From: Bacteroidota bacterium
GTDB lineage: Bacteria; Bacteroidota; Rhodothermia; JANXDC01
Direction of reading: 5' to 3'
NCBI GenBank assembly: GCA_025059945.1
Contig: JANXDC010000011.1
Span: 205,856-269,855, forward strand
Length of the DNA stretch: 64,000 nt
Part shown: positions 1-64,000 of the stretch, one piece after another
Numbering within the stretch: the stretch's first letter is position 1
How the letters are laid out: the number at the start of each line of letters is the position of its first letter
The notes under the pieces: model-generated
Databases searched by the model: none
What the model was told of the DNA's origin: nothing
The model's input: only the letters and a program-made list of their open reading frames with translations
Translations under genes and position numbers: made by a program

Positions 1-1607
1 TGCGCCCGGGTGATCGGGTCAAGAAGGGGGATGTCTTGGCCGACGGCTACGCCATCGAGCGCGGCGAATTGGCCCTGGGCAAGAATGTGCTGGTGGCTTT
101 CATGCCGTGGCGCGGCTACAACTTCGAAGATGCCATCGTCGTAAGCGAACGCCTGGTGGCCGAGGACGTCTTCACCTCCGTGCACATCGACGAGTTCGAA
201 CATCAGGTGCGCGAGACCAAGCGGGGTGAAGAGGAGTTTACGCGCGAGATCCCGAACGTCTCCGAAGAGGCCACCAAGCATCTTGACGAGAACGGGATCA
301 TCCGCGTCGGGGCTGAGGTCCGGCCCAACGACATCCTGATCGGTAAGATCACCCCGAAGGGCGAGACCGACCCCACGCCCGAAGAGAAGCTGCTTCGAGC
401 GATCTTCGGCGAGAAGGCTGGGGAGGTCAAGGACGCCTCCCTAAAGGCCCCTCCTGGCCTATACGGGGTGGTGATCGACACCAAGCTCTTTAGCCGCAAG
501 AAGAAAGACGGAGCCGTCAAACGGGACGAGAAGCAGCTTTTGGCCGAGCTCGAACGCCGCCATAAACAGGAGCTAGCCGAACTGAACCGGCTCTTCTATG
601 AAAAACTCTTCAAGCTCGCCGAGGGCAAGCGCTCTCTGGGGGTGCGTACCAAAGCCGGGGAGCTTCTGGTGCCTGAGGGCGCCGTCATCACCCGGAAGGC
701 CTTCGCGAACCTGTTGCCAACCCAATTAGATGGCAACGCCGACTGGGTGGAGGACCGGGACACGAACCGGCTCATCCGGCGCCTGCATCGCAACTACATG
801 AAGAAGTACCAGGAGCTGGAGGCCGCCTTCAAGCGCGAGCAGTTCTTCATTATGGCCGGCGATGAGCTGCCCAACTCCGGCATTTTGCAGCTGGCCAAGG
901 TGTACGTGGCCAAAAAGCGCAAGCTGCAGGTGGGCGACAAGATGGCCGGTCGGCACGGCAACAAGGGCGTCGTGGCCAAGGTGGTGCCCGTAGAGGACAT
1001 GCCGTTTCTGGAGGACGGCACGCCCGTAGACATCGTGCTCAACCCCCTGGGCGTGCCCAGCCGCATGAACTTGGGTCAGATCTACGAGACGCTCTTGGGA
1101 TGGGCCGGTAAAAAGCTCGGCGTCAAGTTCGCCACCCCGGTCTTCGACGGGGCCACCTATGAAGACGTCAAAGAGTGGCTGCGCAAGGCCGGCTTGCCCG
1201 AAGATGGCAGGGTTTGGCTCTACGACGGACGCACAGGCGAGCGGTTAGACCGCAAGGTCACCGTTGGCTACATCTACATGATGAAGCTCAGCCACATGGT
1301 CGAGGACAAGATCCACGCCCGCTCCATCGGGCCTTACTCGCTAATCACCCAGCAGCCCCTGGGCGGAAAAGCCCAGTTTGGGGGGCAGCGCTTTGGCGAG
1401 ATGGAGGTCTGGGCCTTGGAGGCCTACGGGGCGGCCAACGTGCTGCAGGAGATGCTCACCTACAAATCCGATGACGTGCAGGGCCGATCCAAAGTCTATG
1501 AGGCGATTGTGAAGGGCGAAAACCTCCCCGAATCTGGGGTTCCGGAATCCTTCAACGTGCTCGTGCGCGAGCTTATGGGTTTGGGGCTGGAAGTGCGCAT
1601 CGAATAA
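1..1607 (+). CDS. rpoB: RNA polymerase beta subunit (3' part, truncated by window start)
   Basis: This is the C-terminal part (about 535 residues) of the beta subunit of RNA polymerase. The reading frame is already open at the first base, with codon phase starting at base 3, so the true start lies upstream. Diagnostic stretches are [17 protein letters not shown], the active-site region [14 protein letters not shown] around bases 936-975, and the C-terminal clamp region [20 protein letters not shown] near the end. A charged helical segment of about 100 residues separates the flap region from [10 protein letters not shown], as in many bacterial beta subunits. The stop at 1605-1607 is followed after 21 bases by rpoC, the universal rpoBC order, so the two are co-transcribed. 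Confidence 0.98.
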
Positions 1608-1628
1608 GCCAAAAAGGAGGATAGAGCC

Positions 1629-5903
<4,275 letters not shown>

Positions 5904-5920
5904 ACCCCGCCTAAGACCGC

Positions 5921-5953
5921 AAAAAAGCCCCTCCTGCTTGGAGGGGTTTTTTT
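5921..5953. terminator. bidirectional intrinsic terminator between rpoC and the RmlD-like gene
   Basis: A 7-bp GC stem, CCCCTCC at 5928-5934 paired with GGAGGGG at 5940-5946 around a short loop, is flanked by an A-run on the left (5921-5926) and a T-run on the right (from 5947). Read either way it is a stem followed by U residues. It lies between the convergent stop codons of rpoC (5903) and the RmlD-like gene (5958), so it probably serves both. Confidence 0.9.
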
Positions 5954-5957
5954 ATCT

Positions 5958-6896
5958 TCAGGCCGCTTGGGGCTCAAGCTGCTGGCGCAGCTCCCGCAGA
6001 GCCTCCCTCAGGGATCGAGGGCGATAGCCTAACTCGGTCTCCGCCTTGAGGATGACAAAGCCCGTTCGAGGTGGACGTGGGGCGTATTGGCCCAATTGCT
6101 CGGACCTACAGGGTTCGATACGATCCGGATCTAAATCGAAGGCTTCCGCCACACATCGGGCAAAGTCGTAGACGCTCAGCAGCTCGCGTCCGGAAAGATG
6201 GTAAATACCGCGGGCGCCGAGCCGGACCAGGCGCTCAATGCCCCGAGCCAGGTCTACGTTGTAAGTGGGGGTGCGGTATTGATCTACAACCACCCGCAGT
6301 CGCTCGCCCCTGCGAAGCCGCTCAATGACCCAAAGGGCGATGTTCGGACGCTCCAACCTCTGGGCGGTGCCGTAGACGAGGGCCGTGCGCACGATGGCCC
6401 AGTCTACGAGACTGGCGCGCACTTCGTTTTCGGCCGTGAGCTTACAGGCCCCGTAGTAGTTGATCGGATTCGGGGGATCGTCCTCCCGATAGGGGCCGTT
6501 TCGGCCATCGAAGACGAAATCCGTCGACAGAAAGACCAGTTTGCTGTCGTAGCGCTCACAGGCCCGCACAATGTGCTGCGTGGCCTGCACGTTGGTGCGC
6601 CAGCATAGGGCCCGATCCCGCTCGCAGGCGTCTACGTTCGTCATGGCCGCGGCGTGGACGACCACATGCGGGGTAAAATCGGCGAACACCTGCTCGATGT
6701 CGGATCTCTTGAGCACATCCATGCGCACGTAGCCCGCCCCCAGGTTTCCGAAGCGGGGCTGGGCATCCCGCCCCGTGGCCAGCACATCGTAGCGGGCGTA
6801 GCGGGCAAAGGCCTCCACCAAGCGCTGCCCCACGAGCCCATTGGCGCCCGTAATGAGCACCCGAAGCGGCAGGATATCCCCAAAGGGTAGGCTCAT
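5958..6896 (-). CDS. RmlD-like sugar-nucleotide reductase (SDR family)
   Basis: Extended short-chain dehydrogenase of the RmlD/dTDP-4-dehydrorhamnose reductase type, 312 residues. The N-terminal dinucleotide site is [12 protein letters not shown] near residues 15-26; the catalytic Tyr-Lys pair is in [14 protein letters not shown]. The middle contains [16 protein letters not shown] and [19 protein letters not shown], which are typical of RmlD. In that family the enzyme makes the last step of dTDP-L-rhamnose, but no other rhamnose gene is in the window, so the substrate is uncertain. Its ATG overlaps the hisF stop by four bases (ATGA), so it is probably translated from the his transcript as the last gene before the terminator shared with rpoC. 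Confidence 0.85.
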
Positions 6897-7672
6897 GGCG
6901 ATTCCACCTGTTGCAGCGGGCGCACCGGAATGCCGTGCTGAGCTAAGTAGCGCTTGATGTCCTCGATTCGGTAGCGTCGAAAATGGAAGATCGAGGCCGC
7001 CAGCACCGCGTCGGCGCGACCCTCTTGCAGCGCCTGCAGGAGATGCTCCGGCTCTCCGGCGCCTCCGCTAGCGATTACCGGCACCGGGACGCGCTCGGCA
7101 ACGGCCCGCAGCAACGCCACGTCGTAGCCGTCGCGGGTACCGTCTTGATCCATGGACGTCAGCAGAATCTCCCCGGCTCCGCGTCGGACCGCCTCTTCGG
7201 CCCACGCTAGGGCGTCCTGCCCCGTGGGCCGGCTACCCCCGTGCGAATAAACCTCCCAGCCGCCCGTCGGTCGGCGTCGGACGTCTATGGCCACCACGAT
7301 ACACTGCGAGCCAAAGGCTTCTGCTCCCTCCGTGATCAGATCCGGCCGGATCAGGGCTGCCGTATTGAGGCTCACCTTGTCGGCCCCAGCCTGAAGCAGC
7401 AGGCGCATATCCGCCAAGGATCGGACCCCTCCTCCCACGGTAAGGGGGATGAAGACGACCTCGGCCGTGCGGCGCACGACCTCCAATAGCGGCTCGCGTC
7501 CCTCCGCGGAGGCCGTGATGTCCAAAAACACCAGCTCATCGGCCCCCTCCGCATCGTACCGGCGCGCCTGCGCTACGGGATCGCCGGCGTCTACGAGCTC
7601 CTGAAAGCGCACGCCTTTGACTACCCGACCCCCAGCTACGTCTAGACAAGGGATAATCCGGCGCGCAAGCAT
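6893..7672 (-). CDS. hisF: imidazole glycerol phosphate synthase, cyclase subunit
   Basis: Cyclase subunit of IGP synthase (259 residues), which uses ammonia from HisH to convert PRFAR to imidazole glycerol phosphate and AICAR. It is a TIM barrel with the first catalytic Asp in [15 protein letters not shown] and the second in VVAIDVRR. Phosphate-binding motifs TVGGGVRS and [14 protein letters not shown] are present. The frame stays open 360 bases upstream, but the family N-terminus [11 protein letters not shown] begins at 7672, where the start codon shares one base with the hisA stop (TAATG). It is tightly linked to hisA, with hisH and hisB farther upstream. Confidence 0.97.
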
Positions 7673-8454
7673 TAGCGCTGCCTCCGGATGCGAGCCGTGG
7701 TAAAGCAGCTCAAGTCCAGTTCCTCTTTGTAGTGCACGCACCAGAGCTTCTGGCACGGGAAGTGGCCCTCGTATAAGGCCCGGCCGATGATCACAGAGTC
7801 CACCCCTAGGGGCTCCAGATCGGCGAGCGCCAGAAGATCCCGGTAGCTCGAGACACCTCCGGAGGCCGTTATGCGCAAGCCTGTAGCCTCGGCCAGTTGG
7901 CGAAGGGCCTCCAGATTGGGCCCGCTCAGCATCCCATCCCGCGCGATATCTGTGAAAATCACCCGGTTTACGCCGAGCGCCTTCACCTCCAGCGCCGTCT
8001 CTATAAGTTGGCGCTTTGAGCCGTGCCTCCAACCTTGGGTGCGTATCTCGCCATCGCGAGCATCTAGGCTGACAACCACCCTCGAGGAGCCGAAATCCTG
8101 TACTAAACGACCGATCAGCTCCGGATCCCGTACAGCCGCTGTGCCCAGCACGACCCTATATACGCCCATATCTAATAGCCGGCGCGCGTGCGCATAGGTG
8201 CGCACCCCGCCGCCCACCTGGATGGGGATGTCGAGCGTTTGCGCGATCGCCTCCACAACGGACAAGTTGACGGGCTCACCGCGCAGGGCGCCGTCCAGAT
8301 CGACCACGTGCAGCGTCTTGGCGTTTTGTACCCGCCACAGCTGCGCGGTCTGGACCGGGTTTTCGAAATAGACCGTCTCGGTCTCAAAGCGGCCTTGCAC
8401 GAGCCGTACGCAGCGGCCCTCTTTGATATCGATGGCAGGGATGACCAGCATCAT
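7672..8454 (-). CDS. hisA: ProFAR isomerase (HisA)
   Basis: 1-(5-phosphoribosyl)-5-[(5-phosphoribosylamino)methylideneamino]imidazole-4-carboxamide isomerase, 260 residues, a TIM barrel homologous to HisF. The N-terminal catalytic Asp is in [17 protein letters not shown] and the second in [14 protein letters not shown]. Phosphate-binding loops IQVGGGVRT and [10 protein letters not shown] are intact. Two consecutive ATG codons (8454 and 8451) could start it. The last 20 residues or so beyond GRALYEG are a somewhat extended tail. It lies 77 bases after hisH and makes the substrate of HisHF. Confidence 0.96.
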
Positions 8455-8531
8455 GTTGTCGCCTGACAGGTGTTGCGCTCATCGGTTTCGATTTTCTAAA
8501 GAGCACGGAAGCAGATGTTCCCTGGATCCGA

Positions 8532-9134
8532 TCACGGACGCCACCGGGCGAAATTGGCCAGCAGCCGAAGCCCCACGGCCTGGCTTTTCTCGGGGTGAAA
8601 CTGCACGGCCACTACGTTCTCCCACTGCACAACGGCCGGAAAACGAACGCCGTATTCGGCCTCCGCCGCCACGTACCGCTCCGGGCAGGCGGCGTAGTAG
8701 GAGTGGACGAAGTAGAAAAACGGCTTTTCGGGCAAGCCGACAAATAATGGACTGAAGCCGAGCGGCTGCACCGCGTTCCATCCTATATGGGGCACTTTAA
8801 AGCCCTCTGGAAAGCGAACCACGCGTCCGGCTAGCAGGCCGAGGCCCGTATGATCGCCCTGCTCTTCGGAGCGCTCAAAGAGCAGCTGCAGCCCCACGCA
8901 GATGCCCAGTAGCGGGGTTCCGGCCCGAACGGCCGCCTGGATGGCCTCTTCTAGACCAAGGCCGCGCAGCGTCTGGATACACCGTCCGAAGGCCCCCACG
9001 CCGGGCAGCACAAGCCGTTCGGCTCGGGTGATCCGATCCGGATCGGCTGTGCGTTCGACGCGCGCGCCCACCGCGGCGAAAGCCTTCGCCACGCTGTGCA
9101 GGTTGCCGATCCCATAGTCGATCACCGTCACCAT
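8532..9134 (-). CDS. hisH: imidazole glycerol phosphate synthase, glutaminase subunit
   Basis: Class I glutamine amidotransferase subunit of IGP synthase, 200 residues, supplying ammonia to HisF. The nucleophile Cys is in LLGICVGLQLLF and the His-Glu of the triad are in VQFHPEKSQ. The N-terminus MVTVIDYGIGNLHSV is the standard HisH start. It begins only three bases after the hisB stop. The 77-base gap before hisA contains no obvious terminator. Confidence 0.97.
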   Translation of the reverse strand: MVTVIDYGIGNLHSVAKAFAAVGARVERTADPDRITRAERLVLPGVGAFGRCIQTLRGLGLEEAIQAAVRAGTPLLGICVGLQLLFERSEEQGDHTGLGLLAGRVVRFPEGFKVPHIGWNAVQPLGFSPLFVGLPEKPFFYFVHSYYAACPERYVAAEAEYGVRFPAVVQWENVVAVQFHPEKSQAVGLRLLANFARWRP

Positions 9135-9137
9135 GGC

Positions 9138-9722
9138 CTACAGCAGGCCCTTTGTGCTTGGCACCTCGCTCTGGCGCGGATCCAGAGCCACCGCCATGCG
9201 CAGGGCTCGGGCCGCCGCCTTGAAGAGGGCCTCAACCTGGTGATGGGTGTTTTCTCCGTAAAGCAGGGCGAGGTGCAGGTTCATGCGGCCGGCGTCGGCA
9301 AACGAGTAGAAGAAATGGGGCACAAGCTCCACGGGTAACTCCCCCGCGCGGCGATCCGAGAAGGAGGCCTCGCAGCGGAAATAAAACCGGCCGCTTAAGT
9401 CCACTACGGCCCGGGCCAGCGCCTCATCCATGGGCACGTAGGCGTATCCGTAGCGGGCGATGCCGCGTTTATCTCCCAGCGCTTCCCGGAAGGCCTGACC
9501 CAAAACGATGCCCAGATCCTCCACGGTGTGATGGGGGTCTACGTGTAGATCGCCCGTGCAGCGCATCTCGAGATCAAAGCCCGCATGATAGCACCAGAGG
9601 GTGAGCATGTGATCAAAGAAGCCCACCCCCGTGGCGCCCTCCAGGGAACCCGATCCGTCGAGCGCAAGCCGCACCCGGATGTCCGTTTCCGCGGTTTTGC
9701 GGTGAATTTGAGCCCAACGCAT
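9138..9722 (-). CDS. hisB: imidazoleglycerol-phosphate dehydratase
   Basis: Monofunctional IGP dehydratase of about 194 residues, forming imidazole acetol phosphate. The metal-binding repeats HVDPHHTVEDLGI and GENTHHQVEALFKAAARAL are present. There is no N-terminal phosphatase domain, so histidinol phosphatase must be encoded elsewhere. I chose the ATG at 9722 (MRWAQIHRKTAETDI). An in-frame GTG at 9743 would add seven residues not typical of the family. TATATT lies nine bases upstream of the ATG and no Shine-Dalgarno sequence is visible, so the transcript may be leaderless. It is the first gene of the hisB-hisH-hisA-hisF run. Confidence 0.95.
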   Translation of the reverse strand: MRWAQIHRKTAETDIRVRLALDGSGSLEGATGVGFFDHMLTLWCYHAGFDLEMRCTGDLHVDPHHTVEDLGIVLGQAFREALGDKRGIARYGYAYVPMDEALARAVVDLSGRFYFRCEASFSDRRAGELPVELVPHFFYSFADAGRMNLHLALLYGENTHHQVEALFKAAARALRMAVALDPRQSEVPSTKGLL

Positions 9723-9774
9723 GACGGGGCGAATATACGGCACGCGGTGGATTCGGGGGAAAAAGCCAACCCGA

Positions 9775-9815
9775 AGAAAAAAGCCTGAAGCGCGTCCGCT
9801 TCAGGCTTGGTTTTT
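9775..9815 (-). terminator. intrinsic terminator downstream of the ferritin-like gene
   Basis: A perfect 12-bp stem, AAGCCTGAAGCG at 9781-9792 and its complement at 9797-9808 around a 4-base loop, is flanked by AAAAAA on the left and TTTTT on the right. Read on the minus strand it follows the ferritin-like stop by about 20 bases and ends in a U-run. It separates that gene from hisB. Confidence 0.9.
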
Positions 9816-9830
9816 CGTTCAGAGGTCGGG

Positions 9831-10283
9831 CTAGTAGGGCCAGTTTTCCAGCATCTGGCGCACCTCGTCGTGGTGCACCTGCTCCTCCGCGATGATGCCC
9901 TCCAGCTGCACCACAAGCGCTATGTCGTCTAGCTCCTGAGCCTGCAGCCGGCGCTCTTTGTAGCGTTCGATCGTCTCCCGTTCGGCCTGGAGCACGTTTT
10001 CCAGCATGCGCTTGGGATCGCGCGTAAGCTCAAAAGGGGGGACCTGGATGGTAGGCGTGCCGCCTAAGGCGGCGATCTTATCGGCCAGGATTTGGGCGTG
10101 TCCGAGCTCCTCGGGGATCTCCTTGGTGAAGAACTCCCGTAGCTCAGAGCGCATAGGGCCCGTGACCAGACTCGCGTAGAGCCGGTACATCATGATAGCC
10201 TGAAATTCGTGGGCCAAATCCGTGTTGAGCCCCTCCAAAAGGGCCTCCCGTGCGAGGGTCTTCGTCGTCATAGTCGGCCTCAT
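9831..10283 (-). CDS. ferritin-like (bacterioferritin-type) protein
   Basis: A 150-residue all-helical protein of the ferritin-like superfamily, probably an iron-storage or diiron protein. Helix motifs carrying likely metal ligands are the Glu in HEFQAIMMYRLYASL, Glu and His in EIPEELGHAQILADKIAALGG, Glu in QAERETIERYKERR, and Glu/His in IIAEEQVHHDEVRQML. This is the usual E...ExxH...E...ExxH pattern. The ATG at 10283 gives the longest protein; ATG at 10271 is an alternative with AGG upstream. It is flanked by its own terminator and lies 53 bases after sppA. Whether it forms a 24-mer or binds haem cannot be told from sequence. Confidence 0.82.
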   Translation of the reverse strand: MRPTMTTKTLAREALLEGLNTDLAHEFQAIMMYRLYASLVTGPMRSELREFFTKEIPEELGHAQILADKIAALGGTPTIQVPPFELTRDPKRMLENVLQAERETIERYKERRLQAQELDDIALVVQLEGIIAEEQVHHDEVRQMLENWPY

Positions 10284-10336
10284 CTAGCTTTAAGTTGCGG
10301 TCTTGATACGAGGGCGTGCGTTCTATGGTTCCGTCG

Positions 10337-12085
10337 CTAACGGACGTACAGCCGGAAGGGCCACCACATCCATATGGGCCCAGATTGGCATAGCTGTTGC
10401 AGGCGTTGCGCTAGCCCATCGACCGGGGAGACGCGGACGACGAACGGCTCCAGCAGCCGCTCCAGCAGCGTCTTGGGCTCGGGATACGCTTTCAGCCGCA
10501 CGCGCCGGGGATCCAACCCAGCTCGCCGGCAGAGCAGCTCCAGGGCCGTATCGAAGCCGCCCAACGTGTCCACAAGCCCCAGACGATGGGCGTCGCGCCC
10601 GCTCCAGATGCGCCCCTGCGCTAAAGGCTCGATGTGCTCGATCGGCCGAGCTCGGCCCGAGGCCACGCGCGCAAGAAAGCTCCGGTAGAGGCGCTCGATT
10701 TCCGCCTGCATCCAGCGGCGCTCCTCGGCTGAGAGCGCGCGCAGCCCCGAGGCCCAATCGGCGTAGGGGGCGGTTTTGATCCTGTCGACGCTCACCCCAA
10801 GCTTGTGCTCCAGGAACGGCCCGGCGTTGATGTGCAGGCCGAAGACCCCGATGGAGCCCGTGACCGTAGCCGGATCGGCCACGATGGTATCGGCGGCCAC
10901 AGCTAGATAATACCCTCCGGAGGCGGCCACCCCGGACAGGGAGGCCACGACGGGCTTGCGGGCGGCCAGCTCCCGGATGGCATGCCACATGACGTCGGAG
11001 GCCGTGGCGCTGCCGCCCGGGCTATCGAGGCGCAGCAAGACGGCCTTGACGGTTCGGTCTCGGCCCACGCGCCGAAGCGTGCGCAGGAAGCTTTCGGATC
11101 CGATCGTGGGCCCCCCCGACAGGGGATCGAGGCCGCTTTCTCCGACCGTGATCGTTCCGGTCGCGTAGACGATAGCCACGGCATCCGGCCCCTTGCGGCG
11201 TTCATTGGGCAGCTGAGCGTATTGGCCGGCCTCCACCAGGGGCAGCCGCCGATCGGGCTGTAAGCCGAGGCGCCGACGCAGGGCCGCCTCGATCGCCTCC
11301 TCGTAAGCTAGCCCGTCCAAAAGCCCAACGCGATGGGCGTCCGCAGCCGAACGCACCGTTGCGGTGCGACGCCAGCGCAGAAGCGAATCCCGCGCAAGGC
11401 CCCGGCTCTGGGATACGGCCGATAGCAGCGTCTCGTCAAGGACGCGCAGCAGCTCCTCCAGTTGCCGCCGGTTTTCGGGGCTAAAGCCGCGGCGCGTGAA
11501 GGGCTCTACGGCGCCTTTGTAGGATCCGGCTCGGATCGCCTCGACCTCTATGCCCAGTCTGTCCAGGGCGCTGCGGAAGAAGAGCCCCTGCGCGTAGAGC
11601 CCATCCCACTCGAAAAACCCCTCCGGAGGACCGAGCACGCTATCGGCCACCGTGGCTACGTAATAGGCCGCCTCCGAAAACCCATCGGGCCCCGAACTAG
11701 CCAGCAGCCATTTGCCCGCTCGGCGCAGACGCTCTAAAAGCCGGCGGGCTTCCGAAAGCCGGGCCCAATCGGCCTCCAGGGCCCCCAGACGCACCCAGAC
11801 GACCCGAATGCGCTCATCGGACTCGGCTAGCTCCACTATGTGCCGAAGCAACTCCAGTGTGGGCGCCTCCCCTTGAGCCCCCCCGAGCAACGCAAGCAAA
11901 GGTTCCTCGAGCTTGCGCTCCCAAAGAGGGCCGAATAGCTCGATGCGGAGCACGGCCCGAGCAGGCACGCTCGGCGTGGCGGGGCGCATCAGCAGCCCCA
12001 GCAGTATCCCGAAGCCCACCACGAGGAGCCCCGCGGCCAGCAGCAGGCCAAGCATCACGGCCAGCACAGTTTTCATGAAACGCAT
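10337..12085 (-). CDS. sppA: signal peptide peptidase SppA, long (67 kDa) type
   Basis: Membrane-bound serine protease that degrades cleaved signal peptides, 582 residues, the long tandem-domain form. One N-terminal membrane segment covers about residues 5-33. The catalytic dyad is split between the repeats: Lys190 in RAGSYKGAVEPF and Ser389 in GVAASGGYYLA. The spacing matches the Lys/Ser arrangement of the E. coli enzyme. The C-terminal repeat continues with TGSIGVFG and GRIWSGRDAHRLGLVD. The start at 12085 has GGAGG four bases upstream; an ATG three codons later is possible. It follows the DUF3078 gene by 13 bases and is probably co-transcribed with it. Confidence 0.95.
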   Translation of the reverse strand: MRFMKTVLAVMLGLLLAAGLLVVGFGILLGLLMRPATPSVPARAVLRIELFGPLWERKLEEPLLALLGGAQGEAPTLELLRHIVELAESDERIRVVWVRLGALEADWARLSEARRLLERLRRAGKWLLASSGPDGFSEAAYYVATVADSVLGPPEGFFEWDGLYAQGLFFRSALDRLGIEVEAIRAGSYKGAVEPFTRRGFSPENRRQLEELLRVLDETLLSAVSQSRGLARDSLLRWRRTATVRSAADAHRVGLLDGLAYEEAIEAALRRRLGLQPDRRLPLVEAGQYAQLPNERRKGPDAVAIVYATGTITVGESGLDPLSGGPTIGSESFLRTLRRVGRDRTVKAVLLRLDSPGGSATASDVMWHAIRELAARKPVVASLSGVAASGGYYLAVAADTIVADPATVTGSIGVFGLHINAGPFLEHKLGVSVDRIKTAPYADWASGLRALSAEERRWMQAEIERLYRSFLARVASGRARPIEHIEPLAQGRIWSGRDAHRLGLVDTLGGFDTALELLCRRAGLDPRRVRLKAYPEPKTLLERLLEPFVVRVSPVDGLAQRLQQLCQSGPIWMWWPFRLYVR

Positions 12086-12098
12086 GGGGCCTCCGGTC

Positions 12099-12905
12099 TC
12101 ACCAGAACGTGTACGAAAACCCCAACGCGAGCACCTCCTTAAGCTGGGGCTGCGGATTGAGGTCGCGATCGTAGTACAATACTGCGCTCACGTTGGCGTG
12201 CAGGAATTTGTTGACGCGCATAAGCAGCTCGTTCTCCCAGCGCGCTATAGGACGCGGGAAGCGCTCGTAGGGCGAGAAAATCCCCATGCGGGCCGTCCAT
12301 TGCACGTTGGGCAAGAGGTTCTGCCGGTTGACGGTCCCCACGATCTCCATGCCGGGTTGCCAGCGCACGCGCTGCCCGGGCTTAAGGCCGTAGCGCGAGC
12401 TTAACGCGGTATCGCGCACGATGGTCTGGCGCAACGCTAGACTCAGACGCACCGCGCGGCGTTCCGAAGCCGCGTAGGTTATCCCCAAAGCCTGCGTAAA
12501 GAAAGCCGGGGCCAGGAAGCGCGACGTCAATGGAGGAGGGCTTTTTCTGTAGTCGTAGCCGGGGGCGAATTGCGTGCGCCACTCAAGCGAAAACGTCGGA
12601 TGCAGCGGGCCCTCTGTTAGGTATTGCCAGTGGAAAAGCCAACGGATCTGATCCTCGCTTTTGCGGTAAGCTAAGCTGTCCTGCTTGATCTGGCCGTAGG
12701 CTAGCACGAGGCCGTGTTCAAAACGGTGCGGACCGCGGCGGATCTGCGCGCCGTGTTCCAGTTTGCCCACAAAGGCGAGGCTGTTGGCGCCCCCCTCGCG
12801 CCAGTTCGCGTAGTAGGCTTGGCTGATGTTTAGGGTGCCCACCAGGGAATGCGTCCAGGACCAACGGAGGGAGTCGGATACAAGGATGAGCAGCGTAGCC
12901 AGCAT
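12099..12905 (-). CDS. DUF3078 family outer-membrane protein
   Basis: A 268-residue predicted beta-barrel of the DUF3078 family, found mainly in Bacteroidota and relatives, of unknown function. The N-terminus is hydrophobic and then gives the family signature SQAYYANWREGGANSLAFVG. The rest alternates polar and hydrophobic residues in strand-like stretches, and the protein ends in GFSYTFW with a terminal aromatic residue, as outer-membrane barrels do. A match to the Bacteroidota -7 element (TATATTTG) lies about 32 bases upstream, so it may start its own transcript with sppA. The function remains unknown. Confidence 0.78.
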   Translation of the reverse strand: MLATLLILVSDSLRWSWTHSLVGTLNISQAYYANWREGGANSLAFVGKLEHGAQIRRGPHRFEHGLVLAYGQIKQDSLAYRKSEDQIRWLFHWQYLTEGPLHPTFSLEWRTQFAPGYDYRKSPPPLTSRFLAPAFFTQALGITYAASERRAVRLSLALRQTIVRDTALSSRYGLKPGQRVRWQPGMEIVGTVNRQNLLPNVQWTARMGIFSPYERFPRPIARWENELLMRVNKFLHANVSAVLYYDRDLNPQPQLKEVLALGFSYTFW

Positions 12906-12936
12906 CAGGCGATCGCTCCTGTCTGCGGGGGCTAGG

Positions 12937-12944
12937 CAAATATA
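12937..12944 (-). promoter_or_regulatory. possible -7 element for the DUF3078-sppA genes
   Basis: The minus strand reads TATATTTG, an exact match to the Bacteroidota -7 consensus TAnnTTTG, about 32 bases before the DUF3078 start and followed by a GGAG ribosome site. I see no convincing TTG element 17-23 bases upstream, so this is only a partial promoter match. Confidence 0.4.
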
Positions 12945-12964
12945 GGCGCCTGGGCGGCCCTCTG

Positions 12965-13459
12965 CTACCGGAACCGCAAACGCAAGCGCAAACCGGGGGC
13001 GAGCGAAGCAGGAGGAGACCCGGCCAGCTGGGGGCTAACGTCGAAGTCCCGAAGATGCGCATCGACATAAGCGTCGAGCACGTTTAAGCCGTAGACCGCC
13101 AGAAGCAGAATCCAAAACAGATCGCGCGCGTTGCGGTAGGCATCTCGGCGCTGGCGTAGGGTCTCGGTGCTGAGCTCGGCCCACGCGGCGGGTAGAGAGC
13201 AGTCGGTTTGTCCGAGCACGCGGCAGCGGTGGGCCCGCCGGTACTGCCGGTAGTGTCGATCCAGAAAGGCCAACTCAGCCCCTAGTCCTCCGAGCACAGC
13301 CCAGACGCCGAGGGCCTTTAGAGGTTTGCCGTTTAGGAGCTGACCCCAACCGGGCAAGAGGGCCGAGCGCAACGCGACCTGTGAGGGGCTTATCGGGGCA
13401 ATAGAGACCGAATCTGTCCAACCCACCAGTAAACCCGCCGTGAGCACCAACGCGGTCAT
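12965..13459 (-). CDS. DUF5683 domain protein
   Basis: A 164-residue protein of the DUF5683 type, common next to parB in Bacteroidota; its role is unknown. It begins with a hydrophobic or signal-like segment. It then has the family stretch VALRSALLPGWGQLLNGKPLKALGVWAVLGG, with hydrophobic segments near residues 47-65 and 115-130, and ends in a basic, strand-like tail. The ATG overlaps the parB stop by four bases (ATGA), so the two are translationally coupled. The parA-parB-DUF5683 order is a recurrent arrangement, but a functional link to chromosome segregation is not established. Confidence 0.75.
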   Translation of the reverse strand: MTALVLTAGLLVGWTDSVSIAPISPSQVALRSALLPGWGQLLNGKPLKALGVWAVLGGLGAELAFLDRHYRQYRRAHRCRVLGQTDCSLPAAWAELSTETLRQRRDAYRNARDLFWILLLAVYGLNVLDAYVDAHLRDFDVSPQLAGSPPASLAPGLRLRLRFR

Positions 13460-14394
13460 CCCGGTAGCGTTTCCAGGAGCTCTAGCAGACGGTTGAGCTC
13501 TTCAAGCGAATAGAAGGATACGCGGATCTCCCCACGGCCACCAGAACGCTGTACGATCTGCACCCGCGTGCCCAGCTTGGCCCGGAGACGGTCCTCGGCC
13601 TCTGTTCGAAAGGGAGGAGCCGGTCTCTGTGTGGGGCCAGCGGTGACAAGGGGGCGCGTTTTAAGACGGCGCACGAGCTCCTCGACCTGGCGTACGGAAA
13701 GGTTTTGCCGTAGGGTCTGCTCCAGCACCCGCAGCTGCTCTTCTTTCCGGTTTAGGCCCAACATGGCCCGCGCATGGCCCATCGAGATGCGTCCATCGCG
13801 CAGGGCGGCCTGTATGGCGTCGGGCAGCTGCAGCAGGCGCAGGAAATTGGCCACCGTGGAACGGTCCTTACCGACCCTTTCGGCGATCTGCTCTTGCGTC
13901 AGGCTGCATTCTTCCAGAAGCCGGCGGTAGCCGAGGGCGATCTCAAGCGGGTTTAGGGCCTCCCGTTGGATGTTCTCCACGAGGGCCATCTCGAGCATGG
14001 TCTCGTCGTTGGCCTCGCGCACAAAGGCCGGTATGCGCGGCATGCCGATGCGCCGACAGGCGCGCCACCGCCGCTCACCCGTAATGAGCTCGTAGTAGCC
14101 GTCTTCGGCGGCCCGCACCGTGATGGGCTGAATAAGGCCGTGTTGCCGAATAGATTGGGCTAGCTCCTCGAGGGCCTCTTCGTCGAATTGCTCCCGCGGT
14201 TGATACGGATTGGGGCGAACGCGATCGATGTCGATCTCGATGGCTTGTAGTTTGCCCATCACCCCCAGCTCGGAGCCCGAAGGGGCGGGCTGTGGAGATG
14301 GGCTAGGTAGCAAGGCCTCTAGGCCACGTCCCAAGACGCGCGTGCGCGTATGTGTGCGGTCAGCCATGGGTTTTGCTGTCTGCCCATCCGCCAT
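13456..14394 (-). CDS. parB: chromosome partitioning protein ParB
   Basis: ParB/Spo0J family centromere-binding CTPase, 312 residues. The N-terminal basic stretch [12 protein letters not shown] is the ParA-interacting type. The CTP-binding ParB domain has [15 protein letters not shown], the motif [11 protein letters not shown] and [15 protein letters not shown]. The helix-turn-helix region is [27 protein letters not shown], and the C-terminal dimerisation segment ends in [12 protein letters not shown]. The start overlaps the end of parA; ATG at 14367 is an alternative and neither has a clear Shine-Dalgarno sequence. I found no parS site near it. Confidence 0.96.
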
Positions 14395-15193
14395 GAGAGG
14401 AGGAGGTGGTCTCCGCGGCCGCCCACTCGTTGCGCTCCAGTATCTCTCGGGCGAGGGCCAGATAGTTGTTCGCGCCCGCGCTCCCAGGGTCGTATAGCAG
14501 CACGGGTTGGCCGAAGCTTGGCGCCTCGCTCAAGCGTACGTTGCGCCGGATGAGCGTGCGAAAGGTGAGGTCTTGGAAATAGCGTTTAACCTCGTCGTAG
14601 ACTTGGTTGGAGAGCCGGATGCGCGCATCGTACATAGTCAGCAGCACGCCCTCTAAGCGCAGCTGCGGGTTGCAGCGTTCTTGCACCAGCCGAATGGTCT
14701 GCAACAGCCGGCCTAGCCCCTCCAGGGCAAAATACTCGCATTGGACGGGTATAAGCACGGAATCCGCGGCCGTCAGGGCGTTGATCGTAAGCAGGCCGAG
14801 CGAGGGGGGACAGTCGATCAAGACGAAGGCGAAGCTCTCCCGCAGCGGCTCAAGCACCCGTTTGAGCACAAACTCGCGGCCTGACCAGTGCACGAGTTCT
14901 ATTTCTGTCGCCACGAGATCCGGCTTGGCCGGCGCGACGTACAGCTGGGGTAGCTGGGAGACCGGCTGAACGAGCACATCCGGGAGCTTGGCTCCACCCA
15001 GCAGGACCTCGTAGATCGTCAGCGAGAGCTTGCTGGGCTCTAGCCCCACCCCACTTGTGGCGTTTGCCTGGGGATCGAAATCGATGAGCAGGGTGGGCTG
15101 CTCCAGGGCCGCCAGGCTGGCGGCTAGGTTGATGGCCGTGGTGGTTTTGCCCACCCCACCTTTTTGATTGGCAATCGCGATAATTTTGCCCAT
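14360..15193 (-). CDS. parA: chromosome partitioning ATPase ParA (Soj)
   Basis: ParA/MinD-type ATPase that moves origins together with ParB, 277 residues. The deviant Walker A is [16 protein letters not shown] near residues 9-24. Walker A' is [12 protein letters not shown], and Walker B is [19 protein letters not shown] placed the start at 15193 ([10 protein letters not shown]) because the upstream in-frame extension is not family-like. A good promoter lies immediately upstream. The gene overlaps parB and belongs to a parA-parB-DUF5683 operon. Confidence 0.97.
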
Positions 15194-15212
15194 AGGACCT
15201 GTCCACTCCTCA

Positions 15213-15245
15213 CAAAATATACCACCCCTTCCTAGAGCGTGCAAA
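15213..15245 (-). promoter_or_regulatory. promoter of the parA-parB operon
   Basis: On the minus strand TTTGCAC (-35/-33, starting at 15245) and TATATTTTG (-10/-7, ending at 15213) are separated by 17 bases measured from the TTGCAC hexamer. This fits both a general sigma-70 promoter and the Bacteroidota TTTG...TAnnTTTG pattern. The expected start is about a dozen bases before the parA ATG. Confidence 0.65.
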
Positions 15246-15360
15246 CCGGCCCAGGCCGGGGCGATCTGCGGGGAGGTTATCGTATCTTTATGTCGCTTGG
15301 GCGTCCTTGTGAGGACGCCTCGAACTGCAAAGTACGCACACCGCCCATAACACCTTCGCC

Positions 15361-15786
15361 ATGGGCTACAGCTGGATACCCCATACGGCCGATGTTGCGC
15401 TTCGCCTCTGGGGGGCGGACCCAGCGGCCCTATACGTTGAGGCCGCCCGTGGGCTTGTAGACGAAATGACCGATGGGGCCCTAGAGGGCGCTCAGCCGCG
15501 CCAGTGGCGTTCTGTTCGGCTCTGCGCCGCCTCTTATGCGGAGCTGCTTGTGGACTGGCTCAATGAGCTCATCTTTTGGTACGAAGCGCACGCCCTGTAT
15601 CCCGTGGCGTTTCGGCTGCGCGCCGAAGTCAGATCCGAAGGTTATTGCCTCCTGGGCGAGGTGGGCGTCGTTCCCGTGGGAGAGCAAGTGGCCAAACTCC
15701 AGCTCAAAGCCGCCACCTATCACGGGCTGCGCTTCGCCCAGGCCGCTGACGGAACCTGGGAAGCCGAAGTGGTGCTGGATATTTAA
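15361..15786 (+). CDS. archease
   Basis: Small acidic protein of the archease family (141 residues), which accelerates RtcB ligation and broadens its nucleotide use. The N-terminus [17 protein letters not shown] matches the family signature with its conserved His and Asp. [16 protein letters not shown] and the terminal VVLDI with a metal-binding Asp are also typical. It is 17 bases upstream of rtcB on the same strand, the classical partner pair. Upstream lies a 167-base divergent region shared with parA, with TATCTTTA at 15283-15290 as a weak -7 candidate and a 7-bp hairpin at 15300-15319. Confidence 0.92.
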
Positions 15787-15803
15787 GGACCGGAGAGGGC
15801 AAG

Positions 15804-17273
15804 ATGGCTGAGTTTCGCATTCCTCAGAAGCAAAACCTGGTGCGCGTAGACGAGGTCACTTGGGAGATCCCCACCACGTTTTGGGCCAAGATGCGCGTCC
15901 CGGCCCGGCTGTACGCCACGGAGCGCATCCTGGAACAGATCCTCGAGGACAAGTCCCTGGCCCAACTGGTCAACATGACCACCCTGCCGGGCGTGCTGCG
16001 GCACGCCATCGCCATGCCGGACGTGCACCAGGGCTACGGCTTTCCCGTAGGGGGGGTGTTGGCCACCGACGTCTCGGAGGGGGTCGTCTCCCCAGGCGGG
16101 GTCGGCTACGACATCAACTGCGGCGTTCGGTTGCTCCTTTCCGACATTCCCCGCCAGCACGTCGATGAGGCGCGCCTTACCCGACTCGTGGAGCGCCTAA
16201 TGCGCACCATTCCGGTCGGAACCGGAGAGGGCAGCCCCATTACGCTCTCCAAAAAAGAACTCGACCGCGTGGCCCTCGAGGGCGCCCACTGGGCCGTGCG
16301 CCAAGGCTATGGGCTTCCGGAGGATCTGGAGCGTATCGAAGACGGAGGGCGCATGGAGGGAGCCGATCCGGAGGCCGTAAGCGAACGGGCCAGGGAGCGC
16401 GGCTACGTGCAGCTGGGCTCTTTGGGGTCCGGCAACCATTTTCTGGAGATCCAATACGTAGCCGAGATCTTCGACGAAGCCGCCGCACAGGCCTTTGGCC
16501 TGCATCGCGACCAAATGGTCGTGCTCATCCACTGCGGTTCCCGCGGATACGGGCATCAGATCTGCTCCGACTACGTCAAAACCGCCCTGCATGCGGCCTC
16601 CTCGAAGTACAAGATACAGCTCGTGGACCCCGAGCTGGCCTGTGTGCCGTTTCAGAGTCCGGAGGGGCAGGCCTATCATCGGGCCATGCGTTGCGCGATG
16701 AACTTCGCCTGGGCCAACCGAGAGGTGATCACGCACTTTACGCGCCAAGTTTGGCGCGAGCTTTTCGGGAACGCCGCCCAGCTGCGTCTGCTTTACGACG
16801 TCGTACACAACACGGCCAAGATCGAGACCTTCGAGCTCGATGGCCGGCGCCACCGAGCCGTCGTGCATCGCAAGGGCGCCACGCGCGCCCTGGGCCCCGG
16901 CCATCCCCTGACGCCAGCCGTCTACGCCGAAGTCGGACAGCCCGTCATCATCCCGGGCTCGATGGGCACCTCCTCATGGGTGCTCGTGGGACAGCAGCGC
17001 GACGATACGAACTTCTTCAACTCCACCTGCCACGGGGCCGGACGCCAGCTTTCGCGTCACCAGGCCAAAAAGCGGGTCTTCGGCTCCAACTTGGACCTGG
17101 TGGCCGTGCTGGCGCAGCAGGGGATCGTGGCCCGTAGCCAAAGCCGGGCTGGGCTGGCTGAAGAGGCCCCGTTCGCCTACAAAGACGTCGACGAGGTCGT
17201 GCGCGTTGTCGAACAAGCGGGCATGGCCCGCCGCGTGGCCCGGTTGCGGCCCCTGGGGGTGATCAAAGGCTAG
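15804..17273 (+). CDS. rtcB: RNA-splicing ligase RtcB
   Basis: GTP- and Mn-dependent RNA ligase that joins 2',3'-cyclic phosphate (or 3'-phosphate) ends to 5'-OH ends, 489 residues. Metal-binding residues are visible as Asp103 and Cys106 in GGVGYDINCGVR, plus GSLGSGNHFLEIQ and HCGSRGYGHQ. The guanylated histidine is most likely His410 in STCHGAGRQLSR. The length is that of the family. The ribosome site GGAGAGG precedes the ATG. It forms an operon with archease and converges on the CBS gene with six bases between stop codons. In bacteria RtcB is associated with RNA repair; the physiological substrate here is unknown. Confidence 0.97.
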   Translation: MAEFRIPQKQNLVRVDEVTWEIPTTFWAKMRVPARLYATERILEQILEDKSLAQLVNMTTLPGVLRHAIAMPDVHQGYGFPVGGVLATDVSEGVVSPGGVGYDINCGVRLLLSDIPRQHVDEARLTRLVERLMRTIPVGTGEGSPITLSKKELDRVALEGAHWAVRQGYGLPEDLERIEDGGRMEGADPEAVSERARERGYVQLGSLGSGNHFLEIQYVAEIFDEAAAQAFGLHRDQMVVLIHCGSRGYGHQICSDYVKTALHAASSKYKIQLVDPELACVPFQSPEGQAYHRAMRCAMNFAWANREVITHFTRQVWRELFGNAAQLRLLYDVVHNTAKIETFELDGRRHRAVVHRKGATRALGPGHPLTPAVYAEVGQPVIIPGSMGTSSWVLVGQQRDDTNFFNSTCHGAGRQLSRHQAKKRVFGSNLDLVAVLAQQGIVARSQSRAGLAEEAPFAYKDVDEVVRVVEQAGMARRVARLRPLGVIKG

Positions 17274-17279
17274 CTGCCC

Positions 17280-17726
17280 CTAGGACAGCTTGGGGGGGTA
17301 GTAGAGGTATTCTTCCATCTGCCGCAGCACGAAGTCCTTTTCCGCCAGATCGTGCCACATGAGGTTGCGAATCGAAATCATCCCCACCAGCTTGCCCTCT
17401 TCTACGACCGGGATGTGCCGGCAGTTAAGCTGATGCATCTTGCGCACCACCGAGTCCACATCCTCATCGGCCTGCGCGACCACGACCTGCTCGGTCATGA
17501 CCTCACGCACCCTCGTTGCGCGGGGGTCTTTACCGGGCGCGACGACGCGCTTAAGCAGATCGCGCTCGGTGAAGATCCCCACCAGCCGATTGTGCGCATC
17601 CAAAACGAGCACCGCCCCGACGTTATGCCGCGCCATCTGTTCGACGGCCTCTTGTACCGTGCTTTCGGGATGCACGCAATGCAGAGGGGCTCCCGGCTCG
17701 ATGAGATGGCGCAATCGCTTGCCCAT
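17280..17726 (-). CDS. CBS-pair domain protein
   Basis: A 148-residue protein made almost only of two CBS domains, which usually bind adenosyl ligands and act as energy sensors. The first CBS (about residues 7-65) includes QMARHNVGAVLVLDAHNRLVG and ends in FTERDLLKRV. The second (about 75-130) includes MHQLNCRHIPVVEEGKLVGM and ISIRNLM. There is no fused catalytic domain, so the target is unknown. A GGGAGGAG ribosome site precedes the ATG. It converges on rtcB with a six-base gap and no terminator between them. Confidence 0.88.
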   Translation of the reverse strand: MGKRLRHLIEPGAPLHCVHPESTVQEAVEQMARHNVGAVLVLDAHNRLVGIFTERDLLKRVVAPGKDPRATRVREVMTEQVVVAQADEDVDSVVRKMHQLNCRHIPVVEEGKLVGMISIRNLMWHDLAEKDFVLRQMEEYLYYPPKLS

Positions 17727-17806
17727 GATCGGCTCCTCCCATTAAAACTGCGATAAAAGAAAACGCCTGCTGGCTCCCGGCGCAAGTCGTTTCGCACGTG
17801 TAAACA

Positions 17807-17836
17807 CGGCCGGCCCCGTTTTTCCGGGGCCGACCT
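17807..17836 (-). terminator. GC hairpin downstream of the SDR gene, possible terminator
   Basis: CGGCCCCG at 17811-17818 pairs with CGGGGCCG at 17825-17832 around a six-base loop. It lies about 30 bases after the stop of the SDR gene and before the CBS gene. No clear U-run follows on the minus strand, so it may be a weak terminator or an mRNA-end stabiliser. Confidence 0.4.
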
Positions 17837-17864
17837 TCTAGAGCGCTCAAGATCCCATAGCACG

Positions 17865-18614
17865 CTATTGCGCCATAAATCCCCCGTCAACGGGGAAAGC
17901 CACCCCGGTAACGAAGGAGGCCGCATCCGAGCACAGCCACAAAACAGCCTCTGCCACCTCTTCGGGGCGTCCTAAGCGTCCGATGGGCTCCATCGCCGCC
18001 AGCGATTGAGGATCTGGGCTAAAGCGCTCCACCATGGGCGTAAGAATAACGCCCGGACATACGGCGTTGATCCGGATGCCCTGCTGCGCGTACTCCAGGG
18101 CTGCGGTTTTTGTGAGTCCCACCACGCCGTGTTTGCTGGCTACATAAGCGGGGATGTTGGGGAACCCGACCAACCCGGCCACCGAGGCGGTGTTTACGAT
18201 CGCCCCACCGCCCTGACGGAGCATGACGGGGATCTCGTATTTCATGCACAGCCAGACGCCTTTTAGGTTGATCGCCAGCACCCGATCCCAGTTTTCCTCC
18301 GTGCACTCGGCCGTCGAAGCCTGGGCACCCTCGATGCCCGCGTTGTTGAAGGCGCAATCCAAGCGCCCATAGGCCTCAAGGGTCCTTCGGATCAACTCCT
18401 GAACCTGCTGGGGATCGGAGACATCAGCCTGGATGAAGAGCGCCTCTCCACCCGCCTGTTGGATTTCGCTTACGGTCCTCTGTCCCCCTTCAACGGCCAC
18501 ATCCGAGACCACTACTTGCGCACCTGCGCGAGCGAATGCCAGGGCCGTCGCGCGGCCGATACCAGAGGCCCCGCCCGTGACCAGGGCCACCCGACCATGG
18601 AACAAAGCAGCCAT
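17865..18614 (-). CDS. short-chain dehydrogenase/reductase (classical SDR)
   Basis: Classical NAD(P)-dependent SDR of 249 residues. The cofactor motif TGGASGIG is at residues 13-20. The NNAG motif is near residue 90, and the catalytic set is Ser144, Tyr157 and Lys161 (AYVASKHG). The C-terminal [15 protein letters not shown] is typical of glucose-1-dehydrogenase/FabG-like members. Asp38 after the second strand suggests preference for NAD. The substrate cannot be deduced. AGGAGG precedes the ATG, and TATCTTTA at 18645-18638 is a possible -7 element in an A/T-rich patch. It is flanked by hairpins and seems monocistronic. Confidence 0.88.
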
Positions 18615-18779
18615 GAGAGATCCTCCTATCTAGGGGTTAAAGATAAAAAAACAAAAAAGTTTTTAATTTGCCACACATCTTCCACTCACGAGGCGTCCCT
18701 CATTGCATTTTCACAAGGAAGGGCGTATCTCGGGTAGCATTGACCCCAAGGGAGCTCGGTTGCGGGCTAGGGCCTGCTT
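18615..18779. other. 165-base intergenic region upstream of the SDR gene
   Basis: Contains the SDR ribosome-binding site and an A/T-rich patch (about 18637-18670) that stands out from the GC-rich surroundings and probably holds the SDR promoter. A small stem, GGCCTG/CAGGCC at 18771-18786, overlaps the end of the PfpI gene and has no U-run. No ORF or RNA gene is recognisable. Confidence 0.5.
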
Positions 18780-19376
18780 TCAGGCCGGTACGGCGCGCCG
18801 GTGTTCGATGCGCGTGCCCATCACCTCTAGGAACTTGGCCAACCACTGGGGATGAGCCGGCCAAGCGGGGGCCGTGACCAGGTTGTCGTCCACCACGGCC
18901 TGATCGGCGGGCACCTCTACGTACTCGCCTCCGGCCAGCCGAACCTCTGGGCCCACGGCCGGGTAGGCCGTCAGGCGCCGGCCCCGCACCGCATCGGCTG
19001 CCGTGAGCACCTGGATTCCGTGGCAGATCGCCGCGATCGGCTTCCGAGCGGCGGCGAAGTGTCGCACGATCTCAAGCACGCGCGCGTTTAGGCGGATGTA
19101 CTCCGGCGCCCGGCCTCCGGCTATCACCAGGGCGTCGTATGCTTCGGGCTCGACCTCATCGAAGCTGTAGTTCAAGGTGAACTGATGGCCGGGCTTTTCG
19201 GAGTACGTCTGATCGCCCTCGAAATCGTGAATGGCCGTGCGGATTTTCTGCCCGGACCGCTTTCCGGGGCAGACGGCGTGCACGGTGTAGCCCACCATCT
19301 GCAGGGCCTGAAAGGGGACCATGACCTCGTAGTCTTCGGCGAAGTCCCCGACGAGCATGAGCACCTTGGGCGCCAT
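18780..19376 (-). CDS. DJ-1/PfpI family protein
   Basis: Class I glutamine amidotransferase-like fold of the DJ-1/PfpI superfamily, 198 residues. The nucleophile-elbow Cys118 is in [16 protein letters not shown], followed by a His, the family hallmark. An upstream acidic residue lies in PEYIRLN. Members act as proteases, deglycases/glyoxalases or stress chaperones, and sequence alone does not decide which. I chose the ATG at 19376 because AGGAGGAAG lies just upstream; an in-frame start nine codons earlier is less likely. It is separated from sufE by about 110 bases. Confidence 0.87.
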
Positions 19377-19485
19377 GGCGCTTCCTCCTCGCCGCTTGGA
19401 CAAACTTTACTATGCCGCCCCTCAAGGGAGGTTCCTTGAGCAATCTCCGTTCCGGACGTGCTCGCTAAGCGGACCTCGCATCGGG

Positions 19486-19923
19486 CTATGCGGAATCGGA
19501 TTCCGCCAACTGGCGCTTGACCTCCGCCAGCAGGCGCCGGTAAATGGCCTCCAGACCCCGAGCGCGTTGCATGCCCAGGGCCTGAGCCAGGCCCAGCCGA
19601 TGGAGCAGGTCAATCGGGGCGGACCAGATCTCCTGAGCCGGATGGCCGTCGAGGGCCTCTACGAGCAGCGCCACAAACCCCCGGACCGTGGGGGCTTCGC
19701 GGGGGGCGTCGGCATAGAGCCGGATGCGCTTCTCCGGATCCACTCGCACCCAGAGATAAACCGGCGACTGACACTCCGGAACGCGCGCCTGGGCGCGCGC
19801 GCTTGCCTGCTGAAGCTCTGTCGGAAGCGGAGGGAGGCGCTCCGAAAGATCCAGCAGGATGTCAAAGCGCATCCGATCGTCGCCGGATGCGAAGAGTCTG
19901 ACGAACTCCTGAAGCGTGGGCAT
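19486..19923 (-). CDS. sufE: SufE-like sulfur acceptor
   Basis: SufE family protein of 145 residues, which accepts persulfide sulfur from a cysteine desulfurase for Fe-S cluster assembly. The acceptor is Cys51 in RVPECQSPVYLWV, the same number as in E. coli SufE. The C-terminal GLEAIYRRLLAEVKRQL helix is typical. The upstream gene on the same strand, 44 bases away, is a sulfurtransferase, so the pair may form a sulfur-relay operon. No cysteine desulfurase or suf scaffold gene is in the window. Confidence 0.93.
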   Translation of the reverse strand: MPTLQEFVRLFASGDDRMRFDILLDLSERLPPLPTELQQASARAQARVPECQSPVYLWVRVDPEKRIRLYADAPREAPTVRGFVALLVEALDGHPAQEIWSAPIDLLHRLGLAQALGMQRARGLEAIYRRLLAEVKRQLAESDSA

Positions 19924-19967
19924 GGCGGGCCCTCCGAAGCCAAGAGCGGAGGCTGGCCCCTTTCGCG

Positions 19968-20834
19968 TTAGGAGCTCTGTCGGCCGGGGCCCTTCTCGAT
20001 GGGCACCCCCACGAGGTTACCCCACTCGGTCCAGGAGCCGTCGTAGTTGCGCACGCGCTCAAAGCCCAACAGGTACCGGAGCACAAACCAAGTGTGGCTA
20101 GAGCGCTCCCCGATGCGGCAGTAGGTGATAACCTCCTCTTGCGGAGAGAGGCCCTGCTCTTGCAGGTAGAGCCGTTCGAGCTCCTCTCGGCTGCGGAAGG
20201 TGCCGTCCTCCCGCACGGCCCGGCTCCAGGGGACGTTCACGGCCCCAGGTATATGTCCAGCTCGTAGCGCGCCCTCCTGCGGATAGTCCGGCATGTGCGT
20301 CAGCTCCCCCGCGTACTCCTGCGGGGTGCGCACGTCCACAAGCGGTTTTCCGGCGCGCATGTGCGCCAGCACCTGATCCCGAAAGGCCCGAATCGACAGG
20401 TCCGGATCCTGCGCCACGTACGGGCGCGGCGCAAAGCTCGGGACCTCGCGCACCAGGGGCCGGCCCTCGGCGATCCACTTCTGCCGCCCGCCGTCCATGA
20501 TGCGGCAATCCTTGTGGCCGAAGAGCTTAAAGACCCAAAAAGCGTAACAAGCCCACCAGTTGTTCTTATCCCCGTAGAAGACGACCGTCGTGTCGTTGCC
20601 GATGCCGAGCCGGCTGCAGAGGGCGGCGAAGCGCTCTTTGTCGATGTAGTCCCGCATGATGGGATCCTGCAGATCGCGCGTCCAATCGAGGTGCACGGCG
20701 TTCGGAATATGTCCGGTGTCGTAGAGCAGGATGTCCTCGTTGGACTCCACGATCCGGATTCGCGCGGTGTCGTGCATGTGCGCCGCTACCCATTCGGTTG
20801 AGACCAACGACTCAGGATGCGCATACGGTTTCAT
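19968..20834 (-). CDS. two-domain sulfurtransferase (rhodanese type)
   Basis: Thiosulfate or 3-mercaptopyruvate sulfurtransferase of 288 residues with two rhodanese domains. The first (about residues 10-125) lacks an active cysteine at the catalytic position. The second has Cys239 in the loop [17 protein letters not shown]. The CRIGERS loop resembles thiosulfate sulfurtransferases of the CysA/SseA group. AAGGAGG precedes the ATG, and TAAGTTTA just upstream of it is a weak -7 candidate. It is followed after 44 bases by sufE, suggesting it supplies or receives persulfide in the same pathway. Confidence 0.92.
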
Positions 20835-20931
20835 GTATCGCCTCCTTGGATAAACTTAGACTAAGTACGGACAATTTTACCTTTTGGGCTTGGGGGGAGT
20901 TCCGTTGCGTCCATAAGACGGGAGCGGCTAA

Positions 20932-22464
<1,533 letters not shown>

Positions 22465-22477
22465 GGGCGAGCAGGTC

Positions 22478-23974
22478 ATGGTGTCGTTTTCGCTGGAGGC
22501 CATCAGCCGTCAGCTGGAGCGCTTCGCCGCTGAGTTGGGCCGGGAATACTACCTATCCGGCTCCGGGCAGAAGGAGCAGGCCGAGCTTGTGCCCATCTTT
22601 GAGCGCTACGCCGAGTTATGGCGTCCGGAGGCCTTGGAACGTCTACGGGAGCTGAGCCAGGGGCTGTCCTCGCAGGAGGAGGCCCGGGAGGCCCGCTACT
22701 TAGCCTTGGATCTATTGGGGAGCTTGGTCTCGCATGAGCTCCGAGCCGATCTAGAGGCCTTGGAGAACGCCGAGCTGCGCGCCGAAATCCGCCTGCCCGA
22801 TGGGCGCAGCCTGTCGTATCGACAGGCTGCCGTGGCCCTGGTCAACGAGCCCGAGCGCAACCGGCGCCGGCAGCTGTATCGGGCCCGCCTAGAGGTAACC
22901 GCGCAGCTAAACCCCCTGCGCATCGCCCTGCATCGGCGCACGCATGAGCTTGTGGAGGCCCTATGGGGAGCCCCCCTGCTTGAGGCCCTAGAGGAGCTGC
23001 GCGGTCACGACGCGCGCACGCTGCGGCAAAAGCTAGAGCGCTTCGCTGAGGAAACCGAGGACATGTACCGGGAGCTTTTGTCCTGGTATGTCGGAAAAAG
23101 GCTCGGCCTGGAGCTAGCCCAACTGGAACGGCATGATTTGGCCCATCTGCTGCGGGGCCACCAGTACGACTCCTACTTTCCGGCGGAGCGGCTCTGGGAG
23201 AGCGCGCGGCGTTTTGTGCGCGCCATGGGGCTTGATGAGACCGCCGGCGGCCGGGTGCGCCTGGACCTGGAGGCCCGTCCCCGCAAAAGCCCGCGCGCCT
23301 TCTGCGTCCCAGTCCGGGTTCCGGAGGAGATCTATCTGGTCATTATGCCCCATGGCGGCGTGGAAGATTACGAGGCCTTGCTGCACGAGCTTGGACACGC
23401 CTTGCATTTCGGCTACACGCGGTCTGATCTGCCGTATGCTTTCCGCATGCTCGGAGACAACTCCGTAACGGAAGGCTTCGCGATGACGTTCGATCAGCTC
23501 GTACAAGAGCCCATTTGGCTGCGCAAGGTCGTGGGGGTTGAGCGGTCCGAGGAGGTGGCCCGCTTCCTGTTGTTTCAGGAGCTCGCGTTGCTGCGCCGCT
23601 ACGCGGGCAAAATCGCCTACGAGCTGGAGCTGCACGCTCGTCGAGGCGATGTGGGGGGCATGCCCGAGCGTTATACCGCCCTTTTGGGGCGGCATACGCT
23701 TGTGGCTTACGCGCCGGAGGATTTCCTGGCCGACGTAGACGGCTTTCTGTACATTACCCACTACCTGCGGGCCTGGATGTTCGCCGCCCAGCTGCGGCAG
23801 TATCTGGTGGAGACCTTCGATGAGGACTGGTACTTAAACCCCCGCACTGGCTCTTTTCTGCGCTCCTGGTGGGAGTGGGGCCAGCGGTACACGGCCGAGG
23901 AGCTGCTGGCTCAGATCGGAGGCTCCCTGGAGCTCACCCCCTTGGTGCGGCGCTTGCATGAAGCGTTCGCCTAA
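22478..23974 (+). CDS. M3-like zinc metallopeptidase
   Basis: Gluzincin peptidase of the M3 (oligoendopeptidase) type, 498 residues. The zinc site is His303 and His307 in LLHELGHALHFGYT, with third ligand Glu332 in SVTEGFAMTFDQL. It is shorter than typical PepF (about 600 residues). There is no signal peptide, so it is probably cytoplasmic and degrades oligopeptides. I preferred the ATG at 22478 over the upstream in-frame start inside proS. It is followed by the histone-deacetylase-like gene after three bases. Confidence 0.85.
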   Translation: MVSFSLEAISRQLERFAAELGREYYLSGSGQKEQAELVPIFERYAELWRPEALERLRELSQGLSSQEEAREARYLALDLLGSLVSHELRADLEALENAELRAEIRLPDGRSLSYRQAAVALVNEPERNRRRQLYRARLEVTAQLNPLRIALHRRTHELVEALWGAPLLEALEELRGHDARTLRQKLERFAEETEDMYRELLSWYVGKRLGLELAQLERHDLAHLLRGHQYDSYFPAERLWESARRFVRAMGLDETAGGRVRLDLEARPRKSPRAFCVPVRVPEEIYLVIMPHGGVEDYEALLHELGHALHFGYTRSDLPYAFRMLGDNSVTEGFAMTFDQLVQEPIWLRKVVGVERSEEVARFLLFQELALLRRYAGKIAYELELHARRGDVGGMPERYTALLGRHTLVAYAPEDFLADVDGFLYITHYLRAWMFAAQLRQYLVETFDEDWYLNPRTGSFLRSWWEWGQRYTAEELLAQIGGSLELTPLVRRLHEAFA

Positions 23975-23977
23975 AGC

Positions 23978-24922
23978 ATGGCCACGGCCTTTGTGTACGA
24001 CCCCCGGTATCTGGAGCATGATCCGGGTCCGGGTCATCCGGAACGCCCCGATCGGCTGCGCGCCATATTGGGTCATCTCAAGAAAGGCCCCTTGTGGCCG
24101 GCTCTTGAGCCGATCCAACCGGATCCCGCTGAGCGCGCGTGGGTGGAGCGCGTGCACCCGCCGGAGTACCTGGCTCGTCTTGAGGCCTTCTGCCAGGCCG
24201 GAGGCGGGCACTTGGACCCCGACACGGTCGCGGGGCCCGAAAGCCTGCGGGTTGCGCTCCTAGCCGCCGGCGGCGTTATAGCCGCCTGCGATGCCGTGCT
24301 CTCCGGACGCGTCCGGAACGCCTTCTGCGCCGTACGGCCGCCTGGACATCACGCCGAGCGGGCTCGCGCAATGGGCTTTTGCCTGCTTAACAACGTCGCC
24401 ATCGGGGCCCGTTACCTGCAGCATCGCTGGGGTCTGGAGCGCATGGCGATCGTCGACTGGGACGTGCATCACGGAAACGGCACGCAGGAGATCTTCTACG
24501 AGGATCCTTCGGTGCTCTTCATAAGCCTGCACCAGCATCCGCTCTATCCGGGCACGGGGTCGCGCCAAGAGCGCGGCCGCGGGCCGGGGGAGGGCTACAC
24601 CCTGAATATCCCGTTGCCGCCCGGCTCCGATGATGCGGTCTATGAGCGCGCCTTCCTTGAAGAGGTGCTGCCCGCCCTGGATCGCTTCCGACCAGAAGCC
24701 CTGCTGATTTCGGCCGGCTTCGACGCCCATCGGCTCGATCCCCTGGCGCAGCAGCGCCTAAGCGAGGCCGGATTTCGCCGCATGGCGGAGCTGCTCTGGG
24801 ATGTCGCCCGGCGGTATGCCGGAGGGCGCCTGATCGCCGTCCTGGAGGGTGGCTATCACCTGGAGGCCCTGGCCCGGAGCGTAGAGGCCTGTTTGGAGGT
24901 CTGGACCCGGAAGGAGACATGA
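23978..24922 (+). CDS. histone deacetylase family protein (AcuC/HDAC-like amidohydrolase)
   Basis: Zinc-dependent deacetylase of the HDAC superfamily, 314 residues. The catalytic His pair is His124-His125 in RPPGHHAERARAMGF. Zinc ligands are Asp162 and His164 in DWDVHHGNGTQ and Asp249 in SAGFDAHRLDP. The transition-state tyrosine is in LEGGYHLEAL. Bacterial members hydrolyse acetyl-polyamines or acetyl-lysine, and the substrate here is unknown. The TGA overlaps the MOSC start (ATGA), so the two are translationally coupled. Confidence 0.93.
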   Translation: MATAFVYDPRYLEHDPGPGHPERPDRLRAILGHLKKGPLWPALEPIQPDPAERAWVERVHPPEYLARLEAFCQAGGGHLDPDTVAGPESLRVALLAAGGVIAACDAVLSGRVRNAFCAVRPPGHHAERARAMGFCLLNNVAIGARYLQHRWGLERMAIVDWDVHHGNGTQEIFYEDPSVLFISLHQHPLYPGTGSRQERGRGPGEGYTLNIPLPPGSDDAVYERAFLEEVLPALDRFRPEALLISAGFDAHRLDPLAQQRLSEAGFRRMAELLWDVARRYAGGRLIAVLEGGYHLEALARSVEACLEVWTRKET

Positions 24923-25728
24923 GCGCCGAAGCGCGTCTTGCGGCCCTGTACGTTTACCCCGTAAAGTCCTGCCGGGGTTTTGCCGTCGAAGCTTGGACTG
25001 TGGAGGAGAGGGGGCTAGCCCACGATCGGCGCTGGATGTGGGTCGGGCCCCAGGGGCGCGCGCTCACGCAACGCGAACTTCCCAAGATGGCCCTCATAAG
25101 TGTTGCGCTCACCGAAGAGGCGCTGCAGTTGGCCTACCCGGGCCGGGAGCCTTTGTGGGTGCCGCTAGAGCCCGGCCAGAGGGCTCGGTGGTGTATTGTG
25201 CGGCTCTGGAACGAGGAGCTTCGCCTGCTCGACCTGGGTCCAGAGCCCGCTCGGTGGTTCGCCTCGGCCCTCGGTCAAGAGGCCCGATTGGTTTTTCAGC
25301 CCCGAGAGAGCCACCGACCCCTGGATGCGCGTTACGGAAGGCCCGGCGAAGGGGTAAGTCTGGCCGATGGCTATCCGATACTGCTGCTCAGCGAGGCCTC
25401 CCTGGAAGCGCTTAACGCGCTCTTAGAGCGCCCGGTCTCCGTTCTGCGGTTTCGCCCCAACCTCGTCTTCGCCGGCGTCGAACCGTTTGCGGAGGACACC
25501 TGGTCCTGGGTGCGGCTGGGCTCTGTCCGCCTGCGCCTGGTCAAGCCCTGCAGCCGCTGTCTAGTCCCCTCCATCGACCCCGAAAGCGGCTGCTTGGAGC
25601 CCGAGCCCCTGCGCACGCTGGCGAGCTTTCGGCTCCGTCAAGGTCGGATTTGGCTGGGCCAAAACGCCGTGCCCGAAACGACCGGGCCCGTGTGGGCGGG
25701 GCAGCGGGCCGAGCTCGGCTTGCGCTAG
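24919..25728 (+). CDS. MOSC domain protein
   Basis: A 269-residue protein with an N-terminal MOSC beta-barrel (about residues 5-110, beginning LYVYPVKSCRG) and a C-terminal MOSC domain (about 130-265) containing FRPNLVFAG and the cysteine motif KPCSRCLVPSIDPESG. Such proteins bind molybdenum cofactor and reduce N-hydroxylated substrates, like mARC, or act as sulfuration partners. There is no fused ferredoxin domain. It overlaps the upstream deacetylase gene by four bases. A 50-base gap then precedes a lipoprotein gene. Confidence 0.88.
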   Translation: MSAEARLAALYVYPVKSCRGFAVEAWTVEERGLAHDRRWMWVGPQGRALTQRELPKMALISVALTEEALQLAYPGREPLWVPLEPGQRARWCIVRLWNEELRLLDLGPEPARWFASALGQEARLVFQPRESHRPLDARYGRPGEGVSLADGYPILLLSEASLEALNALLERPVSVLRFRPNLVFAGVEPFAEDTWSWVRLGSVRLRLVKPCSRCLVPSIDPESGCLEPEPLRTLASFRLRQGRIWLGQNAVPETTGPVWAGQRAELGLR

Positions 25729-25778
25729 GGCTTGATTGGGTTGTACATGAGCCTCCATCTTGACCCGAGGTGCATCGT

Positions 25779-26528
25779 ATGCGCACGCCGCCGATCGCCT
25801 TAGCGGGCCTGCTGTTTCTGGGGCTAGGCTGTGCGGCCCCTAAGGAGCTGCGCTGGACCCCTGAGGCGCGCTTTTTCGTTCTGGATTCCTCGGTTCCGGC
25901 CGATTCGGCCCTTCAGCTGCTGCTGGCCCCGTATAAACGGATCTACGATTCCGCAACGGGCCTCGTGATCGGCTACGCGCCCCAGACGCTTATGCGCGGG
26001 CAGCCAGAGGGGCCGCTGGGCAACTTCGTGGCCGATCTAATGCTCCAATGGGCCCAAGAGCGTTGGGGAGGCCGCGTACAGGTGGCCCTCACCAACAACG
26101 GAGGGCTGCGCGCACCCCTTTTTGCTGGACCCATCACCGTGGGGGCGATCTACGAGCTGATGCCCTTTGAGAACACCATGACCCGCCTGGAGCTGACCGG
26201 AGAGCAGCTGATGCGGCTCGCCGATCGCCTGGCCGAGCAGGGCGGGCAGCCCATTAGCGGGATGAGCTTCCGGATCCGGGAGCGTCGGGCCGAGGAGGTG
26301 CGCGTCCAGGGGGAAGCGGTGCGGCCCGAGGGCCGCTACGGGCTTGTGACCACGAACTTCGTCGCCGACGGCGGCGACGGTATCCTAAGCCCCGTAGGGG
26401 CGCCTCTAGAGCGAGAGGATACGACGACGCTTCTGCGCGAGCTCATTTTGGCGCACATCCGGACGCTTACGGCTCAGGGCCGACACGTGGAGGCCCGCAT
26501 CGACGGGCGCATACGGCGGGAGCAGTAG
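25779..26528 (+). CDS. 5'-nucleotidase C-terminal domain lipoprotein
   Basis: Predicted lipoprotein of 249 residues carrying only the C-terminal (substrate-binding) domain of UshA-type 5'-nucleotidases. The signal peptide ends in a lipobox LGLGC. The domain shows EGPLGNFVADLMLQWAQ, ALTNNGGLRAPLFAGPITVG and YELMPFENTMTRLELTG, all typical of the 5_nucleotid_C family. The catalytic metallophosphoesterase half is a separate gene two positions downstream. I chose ATG 25779 over an in-frame GTG at 25770. It probably sits in the periplasm and assembles with the other half; this is inference. Confidence 0.88.
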   Translation: MRTPPIALAGLLFLGLGCAAPKELRWTPEARFFVLDSSVPADSALQLLLAPYKRIYDSATGLVIGYAPQTLMRGQPEGPLGNFVADLMLQWAQERWGGRVQVALTNNGGLRAPLFAGPITVGAIYELMPFENTMTRLELTGEQLMRLADRLAEQGGQPISGMSFRIRERRAEEVRVQGEAVRPEGRYGLVTTNFVADGGDGILSPVGAPLEREDTTTLLRELILAHIRTLTAQGRHVEARIDGRIRREQ

Positions 26529-26530
26529 CC

Positions 26531-27088
26531 ATGAAGCGCAAGTTAGCTCGGGTCTTTGCCGTCGTGGCCGCGATCGCGTTGGGCTTTCTTGTCGGAGGCG
26601 GGCTGCGCTCGCTTCGCTTCGGGGCGGAGTCTGCCTCCGAGGCGCGGAGCGCTACCGGCAAACCCGCCCCGGAGTTGGTCTTTGAGCTCCTAGACGGCTC
26701 CGGCTCAGCTCAATTGTCCGACTTTCGCGGCCGGGCCGTGCTGCTCAACTTCTGGGCCACCTGGTGTCCTCCGTGTCGGGCCGAACTGCCCGCCCTCAAT
26801 CGGCTGCAGCGCGAACTAGCCCCTCAAGGGCTTCTGGTGCTGGCTATCTCGGATGAGGATCCGGAGCAGCTCCGGCGTTTTATGGCCGAGCTTCCGGAGC
26901 AGGCCATCCGATACGGTTTTCTGGGTCGCATTCCGGAGGTGGCTCCTTTTAATCTGGCCCTGCGCTATCGGCCCGTGACGGTGGTGGTGGACCCCGAGGG
27001 CGTTGTGCGCGAGGTGATCTTGGGCGCGCAGAGCCTGGAGGCGTTCCGGCAGAAGGTCGCGCCGTATTTGCCGAGGAGGGCATCATGA
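26531..27088 (+). CDS. TlpA-like thioredoxin-fold protein
   Basis: Membrane-anchored or secreted thiol-disulfide oxidoreductase, 185 residues. A hydrophobic N-terminal segment (about residues 7-24) is followed by a TlpA/ResA-type domain with the active site Cys79-Pro-Pro-Cys82 in NFWATWCPPCRAELPAL and a cis-Pro in RYRPVTVVVD. It likely keeps periplasmic cysteines reduced. It lies between the two halves of a 5'-nucleotidase, two bases after one and overlapping the next by four bases (ATGA). Confidence 0.9.
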   Translation: MKRKLARVFAVVAAIALGFLVGGGLRSLRFGAESASEARSATGKPAPELVFELLDGSGSAQLSDFRGRAVLLNFWATWCPPCRAELPALNRLQRELAPQGLLVLAISDEDPEQLRRFMAELPEQAIRYGFLGRIPEVAPFNLALRYRPVTVVVDPEGVVREVILGAQSLEAFRQKVAPYLPRRAS

Positions 27089-28017
27089 ACCGGCGTGCGT
27101 TCTTGGACAAGGCCCTTCGGGGCGGAATGGGCGCATGGCTCATGACGCAGGCCTGGGCCCGCTGGGCCGAGGCCCGGGCCTTCAGGCGCATCGTGATCCT
27201 GCACACCAACGACGTGCACTCCCGCATCGAGCCGTTTCCGGAGAACGCTGGGCCGATGGCCGGTTTAGGGGGCGCGGCGCGGCGCGCCACGCTCGTGCGC
27301 CGGCTTCGGGCCCAGGAGCCGCACCTGTTGCTGGTGGACGCCGGGGATATCTTCCAAGGCACGGCCTACTTCAACCTCTTTCGCGGTGAGCTCGACTTCC
27401 GAACGATGAGCGCCATCGGCTACGACCTGGCCACCTTGGGCAATCACGACTTCGATCTCGGCGTTGAGGGCCTGCTGCGCGCCCTGGAGCACGCCCGATT
27501 TGGGTTCCTATCGGCCAACTACCGCTTTGAAAGCGCTGAGCTGCGCGCGGCCGTGCGGCCTTATGCGGTGCGCGAGCTGGCCGGCGTTCGGGTGGGCCTA
27601 ATCGGCGTGGGCATCGACCTGGAGGGCCTGCTGCCGGCCCCGCTGCGGGCTGGGGTGCGCTACGAGGATCCGGTTCCGATCGTGCGCGAACTCGTAGCAC
27701 ACCTGCGCCGACGGGAGCGTTCTCATCTGGTGGTGGTGCTCTCGCATTTGGGCTACGAGTACTCCTCGCCGCGCATTGACGACGTCAAACTGGCCCGCGC
27801 CGTTCCGGGCATCGACCTCATCATCGGGGGGCATACGCACACGTTCCTGGATGCCCCGCGCGTGATAGAACACGAGCATGAGCCGCCCACTTGGATCGTG
27901 CAGGCCGGTTGGGGCGGGGTCCGGCTGGGGCGCGTGGATTTCGTTTTCGATGCGCAAGGCCGTCTTGTGCGCCGCCTGGCCCTGGGGTACACGCTCGATG
28001 GCCGCTGGAGTGCGTAG
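27085..28017 (+). CDS. 5'-nucleotidase metallophosphoesterase domain protein
   Basis: Catalytic half of a UshA-like 5'-nucleotidase, 310 residues. The metal-binding motifs are in order: LHTNDVHSRIEP, LVDAGDIFQGT, TLGNHDFDLG, LSHLGYEYSS and IGGHTHTFLD. The N-terminus NRRAFLDKAL followed by a hydrophobic stretch resembles a Tat signal, so the protein may be folded with metal before export. The 5_nucleotid_C domain that normally follows in the same chain is encoded 560 bases upstream. It is coupled by ATGA overlap to the TlpA-like gene. Confidence 0.9.
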   Translation: MNRRAFLDKALRGGMGAWLMTQAWARWAEARAFRRIVILHTNDVHSRIEPFPENAGPMAGLGGAARRATLVRRLRAQEPHLLLVDAGDIFQGTAYFNLFRGELDFRTMSAIGYDLATLGNHDFDLGVEGLLRALEHARFGFLSANYRFESAELRAAVRPYAVRELAGVRVGLIGVGIDLEGLLPAPLRAGVRYEDPVPIVRELVAHLRRRERSHLVVVLSHLGYEYSSPRIDDVKLARAVPGIDLIIGGHTHTFLDAPRVIEHEHEPPTWIVQAGWGGVRLGRVDFVFDAQGRLVRRLALGYTLDGRWSA

Positions 28018-28019
28018 CC

Positions 28020-28997
28020 ATGGCATATGCTCGGGCTTGGGTCGAGGAGCTTACCCGGGCGCTTCAGAAGCGTGCAGCGGAGCTGGGCTTTGAGGCCTGC
28101 CGCATAGCGCGCGCCGAGCGTCTCGATGAAGAGGCTACACGCCTAGAGGCCTGGCTTAAGGCCGGCATGCACGCCTCCATGAGTTGGATGGAGCGCCATT
28201 TCGAGCTGCGCGTCGACCCGAGTCGCCTTCTGGAGGGCGCCCGATCCGTGATCTGTGTGCTGCATTCCTATTACGTTCCCCTTCAGCCCAACGCCCGGCC
28301 CCAAGTGGGCCGCATTGCGCGCTACGCCTGGGGGGATGATTATCACGAGGTCCTCAAGGACAAGCTCTGGGAGCTCTTCGCCTTCCTGGAGGAGCGCGTT
28401 CCGGGCGTGCGCGGCCGCGCCTTCGTGGACAGCGGCCCGGTTCTGGAGAAGGCCTGGGCTGTGCGCTCCGGGTTGGGTTGGCAGGGCAAGAACAGCAACA
28501 TCCTGCATCCGCGCCTGGGCTCCTACTTTTTCCTGGGGGTGCTCATCGTGGATGTGGAGCTCCTCTACGATGGGCCGATCCCGGATCACTGCGGTCGGTG
28601 TTCCCGCTGCATAGAGGCTTGTCCCACGCAGGCGATCGTGGCTCCCTCGGTGGTGGACGCCCGGCGCTGTATCTCGTACTGGACGATCGAGCACCGCGGC
28701 GAGACGATCGATCCCGAGGTAGCCAAACGCATGGGCTCCTGGATTTTCGGCTGCGACATCTGCCAGGAGGTATGCCCCTGGAACAAGTTCGCCCAGGCGA
28801 CCCGGGAGCCGCGCCTGATGCCCCGGCCCGGTATCGCGGATACGACCTTGCAGGAGTGGGCGGAGCTGGACCTGGAGGCGTACCGAAAGCGCTTCGCCAA
28901 AAGCGCCGTCAAACGGGCCAAGTTCGCCGGCTTTCAACGCAACGTGCGCACCGTCTTGCAGGTGCGCCAACGCGAGCAGGTGACGGAAAACGGCTAA
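28020..28997 (+). CDS. queG: epoxyqueuosine reductase
   Basis: Cobalamin- and Fe-S-dependent enzyme that reduces epoxyqueuosine to queuosine in tRNA, 325 residues. It has the conserved catalytic region FVDSGPVLEKAWAVRSGLGW and GKNSNILHPRLGSYFFLG. Two 4Fe-4S clusters follow: CGRCSRCIEACPTQAI and CDICQEVCPWN. The ATG at 28020 lies two bases after the preceding stop and gives the family N-terminus; the frame is open farther upstream but that part is not family-like. There are no other queuosine genes in the window. Confidence 0.95.
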   Translation: MAYARAWVEELTRALQKRAAELGFEACRIARAERLDEEATRLEAWLKAGMHASMSWMERHFELRVDPSRLLEGARSVICVLHSYYVPLQPNARPQVGRIARYAWGDDYHEVLKDKLWELFAFLEERVPGVRGRAFVDSGPVLEKAWAVRSGLGWQGKNSNILHPRLGSYFFLGVLIVDVELLYDGPIPDHCGRCSRCIEACPTQAIVAPSVVDARRCISYWTIEHRGETIDPEVAKRMGSWIFGCDICQEVCPWNKFAQATREPRLMPRPGIADTTLQEWAELDLEAYRKRFAKSAVKRAKFAGFQRNVRTVLQVRQREQVTENG

Positions 28998-29002
28998 GGG
29001 AT

Positions 29003-31891
29003 ATGCGAGGCGGGCTGCTTCTATTCTGCGGGCTGTTGGGCCTTTGCGCTTTGCCCCTCGAAACCTATGCCGGCGGAGGTCCGATACGTTTGGGCTCCTA
29101 TGAGCCGGGCTTGGTTGTGGTGCGCTTCCGGGAGGTATGGCCCCGCTACCGGGCCTCGGTTGTGAGCGCCGGCTCTTGGTACGTAGATGAGCTCATGCGG
29201 CCCTACGGTCTTTTGGGCGCCGAGCCGGCCTTCCCTTATAGCCCCGAGCCCGCACCTGAGGCCCAGGCGCTCAATTGCATCGTGCTTATCCGCTACGCCG
29301 CCTCTGTGGATCCGGAGCGTGTGGCCGCCCGATTGCGTCAGCTGCCCGAGGTGCTCTACGCCGAACCTTATCCCGTGTACCGCGTGGCCTTTGTGCCCAA
29401 CGATCCCCGCTATGGAGAGCCGGGGCAGGCCTATTTGCGGGCCATCGGGGCCGAGGAGGCGTGGGATGTTTCGCGCGGGGATGCGCGCATCACGGTCGCC
29501 ATCGTGGATACGGGCGTGGACCTACAGCATCCGGATCTTAGGCCCAATCTCTGGATGAACCCTCGCGAGGTCCCCAACAACGGCATCGACGACGACAGAA
29601 ACGGCTACGTCGACGACGTATACGGCTGGGACTTTGCCGGAGACGACCCCAACAACCCGGGCCGGGCCGATAACAATCCCAGCGCTATTCAGAACGCGCA
29701 CGGCACACACGTGGCGGGGCTTGCCTCGGCGGCCACGCACAACGGAATCGGCGTGGCCAGCATCGGATTTTCCTGCCGCATCATGGCCGTTAAGGTGAGC
29801 GTGGGGGCCGGCCCGGAGGCCGGGCTCATCCGCTACGGCTACCACGGCATCCGATATGCGGCCGATAACGGTGCGCAGGTCATCAATTGCAGCTGGGGCG
29901 GAGAGGGCTACAGCCAATTCGGCGCCGACGTCGTCGCTTACGCCCGCTCCAGGGGTGCCCTGGTCGTCGCGGCCGCGGGCAACAGCGGCACAACACAGCC
30001 CTTTTATCCGGCCGCCTACGAGGGCGTCTTGGCCGTGGCCGCGACGGTGGCCAACCCGGCCTTGAGCGGCTTCGATCAGCGCGCCTCCTTCTCCAACTAC
30101 GGCTTCTGGGTGGACGTCTCCGCCCCCGGCACGAGCCTCCTTAGCACCTGGATCGGCGGAGGCTACGCCACCTCCTCGGGCACCTCCATGGCCTCCCCGG
30201 TGGCGGCGGGGCTGGTGGCCCTGGTTTTGGCTGCGCGCCCGGAGCTGAGCCCCGAACAGGCTGGTGAGCAGGTGCGCGTAACGGCGCGCGATATCGGCCC
30301 TCAAAACCCCGGATTCGCGTATCAGCTCGGCTACGGCCGCGTCGACGCCCGCCGAGCGCTTTCGGAGCGCCGGCCCGCCATACGGCTGCTTGAATACCGC
30401 TTGCAGGAGGCGATCGGAAACGGCGACGGCATTCCGAATCAGGGCGAGGAGCTGCAGCTCCAACTGCGGCTGCGCAATCTGCTGGAGCCGGCCAGAGGGG
30501 TGCGCCTGCGCCTGGAGCCCCTAGATGGCCTTACGCAACCGCTGCGGGCTGAGCTCAGCGTGGGGGATCTGGCCACCGGCTCGGCGTCACAGGCCGAGGG
30601 CCTGCGTCTGCGCGTGCGTTCGGAGGCGCCCAACGGGTCCGAAGCGCAGCTTTTGCTGTTCATCGAAGACGCCTCGGGCTATCGGGATTGGGTCGCGTTG
30701 CGCTTTGAGATCACCCCCACGTATCGCACCCTGGCGATGGGCCTTGTTGAGGTCACGATCACGGGCGAGGGCAACATCGGCTTTGCCGATTTCCCCGACA
30801 ACTTCAAGGGCAAGGGGTTTCGGTTTCTCTCCCGGCCTGATGCGCCGAATGTGCTCTTCGAAGGCGGGCTTCTGCTGGCCGTGGACTCCACGCGTTTGGT
30901 CGACGTGGTGCGCTCCGGTCCCAACACGGCCAAGCGGGACTTCCGGATGCTGCTGCCCGTGCAGATCCTCGAGGCCGTTTATGGAGCCGACCTATATGGG
31001 CGCACGGAGTTCGATGACGCCCAGGCCTCCTTGAGGCGTCAGCTGCGGGTGCGCGTGCGCAAGGAGGCCTTTCTCTGGAGGAGCCCTCCGTTGGATCAGG
31101 GGCTGCTTGTGCGCTACGAGATCGCCAACACGGGATCGGACACCCTGCGCGGGCTCCGGATAGGCTGGTTTTTTGACTGGGATATCAGCCCAAACGGGCA
31201 GACCGACTCAACGGGCTACGATCCTGAGGGGCGCCTGCTCTGGGTGCGGGGCATGGTGGGCAGCCCCACCCGGGACTGGTTCGCCGTGGCCACCGATCAG
31301 GCTCCGGCCGGAGCGTATCTAATCGACAACGCCGGCGCTCGAACGCCTATTGGGATCTACGACGGCTTTTCAGACGGAGAGAAATGGCGCGCCTTAAGTT
31401 CCGGCATCGCAACCGACAGGGTCTGGGATACGGACGTCTCCCACGTCTTGAGCCTAGCGCCCCGAACGCTTGCACCGGGTGCCTCTACGACGGCTCTTTT
31501 GATTTTGGCTGCAGGCCGCACGCTTGAGGAGGCCCGAGCCGTGGTCGAGACCATCAGGGCCCGCTCCCGGAGCCTGGCCCCCGTGGGATGGCCGAAAGAT
31601 CCGGAGCGGCCCGTTCGGACCCGCATCCGGGCCCTTTATCCGCATCCCGCCACACATCGGGTGGTTCTCGAGGGAGATGCCGGGCAGGCTGGCTATTACT
31701 CCTGGCGTCTATACGACGTTTTGGGCCGCCAGCTGCAGGTGAGCCCGTCTTGGTGGCTAGAGCCTGGGCGTTTCCGCTGGGAGATCCCGCTAGAGGATCT
31801 GGCTCCAGGCTGGTACTGGATTCGGATTTTCGAGGGGGAGCGGCCGACTGATCTGCGGGCTGTGCTCAAGATCACCCCGGGAGGGCGGTAA
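29003..31891 (+). CDS. secreted subtilisin-like protease with T9SS sorting domain
   Basis: S8 family serine protease of about 962 residues. A signal peptide (MRGGLLLFCGLLGLCALPLETYA) is followed by a prodomain-like region. The catalytic triad is visible: Asp169 in AIVDTGVDLQHPDL, His233 in HGTHVAGL and Ser395 in SSGTSMASPVAAGLV. A Ca-binding-like insertion (NNGIDDDRNGYVDDVYGWD) follows the Asp. The middle is a beta-rich region of unknown role. The last 85 residues resemble a type A T9SS C-terminal domain (RALYPHPATHRVVLEG, then YDVLGRQLQ, LAPGWYWIRIFEG). The start at 29003 is five bases after queG; the frame is open farther upstream but overlaps queG and lacks a signal peptide. Confidence 0.92.
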   Translation: MRGGLLLFCGLLGLCALPLETYAGGGPIRLGSYEPGLVVVRFREVWPRYRASVVSAGSWYVDELMRPYGLLGAEPAFPYSPEPAPEAQALNCIVLIRYAASVDPERVAARLRQLPEVLYAEPYPVYRVAFVPNDPRYGEPGQAYLRAIGAEEAWDVSRGDARITVAIVDTGVDLQHPDLRPNLWMNPREVPNNGIDDDRNGYVDDVYGWDFAGDDPNNPGRADNNPSAIQNAHGTHVAGLASAATHNGIGVASIGFSCRIMAVKVSVGAGPEAGLIRYGYHGIRYAADNGAQVINCSWGGEGYSQFGADVVAYARSRGALVVAAAGNSGTTQPFYPAAYEGVLAVAATVANPALSGFDQRASFSNYGFWVDVSAPGTSLLSTWIGGGYATSSGTSMASPVAAGLVALVLAARPELSPEQAGEQVRVTARDIGPQNPGFAYQLGYGRVDARRALSERRPAIRLLEYRLQEAIGNGDGIPNQGEELQLQLRLRNLLEPARGVRLRLEPLDGLTQPLRAELSVGDLATGSASQAEGLRLRVRSEAPNGSEAQLLLFIEDASGYRDWVALRFEITPTYRTLAMGLVEVTITGEGNIGFADFPDNFKGKGFRFLSRPDAPNVLFEGGLLLAVDSTRLVDVVRSGPNTAKRDFRMLLPVQILEAVYGADLYGRTEFDDAQASLRRQLRVRVRKEAFLWRSPPLDQGLLVRYEIANTGSDTLRGLRIGWFFDWDISPNGQTDSTGYDPEGRLLWVRGMVGSPTRDWFAVATDQAPAGAYLIDNAGARTPIGIYDGFSDGEKWRALSSGIATDRVWDTDVSHVLSLAPRTLAPGASTTALLILAAGRTLEEARAVVETIRARSRSLAPVGWPKDPERPVRTRIRALYPHPATHRVVLEGDAGQAGYYSWRLYDVLGRQLQVSPSWWLEPGRFRWEIPLEDLAPGWYWIRIFEGERPTDLRAVLKITPGGR

Positions 31892-31899
31892 GGGTGGGC

Positions 31900-32235
31900 A
31901 TGCCGTATCGGAAGCTCGTTTTCGTCTGCGTCAACCAGCGTCCGGAGGAGAGCCCTAAGCGGTCCTGCGGCCGAAACGGCGCGCAGGCGCTGCTTACGGC
32001 CCTGCAGGCGGCCTGTCGGGAACTAGGGCTTGCGGACGTCAAGGTGGTCATGAGCGGCTGCCTGGGGCCTTGCGAACAGGGCAACACGGCCGTAGTGTTC
32101 CCGGACAACGTCTGGTACGGACATCTCGAAGCGGCCGACGCCTACCGGATCGCGGCTGAACATCTGGCTCGAGGACGACCCTTGGAAGAACGTCGGATGC
32201 GCGGCGTCTTAGAGGACCCCGGCGCGTCCGGCTAG
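31900..32235 (+). CDS. thioredoxin-like [2Fe-2S] ferredoxin protein
   Basis: A 111-residue protein with the cysteine pattern of thioredoxin-fold [2Fe-2S] ferredoxins: Cys10 and Cys23 (FVCVNQ, RSCGRNGAQ), then Cys54 and Cys58 (SGCLGPCEQG), followed by NTAVVFPDNVWYG. Such proteins resemble the NuoE fold, and its position just upstream of a nuo operon that lacks nuoE is worth noting. It is monodomain and otherwise of unknown role. ATG 31900 has AAGGG upstream; GTG 31894 is an alternative. Confidence 0.85.
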   Translation: MPYRKLVFVCVNQRPEESPKRSCGRNGAQALLTALQAACRELGLADVKVVMSGCLGPCEQGNTAVVFPDNVWYGHLEAADAYRIAAEHLARGRPLEERRMRGVLEDPGASG

Positions 32236-32238
32236 GGG

Positions 32239-32268
32239 TTGTCCAGGCGCGCCCAGCGTGCGTATACT
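32239..32268 (+). promoter_or_regulatory. promoter candidate for the PUR-family gene
   Basis: TTGTCC at 32239-32244 and TATACT at 32263-32268 are 18 bases apart, a sigma-70-like arrangement. The GGAGG ribosome site and ATG (32297) follow at a plausible distance. Confidence 0.5.
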
Positions 32269-32296
32269 ATCTCCGCAGCACAGGGAGGAGCTAGTC

Positions 32297-32575
32297 ATGG
32301 CCGGGCCAGGCGGGGATGAGGTGTACTCTCGGAGGATTCGGGCGGGAAGACGGACGTATTACCTGGACGTGCGGGCTATGCGCACCACGCCCGATTACTA
32401 CATCACCATCACGGAATCCAAACGCGCCGACAACGGCCAGCTCGAAAAGCACAAGATCTTCCTATACAAAGAGGATTTTACCAAGTTTAGGGCCGCCCTA
32501 GATGACGTGATCGCCTACGTCGAAGAGCGCCTGCGCAATCAGACCCTTTCCGGATCCTCCGCTCCCTTTTCTTGA
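32297..32575 (+). CDS. PUR-family (DUF3276) nucleic-acid-binding protein
   Basis: A 92-residue protein of the bacterial PUR/DUF3276 family, which forms dimers that bind single-stranded purine-rich nucleic acid and is typical of Bacteroidota and spirochaetes. The core is VYSRRIRAGRRTYYLDVRAM, then YYITITESKR, and EKHKIFLYKEDFTKF. The ATG at 32297 has GGGAGGAG upstream; an earlier in-frame start at 32258 is less likely. The role in the cell is not established; members are often linked to growth or stress. The nuo promoter follows immediately. Confidence 0.85.
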   Translation: MAGPGGDEVYSRRIRAGRRTYYLDVRAMRTTPDYYITITESKRADNGQLEKHKIFLYKEDFTKFRAALDDVIAYVEERLRNQTLSGSSAPFS

Positions 32576-32601
32576 CTCTGCTTTGAGGTGGGCCGTATAT
32601 T
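32572..32601 (+). promoter_or_regulatory. promoter of the nuo-his-etf operon
   Basis: TTGACT at 32572-32577 and TATATT at 32596-32601 are separated by 18 bases, the best sigma-70-type match in the window. The predicted start near 32608 would leave a leader of about 30 bases before nuoA. The -35 box overlaps the stop codon region of the PUR gene. Confidence 0.75.
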
Positions 32602-32637
32602 CCAGGCGCGCTGTTAGGGCTGCGTCGAAAGGCTCTT

Positions 32638-33240
32638 ATGTCACCCCAGATCAGCGCCTTTGGCCAGGTGTTGCTGTTCCTGCTGACCGGGCTTCTGTTT
32701 GTGGGGCTGGTTTTCGGCCTATCACGCCTGTTGCGGCCCCACAGGCCCAATCCGGAAAAGGCCCTCCCGTACGAATGCGGGGAAGATCCTGTGGGTTCGG
32801 CGTGGGTGCAGTTCAACATCCGCTTCTACGTGGTGGCGCTGATCTTTATCGTCTTCGAAATCGAGGTGGCATTGCTCTTTCCATGGGCAGTCGTGCTACG
32901 GGATCTCGGGCCCCTCGCGTTAGGAGCGGGGCTTGTATTCTTGGCCATCCTGGTGCTGGGCATGGCCTATGAATGGCGCAAAGGCGACTTGACCTGGGTG
33001 AGGCCCGAGCCCGTTGTGCCTCGCCTGGAGTTGCCTCCGATCCCGTATGAGGCGCTCAACAGCCGCGATCGCCGGGGCTACAGGCCCAAGAGGCGCCTGG
33101 AGCCGATCGAGCCCGGGGCGGTCGCCTCTGCGAACGCCTCCGCGGAGCCGGCGGCTCCCGATGTCGCCTCCGAAGCCAAGCCACCCGGGCCAGGTGTGCG
33201 CAAGTTTCAATTCAAGTCCGTTCGGCCTCCGCAGGCCTAG
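32638..33240 (+). CDS. nuoA: NADH-quinone oxidoreductase subunit A
   Basis: Membrane subunit of complex I, 200 residues with three membrane helices (about residues 8-32, 62-84 and 90-110). Family motifs are [36 protein letters not shown] and [10 protein letters not shown]. The family is usually 115-145 residues. Here about 75 further residues after the third helix form a charged, Ala/Pro-rich tail of unknown role. It is the first gene of the operon, behind a strong promoter. Confidence 0.95.
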
Positions 33241-33314
33241 CGAGCAGCTCTCCTCAGCGCGCCTTACTTGCTCCCAAGAAGCGATCGGCAACGGCTCTAG
33301 AGGTGGACTCTGCT

Positions 33315-33812
33315 ATGGGGCTTTTGGATCAGCGCTTCGAACACGGCAATGTGGTCATCACCTCCGTGGAAAACCTTTTAAACTGGGCGCGCCTGTCCAG
33401 CCTTTGGCCCATGTCCTTCGGGTTGGCCTGCTGCGCTATCGAGATGATGTCCACCTTTGCTTCGCACTACGACCTGGACCGATTCGGCATTTTTCCCCGT
33501 CCTTCACCCCGGCAGGCCGATGTGATGATCGTAGCCGGCACGGTCACGTTCAAAATGGCCGATCGCATCCGCCGGCTCTACGAGCAGATGCCCGAGCCTA
33601 AGTACGTTATCTCCATGGGCTCTTGCTCCAACTGCGGCGGGCCCTACTGGGAGCACGGCTATCACGTGGTAAAGGGCGTGGACCGGATCATACCGGTTGA
33701 TGTCTATGTGCCGGGCTGTCCGCCCCGGCCGGAGGCCCTAATCGGGGGCTTTCTGAAGCTGCAGGAGAAAATCCGCCAAGAGCGGCTCTGCGAGCCGAGC
33801 CCGACAAGCTGA
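33315..33812 (+). CDS. nuoB: NADH-quinone oxidoreductase subunit B
   Basis: Peripheral-arm subunit that holds the N2 [4Fe-4S] cluster next to the quinone site, 165 residues. Cluster ligands are Cys39 and Cys40 ([10 protein letters not shown]), Cys104 ([13 protein letters not shown]) and Cys135 ([11 protein letters not shown]). I used ATG 33315 ([12 protein letters not shown]); a GTG four codons earlier is possible. A 74-base gap separates it from nuoA, and nuoC starts two bases after its stop. Confidence 0.97.
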
Positions 33813-33814
33813 AG

Positions 33815-34444
33815 ATGGCCAGCGTATACCAGATCCGAGATTGGCTTCTTGAGCGCTTCGGTCCGGAGGTTATCTTGGACTTGGAGCGAGAGCGATCGAT
33901 CCCGCCCGCCTTCGTGATTCCAGCCGAGCGGCTTCGGGAGGTGTGCCGATTCTTGCGCGACGATCCGCGCCTGTACTTTGATCAGCTCATGTGCTTAAGC
34001 GGGGTCGATTACGGTCCGGAGCGCGACATGGTGGCGGTCGTTTACCATCTGCACTCGATACCGCACGATCACCAGATCGCCCTCAAGGTTTTCATAAGCC
34101 GCTCCCAGAACCTGGAGCCCGTAACGAACAAGCTCGAATACACCCAGATCGGACCCGACGGGGAGCCAACGCCTAATGCCGAACCTCCGGAATCGGCTGT
34201 GGCGGACTCCCTGGAGGCCCGCACAAGCTACGAGACCGAATATCTGCCGGCTGTGGACACGGTCTCGGATATCTGGCGCACGGCCGAATGGCATGAGCGC
34301 GAGGCCTACGATCTTGTCGGAATCGCCTTTCGCGGGCATCCGGACCTGCGGCGCATCCTGACCTGCGACGACTGGCCCGGTCATCCCCTGCGCAAAGATT
34401 ACCGTTGGCCTGAGTATTACCACGGTATCCGCGTAGCCTACTGA
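33815..34444 (+). CDS. nuoC: NADH-quinone oxidoreductase subunit C
   Basis: 30 kDa-type subunit of the peripheral arm, 209 residues, separate from NuoD. The conserved core runs from [21 protein letters not shown] to [23 protein letters not shown]. The motif [16 protein letters not shown] closes it. About 35 extra residues (after [11 protein letters not shown], including [14 protein letters not shown]) interrupt the usual core just before the [12 protein letters not shown] segment. Its stop shares a base with the nuoD start (TGATG). Confidence 0.95.
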
Positions 34445-35658
34445 TGCAGCCTCAAGCTGGCCCCGAAGCGGTCCGTTGGGCCGCCTCCGATTCCAACCGC
34501 GTGCGTCTGCGGGATCTGCGGACCGAGGAGATGGTCCTCAACATGGGTCCGCAACATCCGAGCACGCACGGCGTGCTGCGGCTAGAGGTCGTGACCGATG
34601 GCGAGATCGTCGTCGACGTCATCCCGCACATAGGCTACCTGCACCGCTGCTTTGAAAAACACGCCGAATCCCTCACCTACCCACAGGTTATCCCCTACGT
34701 GGACCGCATGGACTATTTGGCGGCCATGAACAACGAGCTGGCCTGGGCCATCGCGGTGGAGCGCCTGCTCGGGATAGAGGAGGAGATCCATCCGCGCGTG
34801 CAGTACATCCGCGTGCTCATGGCCGAGCTCAACCGTATCTCTAGTCACCTAGTCTCGATCGGCACTTTCGGGCAGGACGCTGGCGCGGTCACCCCGTTTC
34901 TGTGGTGTTTCCGGGATCGGGAGCACATCCTGAACCTGTTTGAGTGGGCCTCCGGGGCGCGGTTGCTATACAACTACATCTGGATCGGCGGGCTTATGCA
35001 CGATCTGCCCTTGGGCTTTGAGGAGCGCTGCCGGGAGTTCGTCGAATACTTTCGGCCCAAGGTGCGGGAGCTAAACGAGCTTTTGACTTACAATAAAATC
35101 TTCATTGAACGCACGGCCAACGTAGGGGTGCTGCCCGTAGAGGTGGCGGTCAACTGGGGCTGTTCTGGGCCCATGCTGCGCGGCTCAGGATTGCGTTGGG
35201 ATCTGCGCCGGGATGACCCTTACGCGGTCTACCCGGAGCTGGATTTCGAGGTCTGCGTTGGTCGGGGTGAGATCGGCACCGTGGGGGACTCCTGGAACCG
35301 CTACAAGGTCCGGGCCGAGGAGATCGAGCAGTCGCTGCGCATCGTCGAGCAGTGTCTTGATCAGCTCCAGCGGGGGATCGGGCGCCGCACGGCGGACTTC
35401 GATCCGCAGAAGCTCTGCCCTCCGCGCGTGGCCCCGCCCAAGGACGCTGAGGTCTACGCCCGCTTCGAGAACCCCCGCGGAGAGCTGGGCTTCTACATCC
35501 TAAGCGACGGCACGGATAAGCCTTTCAGGGTCAAAGCCCGGGCGCCTAGCTTTTCGAATCTGAGCGTGCTGCCGGAAATCAGCCGAGGGGCGATGCTGGC
35601 CGATCTGATCGTGATCCTGGGCTCGATCGACATCGTGCTGGGGGAAGTGGATCGATAG
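34444..35658 (+). CDS. nuoD: NADH-quinone oxidoreductase subunit D
   Basis: 49 kDa-type subunit forming the quinone pocket with NuoB, 404 residues. Typical motifs are [53 protein letters not shown], and [20 protein letters not shown]. It ends [12 protein letters not shown], as is usual. The hydrogenase-derived cysteines are absent, as expected for complex I. It is tightly coupled to nuoC (TGATG) and followed by nuoH after nine bases. Confidence 0.98.
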
Positions 35659-35667
35659 AGGGGCCTC

Positions 35668-36780
35668 ATGGGCGCAGGACCGGAGTTTTTCGTCTCCCTT
35701 CTCGGCCCCGTACTGGGCATCATGCTGCTTGCGCTGCTTGTGGCCGGCTTCATCGCCCTCTACACGCTGGCCGCCGTGTATGCGGAACGCAAGGTCTCGG
35801 CCTTTATCCAAGACCGGGTCGGACCCTTGGAGACAGGACCTAGAGGGCTATTGCAGACCGTAGCGGATATTCTGAAGCTTCTGCTGAAGGAAGACATCGT
35901 ACCCAGAATGGCGGATAAGCCCCTCTGGGTAGCCGCCCCCTTTGTGGTTTTCGCCGCCGTGTTCGTGGGTTACGCCGTAATCCCCTTCGGCCCGGAGTTT
36001 GTCGGGGCGAACTTAAACGTTGGGGTGCTGTTTCTTACGGCTTTTACCGCCTTCGAGGTCGCGGGTCTGCTCATGGCCGGCTGGGGCTCAAACAACAAGT
36101 ACGCCCTCTACGGAGCCGTGCGCAGCGTGGCGCAGGTGATCAGCTACGAGATCCCGGCCGGGTTGGCTGTGCTCTCCGTTGTGCTGGTAGCGGGTACGCT
36201 CAACCTAAACGAGATCGTGCTACAGCAGGGCCCGGGCTCTCCGGTGCCGCGCCATCTGCTGGGGTTGCCCTTTTTGCCGGACGTCTCGGCCGTAGGGGGC
36301 TTCCTTACGTGGAACGTCCTGGCCTACCCGCATCTGGTGATCGCGTTTGTGATCTACTTCATCGCCTCGTTGGCCGAGGTCAACCGCGCCCCCTTTGACA
36401 TCCCCGAAGCGGAATCCGAGCTTGTAGCAGGCTATCACACGGAGTACGGCGGGATCAAATTCGCCTTTTTCTTTCTGGCCGAATACGGCGGTATGCTCCT
36501 TGTGGGCCTCATCGGAGCCGTTCTGTTTTTAGGCGGCTGGCAGAGCCCGCTGCCCAACGTGGGGGCGGTCGCGCTGGCAGACTGGACCACGGGGCCGTTT
36601 TGGGGCGCGTTTTGGCTTTTGGCGAAGGCGCTGGCAGTGGTGCTCGTGCACATGTGGGTGCGCTGGACGCTGCCTCGGCTTCGGGTGGATCAACTCATGT
36701 ATCTTTGCTGGAAGGTGTTGACGCCCTTTGCCGTGGCCATGGTGGTCGTATCGGCCCTTTGGGCGACGTGGATGGGATAG
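35668..36780 (+). CDS. nuoH: NADH-quinone oxidoreductase subunit H
   Basis: Membrane subunit at the interface with the peripheral arm and quinone tunnel, 370 residues with eight or nine helices. Conserved stretches are [40 protein letters not shown], and [20 protein letters not shown]. The last has the acidic residues thought to take part in proton coupling. It begins after a GAGGGGC ribosome site and is followed by nuoI with a three-base gap. The order D-H without E, F and G between is notable. Confidence 0.98.
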
Positions 36781-36783
36781 CTT

Positions 36784-37635
36784 ATGCCGACCCGTACGGG
36801 GTATTTTACGAACCTGCGCATCGGCGTCGAAACCGTCTGGGCGGGCCTGCGGCTGACGCTGGGCCATCTTCGACAGGCCCGCAGGCGACGTCGGCCGGTC
36901 TCGATCGCGGATCCGGATTACTTTCGGCAGCCGGACGGGCAGGTGACCGTGCGCTATCCGCACGAGGCCGTGCCCGTTCCGGATACGGGCCGGTATCGGC
37001 TGCACAACGACATCGACGACTGCATCGGATGTCTGAAGTGCGCCCGCATCTGCCCCGTAGACTGCATCACGATCGAAACGATCAAGGCCGTCGAGGACCT
37101 GGGCACGACCTCCAATGGGCAGAAAAAGCGCCTCTGGATCGCCCGGTTCGACATCGACATGGCCAAGTGCTGCTACTGCGGTCTATGCACCATGGTCTGT
37201 CCTACGGAGTGCCTGACCATGACCAAGGTGCACGACTTCAGCGAGTTTGACCGCGACAACATGGTCTATCACTTCGCCAACCTCACCCCGGAGGAGGTTG
37301 AGGAGAAGCGTCGCCTGGCCGAGGCGGCGGCCGTAAAGCCTGCCGCGCCGGCCCGAGCAGCCTCCGCTCAGCCCGCATCCGCTGCGGGCAAGTCCGCCCT
37401 CGCGCCCAGGGCCGTTTCCCGACCTGAGGCCCCCGGGGACCGGGATCCCGCTCCGAACGCCGGCTCCGCGGAGGCACCCCACCGAGCCAAACCCGCCTTC
37501 GCCCCTCGGCCTGTGCCCCGAGCGGGCGCCGATGCGGAGTCCCGGCCGGCCGAGCCCCCCTCGACGGAATCGGAGCAGCCGCAAGAGCGCAAGCCGGCCG
37601 CAAAGCCCTTCGTGTTCAAAAAGGGGGACTCCTGA
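36784..37635 (+). CDS. nuoI: NADH-quinone oxidoreductase subunit I with long C-terminal tail
   Basis: Ferredoxin-like subunit with two [4Fe-4S] clusters. Cluster one has Cys80, 83, 86 and 90 (DDCIGCLKCARICP) and cluster two has Cys129, 132, 135 and 139 (AKCCYCGLCTMVCP). The core ends at about residue 180. The remaining 100 residues are Ala/Pro/Arg-rich and low in complexity, ending in KPAAKPFVFKKGDS. The total is 283 residues against a usual 160-220. The tail is in frame with no sign of a frameshift and may be disordered. Its stop overlaps nuoJ (TGATG). Confidence 0.97.
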   Translation: MPTRTGYFTNLRIGVETVWAGLRLTLGHLRQARRRRRPVSIADPDYFRQPDGQVTVRYPHEAVPVPDTGRYRLHNDIDDCIGCLKCARICPVDCITIETIKAVEDLGTTSNGQKKRLWIARFDIDMAKCCYCGLCTMVCPTECLTMTKVHDFSEFDRDNMVYHFANLTPEEVEEKRRLAEAAAVKPAAPARAASAQPASAAGKSALAPRAVSRPEAPGDRDPAPNAGSAEAPHRAKPAFAPRPVPRAGADAESRPAEPPSTESEQPQERKPAAKPFVFKKGDS

Positions 37636-38195
37636 TGGACTACTACCGGATCGCCTTCTATGCGTTTGGAGCCGTAACGGTGCTCGCGGCCCTGGTCGCG
37701 GTTTGGAGCCGCAACCTGATCCATGCCGGAATGGGGCTTTTGCTGAGCCTTTTCGGGGTGGCCGGTCTATACGCCCTGGCCGGGGCCGATTTCCTGGCGG
37801 TCGTGCAGATTCTGGTCTACGTGGGCGGGATCGTGATCCTGCTCTTGTTCGGCATCATGCTCACGCAGCGTATCACGGGTCGCGCCCCCCGAACCGGGGT
37901 CACAAACCGCTTAGTGGGCGCGCTAGCCGCCCTGGCCGTTCTGGGGGTTTTGCTTGCGGCCCTTCTGAGGGCCGGCTTTGCCGAGCTGCCCTGGATCGCC
38001 CAAGCGGGCCAGATCAACGAGCAGACGTTGCCTCCAGCAGGCTCCACGGTGGAGCGGTTGGGTCGGCTGTTGGTGGGCGAGTATTTGCTTCTGTTTGAAG
38101 TGGCCGCTTTAGTGCTCACCATCGCCCTGATCGGCGCCGCTTACATGGCCCGGCGCTCTCGGGATGAGGGCGCGCGGCCCCGGCGCATGACGTAA
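37635..38195 (+). CDS. nuoJ: NADH-quinone oxidoreductase subunit J
   Basis: Membrane subunit of 186 residues with five predicted helices. Family stretches are NLIHAGMGLLLSLFGVAGLYALAGADFLAV and VQILVYVGGIVILLLFGIMLTQRI. The last helix (LLLFEVAALVLTIALIGAAYMAR) is also typical. It contributes the pi-bulge helix region next to the quinone-coupled channels. It is translationally coupled to nuoI and followed by nuoK after about 12 bases. Confidence 0.96.
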   Translation: MDYYRIAFYAFGAVTVLAALVAVWSRNLIHAGMGLLLSLFGVAGLYALAGADFLAVVQILVYVGGIVILLLFGIMLTQRITGRAPRTGVTNRLVGALAALAVLGVLLAALLRAGFAELPWIAQAGQINEQTLPPAGSTVERLGRLLVGEYLLLFEVAALVLTIALIGAAYMARRSRDEGARPRRMT

Positions 38196-38207
38196 AGGAG
38201 TTTGATC

Positions 38208-38525
38208 GTGACGTCCGCAGCGGCTTACCTAAACGGATATCTGCTCATCGCGGCCCTGCTTTTCTCCTTGGGCCTGTTTGCCGTGCTCACGCGCCGCAAC
38301 GCCATCGCCGTGCTCATAGGCGTTGAGCTCATGCTCAATGCGGCTAACCTGAACCTGGTCGCCTTTGCGCAGTTCGACCCCTACCGGCTTGGGGGGCAAG
38401 TGGCCGCCTTGCTTGTGATCGTGCTCGCTGTCTGCGAGGCGGCTCTGGCCCTGGCCATCGTGCTCAACCTTTACGATCGTTTGCAGACCGTCAACGTAGA
38501 CGAAGTCGAAAGCCTGCGACTCTAA
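38208..38525 (+). CDS. nuoK: NADH-quinone oxidoreductase subunit K
   Basis: Small antiporter-like membrane subunit, 105 residues with three helices. The two key membrane glutamates are Glu40 (GVELMLNAANLNLVAF) and Glu77 (AVCEAALALAI), at the positions of E. coli Glu36 and Glu72. I chose GTG 38208 because AAAGGAG lies seven bases upstream; an in-frame TTG at 38202 sits too close to that site. It is followed by nuoL after 11 bases. Confidence 0.96.
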   Translation: MTSAAAYLNGYLLIAALLFSLGLFAVLTRRNAIAVLIGVELMLNAANLNLVAFAQFDPYRLGGQVAALLVIVLAVCEAALALAIVLNLYDRLQTVNVDEVESLRL

Positions 38526-38536
38526 AAAGAGGGGTC

Positions 38537-40648
38537 ATGGACTACACGCCCTGGGTTAGCGCCGTGCTGCTTTTGCCTCTACTCGGAGGGGCGCTTGTGT
38601 GGGCCCTGGGCAAGCGCGCGTTGCCCAGGCAGGGCGATTGGCTGGCCACGGGCCTTGTGGGGGTGGCCTTGGTGCTTTCCGTTTACGTTCTCTACGGCCT
38701 GCTCACCCAAGTGGCTCCGCACAATCCGCGTTGGATCTGGATCGATCTGGGCTCTACGTCGGGTCGGGCGCCCCTGCTTTTGCCGTTCGGCTTTCAGATC
38801 GACATCCCCGCGGCCCTGATGCTCGTGCTCGTAACGGGGGTTAGCTTTCTGGTCCACCTGTTCTCTATCGGCTATATGGCCGGCGATCCCAAGTACGCGC
38901 GCTACTTCGCGTACCTGAGCTTTTTTACGTTTTCCATGCTGGGGATCGTGCTCTCCGACAACCTGCTCATGATCTACGTGTTCTGGGAGCTGGTGGGCCT
39001 GAGCTCGTATTTGCTCATCGGGTTTTGGTTTGAACGCGAGGCGCCCTCCCGAGCCGCCACGAAGGCCTTCATCGTAAACCGGATCGGTGATGCGGGCTTT
39101 TGGGCCGGGATCCTCATACTTTGGAGCCAATTTGAGACGCTGCATTTTGGCGAGCTCTCCCGTTTGCTGGCGGAGTCCCGGATCATCGAAGGGCGATGGC
39201 AGACGCTGGTGCCCTTAGAGGAGGGCTCTGGGGTCGTGCGGGAGCTTTCGGCGGGTTGGCTTACGGCGGCCGGGCTGCTGCTCTTCATGGGCGTGGTGGG
39301 CAAGTCGGCCCAGTTTCCGTTGCACGTCTGGCTTCCGGACGCCATGGAGGGCCCCACGCCCGTGTCGGCCCTCATTCATGCCGCTACCATGGTCGCAGCC
39401 GGCGTGTACCTGTTGTGGCGCATCTACCCGCTTCTGAGCCCGGAGGCGCTGCTGGTTATCGCCTTCACGGGGGCCTTCACGGCCTTTATGGCCGCCACGA
39501 TCGCCCTTACGCAGCGCGACATCAAGCGCGTGCTCGCCTATTCGACGATCTCCCAGCTCGGTTACATGGTCATGGGCGTAGGCGTGGGCTCTCCTGTGGC
39601 CGGGCTGTTTCATCTGATCACGCATGCCTTCTTCAAGGCGGGCCTGTTTCTAGGGGCCGGCTCCATTATAGACGCCCTGCATAAGCTGGAAAAACGCCTA
39701 AGCCATCGAGGCCTTGAGCTACACCTGGACCCCCAGGACATCGAGCTCATGGGGGGGCTTAGGCGGCCCATGCCCATGACGTTTGCCGCCTTCACCGTGT
39801 GCGCGGCCGCCCTGGCCGGTTTGCCTCTCTTTAGCGGCTTTCTTTCCAAGGACGCCATCTTGATCGCCGCCGCAGCCTTCCCTTACCTGGGCGCCGTGCA
39901 GTGGGACCTGCCCCCGCTGTGGCTTTTCGGGGTGCCCGTGTTGGGGTTTGCCACGGCCGCCCTTACGGCCTTCTACATGGGCCGGCTGTGGTTTAAGGTC
40001 TTTTGGGGTCCGTTTCGGCTGGCGCAACAATACCCGGCTGCGTCTTTGTCCGAGCTTCGGGAGTCGCCCTGGGTGATGCGGCTTCCGGTTCTGGGGCTGG
40101 CGCTTTTCAGCCTGTTTTTCTGGTTTTCTCCCCATCCCCTAGAGCCCAACCGGGGCTGGCTGTGGCGCGCCATAGCCGCCGAGGTCTCCGGCCGCGTAGG
40201 TCCCCAGGGGGCGTTCGTGCCCGATTACGTGCCCTCGGTGCTGCTTATTCGGCTCGGGTCGGCGGAGTTCCACCTTCAAGTTCTGGCCTGGTCCCTGGGG
40301 CTTGCCCTACTGGGGATCTTCGGGGCGCTTTGGGTTTACGGAATCAGGCGGCCGGATCTGGATCGTTGGCGACAGCGCCCCTGGCTTGGGCCCCTGTATC
40401 GGTTCTCTCGCGAAAGATGGTATCTGGATGCGCTTTACGAGGCCGGTCCGGTGCGGCTTTTTAGATGGCTTATGCGCTCGCAGGCGGCCTGGGATCGGCG
40501 TGTAATAGACGGGCTAGTAAACGGCACGGCCGCGCTCATCGCCGCCTTAGGCCGAGCCGGTCAACGGCTGCAGACCGGTCGGGTGCAGGCGTATCTGGCC
40601 ATGGCGGCGCTGGCGTTCGTGGCTTTGGTCCTGTGGTTGTGGCGGTAG
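38537..40648 (+). CDS. nuoL: NADH-quinone oxidoreductase subunit L
   Basis: Distal proton-pumping antiporter-like subunit, 703 residues with about 16 helices. The conserved glutamate is in YVFWELVGLSSYLLIGFWFE. The broken-helix Lys region is GKSAQFPLHVWLPDAMEGPT, followed by PVSALIHAATMVAAGVYLL. The C-terminal third contains the long lateral segment and a final membrane helix (AYLAMAALAFVALVLWLWR). It begins after GAGGGGTC and is followed by nuoM seven bases after its stop. Confidence 0.97.
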   Translation: MDYTPWVSAVLLLPLLGGALVWALGKRALPRQGDWLATGLVGVALVLSVYVLYGLLTQVAPHNPRWIWIDLGSTSGRAPLLLPFGFQIDIPAALMLVLVTGVSFLVHLFSIGYMAGDPKYARYFAYLSFFTFSMLGIVLSDNLLMIYVFWELVGLSSYLLIGFWFEREAPSRAATKAFIVNRIGDAGFWAGILILWSQFETLHFGELSRLLAESRIIEGRWQTLVPLEEGSGVVRELSAGWLTAAGLLLFMGVVGKSAQFPLHVWLPDAMEGPTPVSALIHAATMVAAGVYLLWRIYPLLSPEALLVIAFTGAFTAFMAATIALTQRDIKRVLAYSTISQLGYMVMGVGVGSPVAGLFHLITHAFFKAGLFLGAGSIIDALHKLEKRLSHRGLELHLDPQDIELMGGLRRPMPMTFAAFTVCAAALAGLPLFSGFLSKDAILIAAAAFPYLGAVQWDLPPLWLFGVPVLGFATAALTAFYMGRLWFKVFWGPFRLAQQYPAASLSELRESPWVMRLPVLGLALFSLFFWFSPHPLEPNRGWLWRAIAAEVSGRVGPQGAFVPDYVPSVLLIRLGSAEFHLQVLAWSLGLALLGIFGALWVYGIRRPDLDRWRQRPWLGPLYRFSRERWYLDALYEAGPVRLFRWLMRSQAAWDRRVIDGLVNGTAALIAALGRAGQRLQTGRVQAYLAMAALAFVALVLWLWR

Positions 40649-40655
40649 TCGACAT

Positions 40656-42326
40656 ATGTTCCCTTGGCTTTCGCTGATTCTGCTTGTGCCCGGGCTGGCC
40701 GCGCTGGGCGTGCTGCTAGTGCCGGCTCAGCGGGTAAACGCGATCCGGGGCCTGGCGCTGGGCGCGATGCTGCTGGAGCTGGCGCTTGTTTTGGGGCTGC
40801 TTGTGGCCTATGATCCGAGTCGGGCCGGGGTAAACGAGCCGAACGCGTTTCAGTTCGTTGAGCGTTTGACCCTGCTGGAGCTGGCCTTGGGGCCCTGGGG
40901 TCGGCTGCGGGTGGATTACTACCTCGGCCTTGACGGGCTCAGCCTGACCCTGGTCGTGCTGACGGCCCTGATCAGCGCCATCGGCGTGCTCTCATCCTGG
41001 ACGATCGAACGCGGCGTAAAGGGCTACTTTGCCCTTTACCTGCTGCTTGTGGCGGCCATGATGGGCGTGTTCGTGGCGCTGGATCTGTTTCTGTTTTACG
41101 TGTTCTGGGAGCTCATGCTCATCCCCATGTACTTTCTTATCGGCCTATGGGGGGGAGAGCGCCGCGCTTATGCGGCGGTCAAGTTCTTTCTGTACACGCT
41201 TGCCGGCTCCATTTTCCTTCTGCTTGTGCTCATCGGACTCTACTTCAGCAGCGCGCTCAACCCAGATGCCCCGCCGGCGCTGCAGGTGCGCACCCTGGAT
41301 TTGCTCCGACTCATGCGGCCGGAGGCTTACGCGCCGGATGCGCCCTTCAATCCCGAAGCCCCAGGTCTAATTTTGGGGTGGAATGCGCGCCTGCTGGCTT
41401 TTCTAGTGCTCTTTGTGGGCTTTGCCATCAAGCTTCCAGCCGTTCCCCTGCATACGTGGCTGCCGGACGCCCACGTGGAGGCCCCCACACCTATATCCGT
41501 TATTCTGGCCGGGGTTCTGCTCAAAATGGGCGGCTACGGGATTCTGCGCCTGGGCTATGGGCTTTTCCCCGAGGGCGGCATCGCCTTTGGGACCGGGATC
41601 GCGGCTCTGGGCATGCTTGGGGTCATCTATGGGGCGCTTGTGGCGGCCGCCCAGGAGGATCTGAAAAAGCTCATCGCCTACTCCTCTGTAAGCCACATGG
41701 GGTATGTGCTGCTGGGCATCGCCTCGCTTACCCAAGAGGGGGTGGCGGGGGCTGTTTTTCAGATGTTCACCCATGGCCTTGTCGCGGCTATGCTCTTCTT
41801 GCTCGTCGGGGTGCTCTACGACCGGGTGCACGATCGCATGATCGGGCACTTTCGGGGGCTATCGCAGCTTATGCCCCTCTACGGAGGGGTGGCCTTGTTT
41901 GCGTTTTTGGCCTCGATGGGGCTTCCGGGCCTGGCGGGTTTCGTCTCCGAGGCGCTCGTATTTTTGGGCGCCTTTAGCGCCGAATCCATCCACGCCGGGC
42001 GCGCCTTCTCGCCCGTGCCGCGTTGGATGGCGCTCGTTTCGGCAGCCGGTATCGTTCTGGCCGCGGTCTATTATCTGTGGGCCGTGGTGCAGCGCATGTT
42101 CTACGGACCTTTGAGGCTACGCGAAGAGGCCTGGCGTGCGTCCTTGGTGGATCTCAACGGGCGCGAGCGGGCCATGTTCTTCCCGCTCATGGCCCTTGTG
42201 CTCTTGCTGGGCCTGTACCCGCAGGCGTACCTGGGGCTTATTCGGGCCTCAACAGGCCGCTTTCTAGAGTGGGTGCTGAACTCCGGTACGGCCTGGCTGC
42301 AGCGGGGGCTTGCGCTCGGCAACTAG
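40656..42326 (+). CDS. nuoM: NADH-quinone oxidoreductase subunit M
   Basis: Antiporter-like proton-pumping subunit, 556 residues with about 14 helices. Key motifs are YVFWELMLIPMYFLIGLWGG (conserved Glu), IKLPAVPLHTWLPDAHVEAP and TPISVILAGVLLKMGGYG. The segment DLKKLIAYSSVSHMGYVLLG is also present. It lies between nuoL and nuoN in the standard order. Confidence 0.97.
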   Translation: MFPWLSLILLVPGLAALGVLLVPAQRVNAIRGLALGAMLLELALVLGLLVAYDPSRAGVNEPNAFQFVERLTLLELALGPWGRLRVDYYLGLDGLSLTLVVLTALISAIGVLSSWTIERGVKGYFALYLLLVAAMMGVFVALDLFLFYVFWELMLIPMYFLIGLWGGERRAYAAVKFFLYTLAGSIFLLLVLIGLYFSSALNPDAPPALQVRTLDLLRLMRPEAYAPDAPFNPEAPGLILGWNARLLAFLVLFVGFAIKLPAVPLHTWLPDAHVEAPTPISVILAGVLLKMGGYGILRLGYGLFPEGGIAFGTGIAALGMLGVIYGALVAAAQEDLKKLIAYSSVSHMGYVLLGIASLTQEGVAGAVFQMFTHGLVAAMLFLLVGVLYDRVHDRMIGHFRGLSQLMPLYGGVALFAFLASMGLPGLAGFVSEALVFLGAFSAESIHAGRAFSPVPRWMALVSAAGIVLAAVYYLWAVVQRMFYGPLRLREEAWRASLVDLNGRERAMFFPLMALVLLLGLYPQAYLGLIRASTGRFLEWVLNSGTAWLQRGLALGN

Positions 42327-42339
42327 CGGTGAAGCGACT

Positions 42340-43851
42340 ATGGACGCGCACACCTGGCAGATGATAGGGGAAAGCCTCAACCGGTTCTGGCCTGAGGCGA
42401 CGCTGCTGCTGACGTTTATCCTGCTTATTTTGGCCGATCTTATTCTGGGCCGGAATCGAAGTCCTGTCCTGCCCGTGATCGCCCTCTTGGGGTTGTTGCT
42501 ATCCGGCGTACTGGTGGGCCTTTCCGATCTAGGGGGCGCATCGGCCGGGGTATATCTTTTCTACGGGCTGCTCGTTGCCGACGGATACGCGGGCCTTTTT
42601 AAGTTGTTGTTCGCCCTGGCCGGCGCGCTAGCTGTGATCGCTTCGATGGAATCGCTTCCGCTGCGTCTGCATCGGCGCAGCATGGGGGAGTATTACGCCA
42701 TCCTCGTGGGGCTTATCTTCGGTCTCTATCTTATGGCCAGTGCGGCGCATCTTGTGGCGCTGTACCTGGCCATTGAACTTGTCTCGCTCTGTTCGTACGT
42801 GCTGGTCGGTTACCTCAAAGACGATCCCAAGGCGAGCGAGGCGGGGCTCAAATACATCCTATACGGGGCCGTTTCGTCGGCCTTCCTGCTCTACGGGTTC
42901 TCCTTGCTATACGGGCTTACCGGGACCTTGGAGCTGTATGCGCTCTCTGAGCGGCTGACCCAAGTCGACTCCGGTCCCGTTTTGACGTTAGCCGTGTTGC
43001 TGGCCCTTGTGGGCTTCGGATACAAAATCGCGGCCGTGCCTTTTCACTTCTGGGCTCCAGACGCCTACGAAGGGGCGCCGGTGCCCGTGGCGGCCCTGCT
43101 TGCGGTGGGGCCTAAGGCGGCCGGTTTTGCGGCCCTGGTGCGTTTTCTCATCATCGGCCTGGGGGCCGAGGAGCTCTTCGCCCGCCTGGAGGGATCCGCG
43201 CTGCTGGTTGTGATCGCGCTTCTGACGATGACCCTGGGCAACTTGGCCGCGATTGGGCAGCACAACCTTAAGCGCATGTTGGCCTACTCCAGCATCGCGC
43301 ACGCCGGATACGCGCTCATGGGCGCAGCCGCCCTGGGGGAACTGGGCCTGCAAGCGCTGGTCTTTTATTTGGTTGTGTACGGTCTTCTTACCTTCGGGGC
43401 CTTCTGGGTGGTGATGGCCGTAGCCAACGCCACGGGTTCGGAGGATGTGCGCGCCTGGTCCGGCTTGGGCTGGGCGATGCCCCTTTTGGGGGCCGTGATG
43501 ACGGTCTTCATGGTGGGACTTACGGGCTTGCCCCCAACGGCCGGCTTTGCGGGCAAGCTGTTGCTGTTCTCCGCCGTCTGGGTCGCGTACGAAACCTCCG
43601 GTGATCCCGGCATGCTTGTCCTGCTTGTAGCGGGCCTTCTGAACAGCGTCATTTCGCTGTACTACTATCTGAAGGCCCCATACTACATGTTCTTCAGAAG
43701 CGCTGAGCTTTCTCAGCCCCTGCCGGCTATCTCCTGGGTGAGCCGGGCTGTGCTGCTGTCTCTGGCTGTGCCCTCGGCTGTGCTGGCGGCCACTCCGCTT
43801 TTCCCGTGGCTAGCCGAACAGGTTCTGCGAAACGTAAGCGCGGCCTTCTAG
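42340..43851 (+). CDS. nuoN: NADH-quinone oxidoreductase subunit N
   Basis: Antiporter-like subunit nearest the nuoK/nuoJ module, 503 residues with about 14 helices. Diagnostic regions are YLAIELVSLCSYVLVGYLKD, GYKIAAVPFHFWAPDAYEGA, and NLKRMLAYSSIAHAGYALMG. The ATG at 42340 lies 13 bases after nuoM; an upstream in-frame start overlapping nuoM is less likely. The next gene, hisD, begins only two bases after its stop, so the operon continues. Confidence 0.97.
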   Translation: MDAHTWQMIGESLNRFWPEATLLLTFILLILADLILGRNRSPVLPVIALLGLLLSGVLVGLSDLGGASAGVYLFYGLLVADGYAGLFKLLFALAGALAVIASMESLPLRLHRRSMGEYYAILVGLIFGLYLMASAAHLVALYLAIELVSLCSYVLVGYLKDDPKASEAGLKYILYGAVSSAFLLYGFSLLYGLTGTLELYALSERLTQVDSGPVLTLAVLLALVGFGYKIAAVPFHFWAPDAYEGAPVPVAALLAVGPKAAGFAALVRFLIIGLGAEELFARLEGSALLVVIALLTMTLGNLAAIGQHNLKRMLAYSSIAHAGYALMGAAALGELGLQALVFYLVVYGLLTFGAFWVVMAVANATGSEDVRAWSGLGWAMPLLGAVMTVFMVGLTGLPPTAGFAGKLLLFSAVWVAYETSGDPGMLVLLVAGLLNSVISLYYYLKAPYYMFFRSAELSQPLPAISWVSRAVLLSLAVPSAVLAATPLFPWLAEQVLRNVSAAF

Positions 43852-43853
43852 AG

Positions 43854-45149
43854 ATGCTGCCGATTTTCAAGGGATCGGAGGTCGCGGCCTTTCTGGGGCG
43901 CCGTCGCAGGCGCTGGTCGTTACAGCAGCAGGAACTGCGCAAAACCGTGGAGGAGATTCTGGAGGCGGTGCGTCGGGAGGGCGATGCGGCGCTCAGGCGC
44001 CTGAGCCGCCAACTTGACGGGGTGGAGCCGCAACCGCTCCGCATGCCGGCCGAGTACCTACAGGCCGCCTGGCGCGATCTGGATCCGGCGCTGCAAGAGG
44101 CCATCGACGGGGCCATCGCCCGGGTGCGGCGCTTTCATGAGGCCCAGCGGCCCACGAGCAGCTGGATAGAGCCCGAGCCCGGGGTGCTTTTGGGGCAACG
44201 CTGGACCGCCCTGGGGCGCGTGGGCGTCTACGCGCCGGGCGGTAAGGCGGCCTACCCGTCGAGCGTCTGGATGAGCGTCATCCCGGCTCAGGTGGCGGGT
44301 GTGCTCGAGATCGCGCTCGCCTCGCCTCCGGATCCTACCACCGGCCGCGTGCATCCGCTTGTGGCCGCCGTGGCCTGGCGGTTGGGCCTGGAGGAGGTCT
44401 ACGCCGTGGGCGGAGCGCAGGCGATCGCGGCCCTCGCCTTGGGCACGGACTCGATCCGCGCCGTGGACAAGATCGTGGGGCCCGGAAACGCCTACGTGGC
44501 GGCCGCCAAACAACTCCTTTACGGCCAAGTGGGCATAGACCAGATCGCCGGTCCGAGTGAGATCGTCGTTTTGGCCGACGACACGGCCCGGGCCGATTGG
44601 GTGTTGGCCGATCTGTTGAGCCAGGCCGAACACGACGAACAGGCTTGCGCTGTGCTTATAACGCCCTCAGAGCCCCTGGCCCAAGCCGTGCAGCGGGAGC
44701 TTTGGCGGCGCTGGCCGAATCTGGAGCGCCGGGCGATCTTGGAGCGTTCGCTTCGGCAGCAGGGGGCCTGTCTTGTCGTAGAGGGCCTGCGGGAAGCCGT
44801 GGCGGTCTCTAACGAGCTGGCTCCGGAACACCTGCAGCTGTACGTGGCCGATCCGTGGTCCGTGCTACCCTATGTTCGGCACGCCGGGGCCGTTTTCTTG
44901 GGGCCGTACAGCCCGGAGCCCATAGGCGACTACTGGGCCGGACCCAGCCACGTGCTGCCCACCGGCGGATCGGCCCGGTTTGCCTCTGGCCTTTCCGTAT
45001 GGGATTTTCTGAAGCGCTCCAGCGTGATCGCTTACGATCAGGAGGCCCTTGCGCGCGCGGCTCCGTTTGTGATCCGGCTGGCCCGGGCCGAGGGCCTGCC
45101 GGCGCACGCGGAGGCCGTGCAAGCGCGCCTGACAGAGCCGTGCCCGTAG
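43854..45149 (+). CDS. hisD: histidinol dehydrogenase
   Basis: Zinc enzyme oxidising L-histidinol to L-histidine in two steps, 431 residues. Diagnostic motifs are GRVGVYAPGGKAAYPSSVWM, the block VGGAQAIAALALGT, KIVGPGNAYVAAAKQ, AEHDEQA, and APEHLQLYV. The zinc/catalytic region GPSHVLPTGGSARF is intact. ATG 43854, two bases after nuoN, gives the family N-terminus. It is part of the nuo-his-etf run, separated from the other his genes by about 34 kb. Confidence 0.97.
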   Translation: MLPIFKGSEVAAFLGRRRRRWSLQQQELRKTVEEILEAVRREGDAALRRLSRQLDGVEPQPLRMPAEYLQAAWRDLDPALQEAIDGAIARVRRFHEAQRPTSSWIEPEPGVLLGQRWTALGRVGVYAPGGKAAYPSSVWMSVIPAQVAGVLEIALASPPDPTTGRVHPLVAAVAWRLGLEEVYAVGGAQAIAALALGTDSIRAVDKIVGPGNAYVAAAKQLLYGQVGIDQIAGPSEIVVLADDTARADWVLADLLSQAEHDEQACAVLITPSEPLAQAVQRELWRRWPNLERRAILERSLRQQGACLVVEGLREAVAVSNELAPEHLQLYVADPWSVLPYVRHAGAVFLGPYSPEPIGDYWAGPSHVLPTGGSARFASGLSVWDFLKRSSVIAYDQEALARAAPFVIRLARAEGLPAHAEAVQARLTEPCP

Positions 45150-46285
45150 CGACCGGCGCATATGAGCTCGCCTTGGCGCGCGCCCTGGCGCAGATCCGCC
45201 CTGCGGTGCGCGCGCTGCGCCCATATCGGGTGGAGGGGGGCCTTTCGGCCCCGGTGAAGCTCAACCAAAACGAAAACCCCTTCGATTGGCCTCCGTTCAT
45301 CAAGGAGCGCGTGTTGGAGCGATTGCGCGCGTTGCCCTGGAACCGCTATCCGGAGGAGTACCCAAGGGAGCTGACCGCCGCCCTGGCCCGGCATTGGGGG
45401 CTTGAGCCCGATCAGGTGCTGGTCGGGCACGGATCCAATGAGCTCATGTACCTTGTTCTGGGCGCCGTGGTGCGTCCGGGTGTGCGCGTGCTGCTGCCCA
45501 GTCCTACGTTCGCCCTTTATGAGAAGCTTGTGCGCTACTACGAGGGCGATCCCGTGCGGGTGCCCCTGCGCCCGGACGGGGGCTTTGACGTGGAGGCGAT
45601 CCGGAGCGCGCTGCGCCGCTGGAGCCCGGCGCTTCTGGTGTTGGTAAGCCCGAATAGCCCCACGGCTAGCAGGCTGCTGCTGTCCGAGGTCCGCGAGCTG
45701 ACGGAGGAGGCCCCGGGGCTTGTGCTCGTGGATGAGGCCTACGGGGAGTTCTCCGATCAGCCCTCAGCCTTGACCCTGTTGCCGGAGCGGCCCCATGTGC
45801 TCGTGCTGCGCACCTTCTCGAAGGCCGTCGCGCTCGCAGGGGTTCGGATCGGCTATCTTGTGGGCGCTTCCGCTCTTGTTGCGGAGCTCTACAAAGCCAA
45901 AATCCCCTTTGCGATCAGCCGATGGGATGAGGCGATCGCGCTCGCCGCGCTCGAACACGACGCATGGATACGGCAGCAGCTAAATCGGCTCAAAGCCGAG
46001 CGGGAGCGGTTGCGCCGTCTGCTTGCCGACATAAAGGGGGTCGAAGTTTGGCCCTCGTGGACGAATTTCGTAATTTTCCGCACCCCCTTTCCGGCCACCT
46101 CTGTTTTCGAGGCGCTGGTTGCGCGCGGGGTGCTGGTCCGGGACGTATCCGCTTATCCCCAAATGGAGCGTTGCCTGCGCGCCAGCGTGGGCGCGCCCTC
46201 AGAGAACGACCGCTTGGCCGAGGCGCTACAGGAGGTCCTGCAGGCGCTCGGCTTCGGCTTTAGCAAGTTGGAGACAGGCCTATGA
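45140..46285 (+). CDS. hisC: histidinol-phosphate aminotransferase
   Basis: PLP-dependent class I/II aminotransferase converting imidazole acetol phosphate to histidinol phosphate, 381 residues. The PLP lysine is Lys228 in LRTFSKAVALAGVRIGYLVG. The substrate region starts VKLNQNENPFDWPP. Other motifs are GHGSNELMY, SPNSPTA and VDEAYGEF. I infer a GTG start at 45140 that overlaps the hisD end by ten bases; no clear ribosome site is visible, and the frame remains open farther upstream inside hisD. Its stop overlaps etfB (ATGA). Confidence 0.93.
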   Translation: MPVATGAYELALARALAQIRPAVRALRPYRVEGGLSAPVKLNQNENPFDWPPFIKERVLERLRALPWNRYPEEYPRELTAALARHWGLEPDQVLVGHGSNELMYLVLGAVVRPGVRVLLPSPTFALYEKLVRYYEGDPVRVPLRPDGGFDVEAIRSALRRWSPALLVLVSPNSPTASRLLLSEVRELTEEAPGLVLVDEAYGEFSDQPSALTLLPERPHVLVLRTFSKAVALAGVRIGYLVGASALVAELYKAKIPFAISRWDEAIALAALEHDAWIRQQLNRLKAERERLRRLLADIKGVEVWPSWTNFVIFRTPFPATSVFEALVARGVLVRDVSAYPQMERCLRASVGAPSENDRLAEALQEVLQALGFGFSKLETGL

Positions 46286-47013
46286 AGATCGCCGTTTGCA
46301 TCGCCCATGTGCCCGATACGGCGACCAAGGTGCGCATCGGCGCCGATGGGCGCTCGATCGATCCCACAGGTGTGACGTACGTGCTCAATCCGTATGATGA
46401 GTTCGCCGTCGAAGAGGCCTTGCTCACGAAGGAGAAGGCAGGCGGTGAGGTGGTGGCTCTCTGCATCGGGGGACCCGAGACGGAGCCCACGATCCGCAAG
46501 GTGCTCGCCATGGGCGCGGATCGGGCTGTGCGCATCGACGGAGAGCCGGAGGACACCTTGGTGGCCGCGCGCTGGCTCGCGGACGTTTTGCGCGAAGAGG
46601 CCCCCGACATCGTCTTTGTGGGCAAGGAGACCGTGAGCTTCAACGGGGCGGCTATGGCCGCGGCCCTGGGCGAGCTTTTGGGCTGGCCCAACGCCTCTGT
46701 CGTGGTGCGTTTCACGCTGAACGGGTCGGTGGCCACCTACGAGCGCGAGGTCGAAGGGGGCAAGGAGCTGGGGCAGATCACGCTCCCCTGTGTGATCTCC
46801 TGTCAGCGGGGCCTAAACAATCCGCGTCTGCCCAAGCTGCCCGATATCATGAAGGCCAAACAGAAGCCCATCGCGGTGCGCCAGCCCGTTGGAGGACGGG
46901 CTACCATGCGGGTGGTGCGCCTGGAGTTGCCGCCGCCCAAGAAGGGCTGCAAGTTCGTGAAATCGGCCGAGGAGCTGGTGCGGCTTCTGCACGAGGAGGC
47001 CGGGGTTATTTAG
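46282..47013 (+). CDS. etfB: electron transfer flavoprotein beta subunit
   Basis: Small subunit of ETF (243 residues), which carries electrons from acyl-CoA dehydrogenases and others to the quinone pool. The N-terminus is MKIAVCIAHVPDTATKVRIG, followed by LNPYDEFAVEEAL. The AMP-binding loop region is VLAMGADRAVRIDGE, and the recognition-loop region begins LPCVISCQRGLNNPRLP. It is coupled to hisC by ATGA and paired with etfA 20 bases downstream. The ETF:quinone oxidoreductase is not in the window. Confidence 0.96.
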   Translation: MKIAVCIAHVPDTATKVRIGADGRSIDPTGVTYVLNPYDEFAVEEALLTKEKAGGEVVALCIGGPETEPTIRKVLAMGADRAVRIDGEPEDTLVAARWLADVLREEAPDIVFVGKETVSFNGAAMAAALGELLGWPNASVVVRFTLNGSVATYEREVEGGKELGQITLPCVISCQRGLNNPRLPKLPDIMKAKQKPIAVRQPVGGRATMRVVRLELPPPKKGCKFVKSAEELVRLLHEEAGVI

Positions 47014-47033
47014 CGAGAGGAGTCCTGCCGAGC

Positions 47034-48011
47034 ATGTCCATCATAGCGTATGCCGAACAGCGAGACGGTGTTTTTCGCAAGTCCGCCTTCGAGGTAGTGC
47101 GAAAGGCAAGTGAGCTCGCCCGTGAGCTGGGGCTACCGTTTTACGCCGTCGTGATCGGATCCGGCCTGACGGAGGTGGCCCCGAGCCTGGGCGCCTATGG
47201 GGCAGAACGGGTGTTGCTGATCGATCAGCCGGAGTTGGCCTCCTTTGCTCCGGCCGCCTATGCGAAGGCCTTGAGCGCGGCCGCCGAGGCCAAAAGGGCC
47301 CGTCTAGTGCTTGTGCCCGCCACGGCGCAGGGCAAGGACATAGCGCCGCGCCTGGCCGTGCGACTTGATGCGGCCTTTGCGCCCGATGTGACCGGCTTGC
47401 GCGTGGAGAATGGGTCTCTGGTGGCCGTTCGGCCTGTTTACTCAGGTAAAGCCTTCGCCACGTTGGCCTTCGAGGCGGAGCGGCAGGTCATCTCGCTGCG
47501 ACCCAACGTGTTCCCGGCCGGGGCCCCCGAAGACGACAGGCGCGCTCAGGTGGAGCCGTTTGCCGTGTCCATTGAGGAAGCCGATTTGCGTGGCCGGGCC
47601 CTTGAGATCGTGGCCTCGGCCGGCAAGCTGGACGTAGCCGAGGCCGATATCGTCGTCTCCGGAGGAAGAGGATTAAAGGGGCCTGAGAACTTCTGGATGA
47701 TCGAAGAGCTGGCCGCGCTGCTGGGTGGGGCCGTGGGGGCCTCCCGCGCAGTGGTCGATGCCGGCTGGCGGCCGCATGCGGAGCAGGTGGGGCAGACGGG
47801 CAAGGTGGTCACGCCCAAGCTCTACGTTGCCGTCGGTATATCCGGGGCGATCCAACATCTGGCTGGCATGAGCGGCTCTAAGGTGATCGTGGCTATCAAC
47901 AAGGACCCCGAAGCCCCCATCTTTCAGGTGGCCGACTACGGGATCGTAGGAGACGCCTTTGAAGTGGTGCCGCAGCTTATCGAGGTCCTCAAGAAAACGG
48001 TGCACCCGTGA
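47034..48011 (+). CDS. etfA: electron transfer flavoprotein alpha subunit
   Basis: FAD-binding large subunit of ETF, 325 residues. The C-terminal FAD domain is well preserved: [55 protein letters not shown] and [20 protein letters not shown]. The start has GAGAGGAG upstream. It is the last gene of the tightly packed nuo-his-etf run; an 83-base gap with a possible promoter follows. Confidence 0.97.
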
Positions 48012-48038
48012 AGCCGCTCCCAGCGCCCGCTGCGGGAC

Positions 48039-48068
48039 TTGACAAGGCTTTAGGAGCCGTGCATCTTA
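48039..48068 (+). promoter_or_regulatory. possible promoter for the BFN-UVR gene
   Basis: A perfect TTGACA -35 box lies at 48039-48044 in the gap after etfA. The -10 partner is weak (ATCTTA at an 18-base spacing, or TTAGGC farther on), so the assignment is tentative. Confidence 0.4.
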
Positions 48069-48094
48069 GGCACAAGAAGTACGTGTAAGGGCAG

Positions 48095-48688
48095 GTGTCC
48101 TTGGAGCACAAGGTTCAGGTCGAAATCCTGGGGATCTCCTCCGGCATGGCCGGAGGAGGGGCGTATGCGCTCATTCTGCAGGAGGTGGCGGGCTCGCGCC
48201 GGTTACCCATCATCATTGGCGCTTTTGAAGCTCAGGCCATCGCCATCGAGCTGGAGAAAGTACGCCCCCCCCGACCGATGACGCATGATTTGATGCGCAA
48301 TATGCTAGAGGCCCTCAATGTGCACGTGCAGGAGGTCTACATCCACGATCTGCGCGATGGCACCTTTTACGCCCAAATCCGCTACGAGCACAACGGCCTA
48401 GAAGACGCACTGGATGCCCGTCCCAGCGACGCCATCGCCTTGGCTGTGCGAGTAGAGGCTCCTATCTACGTGGCCGAATCCGTACTAGAGGAGGCGGGCA
48501 TACCGGTGGAGCCCGAGTCCGAGGAAGAGCATAGCCCCACCTCCCCGCCGCGGCGCGCACGGGGTGCCTCCCGGGCGGATCGACTGGCCGAACTGCAGGA
48601 GGCCCTCCAGCGGGCCATCGAAAACGAAGACTACGAACTGGCCGCCAGGTTGCGCGATGAGATCGAACAGCTGAAGCGCAGCAGTTGA
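48095..48688 (+). CDS. bifunctional nuclease (BFN) domain protein with UVR motif
   Basis: A 197-residue protein with an N-terminal BFN/DUF151 domain (about residues 5-135) and a C-terminal UvrB/UvrC-type motif (about 158-193). The BFN part shows RRLPIIIGAFEAQAIAIELE, PMTHDLMRNMLEALN and DALDARPSDAIALAVR. The UVR part is RLAELQEALQRAIENEDYEL, then AARLRDEIEQLK. The linker is acidic and Arg/Ser-rich. The combination is common in Bacteroidota; the cellular role is uncertain. GTG 48095 is used. Confidence 0.87.
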   Translation: MSLEHKVQVEILGISSGMAGGGAYALILQEVAGSRRLPIIIGAFEAQAIAIELEKVRPPRPMTHDLMRNMLEALNVHVQEVYIHDLRDGTFYAQIRYEHNGLEDALDARPSDAIALAVRVEAPIYVAESVLEEAGIPVEPESEEEHSPTSPPRRARGASRADRLAELQEALQRAIENEDYELAARLRDEIEQLKRSS

Positions 48689-48877
48689 GCTCCGAGCGTC
48701 CGCTCAGGGCCTTGCTGGAGAGGGCGTTAAGATCGGCAACCTGCGCGGCGTGCAGCCCCTGTTCTGGATCGCCATAGTTTCCTGATTCGTTTATCTCAAA
48801 GTCGGCAGAAGGTCGTTCGCCCCGAAGCTTCAGCCTAGGTGGCAGGCGCGAAGCCGTCGCCCTTATTTTTATCGCAT
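48689..48877 (+). other. intergenic region upstream of aroK, 189 bases
   Basis: The longest gene-free stretch in the window. I see no ORF, tRNA, riboswitch or strong terminator. TATTTTTA at 48864-48871 lies six bases before the aroK ATG and could be a -7 element of a leaderless transcript, but a matching -35 is not evident. Confidence 0.4.
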
Positions 48878-49402
48878 ATGCGACCAGAGCGGCTCTACGT
48901 AACGGGCCTTCCCGGAAGCGGCAAAAGCACAGTGGGCCCCCTGGTGGCCCGCCGCCTGGGATGGGCCTTCGTGGACTTGGACCGGCTCCTGGAGCAGCGC
49001 GCCCATCGGAGCATCGCGGAGATCTTCGCGCGCGAGGGGGAATGGGCTTTTCGCGCCCTGGAGCGGGAGCTGCTGGAGGAATCGGCCGGTTGGATTCGAC
49101 ACGTCATCGCCACCGGAGGAGGTACGCTCGCCCAGCCCGGGCTTATGGATTGGGCCTTGGAGCACGGCTGGGTGGTGTATCTTCGGGCCTGGCCTGAGCT
49201 ATTGCGGCAGCGAACGGCTCACGAAGAACGGCCCTTGTTGCGCTATCGCTCGCTAGAGGAGCTGTGGGCCGACCGCGATCCCATATACATGCGCGCGCAC
49301 CGCGTCTACGACGCCGCCTTGGCCCCTGATCTGCTGGCCGAGGCCATCGCCTGTGAGGTGCGAGCTCGGATCGAGGGCCAAGACGTGCCGAGCTGGCCAT
49401 GA
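48878..49402 (+). CDS. aroK: shikimate kinase
   Basis: P-loop kinase phosphorylating shikimate in the chorismate pathway, 174 residues. Walker A is TGLPGSGKSTVGPLVA; the shikimate-binding Asp is in FVDLDRLLEQ. The GGG motif is IATGGGTLAQPG, and the lid arginine region is EERPLLRY. The ATG at 48878 matches the family start; an in-frame GTG 13 codons earlier is possible. No Shine-Dalgarno sequence is visible. The stop overlaps aroB (ATGA). Confidence 0.94.
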   Translation: MRPERLYVTGLPGSGKSTVGPLVARRLGWAFVDLDRLLEQRAHRSIAEIFAREGEWAFRALERELLEESAGWIRHVIATGGGTLAQPGLMDWALEHGWVVYLRAWPELLRQRTAHEERPLLRYRSLEELWADRDPIYMRAHRVYDAALAPDLLAEAIACEVRARIEGQDVPSWP

Positions 49403-50484
49403 TCGTATGCTGGGTGCATACGCGGGAGCGGACCTATCCCGTCGGCATCGCCCCGGGGCTACTGGAGCAGCTTCCCCAGTGCTTAGCGCGTTACGACATC
49501 CCCCGGGAACACGTGCTCCTGCTCTCGGACGAACGGGTAGCCCAGCTGTATGCGGAACCTCTGCTGCGCGCCTTAGAGCGGGCTCGCTGCCGTGTTCGGC
49601 TGCTGCAGATCCCGGCCGGAGAAGAGAGCAAATCCCTGCAGAGCTTGGCCCATCTGTACGATCAGGCCCTGCGGGAGCCGCTGGACCGGCGCACGCTCGT
49701 GCTCGCTTTGGGCGGCGGCGTCGTGGGCGATGTAGCAGGCATGCTAGCGGCCACCCTACTAAGGGGCCTACCTTTTGTGCAAGTGCCTACGACGCTGCTG
49801 GCGCAAGTTGACGCCGCTATCGGAGGCAAGGCCGGCGTCAATCACGTGCGCGGCAAAAACCTGATCGGGGTCTTTTACCAGCCCTGGGCGGTGTTTGTCG
49901 ATCCGGAGCTGCTTCGAAGCCTTCCGGAGCGAGAATGGGCCTCGGGGCTGGCCGAGGTCGTAAAATACGCTCTTATCGACGGCCAGCCGCTGCGCACCTT
50001 GCTACGGGAGAACTGGCGGGGAATCGAGGAGCGCGATCCGGCCATTTTGGCTTCGCTTATCGAGCGGTGTGTGCAGATTAAGGCGCGCATCGTGGCCGAG
50101 GATGAGCGCGAAGAAAACCGGCGCGCCGTGCTGAATTTTGGCCACACACTGGGGCATGCCTTGGAGGCGGCCACTCGATACGAGCGCTATCGACACGGCG
50201 AGGCCGTGGCCGTTGGCATGTGGGCAGCCTGCTGGCTTTCGGCGCGTCGCTATGTGGATTTCCCCTTTGCGGAGGCGGCCGATCTGCTGGAGCGCCTTCC
50301 CGTTCCGGATTGGCCGCGTGACGTGAGCTTCTCAGAACTGTGGCCGCACCTAGAGCGGGATAAAAAGCGTCAGATGAGTGGGCTACGCTTCGTGTTGCTG
50401 CGCGCTCTAGGTGATCCCGTGCTGGAATTTGTGCGCCCCGAAGAGGCCCAAGAGGCCTGGCAGTGGGTTCAAGGCAAGCGCTAG
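49399..50484 (+). CDS. aroB: 3-dehydroquinate synthase
   Basis: NAD- and metal-dependent enzyme converting DAHP to 3-dehydroquinate, 361 residues. The glycine-rich NAD region is LALGGGVVGDVAGMLAATLL. Further motifs are PTTLLAQVDAAIGGKAGVNH, KNLIGVFYQP and GLAEVVKYALI, and the metal-ligand region is LNFGHTLGHALE. It is coupled to aroK by ATGA, a common aroK-aroB order, and the TamB-like gene starts one base after its stop. Confidence 0.97.
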   Translation: MIVCWVHTRERTYPVGIAPGLLEQLPQCLARYDIPREHVLLLSDERVAQLYAEPLLRALERARCRVRLLQIPAGEESKSLQSLAHLYDQALREPLDRRTLVLALGGGVVGDVAGMLAATLLRGLPFVQVPTTLLAQVDAAIGGKAGVNHVRGKNLIGVFYQPWAVFVDPELLRSLPEREWASGLAEVVKYALIDGQPLRTLLRENWRGIEERDPAILASLIERCVQIKARIVAEDEREENRRAVLNFGHTLGHALEAATRYERYRHGEAVAVGMWAACWLSARRYVDFPFAEAADLLERLPVPDWPRDVSFSELWPHLERDKKRQMSGLRFVLLRALGDPVLEFVRPEEAQEAWQWVQGKR

Positions 50485-50485
50485 T

Positions 50486-53400
50486 ATGCGCTACCTCTGG
50501 GCTGGGATACGGTTTGCGTTCTGGCTAGCGCTCTGGGGTGCGTTGGGCGCCGCCTTGTTCGCCCTCTCGCCAACCGGTCGGGGGCTGTTAAGGGAACGGC
50601 TTGAAGAGGCCTTCGCTGCGCGCTTTCAGGGGCGCTTGCACGTGGGGGATATCGTGCCTCTGGGTTGGAATCGGTTTCGCCTGCTCGATATCGGGCTGCG
50701 CGATCCCGAGGGGGTGCCCGTGCTGTGGGTCGATACGCTGGAGCTGGCCCTGCGGCCCCTAGAGCTGCTGCGAAACCGCATCGTCTTCCGCTCTGTGCAC
50801 GCCTCAGGCCTACGCCTAGCGCTCTTCCGGCATGCCCCACAGCGCCCTTGGGCGCTTTGGGAGGCCCTGGCCCCCCGCAGGCCGCCCCCCCTCGAGCGCC
50901 CCGGCCCAAGCTGGCTACTGTATGTGGATTGGCTCTCCTGGCGGCGGGCTCGTCTATGGCAAGCCGAGGGGCAGATAGGGGAGCTCCTGTCGGCCTCCGC
51001 TAGGATCCACCTGGAGTGGGGGACGGACTATCAACTTGTGGAGTTCAGCCACCTTGAGGCCGAGCTCCCCCGCCAGGGCCTTCACCTGCGACGTCTAGAG
51101 GGCCAGCTCTATTTGGATAGCGCGGGCCTGGAGGTAAATCGGCTGCGCTTGGAGACCGAGCGGAGTCGGCTGGCCTTAGAGCTTCGGCTGCGAGGCGCCG
51201 GATGGCGCGAACGGCCCAGTAGGCTCGGAAGCGAAGCGCTACAGGTGCGCTTGCAGCCCTCGCAGATCGCGCTTAAGGAGCTGGCCTCTTGGCTGCCGGT
51301 TCCGAGCCGCGACACGCTTTGGGTTGAGCTGTGGGCCGAAGGGCGCCTGGATCGGCTGCGGTTGCGCACCGCGGCCCTGCATTGGCGGGAGTCCGCGCTG
51401 CGGCTGCGCGGAGACATCCGGGGGCTTCCGGATTGGCGGCGCGCATTCCTGAGCTTGCGCCTAGAGCCCAGCCGGGTCCTGGCGGCAGACTGGCGGCCCT
51501 ATGCCGATCTGCTGCGCATAACGCCTCCTACGCTTCCGGATCGGCTCAACCTGGAAGGGCGCCTGGATGGGTTTCTGCGCGATTGGGTGGCCCAGCTGCG
51601 CCTAGACGGCGGATCGGAGTCGGGGGCGCTGGAGACAGACCTCAACGTCAAGCTCCCCCAAAATGGGCCCGCGCAGTACGCCGGCCTCGTTCGCCTGAGC
51701 AGCTGGAACCCCGCACGTTGGCTAGGCCCTCAGGCCCCTGAGGGAGCCTTTAACGGCGCACTCGAGCTAAGAGGGCGGGATGTGAACTGGCAGCGGGCCT
51801 CCGTGGAGGTGCGCGCTCGCCTTGTGGGTTCGCGCTGGCAGCGGATGCGCATCGACTCGCTTTGGGCGGAGCTATCCTGGGCGGATCGGCTTGCGGCGGC
51901 GCGGCTTGCCCTGCTAAGCCCCGATGGGGCGTTTGCCCTTGAAGGTCACGCCCGCTTTGCGGCCTTGCGCCTCTGGCCCGAAGAGGTGCGCCTGCAGGGC
52001 AGTTTCACCGACTGGATGCCATGGCGCTGGCTCAAGGAGGGATCACGAGATGCCGCACCGCTTTCGGGTCGCTGGTCCGTGGAGACGCGCGGGCCGGATT
52101 GGGAGTCGCTTTCCGCAAGCGCGGCGCTGCGCCTAGAGGGTCCGCAACCGGAGGAGGCCCTGGAAGCCCAACTGGAACTGGAGAGCACCCCGCAAGGGCA
52201 AAAGCGGATCCGCTTCGACTCCTCCGCTCTAGAGGCGGAGCTAGAGGGGCGCTTCAGCTGGGAGGGGCTAGCGGACCTGTCTCGCTACTGGGCGCTGCGT
52301 TTTCAGGGCTATGCGAACGAGCTTAGGGCGCTTGGGTCGGATAGCGCCGCCTTCGCGGCGGTTCGCGCCCCAGAGCCCGGCACGTGGGTCGCCCTGCGGT
52401 GGCGACCCAAACGGCTTGCGGCGCTGCGGTCTTGGTGGGCGTCCGCAGCAGAGTGGGCCTGGATCGGAGTGGGATCCTGGGAGGCGCGAGCCGAACCCGA
52501 TAGCCTGCGCATGCGCTTGCTTTTGCAGGCCGACTCCTTGCGCAGCCCAGCGGCCTCGATGGGATCTGCGCGGATGCAGCTGGAGGCCTCGGTGCTCCGC
52601 GCAACGCCCATGAGGTGGGGGTATCGCTTTCAGGCCCAGCTGCGGGATCTCGCGCTAGGGCCCCGACGTCTAGCGCAATTGGAGGCTTTAGCCGCTTACC
52701 GAGCTCCGCTTACGGAGTGGTACCTGAGCCTACGGGGGCAAGAGCCCGACGTCCGCCTGCAGGCCTCCGGCCTGCTAAGCCAGCAGGCCGGGCAAAGCCA
52801 CTTTACGCTCATCGACCTGTACGTCGGCACCCCCGCATACGCGTGGCGCAACCCCGAAGAGGGGCGCCTTGTGCTGTCGGCCGAGGGCCTAAGCGTTGAG
52901 GCCCTGGAGCTGGTCAACGGCCCGCAGCGGCTGCGCATTCGGGGCCGTCTGGGGTCGGCGGAGCGCGATTCACTGGAACTTTACATAGAAGCTCTGCAGA
53001 TGGCGGAGCTATCCGAACTTCTGCAGAGCCCCATTCGGTTGGCCGGACAGTTGGAAGCCCGACTTGCGCTGCGAGGGCTTCCAGGCGCTTGGGGGGCCCT
53101 TACGGGCGCGCTTCGCGTGCGCGGCCTGCAGGTGGATGAGGCTTTGCTGGGGGATCTGGAGGCCGAAAGCCGGTTCGATCCTCAAGGGGAGCGCGCCATC
53201 TTCTCCGTGCGCTTGCACAAGGATTTGCCTCCCGGTCGGATCGGGATCGCCAACAAGGCCGAGCTCATCGGCTCCTGGTCTTTGCGCACCCAGGCTCCCG
53301 ATGAGCCGGTGCTGCGAGCCGAGGCGCATCTAGAGGCCTTAGATCTTTTCTTCTTGGAATATCTGCTTGCGGATCTCTTCTCCCAAGTCGGCGGCTGGGC

Positions 53401-54958
53401 CTCCGGGGAGCTGCGTTTAGAGGGCCATCCGGGCGCTTTCGCTCTGGAGGGAACGGCGCAAATCGGCTCCGCGCGGGTCCGATTAAGTCAGTTCGACGCC
53501 GAGCTTACGGTCTCAGGCTCGATTCGGTTCTCGCCTCGGGCGCTTGAGCTGACCAACCTTGCGCTTCAGGATGACCGAGGAGGCTCGGGCCGGCTTGAGG
53601 GACGTCTTTTTCACAACGGACGTTGGGGCCAGTGGGCCTTTGATCTGCGCGGGGAGGCCCAAAACCTGTTGGTGTTAGACAATCGAGAGCGCACAGGGGA
53701 GCTTTTCTATGGGACCGTAAGCGCCTCGGGCCGCTTTAGCCTCACCGGACCCGAATCGCGGCCGGTGCTCTGGATCGAAGCCACGGCCGATCCCCGCTCC
53801 GAGCTGTTTCTGACGGTCCGCAGCGAGGAGCTTGAGGAAGCCGCCGATGGCTTTATCGTGTACCTAGAGCCCGTACCCCTGCTGGATACGCTTTCCGCCT
53901 CGCCAAGCCCCCGGCCGCGCGCTCTGGCCGGCGCGTCCCGGGAGCGCAGTTTTCTAGAGGCCCTGGAGATGACGCTCAACATAACGGCGCCGGAGGGCGC
54001 CACCGTTTGGCTCCTTTTCGATCCCCGCATCGGGGATGAGCTGCGCGCTGTGGGTTCGGGACGGCTGCAGCTTGTGCTGCGCGAGGGCCGTTTCTTTACC
54101 TTCGGCTCCTTTTCGGTCAGCCAAGGTGAGTACCGCTTTACGGCGCGCGATGTGTTCGTGCGCCGCTTTGAGCTCGAACCCGGCGGCGTGCTCCGCTGGG
54201 ATGGGGACCCTGTGAACGCCCAGCTGGAGCTAGCCGCGCTCTATCGGGCGCGGGTCGATCTGGGCCTTTCCGGTTCCGAGGCCAATGCGCGCGTGCCCCT
54301 GGGGATTCGGCTGCGGCTTTCCGGTCGCACCCAGACTCCCGAGGTCACGCTGGAGTTCACCCTGCTGGAGGAGACGACCGATCCCCAGCTGCGGGCCCGT
54401 ATCGCGCAGCTCAACCAGAGCGAAAACCGTCTTCTGGAGGCCGCTAGCGTGCTCCTTACCGGTCGGCTTTGGCAAGAGGGCGGCCTGGGGCCGACTACGG
54501 CCTTCGGAGGGCTGCTCGCCTCTGGGGGCACGACCACAGGGCTGTATTTCCTATCCAGCCAGGTGAACCAGCTTCTGCGAGGCCTGCTGGAAAACCTGGA
54601 CATTCAGCTGGACCTGCAGGATCTGCAGCGGGGTGGGGGCGTAAACGTGGATATCGCCCTTCGACTCTTTGACGACCGGCTGCTCATCCGACGCGTGGGC
54701 ACCCTGGGGGGCGTAGGCGCGCCGAACACTCCCGCGGGTGGCCCTGAGGGTGCCGGCCAATGGTTTGGGGACCTGACCGTGGCGTTTCGGCTCAGCAGAC
54801 GGCTTTCGGTGGAGTTCTTTCACCGCACCGGCGGAACTTATTGGCAGCTGAGTCCCGAAACATACGGCCTGGGGCTTCGGTACCGAACCGATTTCCCAGC
54901 CTGGCGATACGTGCTCTGGGGAGGCGAGCGCGTTCGCTCCGCGCGGGCCGGTCTGTGA
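50486..54958 (+). CDS. TamB-like translocation/assembly module protein
   Basis: Giant inner-membrane-anchored periplasmic protein of about 1490 residues. An N-terminal membrane helix (about residues 6-28, FAFWLALWGALGAALFALSP) is followed by a very long beta-rich region of repeated alternating strands, as in AsmA/TamB bridge proteins. The C-terminal part (about residues 1100-1490) is the TamB/DUF490 domain, with EGRFFTFGSFSVSQGEYRFT, RDVFVRRFELEPGGVLRWDG and ISLRLSGRTQ-like segments. It ends in barrel-like strands. Such proteins move lipids or help outer-membrane assembly; no TamA partner is in the window. The start lies one base after aroB. Confidence 0.88.
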   Translation: MRYLWAGIRFAFWLALWGALGAALFALSPTGRGLLRERLEEAFAARFQGRLHVGDIVPLGWNRFRLLDIGLRDPEGVPVLWVDTLELALRPLELLRNRIVFRSVHASGLRLALFRHAPQRPWALWEALAPRRPPPLERPGPSWLLYVDWLSWRRARLWQAEGQIGELLSASARIHLEWGTDYQLVEFSHLEAELPRQGLHLRRLEGQLYLDSAGLEVNRLRLETERSRLALELRLRGAGWRERPSRLGSEALQVRLQPSQIALKELASWLPVPSRDTLWVELWAEGRLDRLRLRTAALHWRESALRLRGDIRGLPDWRRAFLSLRLEPSRVLAADWRPYADLLRITPPTLPDRLNLEGRLDGFLRDWVAQLRLDGGSESGALETDLNVKLPQNGPAQYAGLVRLSSWNPARWLGPQAPEGAFNGALELRGRDVNWQRASVEVRARLVGSRWQRMRIDSLWAELSWADRLAAARLALLSPDGAFALEGHARFAALRLWPEEVRLQGSFTDWMPWRWLKEGSRDAAPLSGRWSVETRGPDWESLSASAALRLEGPQPEEALEAQLELESTPQGQKRIRFDSSALEAELEGRFSWEGLADLSRYWALRFQGYANELRALGSDSAAFAAVRAPEPGTWVALRWRPKRLAALRSWWASAAEWAWIGVGSWEARAEPDSLRMRLLLQADSLRSPAASMGSARMQLEASVLRATPMRWGYRFQAQLRDLALGPRRLAQLEALAAYRAPLTEWYLSLRGQEPDVRLQASGLLSQQAGQSHFTLIDLYVGTPAYAWRNPEEGRLVLSAEGLSVEALELVNGPQRLRIRGRLGSAERDSLELYIEALQMAELSELLQSPIRLAGQLEARLALRGLPGAWGALTGALRVRGLQVDEALLGDLEAESRFDPQGERAIFSVRLHKDLPPGRIGIANKAELIGSWSLRTQAPDEPVLRAEAHLEALDLFFLEYLLADLFSQVGGWASGELRLEGHPGAFALEGTAQIGSARVRLSQFDAELTVSGSIRFSPRALELTNLALQDDRGGSGRLEGRLFHNGRWGQWAFDLRGEAQNLLVLDNRERTGELFYGTVSASGRFSLTGPESRPVLWIEATADPRSELFLTVRSEELEEAADGFIVYLEPVPLLDTLSASPSPRPRALAGASRERSFLEALEMTLNITAPEGATVWLLFDPRIGDELRAVGSGRLQLVLREGRFFTFGSFSVSQGEYRFTARDVFVRRFELEPGGVLRWDGDPVNAQLELAALYRARVDLGLSGSEANARVPLGIRLRLSGRTQTPEVTLEFTLLEETTDPQLRARIAQLNQSENRLLEAASVLLTGRLWQEGGLGPTTAFGGLLASGGTTTGLYFLSSQVNQLLRGLLENLDIQLDLQDLQRGGGVNVDIALRLFDDRLLIRRVGTLGGVGAPNTPAGGPEGAGQWFGDLTVAFRLSRRLSVEFFHRTGGTYWQLSPETYGLGLRYRTDFPAWRYVLWGGERVRSARAGL

Positions 54959-54979
54959 GCCAAAAGCGGAGGCAACTGA

Positions 54980-57109
54980 ATGTCCGGGCAGCGCGATCAG
55001 ATGACGCCGCTTAGCGAACGCATCCTGCGCTTTCTGCGCACGTACCCCGGTCGGTTTTTTCGTGCCGGCGAGATCGCCCGCCGTCTGGGCCAGCGCACCC
55101 CGCAGGCGACACAGGAGGTGCGCCTAGTTCTGGAGGCGCTCCTGCAGGCTGGTCTCATCAAACGCATCAAAGGCAAGCGTTTCGGCTACGAGCCCGAGCG
55201 GCGCTATCTGGAGGGTATACTGCGCCTGACCCCGCAGGGCTTTGGCTTCGTCACGCCCGAGGAAGGAGCAGCAGAGGTCTTCATCTCGCCCCGGCATATG
55301 GGCACGGCCTTGGACGGAGACCGAGTGCGCGTGGCCCTGTTCGCCCACCGGGCCTCTGGGGCAAAGCACCCCGAAGGGGAGGTGGTTGAGGTGCTGGAGC
55401 GCCGCCGAAGAACCCTGGTGGGCACGGTTCGGCGTTTTCGGCGCCTGTACGTGCTGCAGCCGGATGACCGCCGGTTTCCTCACGATGTGATCCTCGCGGA
55501 GCGCGCCGGGGCTCAGGAGGGAGATAAGGTGGTGGTGGAGCTGGATCTGGAGGGCTGGACCGACCCCCGCCTCAACCCCGAGGGGCGCGTCGTGGAGGTG
55601 CTTGGCCCGGCGGGGCGATCGGACGTTGAGGTGCTGGCTGTGGCCAAGGCCTTCGAGGTCCCCTCGGTTTTTCCGGAGGACGCGCTTCAGGAGGCTGAGG
55701 CCCTGTCGGGGCGCATCGGCGCAGCGGATCTAGAGGGTCGGGAGGACTTTCGCCCCTGGATCGTCTTTACCATCGATCCGGCCGACGCGAAGGATTTCGA
55801 CGACGCCGTCGCTTTGCGGCCTCTTCCGGATGGCACCTATGAACTGGGGGTGCACGTGGCCGACGTCTCCCATTACGTGCGGCCCGGCACAGCCTTAGAC
55901 CGCGAGGCCCTACGGCGAGCCACAAGCGTTTACCTCGTGGATCGCACTCTGCCCATGCTGCCGGAGCGCCTTTCGAACGACCTTTGCAGCTTGCGGCCGG
56001 AGGAGGATCGACTGGTATACTCCGTGATCCTGAACCTCACCCCTCAGGGACGGGTTCTTCGCTACCGCATCACCAAGGGGGTCATCTGCAGCCGGGCCCG
56101 TTTCACATATGAGGAGGTCGATGCGATCCTGGAGGGGCGCCTAAAGCACCCCTTTGCGGAGATCCTGCGCCGGATGAACGAGCTGGCCAAGCGCCTGCGC
56201 GCCCGCCGCATGCGCAACGGAAGCCTGGATTTCGATCTGCCGGAGGTCAAGTTTGTGCTCGATGCGCACGGCCTACCCGTGGAGGTGATCCCCAAGGTGC
56301 GCAAAGACAGCCATAAGCTCATCGAAGAGTTCATGCTGCTGGCCAACCGCACCGTGGCCGAGCACATCGGGCGCTTGCGTCGCGGACGGCGCCCCAGGCC
56401 CTTCATCTATCGGGTGCACGATGAGCCGGATCCGCAGAAGTTGATCCAGCTAGACGCTTTCGTTCGGCATTTCGGCTATCGCCTCCAAAAGGAGGCGGAC
56501 CGGATCACGGCGCGCTCGCTGCAACGGCTGCTACGCGAAGTGGAGGGAAGCCCTGAAGAGGGGGTCATCGAGCAAGTGGTGCTGCGCTCCATGGCCAAGG
56601 CCGTATACGCCACGCGCAACATCGGACACTATGGGCTGGCCTTCCGCTACTACACGCACTTTACCTCGCCCATCCGTCGCTATCCCGACCTGATGGTGCA
56701 TCGGCTGCTGGATCGTTATAGCCGAGGCGGTTCGGATTGGGATGCGGAGGAGCTAGAGGCCATCTGCAGGCACTGTTCGCAGCGAGAGCGGGCGGCCGAC
56801 GAGGCCGAGCGGGAATCCGTTAAGCTCAAGCAGGTCGAATACATGAGCCGACGCCTCGGCCAGGTCTTCGAAGGCGTTATATCGGGCGTGACGCCCTTTG
56901 GCTTCTTCGTCGAGCTACTGGATACGCTGGCCGAGGGCTTGGTGCGTGTGCGCGACCTGCGGGATGACTATTACGTCCTGGATGAACGGCGGTACGCCCT
57001 GATCGGCCAAAGCACGGGCCGTTGTTATCGGCTGGGCGATCGGGTGCGCGTGGTGCCCATTCGGGCCGACACGGAAACGCGGCAGCTTGATTTTCAGCTG
57101 GCCGATTAA
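54980..57109 (+). CDS. rnr: ribonuclease R
   Basis: 3'-5' exoribonuclease of the RNase II/R family, 709 residues. An N-terminal winged-helix segment (residues 8-65) is followed by cold-shock domains (GILRLTPQGFGFVTPEE). The RNB domain has the catalytic aspartates in FTIDPADAKDFDDAVALR and also HVADVSHYVRPG. The RNB end YATRNIGHYGLAFRYYTHFT is followed by an S1 domain (GQVFEGVISGVTPFGFFVEL). The basic C-terminal tail of E. coli RNase R is missing. AGCGGAGG precedes the start. Its stop codon overlaps the convergent S9 stop within TTAA. Confidence 0.96.
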   Translation: MSGQRDQMTPLSERILRFLRTYPGRFFRAGEIARRLGQRTPQATQEVRLVLEALLQAGLIKRIKGKRFGYEPERRYLEGILRLTPQGFGFVTPEEGAAEVFISPRHMGTALDGDRVRVALFAHRASGAKHPEGEVVEVLERRRRTLVGTVRRFRRLYVLQPDDRRFPHDVILAERAGAQEGDKVVVELDLEGWTDPRLNPEGRVVEVLGPAGRSDVEVLAVAKAFEVPSVFPEDALQEAEALSGRIGAADLEGREDFRPWIVFTIDPADAKDFDDAVALRPLPDGTYELGVHVADVSHYVRPGTALDREALRRATSVYLVDRTLPMLPERLSNDLCSLRPEEDRLVYSVILNLTPQGRVLRYRITKGVICSRARFTYEEVDAILEGRLKHPFAEILRRMNELAKRLRARRMRNGSLDFDLPEVKFVLDAHGLPVEVIPKVRKDSHKLIEEFMLLANRTVAEHIGRLRRGRRPRPFIYRVHDEPDPQKLIQLDAFVRHFGYRLQKEADRITARSLQRLLREVEGSPEEGVIEQVVLRSMAKAVYATRNIGHYGLAFRYYTHFTSPIRRYPDLMVHRLLDRYSRGGSDWDAEELEAICRHCSQRERAADEAERESVKLKQVEYMSRRLGQVFEGVISGVTPFGFFVELLDTLAEGLVRVRDLRDDYYVLDERRYALIGQSTGRCYRLGDRVRVVPIRADTETRQLDFQLAD

Positions 57110-59814
57110 GGCTTGGCTCGCACAAGCCGAAAGCCCACGTAGGCGGCCGCAGGAGGTCTGTAGGACGCCTTGGGGTCGGCGGGCAAAACGGCCGCGCCCC
57201 CTCGCACAACGCCTTCTCCTTGGGCATCCAGGCACCATTCGGCCACGTTGCCCCCGATGTCGAATAGCAGCATCGGACCCGCACCGGGCCGCGATCCCAC
57301 CTCCAACAGCAGCGCATCCGCTCGGGGTAGCTCTTGCAGCTGGCGCTGCAGAAGCTGCACCTCATCTGGGTTCGGCGTGTATCCGGCCCAGAAGTCCAGC
57401 GTGTTCTCTTGTGCCCTTTTGTCCTGTGCGATGCGCTCTAGGGCTTCGAATTCGGCCACCGTGGGCAGGCGAACCGGCTGGCCCAGCTTTTCGGCCAGCC
57501 ACCGCGCATAAGCTTGGGCCTCCTGTAGCGAGATCCCGTTTGCCGGGTAGTTATCCGTACCGGCTGGATACGCATAGTCGGGCCGAAAGGCCCGATATTG
57601 GGCTCGCGTGATCTCAAAGCGGCTCACCCAGAAGGAGTCGGCTTTGACGAACTCCGGAACAAGCGTACCATCGGCTAGCCGTATCCCGTATAGGCCGTCT
57701 GTGCGGGCTATTTGCGCGCGTCTTAAGAGCTCCCCCAGGGGGGAGTCGGCCTTGTAGGCCGGGTTGGGTTTGTCGTATCGCCCGAATAGATACTGTGCAA
57801 ACCAGGCTAGCTCCTCCTCCATCTTGCGGCGCTGATGGGACAGGCGCACTAGGCTATGCTCCGCGCCCGGGAAAAGAACGAAGCGGACCGGGGCCTTGCC
57901 CAGCTGCTGCAGGGCGCGGTAATGCTGCCATCCTTGCTCCGTAGGCACGGCCCGGTCCTCGGTGCCGAAGCAGATAAGCGTTGGCGTTACGACCCGATCC
58001 AGCCGAAACAGGGGGGATTTTTCAAGGTAGTGCTTCAGGTTGTTCCAAGGGTTGCCCTTAAAATAAGACTCGTCGAAGCGGACGCCGAAGGAGCAGTTGC
58101 CGTAGTCGGAGATCCAGTTCACGTTGCCCGCTCCGGGTGCAGCGGCCTTAAAGAGCGTGGGATATTCCACGGTAAGCCCGATCGTGAGGATAGCCCCGTT
58201 GGACCACCCCATCACGCCCAGGCTATCCGAATGCACGAGGCCCCGTTGGATAAGGGCCTCCACGCCTCGCCGGATGTCGGGAAGCTCGTATTCGTAGTAG
58301 CGGCCCTTGATGGACTCGACGAACTCCAGCCCGTAGTTCGAAGATCCGTGGTAGTTGGGCCGTAACACGAAGGCGCCGCGTTGGGCGAGCAAGTTGGGGT
58401 AGCCGGCCCAAGATTCCCGCCAGGCGTCTAAGTCCACGGAGGCCGGCCCGCCGTGTATGAGCACGATGAGCGGGTAGCGGCGCCCCGGTCTGTAATCGTG
58501 CGGGTAATACAGGATGCCTTCGATTGTGCGGTTGCGAGACCCTCGCCAGCGGAAAACCTCGGTCTGAGCGATGCGGCGCTCCCGCAGGTGCGCGTTCAGG
58601 CGCACCAATTCCCGCACGCCCACAATGCTTTCCCCTTCTAGGCGCCCCCAAAAGTATTGCGTGGGCCGGTTGGCTCGAGAATGCGCTAGAACTATCGTGC
58701 GCCCGTCCGGACCTAGGACCACGCCGCCCAGGTGGTCCGGCGACAGGCTCGTGTCCGCGATCGAGACCCAGCGGCGCTCCCAGCCAGAGGGCGTGCGCAC
58801 GTAGTGCGCCAGACGGTTTGTGGTCCCGTTGGCCAGCTGCACCAGCACCCCCTGGGGGGTGGGCACCACGACGCCGAAGCTGCCCAGGCCCCAGTCCCAC
58901 GCCAAAGGTACCTTAAGGTGCGTTCGCGTGCTCAGGTCGAAATAATAAAGCTCCTCGATGCCCGCACCCTCCCACTGGGGATCGCTTGCGCGCGTGTCTG
59001 TGGCGTAAAATCCGCGCGCGTCCGGCGTCCACTGAAAGTTGCCCGGGTCCAGATACCGTTCGGCGAAGATCTCAATGCGTTCTCCGCTTACGAGGTCGTA
59101 CAGAAACTGGCGGGGCTGTTGGCGGGCATCGGCCGCGTAGTGGGGGCTCTGGTTGTGGGAGGTGACGATGTAACGCCCGTCTGGGGAGAGGGCGAATTCG
59201 AGGATCTGGTCCGTGTTCTCCGTCAGGCGCCGCACGTTGCGCGTTCGGATGTCGAGCTCAAAAAGTCGGACCGGCGGCCAAAACTCCGGATCTTCGACCA
59301 CTTGGGCGTCGTCCTTGCGCTCCTTAAGCTGGCGTTCGCGCAGCGTGGGCTCCTCCCGCGCCAGGAAAACGATCCGAAGCGAATCCCGCCAGGCGAAAGC
59401 GCGCACCCCTCCCTCGTGGTTGCTGATCGGCCAGGGCTCGCCCCCGTCGGGACGGATGAGCCAGATCTGGCGTCCTTCTTTGAGCTCTTCGGCTCTGCGG
59501 GCCGAGAGAAAGGCGATCCAGCGGCCATCGGGGCTAAAACGCGCCGCGGCGTCGTCGTGTCCGCCGCGCGTAAGCTGCACGCTTCCACCCTCCGGAAGGC
59601 GCGTAAGGTACAGATCGGTTACGTGTCGATCCTTTTTCGGATCCGCGTAACGCTTGGCCCAGACCACGGCTCGGCCGTCGGGTGAGATGTCAAAGCCGGT
59701 GATGCTTTCCTGTTGGATCACGTCCTCTATCGTCCACGGTTTATGGGTGCGCTGAGCCCAGCCGGCAAGCGCACTCCCCAAGCCCAGCAGCAAAGACAGA
59801 CCCACGCGGCCCAT
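57106..59814 (-). CDS. secreted S9 serine peptidase fused to an FGE/sulfatase-modifying-like domain
   Basis: A 902-residue protein with three parts. A signal peptide (about residues 1-20, ending ALAGWAQ) is followed by an eight-bladed-propeller-like N-terminal region with PD40-type repeats (ARFSPDGRWIAFLSARR and FALSPDGRYIVTSHN). Next comes the S9 alpha/beta-hydrolase peptidase. Its triad is Ser538 (VMGWSNGAILTIGL), Asp620 (FGTEDRAVP) and His653 (GAEHSLVR). The last 200 residues resemble FGE-sulfatase/C-type-lectin domains: VSRFEITRAQYRAF, VRLPTVAEFEALERIA, DIGGNVAEWCLD, VVRGGA and VGFRLVR. Start 59814 has AGGAGG eight bases upstream. The C-terminal domain lacks an obvious catalytic Cys pair, so it may be structural. 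Confidence 0.88.
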   Translation of the reverse strand: MGRVGLSLLLGLGSALAGWAQRTHKPWTIEDVIQQESITGFDISPDGRAVVWAKRYADPKKDRHVTDLYLTRLPEGGSVQLTRGGHDDAAARFSPDGRWIAFLSARRAEELKEGRQIWLIRPDGGEPWPISNHEGGVRAFAWRDSLRIVFLAREEPTLRERQLKERKDDAQVVEDPEFWPPVRLFELDIRTRNVRRLTENTDQILEFALSPDGRYIVTSHNQSPHYAADARQQPRQFLYDLVSGERIEIFAERYLDPGNFQWTPDARGFYATDTRASDPQWEGAGIEELYYFDLSTRTHLKVPLAWDWGLGSFGVVVPTPQGVLVQLANGTTNRLAHYVRTPSGWERRWVSIADTSLSPDHLGGVVLGPDGRTIVLAHSRANRPTQYFWGRLEGESIVGVRELVRLNAHLRERRIAQTEVFRWRGSRNRTIEGILYYPHDYRPGRRYPLIVLIHGGPASVDLDAWRESWAGYPNLLAQRGAFVLRPNYHGSSNYGLEFVESIKGRYYEYELPDIRRGVEALIQRGLVHSDSLGVMGWSNGAILTIGLTVEYPTLFKAAAPGAGNVNWISDYGNCSFGVRFDESYFKGNPWNNLKHYLEKSPLFRLDRVVTPTLICFGTEDRAVPTEQGWQHYRALQQLGKAPVRFVLFPGAEHSLVRLSHQRRKMEEELAWFAQYLFGRYDKPNPAYKADSPLGELLRRAQIARTDGLYGIRLADGTLVPEFVKADSFWVSRFEITRAQYRAFRPDYAYPAGTDNYPANGISLQEAQAYARWLAEKLGQPVRLPTVAEFEALERIAQDKRAQENTLDFWAGYTPNPDEVQLLQRQLQELPRADALLLEVGSRPGAGPMLLFDIGGNVAEWCLDAQGEGVVRGGAAVLPADPKASYRPPAAAYVGFRLVRAKP

Positions 59815-59827
59815 GGGGCGAACCTCC

Positions 59828-59856
59828 TTGCGAACCAAGGACTGAGCTCGTAAAGT
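59828..59856 (+). promoter_or_regulatory. promoter candidate for aat
   Basis: TTGCGA at 59828-59833 and TAAAGT at 59851-59856 are separated by 17 bases in the 77-base divergent region. The predicted start would leave a leader of about 29 bases before aat. Confidence 0.5.
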
Positions 59857-59882
59857 AAGGGGGCGTTTTTAGGTCGGAGCAA
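59853..59882 (-). promoter_or_regulatory. promoter candidate for the S9-FGE gene
   Basis: On the minus strand TTGCTC (59882-59877) and TTACTT (59858-59853) are 18 bases apart. Its -10 box occupies the same bases as the aat -10 box on the other strand, so the two promoters would compete. Confidence 0.4.
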
Positions 59883-59891
59883 GCGGTTCTA

Positions 59892-60494
59892 ATGGGCTTC
59901 TCCGCTGAGGTGCGCTGGCCGCTTACGCCGGAGCAGGTCCTAAAGGGGTATCGAATGGGGTTTTTCCCCATGGCCCCGGGTCGCGACAGTTCCGAAATCC
60001 ATTGGTTTAGCCCCGACCCGCGAGGCGTTTTGCCGCTGGATCGGTTCCGCATACCTCGGACGCTAGCGCGTCTATACCGACAGGGGCGCTTCGAGGTCCG
60101 CTATAACACGGCCTTTGAGGCCGTAATCCGGGCCTGCGCGGATCGAGCCGAGACATGGATTTCGGAGCGCATCATAGCGGTGTATGGGGAGTTACACCGA
60201 CAAGGTTGGGCGCACTCCGTGGAGAGCTGGAGGCAGGGACAGCTTGTGGGCGGGCTCTACGGGGTGTCGATAGGCGGGGCGTTTTTCGGCGAATCCATGT
60301 TTCATCGGGAGCGGGATGCCTCCAAGGTGGCCCTGGTGGCGCTAGTGGAGCGGTTGCGCGCGCGAGGTTTCGCCCTGCTCGATGTACAGTGGGTCACCCC
60401 ACATCTGGCTCGCTTTGGGGCCGTGGCTATCCCCCGGTCGGCGTATTTGGGTCTTCTGCGGGATGCGCTGCGCCTTCCGGTGCGCTTTGTCTAA
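59892..60494 (+). CDS. aat: leucyl/phenylalanyl-tRNA-protein transferase
   Basis: Enzyme of the N-end rule pathway that adds Leu or Phe to proteins with N-terminal Lys or Arg, 200 residues. Family motifs are VLKGYRMGFFPMAP, WFSPDPRGVLPLD, and AHSVESWRQGQLVGGLYGVS, with GGAFFGESMFHRERDASKVA following. LLDVQWVTPHLARFGA closes the fold. It is divergent from the S9-FGE gene, and an 84-base gap with its own possible promoter follows. Confidence 0.95.
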   Translation: MGFSAEVRWPLTPEQVLKGYRMGFFPMAPGRDSSEIHWFSPDPRGVLPLDRFRIPRTLARLYRQGRFEVRYNTAFEAVIRACADRAETWISERIIAVYGELHRQGWAHSVESWRQGQLVGGLYGVSIGGAFFGESMFHRERDASKVALVALVERLRARGFALLDVQWVTPHLARFGAVAIPRSAYLGLLRDALRLPVRFV

Positions 60495-60514
60495 CCTTTC
60501 TTGCCGCGGTTGGA

Positions 60515-60545
60515 TTGGCCTTGTGCGAAGCGGCGCGTGTATTTT
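60515..60545 (+). promoter_or_regulatory. promoter candidate for the thiolase gene
   Basis: TTGGCC at 60515-60520 and TATTTT at 60540-60545 are separated by 19 bases. The GAAGGG ribosome site and ATG of the thiolase follow about 33 bases later. Confidence 0.4.
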
Positions 60546-60578
60546 AGCGCCGTTTCTCGAGCAAGAAGGGTCAAGAGC

Positions 60579-61757
60579 ATGCGCGAGGTGGTGATCGCGA
60601 GCGCGGTTCGAACGGGCATAGGGTCCTTTCAGGGTGCTTTGGCGCCGCTTTCGGGTCCGGAGTTAGGTGCCATAGCGGTTCGGGAGGCCGTTTTGCGGGC
60701 TGGTATTGCGCCAGAGCAGGTCGACGAGGTGCTGCTGGGCAACGTTTACCAGGCCGGCGAGCGGCAGGCTCCGGCTCGTCAGGCCGCGCTCAAAGCTGGG
60801 CTGCCCGTCGGGGTCCCCTGCACTACGATCAACAAGGTCTGCGCCTCTGGGCTTAAGGCCGTGCAGCTGGGCGTGCACGCCATCCAGGCCGGTGATGCCG
60901 ACGTGGTGGTCGCAGGCGGCTTTGAGTCCATGTCCAACGTGCCCTACTACGTTCTGGGCGCGCGTCGGGGCTACAGGCTAGGGCATGCGCAGCTCGTCGA
61001 TGGGCTTCTGCACGATGGGTTAGAGGACGCCTACGAGGGCTGCCACATGGGCAACGCGGCTGAACTGTGCGCGCGCACCTTGGGGATCAGCCGCCAGGAG
61101 CAGGACGCCTACGCCGTGCGGTCATACGAACGCGCCCTTCGGGCCCATCGCGAGGGATGGTTTGAAGAAGAGCTGGTAACCGTTGAGGTCCCGCAGCCCA
61201 GGGGCGAGCCGCTTCGGTTTCGGGAGGACGAAGAGCTTCGACGCGTGAATTTCGACAAAATCCCGCAGCTTAAGCCCGCCTTCGAGGAAAACGGCACCGT
61301 TACGGCCGCCAACGCCTCGAAAATCAACGACGGGGCGGCCGCCTTGGTGCTTATGAGCGCCGAGAAGGCGCGCGCCCTGGGTCTTAACCCTATGGCCCGC
61401 GTTGTGGCTCAGGCCGACGCGGAACGGGAACCTTTGTGGTTTACCCTGGCGCCGGTGGACGCGATCTCGAAAGTCCTGCGCAAGGCTGGCTGGACCGTCT
61501 CGGACGTGGACCTCTTTGAGATCAACGAAGCCTTTGCTGTGGTGGCGATCGCCGACTCCCGACAGCTGGGTATCTCGTCGGAGAAGCTGAACGTACATGG
61601 CGGGGCTGTGGCCTTAGGACATCCGGTGGGCTGCTCCGGAGCCCGCATTTTGGTGACCCTGCTGCACGCGCTGCGCATCCATGGGGGGCGCCGCGGCGTA
61701 GCGGGCATCTGCAACGGCGGCGGCGGGGCGAGCGCCTTAGCCGTGGAGCTGCTCTAA
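60579..61757 (+). CDS. acetyl-CoA C-acyltransferase (thiolase)
   Basis: Thiolase of 392 residues, catalysing thiolytic cleavage or condensation of acyl-CoA (beta-oxidation or acetoacetyl-CoA formation). The acylated Cys is in TINKVCASGLKAVQLG. The His is in LNVHGGAVALGHPVGCSGAR, and the second catalytic Cys is in GICNGGGGASALAVELL. NEAFAVV is also present. The frame extends upstream, but ATG 60579 (MREVVIASAVRTGIGSF) with GAAGGG upstream is the family start. Chain-length preference is not evident. It precedes the epimerase by 13 bases. Confidence 0.95.
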   Translation: MREVVIASAVRTGIGSFQGALAPLSGPELGAIAVREAVLRAGIAPEQVDEVLLGNVYQAGERQAPARQAALKAGLPVGVPCTTINKVCASGLKAVQLGVHAIQAGDADVVVAGGFESMSNVPYYVLGARRGYRLGHAQLVDGLLHDGLEDAYEGCHMGNAAELCARTLGISRQEQDAYAVRSYERALRAHREGWFEEELVTVEVPQPRGEPLRFREDEELRRVNFDKIPQLKPAFEENGTVTAANASKINDGAAALVLMSAEKARALGLNPMARVVAQADAEREPLWFTLAPVDAISKVLRKAGWTVSDVDLFEINEAFAVVAIADSRQLGISSEKLNVHGGAVALGHPVGCSGARILVTLLHALRIHGGRRGVAGICNGGGGASALAVELL

Positions 61758-61770
61758 GACGGAGCGGGCC

Positions 61771-62709
61771 GTGAAGATCTTGGTCACCGGCGGGGCCGGC
61801 TTTATCGGATCCCACGTCGCGGCGGCCTTTCAGCAGGCCGGACACGAGGTGCACGTAGTTGATGACCTCTCCTCGGGCCGCGCTGAGCACGTACCCCGTG
61901 GCGTTTCCCTGCACGTGCTGGACATCCGCTCTCCGGAGATCGAACGCCTGTGGGGGGAACATCGCTTCGAGGTGCTCTGTCATCACGCCGCCCAGATGGA
62001 CGTGCGCCGTTCCGTGGCCGACCCTCTGTTTGATGCGGACGTAAACGTGCTCGGCACCCTGCGTTTGCTGGAGGCGGGCCGCCGAAACGGGTTGCGCAAG
62101 GTGATCTTCGCCTCCACGGGCGGAGCGATCTACGGGGAGCCCGTATACGCCCCGCAAGATGAAGAGCATCCCGTGCAGCCAGTCTCCCCATACGGGGTGA
62201 GCAAGTTGGCGGCCGAAAAGTATCTGCACTACTACTACGTGCAGTATGGCATCCCGTATGTAGCGCTGCGTTATGCCAACGTCTATGGGCCGCGGCAGAA
62301 CCCCCATGGAGAGGCCGGGGTGGTGGCCATCTTCACCGAGCGCATGCTGCTCAGGCAGCAGCCCCTCATCTACGGCGATGGGCTGCAGACGCGTGACTTC
62401 GTCTACGTAGGCGATGTGGTGCGGGCTAACCTGTTGGCGCTAGCTTGCCCGGAGCCCGAGGTTTTCAACGTGGGCACGGGACGCGAGACGGACGTGCTGA
62501 CGCTCTTTCGGCTCATCCGCCAGGCCGTGGGCGCAGATGTGCCTGAGCTACACGGTCCTCCGAGGTCCGGTGAGCAGCGCCGCAGCGTATTGGATTTCGC
62601 CAAAATCCACAGGCGCCTCGGCTGGGAGCCTCAGGTTTCGCTGGAGGAGGGGATTCAACGCACGGTGGCGTATTTTCGCCAGGCTCTCTGTGGACCTCAT
62701 TCCGCGTAG
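61771..62709 (+). CDS. NAD-dependent epimerase/dehydratase (GalE-like)
   Basis: Extended SDR of 312 residues, most like UDP-glucose 4-epimerases. The NAD motif is [16 protein letters not shown] near residues 5-20. Other motifs are [10 protein letters not shown] and the catalytic Tyr-Lys in [40 protein letters not shown] and [17 protein letters not shown] bind substrate in the family. The start is GTG 61771, 13 bases after the thiolase. It converges on lptB with a 13-base coding overlap. The natural substrate is not certain. Confidence 0.9.
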
Positions 62710-63431
62710 CGCTCCAGGCGAAACCGTTCGCCCAGATACAGCCGGCGCGCCTCGGGGTCGTTGGCCAGAAACTGCGAGGTGCCCTCCTTCAGGATCCGGC
62801 CCTCGAAAAGAAGATAGGCTCGGTCCGTGATAGCTAGCGTCTCGTGCACGTTGTGATCCGTGATCAACACCCCGATGCCGCGGCGTTTGAGCTCGGCCAC
62901 GATGCGCTGCAGATCCTCCACCGCGATCGGATCGACTCCGGCAAAGGGCTCGTCGAGCAAGATGAACTTGGGATCTACGGCCAGAGCCCGGGCGATTTCG
63001 GTTCGCCGCCGCTCCCCTCCGGAAAGGGCGTACCCCTTGGTGCGTCGAACGCGCATGAGCCCGAACTCCTCTAAGAGCTGCTCAACCCTTTGTCGGCGTG
63101 CCTGTCGGCTCAAGGGTTGAAATTCGAGCACGGCCTCCAGGTTCTCTTCCACCGTAAGGTATCGAAACACGGAGGCCTCCTGGGGCAGGTAGCCGATTCC
63201 CATGCGCGCCCTTTGGTGCATGGGCAGCCGCGTCAGATCGCGATCGTCCAGGAAAATCCGGCCCCTGTCGGGGCGCACAAGCCCCACGATCATGTAAAAG
63301 GTGGTTGTTTTGCCAGCTCCGTTGGGGCCGAGCAGCCCCACGATCTCACCCTGCCGGACCGAAAGCGAGACCTCCTGTACGACCCAGCGCTTACGATAGC
63401 GCTTGGCCAGCGCCTCGGCGCGCAGCGTCAT
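62697..63431 (-). CDS. lptB: lipopolysaccharide export ABC ATPase LptB
   Basis: ABC ATPase of 244 residues that drives LPS transport with LptF/G/C. Walker A is [20 protein letters not shown]. The Q-loop is [18 protein letters not shown], the signature is [18 protein letters not shown], and Walker B is [18 protein letters not shown]. The switch His is in [17 protein letters not shown]. This EASVFR/LTVEENL pattern is specific for LptB. Start 63431 overlaps the glcF-like stop (ATGA); an upstream open frame is not family-like. No other lpt gene is in the window. Confidence 0.96.
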
Positions 63432-64000
63432 GCCTCCGGTAGCGCCCATCGGAGCACGTCCGCGTAGTGGTGTACCGCCATGTTCAGACCTGCCTCTTGG
63501 ATGCCGGCGCGCAGCTGCAGGACGCAGCCGGGGTTGCCTGTGATGACCCACTGGGCCCCTGTACGGCGCAGCCGCTCGAGCTTGCGCTCCAGCAGCTGGG
63601 CCGCATCCTGCGGCCGTAGGAGGCTGTAGATTCCAGCGCTTCCGCAGCACCAGCTCGACTCTTCCAGGGGCACTAGCTCTAGTTCCGGTATGCGGCCGAG
63701 TAGAGTCCGGGGTTGGCGGGCGATGCCCTGCGCGTGCACATGGTGGCAGGCGTCGTGATAGGTAGCCCGAACCGGAAGTGCGCGCAACGGAACCGGGAGA
63801 CCCGCCTCCAGGAGCCATTCGCTCAGGTCTCGAACCCGATCGCTGAAGGCCCGCGCCCGGGCTGCCCACTGCGGATCATCGGCTAGCAGCGCACCGTAGC
63901 TTTTCATGAAGGCGCCACAGCCGGCGGAGTTCGTAATCACGGCCTCGGCATCCGGGCCTCCGAGTGCAGCGATCAGGCGCTGGGCCAGGCGACGGGCGGT
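63428..64000 (-). CDS. GlcF-type iron-sulfur (CCG-domain) protein, 3' part
   Basis: C-terminal 190 residues of a CCG-domain protein, most like the glycolate oxidase iron-sulfur subunit GlcF; the frame is open to base 64000, so the N-terminal ferredoxin domain lies outside. The first CCG unit ends before [13 protein letters not shown]. The second has [14 protein letters not shown], then [14 protein letters not shown], and finally [13 protein letters not shown]. Cysteines are intact. Its stop overlaps the lptB start by four bases. GlcF versus a heterodisulfide-reductase-like or LutA-like role cannot be settled from this part. Confidence 0.85.

Follow-up and report, generated by a model that had tools for sequence, protein, structure and literature searches.

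What might a complex I that has no NADH module gain from a NuoI subunit that continues for a further 103 residues past its iron-sulfur cluster motifs? The window, by which we mean the whole 64,000-nucleotide stretch analyzed here, contains a contiguous complex I operon (nuoA, -B, -C, -D, -H, -I, -J, -K, -L, -M, and -N; positions 32638 to 43851, on the forward strand like every window feature given below). With these genes together and nuoE, nuoF, and nuoG absent from the open reading frames listed between those positions, the operon belongs to the 11-subunit kind, and a tblastn map of G001, the sole genome of the same genus among 59 others, gave the same gene order as that of the window. The window genome (G000; 2.14 Mb) also encodes a second, 14-subunit complex I set, and nuoF occurs only once in this genome, on another contig beside the second nuoA-to-nuoH genes. 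The 14-subunit set is scattered: contig 10 carries nuoA to nuoH (nuoE, nuoF, and nuoG among them), contig 3 carries nuoI, and contig 14 carries a second nuoJ. Neither its NuoI (218 residues) nor its NuoA (147 residues) has a tail of the kind described below.

Comparison with solved structures separated the two NuoI proteins. The window protein matched chloroplast NdhI best (76 bits, versus 49.4 for E. coli NuoI), whereas for the second NuoI the E. coli and mitochondrial proteins gave 111 to 116 bits and NdhI gave 59.8. By these scores the window NuoI has an NdhI-type affinity rather than that of an NADH-linked NuoI, although general NuoI models of NCBIfam still score it higher than the ndhI model does. 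A hairpin between its two 4Fe-4S motifs (NGQKKRL, 37114 to 37134) contains a KKRL that aligns with the KKRL of chloroplast NdhI. We also observed a gene for a thioredoxin-like 2Fe-2S ferredoxin (31894 to 32235; 64.6 bits against NF041613, under that model's cutoff of 195) directly upstream of a DUF3276 gene and nuoA, and a counterpart in G001 (L063:1018-1350) that occupies the equivalent position. This ferredoxin is a possible candidate for an electron carrier or donor of the window complex.

The window nuoI is one open reading frame of 283 codons (36784 to 37635) that encodes an N-terminal region, two 4Fe-4S motifs beginning at residues 80 and 129, and a C-terminal tail (residues 181 to 283; 37324 to 37632). 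Confirming the initial annotation, which had described an in-frame, Ala/Pro-rich tail of about 100 residues with mixed basic and acidic sequence, the tail is 103 residues long with a net charge of +5 and contains 29 Ala, 19 Pro, 16 Lys or Arg, and 11 Asp or Glu residues. Since codon 181 starts at 37324, the interval annotated from 37324 to 37635 is the tail plus the stop codon. The closing motif had been given as KPFVFKKGD; the motif is there, but the true end is KPFVFKKGDS, with a last serine that had been left out. AlphaFold gave a poor model of NuoI from 24 sequences (mean pLDDT, 55.7; pTM, 0.23), with pLDDT values of mostly 41 to 56 in the tail, and we draw no structural conclusion from it.

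The NuoA of the 11-subunit complex (200 residues; 32638 to 33240) also has a C-terminal extension, which had been said to end in a similar motif. An 11-residue F-x-F-K motif (FQFKS; 33193 to 33225), identical in G001, does lie near the NuoA end, but because PPQA continues after it, the motif is near the end rather than at it. From this likeness came the proposal of a docking element common to the ends of both tails, which would serve a single partner on the cytoplasmic side. In G001, a single genome that offers few sites, both motifs stand at unchanged places while the linkers have diverged. NuoI from G000 and G001 shares 96% identity in the core and 48%, with gaps, in the linker, and PFVFK is kept within last 13 residues that are 54% identical; in NuoA, 11 of the 12 residues around FQFK are kept beside a linker that is 26% identical. 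The motif thus persisted in the one close relative, as the initial annotation had expected. Furthermore, when each of the 59 codon-level F-x-F-K matches on both strands of G000 was read, only those of NuoA and NuoI lay no more than 12 residues from the end of a frame with at least 150 codons, the remaining near-terminal matches being in shorter or dubious frames. These results come from two genomes of one genus, and among 17 NuoA proteins read from Cytophagales, all of the 11-subunit kind, none had the F-x-F-K end, which makes the sharing between NuoA and NuoI a local observation. The two motifs also have little in common beyond F-x-F-K. We therefore regard a single shared docking motif as an improbable explanation: the commonality holds for the two genomes and not beyond them, and docking by such an element would be a further step. 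As a separate observation, the Cytophagales NuoA proteins of this kind (L202-L228) have a conserved end element of their own after the last helix, resembling FKSPVPxxLYxxINxKY, to which a C-terminal stretch of 17 residues in the window NuoA may correspond.

Across Cytophagales, the NuoI tails told more. We analyzed 78 tails, the window's and 77 from the best 80 of 543 confirmed NuoI loci in genome contigs, which were mostly from Cytophagales and biased to high scores; three loci were left out for masked bases or an open end. In this sample, the tail of 11-subunit NuoI repeats the unit [KR]-P-x-F-[KR]-P-x-x-K-P-K up to 14 times, and tails reach 435 residues. The core pattern [KR]P.F.P occurred 352 times in the 78 tails, against 3.2 expected from shuffles, with at least one copy in 68 of them and a range of 0 to 14. 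The looser pattern [KR].F.[PFK] was under-represented in the same tails (28 versus 73.4), so that the signal sits in the stricter forms. Unit sequence in the best 80 loci varied by genus, from KPAFRPTMKPK in Dyadobacter and Spirosoma to KPVFVPKKP in Runella and RPAFKPGFKK and KSFKPVFKK in Siphonobacter. Around the 473 Phe residues of these high-scoring tails, Pro was found at +2 in 434 and at -2 in 387, with 84.7 expected at each position. The units are evenly spaced, with 404 Phe-to-Phe distances in this sample having a median of 34 residues (quartiles, 31, 34, and 40), and units carry a charge of +3.4 per 11 residues, as opposed to -1.2 for the linkers.

Set beside these arrays, the window tail resembles a short and degenerate version with three units 33 and 37 residues apart. 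Unit 1 (37390 to 37422) is KSALAPRAVSR, a degenerate copy with Leu for Phe, at whose place G001 has KPAFAPRAVPR; unit 2 (37489 to 37521), KPAFAPRPVPR, fits [KR]P.F.P; and unit 3 (37603 to 37623) is the terminal KPFVFKK, the F-x-F-K motif noted at first, which is atypical. With one strict unit here and two in G001, the window's own evidence for this assignment is weak. The motif is accordingly best read as one unit of an array and not as the specifically terminal element that it had been taken to be. The idea of a conserved docking motif joined by a freely varying linker was right in spirit for NuoI, whose tails keep a short basic-aromatic motif throughout the Cytophagales sampled, and the Cytophagales arrays support it more than the window does; it failed for the 17 Cytophagales NuoA proteins.

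The array is not a universal feature of the enzyme. In an evener draw from the order, 11-subunit-type NuoI (E ≤ 1e-30) was found in 99 of 148 genomes, with frames of at least 300 codons in 53 of the 99, and the strict unit was present in 21 of the 30 best-scoring tails read from those 99; the first sample already included some of these 30. Among the nine tails without the strict unit, several finish in variants bearing Met, Ile, or Val in place of Phe, and basic residues were kept where Phe was so replaced (tails L294, L302, L304, and L305). In a draw from the whole phylum, this type of NuoI was found in 134 of 296 genomes, most frames being about 190 to 250 codons and hence short-tailed; tails were 26 to 29 residues in six Pontibacter and about 20 to 45 in the f23 genomes of the phylum sample. 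The existence of related complexes with short tails indicates that the array is an addition and not a requirement. On a tree of the NuoI core (65 rows), the array label needed four changes and the window genus fell outside the Cytophagales clade with weak support, so a single origin of the array is not shown by this tree.

Other tails in the phylum differ in kind. NuoI from Bacteroidota families f36, f20, and f50 (L248, L249, L251, L252, L254-L257, and L269) has one to three copies of K[LM][SP]PMMAAKLAAKK or similar repeats, which look like an amphipathic helix and mark a further lineage of 11-subunit complex I. In one such NuoI frame (L257, from G305), which runs to 483 codons, the repeats are followed close to the end by a hydrophobic stretch that might be a membrane segment or else result from a frame error.

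Arrays of this composition could be products of tandem duplication or slippage that spread a partnerless Pro/Ala/Lys tail, at most a spacer. Five matches in Dyadobacter jejuensis (G064, L171) are identical at the DNA level and hence recent copies, and the range of 0 to 14 copies in the 78 tails, together with the short-tailed relatives, would suit such an origin. A flat profile of constraint would have favored expansion of this kind, and none was found. We compared the copies within each tail, anchoring them on Phe alone and excluding that Phe, for the 62 tails with three or more Phe residues; these tails are not independent because of species relatedness. The pN/pS ratio was 0.38 at offsets -3 to +7, versus 0.79 in linkers. 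While pS stayed at about 0.7 inside and outside the units of these 62 tails, pN fell from 0.54 in linkers to 0.26 between -3 and +7, with sharp edges at -4/-3 and +7/+8. Nonsynonymous change is thus halved only inside the units and the linkers drift freely, and we consider expansion of a partnerless tail very unlikely. A related comparison anchored on [KR]P.F.P (0.24 versus 0.78, in 56 of 56 arrays) was set aside because this anchor fixes four residues and so biases the ratio. The dip in the Phe-anchored comparison is the strongest sign that the unit is recognized by something.

The array was also restricted to 11-subunit NuoI. The codon pattern F[KR]P[ST]MKP had 23 matches in five genomes, clustered once per genome at the NuoI tail, and the reversed control had none in the same five genomes. 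When a Telluribacter tail was used in a protein search of seven genomes, NuoI alone was retrieved in five and nothing in two, and no other protein with the array was detected in either set of genomes. Searches of the array against solved structures gave no real match (best E, 0.59). Concerning the genes around these arrays, the genes of the 11-subunit complex are scattered in many Cytophagales (L113-L189), with nuoI often next to nuoJ and nuoK, and nuoH, -A, -B, -C, and -D elsewhere. This scattering explains why NuoA was seen at only 1 of the 80 best of 543 NuoI loci; by Pfam family, 20 genomes had one to three NuoA proteins each. NuoF was found in 18 of 23 genomes tested. Of the five in which it was not found, the three that were included in the NuoA search have one NuoA each, and the NuoEFG-less enzyme therefore seems to be their sole complex I.

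Considering these results together, we tentatively favor, at somewhat short of an even chance, a model in which the NuoI tail is disordered and offers multiple docking sites at the face where electrons enter, its partner being an electron donor or donor module. A single short linear motif would recur along this intrinsically disordered tail, which is borne by the subunit whose iron-sulfur clusters are the outermost in an enzyme lacking the NADH module. Each basic Pro-Phe unit would bind a soluble partner weakly, and units held about 34 residues apart by acidic Pro/Ala/Glu linkers would enrich that partner locally at the exposed entry face, the site that NuoEFG occupies in ordinary complex I. 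The N-module surface is vacant in this enzyme, and evenly spaced units with acidic spacers resemble a multivalent landing pad; the most likely partner would be the donor or a donor module. The same sequence evidence would fit an array that docked something else, such as an assembly factor, another respiratory complex nearby, or a scaffold in the cytosol that holds the enzyme in place, and multivalency suits clustering as well as catalysis. That the array sits on the entry-cluster subunit of an enzyme without an input module, and that the 14-subunit NuoI of the window genome has none, argues against a non-donor partner, which we consider unlikely.

Alternatively, the units might be membrane-binding peptides, with Lys and Arg lying on acidic lipid headgroups and Phe and Met inserting, so that the peripheral arm would be tethered or crowded at the membrane. 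The MARCKS effector domain provides a parallel for this mode of binding. The strong positive charge of the units in the 78 tails, their one Phe and frequent Met, and the retention of basic residues in lineages that swap Phe for Met, Ile, or Val would all be compatible with membrane binding, and the window FVFKK and NuoA FQFKS may resemble such peptides. The prolines at -2 and +2 and the 11-residue footprint, however, exceed what charge plus hydrophobicity would need, and the E. coli NuoI end is located on the N-module side, as described in PMC8357420. Membrane binding thus appears an unlikely function of the units.

If the docking model holds, which donor would be involved? The portions of PMC11238625 and PMC7002350 dealing with the donor of 11-subunit complex I treat it as an open question, and the former cites the idea of Moparthi and Hagerhall (2011) of the 11-subunit enzyme as a platform on which several donors dock. 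We rejected ferredoxin from a 2-oxoacid oxidoreductase as a universal donor: POR_N, a mark of 2-oxoacid:ferredoxin oxidoreductases, was present in only 10 of the 28 genomes searched, and most genomes with the array lacked it, so that ferredoxin supplied by that route is not a universal partner. No constant donor gene was seen beside the 11-subunit nuo genes in the five Cytophagales regions listed. The conserved motif repeated along the entry subunit's tail offers a direct handle on the donor question, with the tail as bait. In a bolder version of the docking model, which is possible but doubtful, the disordered array would have replaced the NADH module to recruit a loosely held soluble donor, with unit number tuned between species, and the repeats of RsxC, together with the different KLSPMMAAKLAAKK repeats found in other families of Bacteroidota, would be independent versions of the same solution.

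The 11-subunit complex I family is itself known, and the array is a variant that we did not find described in the literature searched for a NuoI C-terminal extension or proline-rich repeat. Bacteroides fragilis NUO and the Desulfitobacterium hafniense enzyme share the subunit set of the window complex and likewise have no NADH module, according to the parts of PMC7002350 and PMC11238625 that concern them; those parts mention no NuoI repeats, and most relatives in our phylum sample are short-tailed. For B. fragilis membranes, PMC7002350 shows that the 11-subunit enzyme there does not oxidize NADH and uses another donor. The photosynthetic NDH-1 complexes of cyanobacteria and chloroplasts also lack NuoEFG and are driven by ferredoxin, which in the cyanobacterial complex docks on a basic hairpin of NdhI, as set out in the relevant part of PMC6992706. 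The KKRL hairpin is common to NdhI and the window NuoI, but photosynthetic NDH-1 has extra subunits, and the NdhI chains matched here, at 163 to 196 residues, are too short for such an array.

E. coli NuoI provides a precedent for the position of the tail. Its C-terminal residues 139 to 180, an addition on the N-module side like the window tail, contact NuoG, NuoB, NuoF, NuoD, and NuoE and help to hold the NADH module, as described in the pertinent passages of PMC8357420. That extension is ordered and 42 residues long, with no repeat mentioned in those passages, and the window enzyme lacks the partners NuoE, NuoF, and NuoG.

The nearest design to the NuoI arrays is the tail of E. coli RsxC (RnfC), for whose function we found no paper among the titles of the literature searched. 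RsxC is unrelated to NuoI, its unit is different (RKAAVEAAIARAKARK), and it contains no match to [KR]P.F.P; conversely, the window NuoI tail has no RsxC-type repeats resembling AAVEAAIARAKARK, so the likeness is architectural only. Like the NuoI arrays, the RsxC tail belongs to a subunit of a redox complex in the membrane and alternates basic tandem repeats with acidic linkers. Its six repeats, each started by DPRK (rsxC, L276:1420-3642), lie exactly 32 residues apart, compared with about 34 for the NuoI units.

Follow-up and report, generated by a model that had tools for sequence, protein, structure and literature searches.

An uninterrupted open reading frame on the minus strand of the window, the whole 64,000-nucleotide stretch of DNA that was analysed, joins an S9 peptidase to a C-terminal domain predicted to adopt the fold of formylglycine-generating enzymes (FGE), from which the catalytic cysteine segment has been deleted. 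The fusion is a real, widespread and uncharacterised protein architecture and represents no new kind of system. We consider it probable that the protein is an exported S9C-like oligopeptidase whose FGE tail has been repurposed as a non-catalytic binding or docking module. The frame comprises 902 codons counted from its ATG, with an alternative TTG start possible at 59838, and has the following features.

57106..59814, minus strand: complete S9–FGE fusion gene, 902 amino acids, stop codon counted in (profiles and full-length homologues)
59755..59814, minus strand: signal-peptide-like N-terminal segment, residues 1-20 (MGRVGLSLLLGLGSALAGWA; read from the sequence)
58540..59742, minus strand: beta-propeller domain, about residues 25-425 (PD40 match, AlphaFold strands, Foldseek to S9 structures)
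57775..58539, minus strand: S9 alpha/beta-hydrolase domain, about residues 426-680 (PF00326, E 1e-42; phmmer to 8wt1)
58201..58203, minus strand: catalytic Ser538 in GWSNG, invariant
57955..57957, minus strand: catalytic Asp620, invariant
57856..57858, minus strand: catalytic His653, invariant
57748..57774, minus strand: low-confidence linker, about residues 681-689 (pLDDT <50 at 681-688)
57109..57747, minus strand: FGE-fold domain, about residues 690-902, catalytic Cys segment deleted (PF03781, AlphaFold, Foldseek, comparison with canonical FGEs)

Pfam profiles matched PD40 at residues 80-118 (E 5e-11), PF00326 (Peptidase_S9) at residues 474-676 (E 1e-42) and PF03781 (FGE-sulfatase) at residues 723-864 (E 8e-13, 49 bits; cut-off 23.3 bits). 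The initial annotation had placed an S9 peptidase and an FGE-like domain in one chain, and this is correct since both profiles fall within a single reading frame; all the FGE-fold motifs it named are present, and the profile check it proposed for the C-terminal part returned FGE profiles. Residues 1-20 resemble a signal peptide in which inspection of the sequence found no lipobox cysteine. The homologues are hydrophobic at this N-terminus too, and the protein is apparently exported, judging from sequence, to a likely periplasmic or extracellular location.

The N-terminal part has the features of the S9 family, with a PF00326 domain bearing a Ser-Asp-His triad and a preceding beta-propeller seen by PD40, the model and Foldseek. 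The best matches of the full-length AlphaFold model (pLDDT 86, pTM 0.72) were S9 carboxypeptidases and acylaminoacyl peptidases, with a TM-score of 0.86-0.87 over the target and 24-26% identity for 8wt1. Both 8wt1 (S9 carboxypeptidase of Geobacillus stearothermophilus) and 5yzn (Deinococcus radiodurans S9 peptidase) share the propeller, the hydrolase and the triad with the fusion protein but end after the hydrolase, without an FGE tail. The Ser538-Asp620-His653 triad assigned at first shows no variation across 42 fused and 15 unfused homologues, and the peptidase would be active through these residues. Model confidence is low in loop 563-573 (an active-site loop) and in linker 681-688, for which reason the packing of the tail is unsettled.

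A survey of domain architectures, as the initial annotation had advised, revealed full-length copies of the fusion in dozens of independent genomes. Another 41 homologues have this architecture; they belong to Bacteroidota, KSB1, Latescibacterota, Krumholzibacteriota, Aminicenantota and others. When GTDB representative genomes were scanned, 28 relatives of 41-84% identity were identified, almost all of them matched from end to end; PF00326 and PD40 were matched in all 28 and PF03781, at E 0.001, in 26. Among the relatives are MAGs whose deposited labels read Bacillota and Deferribacteres; the latter label may be wrong because the MAG groups with KSB1 in the tree. Across an even sample of the phylum, 17 of 395 genomes had a full-length match (at least 771 bits), and the next best matches scored about 230 bits and ended near residue 680. 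Fifteen of the nearest unfused S9 proteins, among them a paralogue (L065) encoded in the same genome as the fusion, all end within 33 residues of the matched hydrolase, near residue 682, and no intermediate between fused and unfused forms was seen. Relatives in plasmid records likewise match only as far as the hydrolase end. Within genus g15, genomes G025, G035, G326 and G341 carry the fusion and G036 has no fusion match at E 1e-100, which suggests that loss is tolerated.

When the S9 parts of 42 fused and 15 unfused proteins were placed in a midpoint-rooted tree, a branch supported at 100/100 set all the fused proteins apart. The tree program gave a long-branch warning for three sequences (L024, L057 and L059); with these branches and the midpoint root, the tree is consistent with a single old fusion event without proving one origin. 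A private signature of two active-site positions marks the fused proteins: Asn539 of GWSNG is fixed in 42/42 of them and present in 1/15 unfused proteins, and Cys574 is fixed in 42/42 and found in none of the 15.

Two plus-strand genes flank the fusion gene. The one at 54980-57109, which we take by eye and without a profile to be RNase R-like, converges on it, the two stop codons overlapping by 4 bp. The other, at 59892-60494, is divergent from it and presumably encodes a leucyl/phenylalanyl-tRNA-protein transferase (Aat), again recognised by eye without a profile search; this pairing was seen only within the same genus. No conserved operon partner was found across phyla, and neighbours are kept only among close relatives. 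Aminicenantes (L010-L015, L021, L026-L028) have a stable fusion neighbourhood of tRNA nucleotidyltransferase, NAD-epimerase and LysM/SLT transglycosylase genes, which offers no lead to function.

Modelled in isolation, the tail is predicted to form the FGE fold that the initial annotation had expected (pLDDT 93.9, pTM 0.90). All 34 Foldseek matches at E ≤0.001 were FGE-superfamily structures, with TM-scores near 0.5, and comprised CarF, PvdO, ToxD, PorK, EgtB (EgtB-IV), OvoA, CalU17, a Treponema variable protein, and human FGE and its paralogue; together with the PF03781 score above cut-off, they assign the tail to the FGE-sulfatase superfamily. The motifs RLP, GNVAEW, GGA and GFR are also common to the tail and FGE/SUMF1 (PF03781). 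These enzymes carry a catalytic CxxxxC segment, whereas the tail has it deleted. Two canonical FGE-type proteins from the phylum (L060 and L064) served as the positive control; in both, this segment lies between RGG and GFR and reads RGGSFLCHKAYCESYR...GFR. About nine columns at that place are gaps in the fusion family, leaving no cysteine and no CxxxxC ahead of the GFR motif; the absence of the FGE cysteine pair had been recognised correctly from the start. At no position of the tail do more than 10 of 28 homologous sequences have a Cys or a His, and the genome contains no PF00884 sulfatase and no PF03781 domain besides the tail itself. An active FGE is rejected on these grounds. Eight pairs gave a measurable dN/dS ratio for the tail (NG86), 0.06-0.10 in seven of them and 0.39 in the eighth; these values are rough because several dS exceed 1. 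The tail is thus under purifying selection, looser than that on the hydrolase, and evolves faster than the hydrolase. With the segment and its cysteines lost, no sulfatase in the genome and purifying selection acting, the tail is not a formylglycine-generating enzyme, and it is not a relic in decay either.

In the mechanism that we propose, an exported S9C-type oligopeptidase, a relative of acylaminoacyl peptidases and S9 carboxypeptidases, would have retained an FGE fold stripped of FGE chemistry as a fixed non-catalytic module at its C-terminus, and this module would bind a peptide, a partner or another subunit. PorK provides a precedent for such a binding role, as its FGE-like fold without the cysteines acts as a docking hub (PorKN structure paper, PMC12421860). 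By this analogy it is plausible that the tail recruits the peptidase to a complex or substrate, as was suggested in the initial annotation. Counting against a binding module are the lack of a partner indicated by the neighbours, the faster evolution of the tail and the uncertain domain packing (pTM 0.72).

S9C enzymes are often multimers, and it is possible, if rather less than probable, that oligomerisation or stabilisation is the main role of the FGE domain, which would then shape or gate the way into the S9 active site and not serve to dock other molecules. The short linker and the lack of a conserved partner gene nearby are in keeping with such a role, and so is the joint divergence of the two domains, whose pairwise distances correlate at r = 0.93 (861 pairs). 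Shared ancestry alone would yield this correlation, so that the domains travelled together and contact is not implied; moreover, the model does not fix how the tail is oriented, which counts against such a role. Another reading, which we regard as doubtful, takes the fused proteins as a distinct S9 subfamily of single origin, marked by GWSNG and Cys574. Its FGE groove, now degenerate, would capture a specific peptide or protein terminus and present it to the peptidase. If this were true, the protein would be a substrate-selective processing enzyme and not a scavenging oligopeptidase.

It is very unlikely that the tail retains a different enzyme activity and works with the peptidase, for instance by EgtB-, OvoA- or PvdO-like oxidation. 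The fold matches to CarF, PvdO, EgtB-IV and OvoA favour such chemistry, but it is opposed by the lack of any conserved Cys or His across the 28 homologues, including a histidine column like those that bind iron in EgtB/OvoA, by the deletion of the catalytic C-terminal segment and by the absence of a sulfatase to modify. Part of the EgtB/OvoA iron site resides in an N-terminal DinB-like domain, and the fusion protein has no such domain.

The GldK-type likeness pointed out in the initial annotation holds: in sequence, the PDB entries that match the tail best are PorK/GldK chains, which have, like it, an FGE-like fold without catalytic cysteines (PMC12421860). Unlike the fusion protein, PorK/GldK is a lipoprotein, is unfused to a peptidase and has the ring-building insertions InsH and InsV; the fusion protein scored 24.3 bits against the NCBIfam model TIGR03525 (GldK/PorK), for which the curated cut-off is 350. 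Docking of the peptidase to a type IX secretion system (T9SS) or gliding ring through a GldK/PorK-like FGE domain is judged highly improbable. Apart from the sequence matches, it is favoured by SprA (TIGR04189), which was above cut-off in all 60 genomes searched (the window genome and 59 relatives of its class), and by several Por_Secre_tail proteins encoded in the window genome. Against it, GldK (TIGR03525) and GldM (TIGR03517) were above cut-off in 0 of the same 60 genomes, and the fusion family occurs also in Aminicenantota and other phyla that, to our knowledge, lie outside the usual T9SS range. The ring and motor of the T9SS may be absent from these genomes or may have diverged too far for the models to recognise. 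That two genes were joined by a chimera or an assembly error is rejected outright, as the same junction is found in the complete sister genome KatS3mg041 (84% identity) and in dozens of other full-length homologues.

An exported peptidase with a non-catalytic binding tail is thus our preferred reading. Our literature search on FGE-sulfatase domains combined with S9 found only one survey, and no characterisation of the family. That survey (Kaushik and Sowdhamini 2014, PMC4522959) lists, in the legend of its Fig. 3, an architecture that pairs a prolyl oligopeptidase with a 'formylglycine-generating sulfatase' domain, which is the same combination; it is a catalogue entry there, and the main text is silent on function and on lost catalytic residues. 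The novelty of the architecture is therefore modest, and what is new is that the catalytic segment has been lost, that the fused proteins form a single clade and that they occur so broadly. The family adds a conserved, apparently exported peptidase to several little-studied phyla and another case, outside the T9SS, of an FGE fold kept as a module without its chemistry. In this family, it would be misleading to annotate such tails as sulfatase-modifying or non-heme-iron enzymes. The ligand of the tail, once known, would reveal what these peptidases process.
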